Source of the DNA: Candidatus Gracilibacteria bacterium CG2_30_37_12
GTDB lineage: Bacteria > Patescibacteriota > Gracilibacteria > BD1-5 > UBA2023
Assembly: GCA_001873165.1 (NCBI GenBank)
Contig: MNYO01000120.1
Span: 1 to 11,213 of the forward strand
Length of the DNA: 11,213 nt
Reading direction: 5' to 3'
The position numbers and the translations under genes are program-made. A model generated the notes under the pieces. The model was not told where the DNA came from and made no database searches. It worked only from the letters and a program-made list of their open reading frames with translations. Below, one piece after another: positions 1-11,213 of the stretch (its first letter is position 1; every line of letters starts with the position of its first letter).

Positions 1-1
1 A

Positions 2-124
2 ACAAATCGTGTATTTGTTCGCGGCGGTGCTGACGGCGGTGTGCACGCTGGGGTCTTCACGCTCTACTTGTCTTGGGACGCGTCGACTGCGCGTCGGAAT
101 GTCGGCTTCCGCTGTGCTCGGTAA
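2..124 (+). CDS. DGR target protein, C-terminal fragment (C-type lectin / FGE-sulfatase-like)
   Basis: Only the last 40 residues are inside the window; the gene begins before base 1. The reading frame is open from base 2 to the TAA at 122-124. It contains RVFVRGG at the start of the variable part and ends NVGFRCAR, the usual C-terminus of formylglycine-generating-enzyme/C-type-lectin-fold proteins that serve as DGR targets. Nearly the whole visible segment is the variable repeat. It matches the template repeat downstream and differs mainly where the template has adenine. Such targets are usually binding proteins whose diversified residues lie on an exposed ligand-binding face. The ligand, any signal peptide and any anchor cannot be judged because the N-terminus is missing. 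The family is inferred from the C-terminal motif and the DGR context. Confidence 0.85.
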   Translation, partial: TNRVFVRGGADGGVHAGVFTLYLSWDASTARRNVGFRCAR

Positions 125-125
125 T
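11..125 (+). repeat. DGR variable repeat (VR)
   Basis: This is a 115-bp imperfect copy of the 118-bp template repeat at 1329-1446. The outer parts align without gaps: 11-28 with 1329-1346, and 47-125 with 1368-1446. In those parts 9 of 13 differences are at TR adenines, replaced by G, C or T. A central block (29-46) is 3 nt shorter than the template and also differs at AAY codons, plus one or two non-adenine changes depending on alignment. The other four differences are non-adenine and cluster at 114-117, the last codons before the stop. This suggests the end of VR was not overwritten by template cDNA and acts as the initiation-of-mutagenic-homing end. Confidence 0.92.
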
Positions 126-139
126 ACCCTCAAGGGGTA
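125..139 (+). other. Short hairpin directly after VR (possible homing-target hairpin)
   Basis: A 5-bp perfect stem (TACCC at 125-129, GGGTA at 135-139) encloses a 5-nt loop, starting at the last base of VR. It overlaps a perfect 10-bp palindrome GGGGTACCCC at 134-143. In the Bordetella phage DGR a small hairpin/cruciform just downstream of VR increases homing efficiency. The position here fits that role, which is inferred from location and pairing only. Confidence 0.4.
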
Positions 140-163
140 CCCCGTCCTCTCGGTCACTTGATT

Positions 164-198
164 TTTTCACCCATCGCCTGGAAGGCGACGGGTGAAAA
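164..198 (+). other. Strong hairpin between target gene and RT
   Basis: Two 16-nt arms (164-179 and 183-198) pair with a single mismatch around a 3-nt loop; the left arm begins TTTTCACCC and the right arm ends GGGTGAAAA. It lies 40 nt after the target stop codon. It could be the target gene's terminator, although the right arm is followed by GG and not a T-tract, or a second structural element of the VR homing site. The pairing is clear and the function is not. Confidence 0.5.
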
Positions 199-231
199 GG
201 TTACTCGCTCACTCAAATTATAACCAATTCA

Positions 232-253
232 GGGCAGACACGGTGGTCTGCCC
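232..253 (+). repeat. REP-like hairpin upstream of RT
   Basis: A perfect 8-bp stem (GGGCAGAC at 232-239, GTCTGCCC at 246-253) surrounds a 6-nt loop and is followed by CCTACGAA. Sequences of this style occur as dispersed intergenic palindromes in many bacterial genomes. It ends 25 nt before the RT start and so would lie in the RT leader. Only one copy is visible in the window. Confidence 0.4.
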
Positions 254-278
254 CTACGAATATCCGTAAAAATCCCAA

Positions 279-1445
279 ATGACATTCTTTACTCCATCGG
301 AGATACTTCGAGCGTACGAAAAAGCGCGAAAATCGCGGAAGAACAAGTACGAAGTGTATCTCTTTGACCAGAACCGCGAGGAACGTCTCATGAAAATGCT
401 CCATGAAATCAACACTGGATGCTATGTTCACGGAACATACAAAGAGCTCATTCTTCAGGATTCCAAGAAACGATACATCGCTTCTCCGCAGTTTCTGGAT
501 CACATCGTCCATCACCTCATCTATGCGAGACTCTATCCGATCCTTGATCGGAAGATGGTACAAACTTCGTTTGCCTGTCGGGTCGGATACGGATCACACC
601 AAGCGGTAACCTACCTCCGGAAACTGCTCATCAAAATTCAGAAGAAACACGGAGAGGATACCTATTACTGCAAGATCGACTTCTCGAAGTATTTCTTCAC
701 GATCAATCACGCGTTCCTGAAAGAAAAAATCCGAAAATACATGAGAGACCCGATACTGCTCGGCGCTATTGATTGTATCATCGATAGTTACATTTCTGGT
801 AATCGGTACGATGAACTCCTTTCAAACAACCATTTCTACATCGATGAACCGAAAAAATGAGTTCCGATAGGTGGTATTCTCTCGCAGCTCTTCGCGAATT
901 TCTATTTGAACGATTTCGATCAGTTTTTGAAACATACCATGAAGATTCGAAGTGTTCGGTATATGGATGATTGTATCTTTCTCGGAAGTAAAGAGGAAAT
1001 ATGCGAATCGATCGAATGTATGCAAAAATTCTGCCTTGAAGAAAAGCTCATTCTTCGGACAGAGAAGATTAAAATCCACCCGATCCATGATGGAGTCAGA
1101 TTCTGTGGCTATCAGATAATAGATAGAAAACTCCTCGCCGGGAAACGAATATGTCTGGGATTTCATAAGTTCATGGACCGACTCGACCATATTTCCGAAA
1201 CGGAAAAAGAATCTCGTATTCTCACACCTGACGACCGAAAGAAACTTATGAGTATCTACGCTTCCAGAAGCGGATGCTTTGCTATCACAGACTCGGGATC
1301 ATCGTATGTATCTAAAAGGGGGAGTGCCGAATTTATTCGCGGCGGTAATGGCAACAATGGTGCGAACGCTGGGGTCTTCACGCTCAACTTGAATTGGGAC
1401 GCGTCGACTGCGAATCGGAATGTCGGCTTCCACTCGCTTCAGTAA
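279..1445 (+). CDS. DGR reverse transcriptase containing the template repeat at its C-terminus
   Basis: The 388-aa RT makes mutagenized cDNA from TR RNA for mutagenic homing into the target gene. The frame runs through one TGA (858-860), read as Gly194. Visible RT motifs, in order: an N-terminal RT block around residues 64-115 (KRYIASPQFLDHIVHH and SFACRVGYGSHQAV); the catalytic aspartate of motif A in KIDFSKYF (D134); the DGR-diagnostic motif GVPIGGILSQ (residues 194-203, IGxxxSQ in place of the QGxxxSP of most RTs); and YMDD (228-231), with the two metal-binding aspartates. UGA encodes the glycine opening the GVPIG motif, so standard decoding would lose YMDD. A thumb-like stretch follows to about residue 345. 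Residues 351-388 are encoded by the TR itself and look like the target's C-terminus. The start is the first ATG in the frame; no Shine-Dalgarno is visible. DGR membership rests on IGxxxSQ, TR/VR and the accessory gene. Confidence 0.95.
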
Positions 1446-1446
1446 T
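1329..1446 (+). repeat. DGR template repeat (TR), inside the RT reading frame
   Basis: This 118-bp sequence matches VR at 11-125 and is rich in AAY (Asn) codons in the target frame: at 1347, 1353, 1356, 1365, 1386, 1392, 1413 and 1419. All but the last differ in VR. AAY codons are the classic DGR design because adenine mutagenesis can change the residue widely without making a stop. The TR lies in the RT frame as codons 351-389, including the shared TAA, and on the same strand as target and RT. The codons just before the stop (CAC TCG CTT CAG) differ from VR at non-adenine bases, as expected for an IMH*-like end. Confidence 0.93.
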
Positions 1447-1603
1447 CTTTGTTGGATCGTTTTCCAGAGCGTTTTGTACGCTCGGACATACCAATGATGA
1501 AGAAAAGGATTACAGGCACTTCCCCCGTATGTGGAAATATAATTCTCGCATCAAAGTATATAAAAAAAAAAGAGTTCTCGAGTTATTCGTTCTCTCTTCT
1601 TTT
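1446..1603 (+). ncRNA. Non-coding tail of the TR RNA (possible Sp-like region)
   Basis: About 158 nt separate TR from the terminator and contain no convincing gene. A hairpin at 1464-1485 has a perfect 6-bp core (GAGCGT at 1467-1472, ACGCTC at 1478-1483), extended by two G-C pairs across a bulged A. A TATAAT hexamer lies at 1538-1543 without a good -35 at normal spacing, and an A-tract at about 1562-1571. In the Bordetella phage DGR a spacer of comparable length just 3' of TR is part of the template RNA and is needed for cDNA priming. This segment has the right position and size, but the role is inferred. Confidence 0.4.
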
Positions 1604-1629
1604 CGGCACTTTTCAAGTGCCGTTTTTTT
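1604..1629 (+). terminator. Rho-independent terminator after RT/TR
   Basis: A perfect 8-bp stem (CGGCACTT at 1604-1611, AAGTGCCG at 1615-1622), a 3-nt loop and seven consecutive T (1623-1629) form a textbook intrinsic terminator. It would define the 3' end of the RT-TR transcript and separate it from the accessory gene 37 nt downstream. Confidence 0.88.
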
Positions 1630-1665
1630 CTATTTACTCATTCCCTTTACTCGTAATCCACATTC

Positions 1666-2361
1666 ATGCGTATCTCCGAGTATTTTCGAACGGTTTTTGC
1701 AGTCCAATATCCCTGTCACCTCAAGGTGATCAAGAAGGGAATGTTCTATATTCTGCTCGATGAAGAAGCATTTTTCATTACACAAAGGTTCTCATTTCGG
1801 CTCACAACGCTCGACCGAGAGACAGTGAAGGTATGATTCCCAAAAAACGCTCTCGAAAAATGGACTCACACATTTTCGGAAGCGGGATGGGCATATGTTT
1901 TGATTGATGGAGAACAAATATACATGGAACACCCAGGAATATATCCACTTGGCACTAATCCGATAGATATCGAATCGTACATGCTCGCACGAGAGAGGGT
2001 GCTGAGACTTACTGATATGGGAGTGAAGGAAAAGGAAGTAAAACGCTTTTTACTCAAAGAGCGTTTTGAAGAGCTTTTCGGCATCGTCAATGCATTTCTC
2101 ATGAAGGTTCCTAAAAAAGAACGATACTTCCTCCGAGAGAAGATCGAAACGAAGATGCTCGAAAATATCTATCAGTATATGTACGATCCATCCTCTCGGA
2201 GTGTGCTTTCTGAGAAGCTATTCTCCGATCTCCTCATCCTCCGCGAGTTTCTGCGATTCACGAAGCGTATGGGATACCTCCAGAAGGATACTATTTATCT
2301 CGACGTGACCGATCGGTGTTTGGAGCTCCTGAAGATCGTTAAAGCGATTCGAGAGAAGTAG
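1666..2361 (+). CDS. DGR accessory protein: MutS-like N-domain joined to Avd-like helical bundle
   Basis: This 231-aa protein begins at ATG 1666 and reads through one TGA (1834-1836, Gly57). Residues about 15-82 resemble the mismatch-recognition domain I of MutS: YPCHLKVIKKGMFYIL, then DEEAFFITQRFSFRLT, VGFPKNALEKW and GWAYVLID match the usual 'GdFYelf..DA', 'aGvP' and 'GykVav' blocks. TGA supplies the glycine of the GvP motif. Residues about 140-231 are helical and basic and resemble Avd/23S-IVP four-helix bundles (VPKKERYFLREKIETKML, LLILREFLRFTKRMGYL, CLELLKIVKAIREK). Avd binds the RT and template RNA in characterised DGRs, and MutS-like (MSL) accessory genes are a catalogued DGR type. No MutS ATPase domain is present. 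Standard translation would show only residues 79 onward. Domain calls are by eye. Confidence 0.72.
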
Positions 2362-2447
2362 AAATAGTAGAATATTTTCAAAATTATTGTACTCAAGTCA
2401 ATTTGCATTTTTACATATTTTTTATACACTATCTGCCATCTTCTTAT

Positions 2448-2467
2448 AATCCGTAGGTCGGATTTTT
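2448..2467 (+). terminator. Weak hairpin and T-tract after the DGR accessory gene
   Basis: A 6-bp stem (AATCCG at 2448-2453, CGGATT at 2459-2464) with a 5-nt loop leads into T-rich sequence (2463-2473, one C). It could terminate the accessory gene. It overlaps a TATAAT hexamer at 2445-2450 that could instead be the -10 of the downstream exonuclease gene; the two readings compete. Confidence 0.35.
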
Positions 2468-2493
2468 CTTTTCTAACAATAAATCTCACTTTC

Positions 2494-3096
2494 ATGAAAG
2501 CCTTTATATTTGATACAGAAACAACGGGACTCACGGTTCGAAATGGACACCTCGATGAACAACCCTATGTGGTGCAATTTGCAGGAATTCTTGGTGAAGT
2601 AGATAGCGAAAATGGTTTTACAGAATTGGAACGAGTGGATATTATGGTAAGGCCACGGATTTCCATTCCGTTCGCTGCTTCCCAAGTACATGGTATCTAT
2701 GATCGGGATGTGGAAAGTGCTCCGTATATCGAAGAAGTTATGGATCAGATTCTCCGATATCTGAATACAACGGATATCGTCGTCGGACATAATATCGAAT
2801 ACGACGAGGAGGTGATTCGTTCAGAACTGAAACGTCTCAGAAGAGAAGGAGATTATCAACCAATCAAACGAGTTTGTACCATGCGAGGATCGACGGATTA
2901 TTGTAAACTTCAGGGTCGAGGGTTTTCCTTTAAGCCACCGAAACTCTCGGAACTCTATAAGCACCTCTTCGGAGAATGGTTCGAATGAGCCCATAATGCG
3001 ATGGTCGATGTGGAAGCAACAACCCGAGCATTCGGTGAACTTGTGAAACGTGGAGCGATAGAGCTCGAGGAGACGAAAGTGATGAGATTATTTTAG
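2494..3096 (+). CDS. DnaQ-like DEDDh 3'-5' exonuclease
   Basis: The 200-aa protein carries all motifs of the DnaQ/epsilon exonuclease family: FDTET (D7, E9; ExoI), GHNIEYDEEV (D104; ExoII) and GAHNAMVDVEAT (H167 and D172; ExoIII, DEDDh type). The glycine before AHNA is the TGA at 2986-2988, so standard translation would end before the last catalytic motif. The family hydrolyses 3' nucleotides from DNA or RNA for proofreading, repair or RNA processing. The length suits a stand-alone exonuclease domain with no polymerase part. It lies 132 nt after the DGR accessory gene. A link to the DGR is possible but unsupported by the sequence alone. Confidence 0.88.
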
Positions 3097-3117
3097 GTTT
3101 GATATATATCACAGTAA

Positions 3118-3136
3118 TTTTACTTTTTAAGTAAAA
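3118..3136. other. AT-rich perfect inverted repeat after the exonuclease gene
   Basis: An 8-bp perfect stem (TTTTACTT at 3118-3125, AAGTAAAA at 3129-3136) with a 3-nt loop lies 21 nt after the exonuclease stop. No T-tract follows on the plus strand. It may be a weak terminator or an operator ahead of the next gene. Confidence 0.25.
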
Positions 3137-3142
3137 AATATT

Positions 3143-3184
3143 ATGGCTGATTTCAGAAGATGGTTTTTAAGTATCTATGATTAA
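3143..3184 (+). CDS. Possible 13-codon leader ORF
   Basis: ATG 3143 opens a 13-residue frame (MADFRRWFLSIYD) ending in TAA at 3182-3184, immediately followed by the ATG of the next gene in the same frame. It could be a coupled leader peptide, or the remnant of a longer N-terminus separated by a point-mutation stop. It may equally be chance. Confidence 0.2.
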   Translation: MADFRRWFLSIYD

Positions 3185-3529
3185 ATGACAACAACTGCAA
3201 CAGCTCGTTGTTGTGTACAAAAGCCAGATTTATCAACGCAAGGGATAAAGAATGTATTAAATCTTGTTGATGAGATACTGAAGAAATCGCCTAATGTTGA
3301 GGTGCATGTGAGAAATACGAGAACGGGTTTTGATCAAATCTTTAATTCTCATGGTCTTGTGGGTAGGAAGGATAGTAATACTTTTATTCCAGTAGATGAT
3401 AACTTGAGAATTTTTGCTTCAGTAGATGAGGTTATAGGAGCAATAAATGAAAATAAAATAATTCTTGAAATTTCAGAAATTAAAAAGGCAGTAAAGAATA
3501 ATAAACAATGAGGGACTCATAATAGATAA
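3185..3529 (+). CDS. Hypothetical protein, 114 aa
   Basis: I do not recognise this family with confidence. The frame starts MTTTATARCC, reads a TGA (3509-3511) as Gly109 and stops at TAA 3527-3529, adding six residues (GGTHNR) to a standard translation. The middle alternates helix- and strand-like segments (GIKNVLNLVDEILKKSPNVE, then LRIFASVDEVIGAINE) and ends with a basic helix. LRIFASVDEV recalls the end of small STAS-like folds, but this is weak. Codon use is visibly AT-richer (AAT, AAA, ATA) than in dnaJ or atpA, which could mean recent transfer or weak expression. It is followed by a strong terminator and appears to be a single-gene unit. Confidence 0.6.
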
Positions 3530-3538
3530 TATTGAATC

Positions 3539-3586
3539 TCAAAAAGAGAGAATAAAAATGTTCTCTCTTTTTGATTGCATTTTTTC
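3539..3586 (+). terminator. Strong terminator after the 114-aa hypothetical gene
   Basis: A perfect 14-bp stem (3539-3552 with 3561-3574; left arm TCAAAAAGAGAGAA) encloses an 8-nt loop and is followed by T-rich sequence with six consecutive T. It starts 10 nt after the TAA of the hypothetical gene. Confidence 0.8.
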
Positions 3587-3617
3587 ATTTTTCCATACAA
3601 TACTTTTATTCAAAATA

Positions 3618-3647
3618 GCACCTCGATTATACTGGTGCGATTTTTTT
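3618..3647 (+). promoter_or_regulatory. dnaJ upstream signal: TATACT -10 inside a small hairpin with T-tract
   Basis: A TATACT hexamer at 3628-3633 lies 40 nt before the dnaJ start and could be its -10 box, but no good -35 is seen at 16-18 nt. The hexamer sits in the loop of a 5-bp hairpin (GCACC 3618-3622, GGTGC 3634-3638) followed after GA by seven T (3641-3647), so the site could instead be a weak terminator. Confidence 0.35.
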
Positions 3648-3672
3648 AGAAATTAACAAAAGCAAATTATAT

Positions 3673-4779
3673 ATGGCATACGAATTTTATGAAATACTCG
3701 AAGTTACTCGTGAAGTGAGTGCCGAAGAACTCAAGCGTGCATATCGCAAGAAGGCGATGGAAGTACATCCTGACCGACATGGTGGTGATAAAGAAAAAGA
3801 AACTCTTTTCAAAGAGGTGAATGAGGCCTATGCAACGCTCAGTGATCCACAGAAACGAGCTCATTATGATCGATTCGGTTCCAATGATACGGGAGATCGA
3901 TTCGGTGATTCTCAGGGCGGATTCCATACCAATATGGATTTCTCGGATATTTTCGAGTCTTTTTTCGGTGGTGGTCAAGGGGGTGGAACCCGACGGAAGG
4001 CAGGTGGTATAGAAGGCGAAGATATAGAAATTCGTGTGAAACTCGATTTTGCAGAAGCACTTTCGGGACTCAAGAAAAATATTTCCTATAGTCGAAAAAT
4101 TGTTTGTTCTGAGTGTATAGGGACGGGTGCAAAAAAAGGAACGGAACCAAAAGAATGTTCTCAGTGTCGTGGGGCTGGACAAGTTCGCCGACGAACTCAA
4201 ACTATTTTCTGAGTTATGGAACAAACAGGAATCTGTGATGTATGTCATGGAACGGGGAAGATTATCACGGATAAATGTACGACTTGTCATGGAGAGCGGC
4301 GAGAAACATTTAAAACGGAGAAAGAGATTGATATCCCCGCTGGAATCGACGATGGGATGACAATTAAAGTTCGAGGCGAAGGAAATGACGGAATCGGATC
4401 CAAATCAGGAGATCTCTATATATCTTTCAGTATTCCTGATAGTATCGATGGACTCACGAGAGAGGATATGAATCTCTTTTATACGATTGAGATAGATCCA
4501 ACAGAAGCGGTTCTTGGAACTAAGAAAACGCTCAAGATTCCCGTTATTGGAGAGCGAACTTTAGAAATCAAATCAGGAATGCAGTACGGAGAAGTTCTCA
4601 AATTCAAAGGAGACGGTGTGAAACATATTTCCAAAGATCAGAAAGGGGATTTATTTATCACTGTGAATATCAAGATTCCAACACATCCAAGTAAAAAAGA
4701 ACGAGAACTCTACCACGAGATAGCAACCGAAAAGAAAATCGAAGTTGCAGACGGGGGAATTTTGAGTAAAATCTTCTAA
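3673..4779 (+). CDS. dnaJ: Chaperone DnaJ (type I Hsp40)
   Basis: The 368-aa co-chaperone stimulates DnaK ATPase and delivers unfolded clients. The J domain covers residues about 4-70 with HPD at 32-34. A Gly/Phe-rich linker follows (about 68-110, including FFGGGQGGG). Four zinc-finger cysteine pairs come next: C145/C148, C162/C165, C188/C191 and C202/C205. The last repeat is CTTCHGER, not CxxCxGxG, so its final glycine is replaced. The C-terminal substrate domains start at IPAGIDDGMTIKVRGEG. The frame reads through TGA at 4210-4212, giving Gly180 in QTIFG, where DnaJ proteins usually have Gly. Length and domain order are normal for type I DnaJ. dnaK and grpE are not adjacent. A zinc-ribbon gene follows after 29 nt, probably co-transcribed. 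Confidence 0.97.
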
Positions 4780-4808
4780 AGTGAATATTATTTAAAGAAT
4801 ATATTTCT

Positions 4809-5039
4809 ATGGCTTCCTATAATGATCTCGTCAATATCCCGACTTTTGAAAAGAGAAAAGAAGAATTTCTTCAGGAACGAGGGGAGGTGACTTTTTATTG
4901 TCGTGATTGCCAGAAAAATGTGGAAGCAATTCGCTTAAATCCCAATAAATACCTCTATGAATGTCCTCTCTGTAAAGGGAAACATATCTCTATTGGAACA
5001 GAAAGCTCGGTGAAGGAGGTCTACAGTAGAAGAAGATAA
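4809..5039 (+). CDS. Small zinc-ribbon protein, 76 aa
   Basis: The protein has two CxxC knuckles (C31/C34 in YCRDCQKN and C52/C55 in ECPLCKGK), typical of a single zinc ribbon, between a charged N-terminal helix (FEKRKEEFLQERGE) and a short basic tail. It starts at ATG 4809, 29 nt after dnaJ on the same strand, and is likely in the dnaJ transcript. Zinc ribbons of this size bind nucleic acid or protein, but no specific function can be assigned. No signal peptide or membrane segment is seen. Confidence 0.75.
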   Translation: MASYNDLVNIPTFEKRKEEFLQERGEVTFYCRDCQKNVEAIRLNPNKYLYECPLCKGKHISIGTESSVKEVYSRRR

Positions 5040-5047
5040 TAGACCTC
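5016..5047 (+). other. Hairpin spanning the zinc-ribbon stop codon
   Basis: A perfect 8-bp stem (GAGGTCTA at 5016-5023, TAGACCTC at 5040-5047) with a 16-nt loop containing the TAA stop. No T-tract follows, so it is at best a weak end-of-transcript structure. Confidence 0.3.
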
Positions 5048-5156
5048 TGAAAAACTTGTTCGCCTGTACTCTGGTAGTATTGAGCTTAAATCTCCGCTTG
5101 CTCAGCCCACGAGGGGAACTAAACAGTTTCCCCGTACATTTGTACGATTCATTCCG

Positions 5157-5187
5157 TTAACCCCACAAGGGGGGAGCTATGGCTTCG
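5157..5187 (+). repeat. Dispersed repeat, copy 1 (CCCCACAAGGGG type)
   Basis: About 30 nt containing CCCCACAAGG followed by GGGGAGCTATGGCTTCG. It recurs at 6199-6227 and, inverted, at 10626-10654, always between genes. The core can form a CCCC/GGGG hairpin. The rest of the 5040-5278 gap holds an imperfect inverted repeat (GGGGAACT at 5113-5120 with AGTTTCCCC at 5125-5133), a CGTAC/GTACG hairpin at 5133-5146 and AT-rich sequence, with no gene. Confidence 0.75.
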
Positions 5188-5278
5188 ATTTGCACTCAAA
5201 TTACTTCGCTTTTGAGAGGCTTATAGAATTTGATTCTTTATAGTAAGTCAAATTTGATAGTATTTAAAGGATTTCCAT

Positions 5279-5306
5279 TTGCTTTTTCTTTCATTTTCTC
5301 TATACT
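5279..5306 (+). promoter_or_regulatory. Putative promoter of the ATP synthase cluster
   Basis: TTGCTT (5279-5284) and TATACT (5301-5306) are separated by 16 nt, a good sigma-70-type match. Transcription would start near 5313, about 30 nt before the atpB ATG. This argues against the in-frame upstream TTG at 5279 being the atpB start. Confidence 0.55.
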
Positions 5307-5344
5307 TTCCGCGATTTTACCCATTCTATACACCCCATCTATTT

Positions 5345-6139
5345 ATGAGTGAAACTGAGCTAGTTACTACCACCGAAGTTCATACCGGACCACATATTCC
5401 GACCCTCCGAGGAGAGCCGGTTTTTGGTTTTGTGACAACGACACTTCTTTCTATGTGGATTTTTATGGCGATTCTTTTCACGATTGTTTTTTTCGTGAAT
5501 CGTTCTATTCGTAAAGGATACTTTGGACGTCTCCGTATGTTTTTTCAGGAACTCATATCATTGATGCGTTCTGGATTTAACTCCGTTCTGGATAATGAAG
5601 ATTTTGCACGAAAGAATTTCTTCATCATAGCAACAGTTGCTCTGTTTGTTATCTTCGCAAATCTCTTTGGCTTACTCCTAGAAGTGATTGGAGCATTTGA
5701 TCCAGGTATTACACACTACCTTCGACCAATTACTTCGGACCTTTCTACGACACTTGTTCTGGCACTTTTCACGATTGGACTCGCACAATTTTACCATACA
5801 CGAACCAAGGGGACTTGGCTCCACTTCAGCGGATATATCTGTAATTTCCGTGGAGCGAGCATCGGCGCACGGTTTGGAAATATGCTTTTTGGATGGATTC
5901 ACCTGATTTCTGAACTTTCTCGTATTCTCTCACTCTCATTCCGATTGTTTGGAAATATCTTCGCAGGAATTATTCTCATCTCCGTAATTACCTTTTTGAG
6001 TGCAGAATTTTTGCATTTTCCTATTTTTGGGCCGATTCCATTCTTCTTGTATGAAATATTCGTTGCATTGTTTCAGGGTTTTATATTTACTATCTTGATG
6101 TTGGTATACTTCAAGGAATCACAAGAAGTTCACCACTAA
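5345..6139 (+). CDS. atpB: F-type ATP synthase subunit a
   Basis: The 264-aa integral membrane subunit forms the proton half-channels of Fo against the c-ring. Several hydrophobic helices are visible (about 28-52, 90-116, 133-150, 184-222 and 228-256). The signature SRILSLSFRLFGNIFAG holds the essential arginine (R200), equivalent to E. coli R210. LFQGFIFTILMLVYFKES near the C-terminus carries the glutamine/helix-5 signature (Q244). The glutamate that follows 'AG' in E. coli (E219) is isoleucine here. ATG 5345 is preferred over the upstream in-frame TTG because the putative promoter overlaps that segment and Fo-a proteins do not need the extra 22 residues. It is first in the cluster, as usual. 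Confidence 0.95.
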   Translation: MSETELVTTTEVHTGPHIPTLRGEPVFGFVTTTLLSMWIFMAILFTIVFFVNRSIRKGYFGRLRMFFQELISLMRSGFNSVLDNEDFARKNFFIIATVALFVIFANLFGLLLEVIGAFDPGITHYLRPITSDLSTTLVLALFTIGLAQFYHTRTKGTWLHFSGYICNFRGASIGARFGNMLFGWIHLISELSRILSLSFRLFGNIFAGIILISVITFLSAEFLHFPIFGPIPFFLYEIFVALFQGFIFTILMLVYFKESQEVHH

Positions 6140-6140
6140 G

Positions 6141-6262
6141 GAGATAAGAAATAACTTCAGACTTTACATTCAAAACTCCGTTCCTTGTATCGCTCCAATA
6201 ACCCCACAAGGGGGAGCTATGGCTTCGTTTTTCTTATAAATTCTATCGTTCTTTCTTATCTC
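6141..6262. repeat. Intergenic element with 11-bp inverted ends between atpB and atpE
   Basis: A perfect 11-bp inverted repeat (GAGATAAGAAA at 6141-6151, TTTCTTATCTC at 6252-6262) brackets 100 nt that include copy 2 of the dispersed CCCCACAAGGGG repeat. The left end begins two bases after the atpB stop. It may be a MITE-like insertion or a long-range RNA stem moderating atpB-atpE expression. The remaining sequence to 6371 is AT-rich with no gene. Confidence 0.5.
6199..6227 (+). repeat. Dispersed repeat, copy 2 (CCCCACAAGGGG type)
   Basis: This differs from copy 1 (5157-5187) by one fewer G in the G-run and otherwise matches through GAGCTATGGCTTCG. It lies inside the inverted-repeat-bounded segment between atpB and atpE. 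Confidence 0.75.
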
Positions 6263-6371
6263 TGGAATCTCTTCTATTTTGGAATCTGATTTCTGTCTTC
6301 TCTAAAAGAAGCTAGAAATTAGAAGCTAACAGCTTTTATACTCACTTACTTATTATTAATTTTTTTCTCTT

Positions 6372-6584
6372 ATGGAATTACACGCACTTGCTATGGCAAT
6401 CGTAATCGGACTTGGACTTATCGGTTCTGGTATCGGACTTGGACTCGTTGGTAAAGGAGCTATGGAAGCAATTGGACGAAATCCAAATGCAAAGAAATCT
6501 CTTATTATCGAAATGTTCCTATTTCTTGGAGTTATCGAGGCGTTGGCGATTTTTGGTATTGCAATGGCATTCGTAATTAAATAG
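6372..6584 (+). CDS. atpE: F-type ATP synthase subunit c
   Basis: The 70-aa proteolipid forms the rotating c-ring. It is a two-helix hairpin: helix 1 (about 5-33) is glycine-rich (GLGLIGSGIGLGLVGKGA), the polar loop is GRNPNA (35-40), and helix 2 (about 44-69) carries the ion-binding carboxylate E56 in GVIEALAIFG. The Na+-type signature (Gln in helix 1 and Ser/Thr after the Glu) is absent: Ala follows E56, and by my alignment Leu replaces the helix-1 Gln. Proton coupling is therefore more likely. No Shine-Dalgarno is present; the start follows a T-rich leader. Confidence 0.95.
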   Translation: MELHALAMAIVIGLGLIGSGIGLGLVGKGAMEAIGRNPNAKKSLIIEMFLFLGVIEALAIFGIAMAFVIK

Positions 6585-6769
6585 AGTTTTTTATAAAACA
6601 ATGGACGATTTCTTTGTCAAAATTTCCGTTCCTCACTCGCCGTACAGTCGTACGGTTCGCTATGGTACTTAATTTTTCCTCGAACTCATCTCATTCTTTT
6701 ATAAAAACTACAAAGTTTATAATTATTATAGACCTGAGATTTTTATAGAATTATCCTTACTTATTATTT
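6585..6769. other. atpE-atpF gap with a CCGTAC/GTACGG hairpin repeat
   Basis: The 185-nt gap has no convincing gene. A perfect 6-bp hairpin (CCGTAC at 6640-6645, GTACGG at 6650-6655) is followed by TTCGCTATGGTAC, similar in style to other dispersed repeats here. A short ATG frame at 6601 runs across it but looks like translated repeat. The 3' end, CTTACTTATTATT just before the atpF ATG, is shared with the atpE leader and may be a common translation-start context. Confidence 0.4.
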
Positions 6770-7246
6770 ATGGATCAACTCGCACAATTCGTCGATTGGA
6801 AAGTAATGCTCGTGCAGGTCGTGAACTTCGCGATCATTTTCTACGTACTTCAAAAGTTCGTTTTTAAACCACTCATTTCTTACCTCGACATACAACAAGC
6901 CAAGCAGGCAAATATCGATACACTCGCAAAAGATATGGAAGTTCAAAAAGCCGACGCCGATAAGATGGTGCACGATATCCTCGAGCACGCTCGTCGAGAT
7001 GCACTTGCTATGAAAACTCAAGCGGAGACTCTTGCGAAAAAAGAAACAGCTCTTATGATTACTCGTGCAAATGAGGAAATCATGGCGATGAAAGCAAAAG
7101 CGGAGCTCGATGTTGCCAACGAACGCAAACAGATGGAAGGTGCTATGCAAGATCGAATCTTGACCATCGCCCTCAAATTGAACGAACGCCTTTTCGGAGC
7201 AAAAGAATCTAATGCTGATTTTATCAAACAAGCGATGAAGGAATAA
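6770..7246 (+). CDS. atpF: F-type ATP synthase subunit b
   Basis: The 158-aa peripheral stalk subunit has one N-terminal membrane helix (about residues 12-33, VMLVQVVNFAIIFYVLQKFV), then KPL and a long charged Ala/Lys/Glu-rich coiled coil (about 40-140) with heptad-like spacing, ending in a short C-terminal segment that normally contacts delta. Length is normal for bacterial subunit b. It lies between atpE and atpH, as expected. No second b or b' gene is present. Confidence 0.92.
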   Translation: MDQLAQFVDWKVMLVQVVNFAIIFYVLQKFVFKPLISYLDIQQAKQANIDTLAKDMEVQKADADKMVHDILEHARRDALAMKTQAETLAKKETALMITRANEEIMAMKAKAELDVANERKQMEGAMQDRILTIALKLNERLFGAKESNADFIKQAMKE

Positions 7247-7248
7247 AT

Positions 7249-7327
7249 AATCCCCCTAGCCCCCTTTGTCAAGGGGGAATCGAAAAACTCCCCCTTGACA
7301 AAGGGGGTGGGCGAAGACCGGGGGATT
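7249..7327. repeat. Nested palindromic repeat between atpF and atpH
   Basis: An inner perfect 19-bp stem (7260-7278 with 7289-7307; left arm starts CCCCCTTTGTCAAGGGGG) with a 10-nt loop is enclosed by an outer 8-bp stem (AATCCCCC 7249-7256, GGGGGATT 7320-7327). It begins two bases after the atpF stop. G/C-rich palindromes of this form are widespread dispersed intergenic elements in bacteria. In RNA it would be a very stable structure in mid-operon. Confidence 0.85.
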
Positions 7328-7366
7328 TTCAGAAAACAATTCATAATTTCAATTACTCTCTCCACT

Positions 7367-7711
7367 ATGGACTTTTCCACTCATTCTAAAACCGAACTCC
7401 AGAACCTTCTCAAAGGTCTGAAATCGTATCGTGCCCTCGAAAAGTTCGTCGGACGACGTGGTCGTGCTCTTTTTGCACGGACTCAGTCTGGTACGAAACT
7501 TTACCGAGTGGAATACTTTGGGGAAGATAACCGAAATACTCTCGAACCGATAACTCTTTCGGCGTATACTCGCCACTTCGGAGAGATGATTGATTCAAAA
7601 TCTATCGAATGGAAACAAAATGACACGATTCGTGGAGGAATCCGAATCTTCTCGGGAGATGATATGATGGATATATCGTTTCAGGAGGTGGAGAATCGAC
7701 TGAAGAGGTAG
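7367..7711 (+). CDS. atpH: F-type ATP synthase subunit delta, short form
   Basis: The 114-aa product matches the C-terminal part of delta/OSCP: a helix-strand region (LEPITLSAYTRHFGEMID) followed by the hallmark IRGGIRIFSGDDMMDISFQE (residues 88-107), corresponding to the 'GGi.i..gd...D.S' signature, and a final basic helix. Typical delta subunits are about 170-185 aa with an N-terminal six-helix domain that binds alpha; that domain seems missing or much reduced (about 50 residues precede the C-domain). ATG 7367 is used because upstream in-frame sequence lies inside the palindromic repeat. Its place between atpF and atpA supports the call. Whether this short form works, or its N-domain is divergent, is open. 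Confidence 0.75.
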   Translation: MDFSTHSKTELQNLLKGLKSYRALEKFVGRRGRALFARTQSGTKLYRVEYFGEDNRNTLEPITLSAYTRHFGEMIDSKSIEWKQNDTIRGGIRIFSGDDMMDISFQEVENRLKR

Positions 7712-7744
7712 TTTATTCTTATCTATTTTACTAATAAATTTATT

Positions 7745-7918
7745 ATGAAATATGTTTATATATTATTGTCGGTAATAGTATTATTCTTATCTTTTATGGT
7801 TCTTTTGTTACAGTGAGAGAATGGTGGTAATAAAGACATAAATGCAACTCATTTATGAATAATATTTTTAGCGTGTACCATAGCTTCAATTTATTACGAC
7901 TATAAAAAATCAAAATAA
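7745..7918 (+). CDS. Small two-helix membrane protein (57 aa), visible only with TGA = Gly
   Basis: ATG 7745 to TAA 7916-7918 is open only if two TGA codons (7814-7816 and 7856-7858) are read as Gly24 and Gly38. The product has a hydrophobic helix at about 4-23 (YILLSVIVLFLSFMVLLLQ), a short polar loop (GENGGNKDINATH), a second hydrophobic segment (about 38-50) and a basic C-terminus (YYDYKKSK). I know no family for it. It fills the atpH-atpA gap on the same strand, 33 nt after atpH and 44 nt before atpA. It could be a lineage-specific Fo-associated peptide or an unrelated small membrane protein. The two clean membrane segments and the terminal TAA support a real gene. Confidence 0.6.
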
Positions 7919-7962
7919 TTGTGAGTAATCAAAACTAACTACTAATCCCTAACTACTACACT

Positions 7963-9465
7963 ATGTCTACACAACTCATCGACTCACTTATTCGTGAAAT
8001 CGAAGCAAAAATCGATTCGACCGACCTGTCACCTGAACGGGTCAACTCCGGGGAGGTTATCTCCCTTGGGGATGGTATCGCAAAAGTCGTAGGACTTCGC
8101 GAAGTTGCCTACAACGAAGTGGTCGAATTTGAATCGGGAGCTCGTGGGGTTGCTATGAACCTCGAAGAGAATTTCGTCGGAGTCGTAGTGCTTTCTGGCG
8201 TTGAAACCATCAAAGAAGGGATGATCGCGAAAACAACGGGTCGTACTCTCGAAGTTCCGGTGGGAGAAGGACTTCTTGGTCGTGTTATCGATCCACTTGG
8301 GAATCCACTCGATGGACTTGGTCCGATTATCTCTGCAGAGTTCTACCCAACAGAACGTGTTGCAACTGGAGTTATGAGTCGTAAATCGGTTCATGAGCCT
8401 ATGGCGACTGGTATCAAAGCCATCGATGCACTTGTACCAATCGGACGAGGACAACGAGAACTTATCATCGGAGATCGTCAGACGGGGAAAACTCAAATCG
8501 CTATCGATACTATTTTGAACCAAAAAGGTCAGAATGTGAAATGTATCTATGTTGCCATCGGACAAAAAGATTCTAAGGTTGTTGCGATTGCCGAAGAACT
8601 TCGCCGTTCTGGTGCTATGGAATATACGACTATCGTTGCAGCTGGTGCTTCGAGTCCTGCTGCGATGCAATGGCTCGCTCCGTATTCGGGTTGTGCGGTA
8701 GGTGAATACTTCATGCTCAATGGACAACATTCATTGATTATCTACGATGATTTAACGAAACACGCGAATGCCTACCGTGAAATGGCACTTCTTCTTCGTC
8801 GTCCGCCAGGACGAGAGGCATATCCTGGAGATGTATTCTATCTTCATTCTCGTCTTTTGGAGCGTTCTGCAAAATTGAGCGATGCACTCGGAGCAGGTTC
8901 TATGACCGCACTTCCTATTATCGAAACGCAGGGGGGAGATGTTTCTGCCTATGTTCCGACAAATGTCATCTCTATCACCGACGGTCAGATATTTCTCGAA
9001 TCCAATCTCTTTAATGCAGGTATTAAACCAGCGATTAATGTGGGACTTTCTGTTTCTCGAGTCGGAGGTTCTGCTCAGACGAAGGCTATGAAACGTGTTG
9101 CAGGAACTTTGAAACTTTCTCTTGCTCAATATCGTGAACTTGAGGCATTTTCTCAGTTTGCTTCTGATCTCGACGAAGATACTCGTAATGCACTCGAACG
9201 AGGAAAACGTATGGTAGAAATCCTTAAACAAAATGTCTATTCTCCAGTTCCATTTCAGAAACAGACATGTATTATCTATGCAGGAACCAATGGATATCTC
9301 GATGCTGTTGCGGTAGATGATATTCAGAAATTTGAGAAAGATTTGTATGTTCAATTGGAAGAAGAAGGAACAATTCTTGCAAGCATCCTCGAAACGAAGG
9401 ATTTGAACGATGAAACGAAAACAAAATTGAATGAGATTCTTGGGAATTTGAAAAAGATGTATTAA
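7963..9465 (+). CDS. atpA: F-type ATP synthase subunit alpha
   Basis: The 500-aa F1 subunit forms the catalytic hexamer with beta and binds nucleotide at non-catalytic sites. Domains: beta-barrel N-terminal domain (about 25-95), nucleotide-binding domain (about 96-375) with Walker A GDRQTGKT (170-177) and Walker B LIIYDD (258-263), the conserved [20 protein letters not shown] block, the arginine-finger motif [10 protein letters not shown] (R366, equivalent to E. coli R376), then the helical C-terminal domain. Length is close to typical (about 500-513). The start at ATG 7963 gives the expected N-terminal helix ([13 protein letters not shown]). No in-frame TGA is used here. Confidence 0.98.
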
Positions 9466-9511
9466 AAATTTGTCATTTCGAACGAATGTGAGAAATCTTC
9501 TAGGATGAATA

Positions 9512-9645
9512 TATACTTTTGTAGCCAAAAGTACCAAAAGCTTTCAGGGGTAAAAAACTCGTCGGGTGGCAATGTATAAACTGTTTATCATCGTTCTCAA
9601 ACAGTTTTTCCCCTAAAAACCATGGTTGTGGGAAATCGTCATTTT
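9512..9645 (+). repeat. About 134-bp structured repeat, copy A (atpA-atpG gap)
   Basis: An imperfect direct copy of 10675-10807. It begins with an 8-bp hairpin (TACTTTTG 9514-9521, CAAAAGTA 9526-9533), then the shared block AAAAAACTCGTCGGGTGGCAA, shown here only as AAAAAACTCGTCGGG plus TGGCAA, an inner AAACTGTTT/AAACAGTTT pair, and outer arms (AGGGGT...AAAACT with AGTTTTTCCCCT) that can close a long stem-loop. Bases just before it (9472-9508, from GTCATTTCGAACG) resemble another common dispersed repeat. No coding potential is seen in the 9466-9681 gap. Confidence 0.8.
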
Positions 9646-9681
9646 CCAAAGTTCTAAAATCTAAATTCTAAGTTCTCATTT

Positions 9682-10596
9682 ATGGCATCAGGAAAAGAAA
9701 TCAAAGCTCGTATCAAATCGGTTACGAATACGAAGAAAATCACTCGTGCGATGGAACTTATATCGACCGTAAAGATGAAAAAGGCTCAGGAATGAGTTCT
9801 TTTGAGTCGTCCTTTTACTATCGCGGCACTTCGGATATTTGCAAATGTGAGTGATTCACTTCGAGATATTCCTTCTATTGGAGGTCATACTTACACAACG
9901 AAGAGAGAACTTATTGTTGTTATATCATCCAATAAAGGACTCTGTGGTGGGTATAATGTGAATACTTTTAAGAAAGTAGCACAGTATCGAAAAGATCATC
10001 CAGAACTTACTATCGATTACATCACTATCGGAAAAAAAGCTCGTGAATTTATCCTCCGAACTGGTGGAAATCTCGTGACAGATTTTTCTGATTCTATGAA
10101 AGACACGATAGAGATTAGGGATGTAAAATCTATAAGTTCGATGCTTCGTGAGCTTTTCACCAAGCAAGCGTATGAGAAACTCAACTACGATGCTGTAAAA
10201 GTAGTTCATAGTTATTATATTTCCGCTATTAATCAAAAAGCGGTAGTGAAACAATTTCTTCCACTTGATCGGGCGGACATTGTTGCATTTCTGAGTGAAA
10301 TTGTCGGACAAGATACGAGCGATCTTATAACCGTTGAACAGTATACGATAGAACCAGATACCGAAACGATCGTGAATGAAGTTATCCCGATGATCCTCTC
10401 GATGCTTCTCTATGAAATCCTCCTCGAATCCAAGGCATCGGAACATTCATCTCGTATGGTTGCCATGAAGAATGCGAAAGATAGTGCTACTAAGAAAGTT
10501 TCTGCACTCACTCTCAGTTACAACAAGGCACGTCAGGCAAGTATTACCAAGGAAGTGAGCGAAATCGTGAGCGGAGTAGAAAGTATGAAAGAATAA
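9682..10596 (+). CDS. atpG: F-type ATP synthase subunit gamma
   Basis: The 304-aa central stalk subunit rotates inside alpha3beta3. ATG 9682 gives the classic N-terminal helix ([20 protein letters not shown] then MKKAQ). TGA at 9793-9795 is read as Gly38, just after MKKAQE. The GLCGGYN motif (about residues 93-99) is the family signature SDrGLCGgyN. The C-terminal helix carries the conserved [16 protein letters not shown] and [21 protein letters not shown]. Length is slightly above the usual 285-295. A standard-code annotation would begin at TTG 9802 and lose the N-terminal helix. It is the last intact atp gene in the window. Confidence 0.96.
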
Positions 10597-10625
10597 TATG
10601 ATATTATATCATTCCGACCGTAGTG

Positions 10626-10654
10626 GAAGCCATAACTCCCCCTTGTGGGGTTAA
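10626..10654 (-). repeat. Dispersed repeat, copy 3 (inverted)
   Basis: The minus strand of this segment reads the same CCCCACAAGGGGGAG core and TATGGCTTC end as copies 1 and 2, with one substitution (GAGTTATGG for GAGCTATGG). It lies 30 nt after the atpG stop in inverted orientation, so it can also pair in RNA with plus-strand copies. Confidence 0.75.
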
Positions 10655-10674
10655 TCCCTTATTAAAATATTCTT

Positions 10675-10807
10675 TATACTTTTGTCGAGAAAAGTACCAA
10701 AAGCTTTTAAGGAGAAAAAACTCGTCGGGTGGCAATAAATAAACTGTTTATCTTTGTTCTCAAACAGTTTTCCCCTTAAAAATCCCATTTTTAGAAAATC
10801 ATCATTT
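10675..10807 (+). repeat. About 133-bp structured repeat, copy B (after atpG)
   Basis: The second copy of the element at 9512-9645, in the same orientation, so the two copies flank atpG. The first hairpin keeps its TACTTTT/AAAAGTA arms with a changed loop. The central ACTCGTCGGGTGGCAAT block is identical. The outer arms changed together (AAGGAG...AAAACT with AGTTTTCCCCTT), keeping the long stem. The following sequence to 10864 is AT-rich with no gene. Confidence 0.8.
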
Positions 10808-10864
10808 TTTTTTAAAATCGCACTCAGAAAATCCTAGAATGACAAATTATTTTTTCTAAATTTC

Positions 10865-11213
10865 ATGAACAAAACCCTTTATATTGTATTTGGTCTACCA
10901 GTAAGTGGGAAGACGACGGTGGCAAAATACGTTTTGAATATGCTTTCAAGAGAAGAAATATTTCATATATCGGCGGATGGGATTCGAAAAGAATTATTTC
11001 CAGTTTCGGTTAAATAGAAAATTATGTGTGGTTAAAAATACAAGTTGTTCTCTTATCTAAGGCACCCAAGTATCAACTTTTATATTTCTCGCTAAATTTG
11101 GCTTGTTTTTGACTAATTTACCCCCTTATCTGCCCTCTGGAAGCGGGGTGAAGTAGTCAAAACAGCCACACACTTTTTGCCATTATGCCGAAATTGTGAA
11201 GGAACTTACACTC
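10865..11213 (+). pseudogene. P-loop kinase (AAA_33 / zeta-toxin-like), interrupted
   Basis: ATG 10865 opens a 50-codon frame that stops at TAG 11015. It encodes the start of a P-loop kinase: a beta strand and Walker A (LYIVFGLPVSGKTT, residues 5-18), a helix, then HISADGIRKELF, the usual second motif of AAA_33/zeta-toxin/polynucleotide-kinase-like proteins, which are normally about 150-200 aa. After an inserted segment (about 11025-11172), a different frame resumes with HYAEIVKELTL (11181-11213), which looks like the expected next helix of this family. The gene is therefore probably disrupted, with its 3' part beyond the window. The substrate is unknown. The occupied position is where atpD normally follows atpG. 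Confidence 0.6.
11025..11172. mobile_element. Putative MITE-like insertion in the kinase gene
   Basis: Short inverted ends TGTGTGGTT (11025-11033) and AGCCACACA (11164-11172) match at 8 of 9 positions and bound 148 bp with no transposase frame. Next to the right end, arms at 11106-11124 and 11145-11163 form a stem of about 19 bp with two non-Watson-Crick positions. The segment interrupts kinase-like coding sequence. No target-site duplication can be identified, and the exact ends are uncertain. Confidence 0.4.

Follow-up and report, generated by a model that had tools for sequence, protein, structure and literature searches.

What becomes of a diversity-generating retroelement (DGR) in a genome that reads UGA as glycine, and why should its helper protein carry a domain derived from MutS? 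Both questions are raised by a locus of Candidatus Gracilibacteria bacterium CG2_30_37_12 (GCA_001873165.1, MNYO01000120.1, 1 to 11,213, forward strand). This stretch of 11,213 bases, called the window here, is the whole of contig C109 of the bacterium's genome, G000.

Layout of the Cassette

The elements of the cassette are seen directly and lie on the plus strand in the following order: target 3′ end with the VR, RT, TR within the RT reading frame, and accessory gene (Table 1). The original prediction was of complete DGR machinery in 2.4 kb. VR, RT, TR and accessory are indeed all present, but the target gene is truncated by the contig edge. We consider it very probable that the cassette is a chromosomal, resident DGR adapted to its host's code. 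DGRs as such are already known; the unusual part is the helper, which joins Avd to a MutS-derived domain.

Table 1. Features of the DGR cassette, with positions in the window.
Feature	Position	Strand	Basis
DGR target 3′ end, final 40 codons plus stop	2..124	+	translation TNRVFVRGG...NVGFRCAR, then stop
VR	13..124	+	12/14 core mismatches to TR at template adenines
Small hairpin TACCC-N5-GGGTA right behind VR	125..139	+	weak: 23/200 shuffles fold equally well
Inverted repeat (I1), 16 nt, between target and RT	164..198	.	repeat search
DGR-type RT ORF, 388 aa, code 25	279..1445	+	RVT_1; IGGILSQ and YMDD; best PDB match 8ub7
In-frame UGA, Gly194 (KGVPIGG) of RT	858..860	+	Gly in 44/44 aligned RTs, 29/29 from outside the order
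TR, inside RT frame, same frame as VR in target	1331..1445	+	VR/TR alignment
Possible stem closing TR end, GTAATC 1442-1447 / GATTAC 1508-1513	1442..1513	+	both stretches shared with G038
Hairpin with T run past TR spacer, resembling an intrinsic terminator	1604..1622	+	8 pairs, 7 T
Accessory, 231 aa: MutS domain I and Avd-like four-helix domain	1666..2361	+	family profiles, fold matches
MutS_I (MSL) part	1705..1887	+	Pfam 1.6e-3; Phe of F-x-E kept, Glu replaced by Ile
In-frame UGA, Gly57 of accessory, conserved Gly of MutS GFP/GIP motif	1834..1836	+	motif alignment
Avd part	2050..2337	+	bAvd 7.7e-4, DivGenRetAVD 2.3e-5, both under cut-off

The Accessory Protein

The accessory had been called Avd-like. 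Its domain make-up, also directly observed, includes an Avd-like part, but the protein is not Avd alone, as a MutS_I domain is joined to it; the single-sequence scores are below the curated cut-offs (for MutS_I, 19.1 bits vs. 20.6). The homologue in the distant relative G038 matches bAvd at 1.4e-8 (35.6 bits vs. a cut-off of 40), and the MutS_I homologues in G053, G056, and G040 score above the cut-off. The predicted model of the accessory is weak (pLDDT 52.5) and has four C-terminal helices. In a fold search with this model, MutS chains rank at the top and a DGR Avd chain is at rank 45 (E 0.1), with no match at E <= 0.001; direct sequence search of the accessory against solved structures gave no useful match.

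The MSL domain occurs in three arrangements, as follows. It is a gene of its own beside Avd and RT in G056 and G040, forms one protein with the RT in G053, and is joined to Avd in G038 and the window. Since it is found as a separate gene or as an RT fusion in these relatives, MSL is likely to function within the RT-Avd complex. Of the F-x-E motif of mismatch-binding MutS, the Phe is kept and the Glu is lost in 6/6 DGR MutS_I domains read, vs. an intact motif in 11/11 MutS proteins of other Patescibacteria. Because of the lost Glu, the DGR domain is no ordinary MutS. Stand-alone MutS_I proteins of about 120 aa were considered and rejected, as the 12 loci read turned out to be the start of an ordinary MutS.

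We tentatively suggest, as a possible reading, that the MutS-derived domain of Gracilibacteria is a working DGR part, docked via Avd (window, G038) or built into the RT (G053). Its mismatch-stacking Phe, without the Glu, would hold the adenine-mismatched cDNA/VR hybrid so that homing finishes, also in a family without MutS. A different role, which we regard as unlikely, is that of a decoy that only blocks host mismatch repair and takes no part in homing. The kept Phe and lost Glu would suit a decoy, as would the MutS found in 29/30 genomes of family f2 relatives. However, the domain is kept although no canonical MutS was found in 27/27 genomes searched in the window's own family (several of them incomplete), and its fusion to Avd or RT places it at the core of the complex.

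The Target Gene

The VR reaches the target's stop codon, TAA 122-124, and the rest of the target is cut off by the window start. The missing part probably forms the end of another contig of this genome, C131, whose last 23 bases match window positions 1-23 save for base 17, which is a TR-adenine site. The overlap is short, 23 nt at the contig tips, and 2/23 of its bases are TR adenines, so that a random error would hit one in about 9% of cases; the one differing base, placed as it is at a template adenine, agrees with VR variation.

The gene at the C131 end is prepilin/lectin-like, with an N_methyl match of 1.5e-4, just above the cut-off. In the target family, the N-terminus matches a pilin in a PDB search (2.7e-13), and an FGE-sulfatase match is above the cut-off in G023 (1.1e-5) and below it in G004 (contig C49). 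The FGE-sulfatase profile has no match in the C131 target, which is itself cut by the contig end, and the predicted structure of the target is a poor-quality model. This C131 gene, with a prepilin N-terminus and a putative FGE/lectin-like C-terminus, is the most likely target, which would hence be an epibiont's adhesin, hypervariable and carried on pili.

Adenine Bias and the State of the Cassette

Alignment of the VR with TR 1331-1434 gives 101 columns, one 3-nt gap, and 14 mismatches. Changed sites make up 12/21 of the adenines and 2/80 of the other bases of this core (hypergeometric p = 1.8e-8); the bias is a direct observation. From the core end to the stop codon, there are five further mismatches, one at an adenine and four forming a non-A block (TR 1435-1438); carried to the target stop, 13/19 mismatches are at template adenines. 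That the VR/TR differences are mostly adenine-specific, as first proposed, thus holds for the core but not for the 3′ end. With two non-A changes and the 3-nt gap in its 5′ half and the non-A block at its end, the VR is no fresh, clean copy of the TR.

G038 has the same set of target, accessory, RT, and TR, with 10/15 VR/TR mismatches at A. The window and G038 TRs differ at 28/82 non-A sites but at only 1/22 adenines (P = 0.003 for so small a number at adenines); the template adenines have therefore been kept. TR adenines are mainly in AAY codons, so that residues of the putative lectin-like domain can vary without new stops. When nine VR-like regions from G002, G004, G014, and G023 were compared with the window TR, four gave p < 0.013 in the adenine test and one gave 0.034; the remaining four showed no significant adenine bias.

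Could the cassette be a once-active DGR that is now dead, its VR a relic and its RT frame running through the TR for want of a lost RT stop? The non-A changes and gap in the VR would agree with this, as would several relatives: the G004 RT on contig C89 is cut after residue 248, G035 retains only the first 47 RT residues beside a VR target, and G002, G014, and G023 are matched by VR alone, two of these three genomes being 78-79% complete. Against decay, the RT motifs, RT domain, accessory, and TR are all intact, the template adenines are kept vs. G038, and the C131 and window ends disagree at a TR-adenine site. Moreover, the RT of G038 overlaps its TR start as well, so the RT/TR overlap alone is not a sign of decay. 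We consider a dead element improbable; the sequence suggests that the cassette may be active.

The Reverse Transcriptase

The RT matches the RVT_1 profile at 1e-23 and its whole domain is intact. In a PDB search, the best match is 8ub7, a DGR RT of known structure (1.5e-27), and the next is at 1.4e-11; the title of 8ubb, an entry belonging to that group, names a DGR ribonucleoprotein. The conserved part of the RT stops near position 1313, and the reading frame carries on across the TR and ends at the TAA there. A conserved function for this translated tail was rejected for now, as the G038 RT enters the TR in a different frame and terminates within it. That the enzyme is instead a group II intron RT, or some other RT outside the DGRs with an incidental repeat, is exceedingly improbable. 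The top NCBIfam match, group_II_RT_mat (6.4e-31, 107.7 bits), is far under the model cut-off of 300; the IGGILSQ motif, the Avd domain, the PDB ranking, and the adenine bias point to a DGR, and the bias contradicts this alternative.

In trees of 44 and 41 RTs, built without named DGR references, the window RT is placed beside Patescibacteria RTs. IGGILSQ and the 8ub7 match mark it as a DGR-type RT, and no result placed it outside the DGR clade, the outcome named at first as a refutation. The window RT was cut at residue 345 and the G004 RT at 248; the RT fragments G040, G040b, and G013b were left out of both trees and G336, G055, and G058 also out of the second. An RT match at E <= 1e-20 was found in 102/379 sampled genomes of the phylum, the window's own included; the trees represent the phylum by the 29 loci listed. 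Three RTs are of the window type (window, G004, and G038), all of the window's own order. In the sample of 379 genomes, no RT above 38% identity was found outside this order.

UGA Decoding and Host Range

One UGA each is found in the RT and accessory genes. Read with table 11, the RT breaks into ORFs of 193 and 179 aa and the accessory falls to 153 aa. Both UGAs are at conserved glycines, and the two named kin are Gracilibacteria; the proposed need of both proteins for UGA-to-Gly decoding is supported. UGA accounts for 2/33 Gly codons in the RT and accessory genes and for 4/169 in ten other window genes; the cassette's UGA use fits its genome.

Outside the window's own genome, only G211 has an in-frame TGA among the RT matches listed. 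RTs from UGA-code hosts, a label assigned by kinship (own order) and not row by row, form two groups among standard-code Patescibacteria RTs in both trees, and 0/200 bootstrap trees join them, although an AU test does not reject a single UGA-code clade (p = 0.15). The UGA share of RTs is correlated with that of the host atpA (Spearman 0.58, p = 0.023 for 15 RTs; 0.55, p = 0.067 for one RT per genome, n = 12), and this tendency to track the host is as expected of resident genes. The original prediction, that such elements are confined or adapted to one code, is thus upheld in part: the three window-type RTs found all belong to one order and UGA use tends to track the host, but the UGA-code RTs fall into two groups amid standard-code RTs.

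Two further origins were set aside. Recent transfer across codes was considered for G058, where the RT has no UGA among 10 Gly codons and atpA has 20 UGA; the 3.3-kb contig, with no UGA in the RT, both DUF1566-like target ends, or a long upstream ORF, looks like foreign DNA in the bin. Against an origin in phages, phage records contain no match to the accessory, a scan of viral contigs with two short RT patterns gave no match, and phage RTs reach at most 36% among the matches listed (12 of 124), the value of phage BalMu-1.

RNA Features and a Proposed Cycle

Small hairpins have been described behind the VRs of other DGRs, and a weak candidate lies in that place here. The possible stem at the TR end is missing from the minimum-energy fold, and two sequences are too few for covariation. 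A terminator scan found five sites like that at 1604-1622, vs. 2.2 in shuffles; this hairpin is the probable end of the RT-TR transcript. An Rfam search of the window gave no match.

We propose the following cycle. The RT and the MSL-Avd protein would bind an RNA that takes in the TR together with its downstream spacer (about 1331-1630). Copying by the RT would introduce errors at template adenines, and the resulting cDNA would take the place of the VR in the 3′ part of the adjoining target. Within the complex of RT and Avd, the MutS domain would act, probably by engaging the hybrid of cDNA and VR with its mismatches.

Comparison with Known DGRs

In the DGR of Bordetella phage BPP-1, the TR precedes the RT; in the window, it follows and overlaps the RT. 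The window Avd carries a MutS domain, in contrast to that of BPP-1, and the window target is cellular and probably prepilin-type, whereas that of BPP-1 is the phage tail fibre. Among solved RTs, the window RT is closest to that of BPP-1, whose RT-Avd-TR RNA complex is in PDB 8ub7-8ube; an Avd-like domain and an adenine-biased TR/VR are further points in common.

The window's own genome has two further DGR-type RTs, on C118 and C110. The DGR on C118 (L042) shares genome and code with the window, and 15/16 of its VR/TR mismatches are at adenines. It differs in its RT group (IGNLTSQ, YVDD), its Fib_succ_major target domain, its plain 113-aa Avd, which scores above the cut-off, and its TR, which lies between Avd and RT.

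DGRs with an MSL accessory (MutS_I, PF01624) are known from PMC10053308, citing Wu et al. 2018. MutS domain I is common to these and to the elements described here, in which its fusion partner is Avd (window, G038) or the RT (G053). For targets of CPR RT clade 2, Roux 2021 (PMC8144416) reports no typical recognisable anchor. The window cassette is likewise a cellular CPR DGR, likened by host group, but its probable target has a recognisable prepilin anchor.

Biological Meaning

To our knowledge, the entry of heavily mismatched DGR cDNA into a target gene is little understood. Natural fusions of a MutS domain to Avd and to RT, in a lineage partly without MutS, make the role of MSL accessories testable. 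If our reading of the MutS domain is true, DGR homing would bring its own mismatch-handling module. Targets of the prepilin type point to a diversification of pilus proteins by some DGRs of CPR bacteria, a group for whose targets PMC8144416 reports a lack of recognisable anchors. Reading with the wrong code, or assembly across a varying VR, would conceal pilus-protein targets in such genomes.

Repeats and Adenine Bias

The window corresponds to contig C109 in full (11213 bases); the genome, 946 kb in 134 contigs, is 90.5% complete. A direct repeat links positions 13-125 (VR) with 1331-1446 (TR), and over TR 1331-1434, which includes one 3-nt gap, 12 of the 14 mismatches fall at template adenines (p = 1.8e-8). 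The original prediction of mostly adenine-specific VR/TR differences therefore stands for this core and fails at the 3′ end, where five additional mismatches lie between TR 1434 and the stop, four of them a non-A block at TR 1435-1438. Non-A mismatches are also present immediately 5′ of the stop in G038, a distant relative with the same cassette. Both cases are similar to the known difference between VR and TR ends (IMH versus IMH*) described in PMC6642488. Two non-A changes and the gap sit in the 5′ half of the VR, which in its current form therefore resembles a patchwork of recent and earlier copying events. Between the TRs of the window and G038, 28 of 82 non-A positions differ and 1 of 22 adenines (P = 0.003 for so few), so the template adenines are conserved while the other positions drift.

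Features of the window and of related DGR loci
Feature	Position	Remark
VR	13-124	window
RT	279-1445	window; code 25 reading
TR	1331-1445	window
Candidate stem	1442-1447, 1508-1513	GTAATC with GATTAC, at TR end
Terminator-like hairpin	1604-1622	3′ of TR
Accessory gene	1666-2361	window; code 25 reading
Dispersed repeat, ~110-125 bp	9512-9619, 10675-10800	5 genome matches, query counted
Short dispersed repeat	5158-5191, 6170-6245, 10626-10653	around CCCCACAAGGGG; 12 genome matches, query counted
Short ORF	10865-11017	MNKTLYIVFGLPVSGKTT..., resembles a kinase P-loop start by eye; stop after 50 residues
Second DGR, own genome (L042, C118)	1689-4714	RT, plain Avd (113 aa), Fib_succ_major target
TR and VR of L042	2971-3155, 3917-4101	template adenines are 15 of 16 mismatches
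Third DGR-type RT, own genome (L043, C110)	1428-2986	directly 3′ of a VR-like target end; neither TR nor Avd found within the 3 kb examined
L024 (G040:C22)	1489-2136, minus strand	Asn-rich stretch
L011 (G053:C23)	718-2460, minus strand	RT-MutS_I gene
L033 (G004:C89)	6738-7481	RT cut after residue 248, then prepilin and target genes on the opposite strand
L040 (G035:C23)	70448-70588, 71004-71108	first 47 RT residues (62% identical) adjoin a VR-bearing target; possibly a decayed DGR
G004 targets C70, C96, C20, C49, C89b		open to VR end (5 of 7)
G004 target C89a		internal stop
G004 target C67		cut by contig end

Reverse Transcriptase and Its Overlap with the TR

The RT matches RVT_1 (1e-23) and carries the motifs IGGILSQ and YMDD. 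Among solved structures, 8ub7 ranks first (1.5e-27; the second, 1.4e-11), and 8ubb, an entry that shares its sequence, bears the title of a DGR ribonucleoprotein. The single UGA of the RT, codon 194, specifies the Gly of KGVPIG, a position occupied by Gly in all 44 RTs aligned. The prediction of a DGR in a UGA-glycine genome is supported: this Gracilibacterium, which reads UGA as glycine, carries a real DGR whose mechanism is of a known type. As predicted, RT and accessory both need UGA-to-Gly decoding; table 11 leaves ORFs of 193 and 179 aa for the RT and 153 aa for the accessory, so that standard annotation would blur the cassette.

The RT frame has no stop 5′ of the TR and terminates at the TAA of the TR; read in this way, the RT tail would be translated TR. 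The RT of G038 overlaps the TR start too, though in a different frame. The overlap is common to both; the translated tail is not. The candidate stem is formable in G038 as well; in the minimum-energy fold, its two stretches are paired with other partners. At L024, the Asn-rich stretch, similar by eye to the end of the neighbouring target, appears to continue in frame into the RT N-terminus, the mirror image of the C-terminal TR tail in the window.

The Target Gene

The machinery had been called complete, which does not hold for the target, represented in the window by its last 40 codons alone. Contig C131 carries, judging from translations, ribosomal protein genes and secY, and the ORF at its end begins like a prepilin (N_methyl 1.5e-4; score 21.6 bits, cut-off 21.2). 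The last 23 bases of this ORF equal window 1-23 apart from base 17, which is C in C131, G in the window and A in the TR. From these contig tips, we infer that the ORF and the window start are one gene, split where the VR of the population varies. In an alignment of 11 target-family members, the N-terminus matches solved pilins (best 2.7e-13), and residues 314-457 match the uncharacterised chain 5vf4 (1.7e-5).

Seven target genes of the prepilin-lectin kind are present in the same-genus genome G004. The window TR was compared with nine VR-like regions taken from G002, G004, G014 and G023: adenine enrichment was found in four (G004 C89a, G002, G023 and G014; p < 0.013), was borderline in G004 C70 (0.034) and was absent in G004 C96, C20, C49 and C89b, the last being misaligned. 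Prepilin-linked DGR targets as such are not new: for DUF1566 targets, putative pilin structures are noted in PMC6642488. What is new is a TR lying in the frame of the RT, and a target of prepilin type that the contig break conceals.

DGRs and the Genetic Code

The RT query matched 17 of 59 genomes, own included (14 via RT sequence, three via the VR-like tail only); in a phylum sample, 102 of 379 genomes matched at 1e-20, the nearest outside match at 38%. The prediction that these elements are confined or adapted to one code is partly supported, confinement being the weaker half. In both trees, the UGA-code RTs form two groups, (window, G004, G038) versus the rest, including the C118 and C110 RTs of the same genome; 0 of 200 bootstrap trees unite them, and an AU test does not reject a single clade (p = 0.15). 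The UGA share of the RT tends to follow the UGA count of atpA, with a Spearman coefficient of 0.58 (15 RTs, p = 0.023), 0.71 without G058 (14 RTs, p = 0.004) and 0.55 with one RT per genome (n = 12, p = 0.067). The DGRs have the look of resident elements that have adjusted to the code of the host, and not of elements tied to it by descent. In the G058 bin, whose atpA has 20 UGA, the DGR contig (L008, C79) has zero UGA in RT and targets and is probably foreign DNA. The terms 'diversity-generating retroelement' and 'alternative genetic code' occur together in papers on crAss-like phages; a term search of the text of Sieber 2019, on gracilibacterium hypervariation, found no mention of DGRs.

A MutS Domain in the Accessory Protein

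The predicted Avd-like accessory is Avd-like in its C-terminal half (NCBIfam 2.3e-5, Pfam bAvd 7.7e-4; 1.4e-8 for the G038 homologue), and its N-terminal half, missed by the prediction, resembles MutS domain I (MutS_I, or MSL; window 1.6e-3, G038 1.8e-3). Every one of these matches lies below the curated cut-offs. A fold search with a low-confidence model (pLDDT 52.5) gave zero matches reaching E 0.001; MutS chains come top, with E 4.1e-3 at best, followed at rank 10 by a four-helix protein of the S23 family and at rank 45 by 8ubb_D, an Avd-size chain of a DGR complex (E 0.1).

Relatives provide the firmer evidence. In G056 and G040, the latter with its RT in broken pieces, MutS_I (3.4e-7, 6.1e-8) and Avd (8e-15, 1.4e-14) are each encoded by a gene of their own close to an RT, all four above cut-offs. 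G053 encodes a 581-aa RT protein with a C-terminal MutS_I (L011; 1e-9, above cut-off), adjoined by an Avd-like ORF (2.6e-7, below cut-off), and on C51 another MutS_I ORF without Avd. Since the domain is found as a separate gene, as part of an RT or as part of an Avd, there are good grounds, from gene arrangement, to place it in one complex with RT and Avd. In each of the six MutS_I domains examined from DGRs, the F-x-E motif retains its Phe but has lost its Glu; MutS of other Patescibacteria keeps both (11/11).

MSL is already known as a DGR accessory (Pfam PF01624), according to PMC10053308, which cites Wu 2018. A literature search, with Wu 2018 and Paul 2017 outside its reach, found no description of MSL-Avd or RT-MSL fusions. 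Canonical MutS was detected in 29 of the 30 f2 genomes. Family f1, to which the window belongs, gave 0 of 27 (the window's genome counted; several are incomplete) and f3 gave 0 of 2, the f1 and f3 genomes being G000-G026, G028 and G030. Given this absence from f1 and f3 and presence in f2, part of the order has probably lost MutS-type mismatch repair. The MSL-Avd and RT-MSL fusions are new, and one of them occurs in a family without detected MutS.
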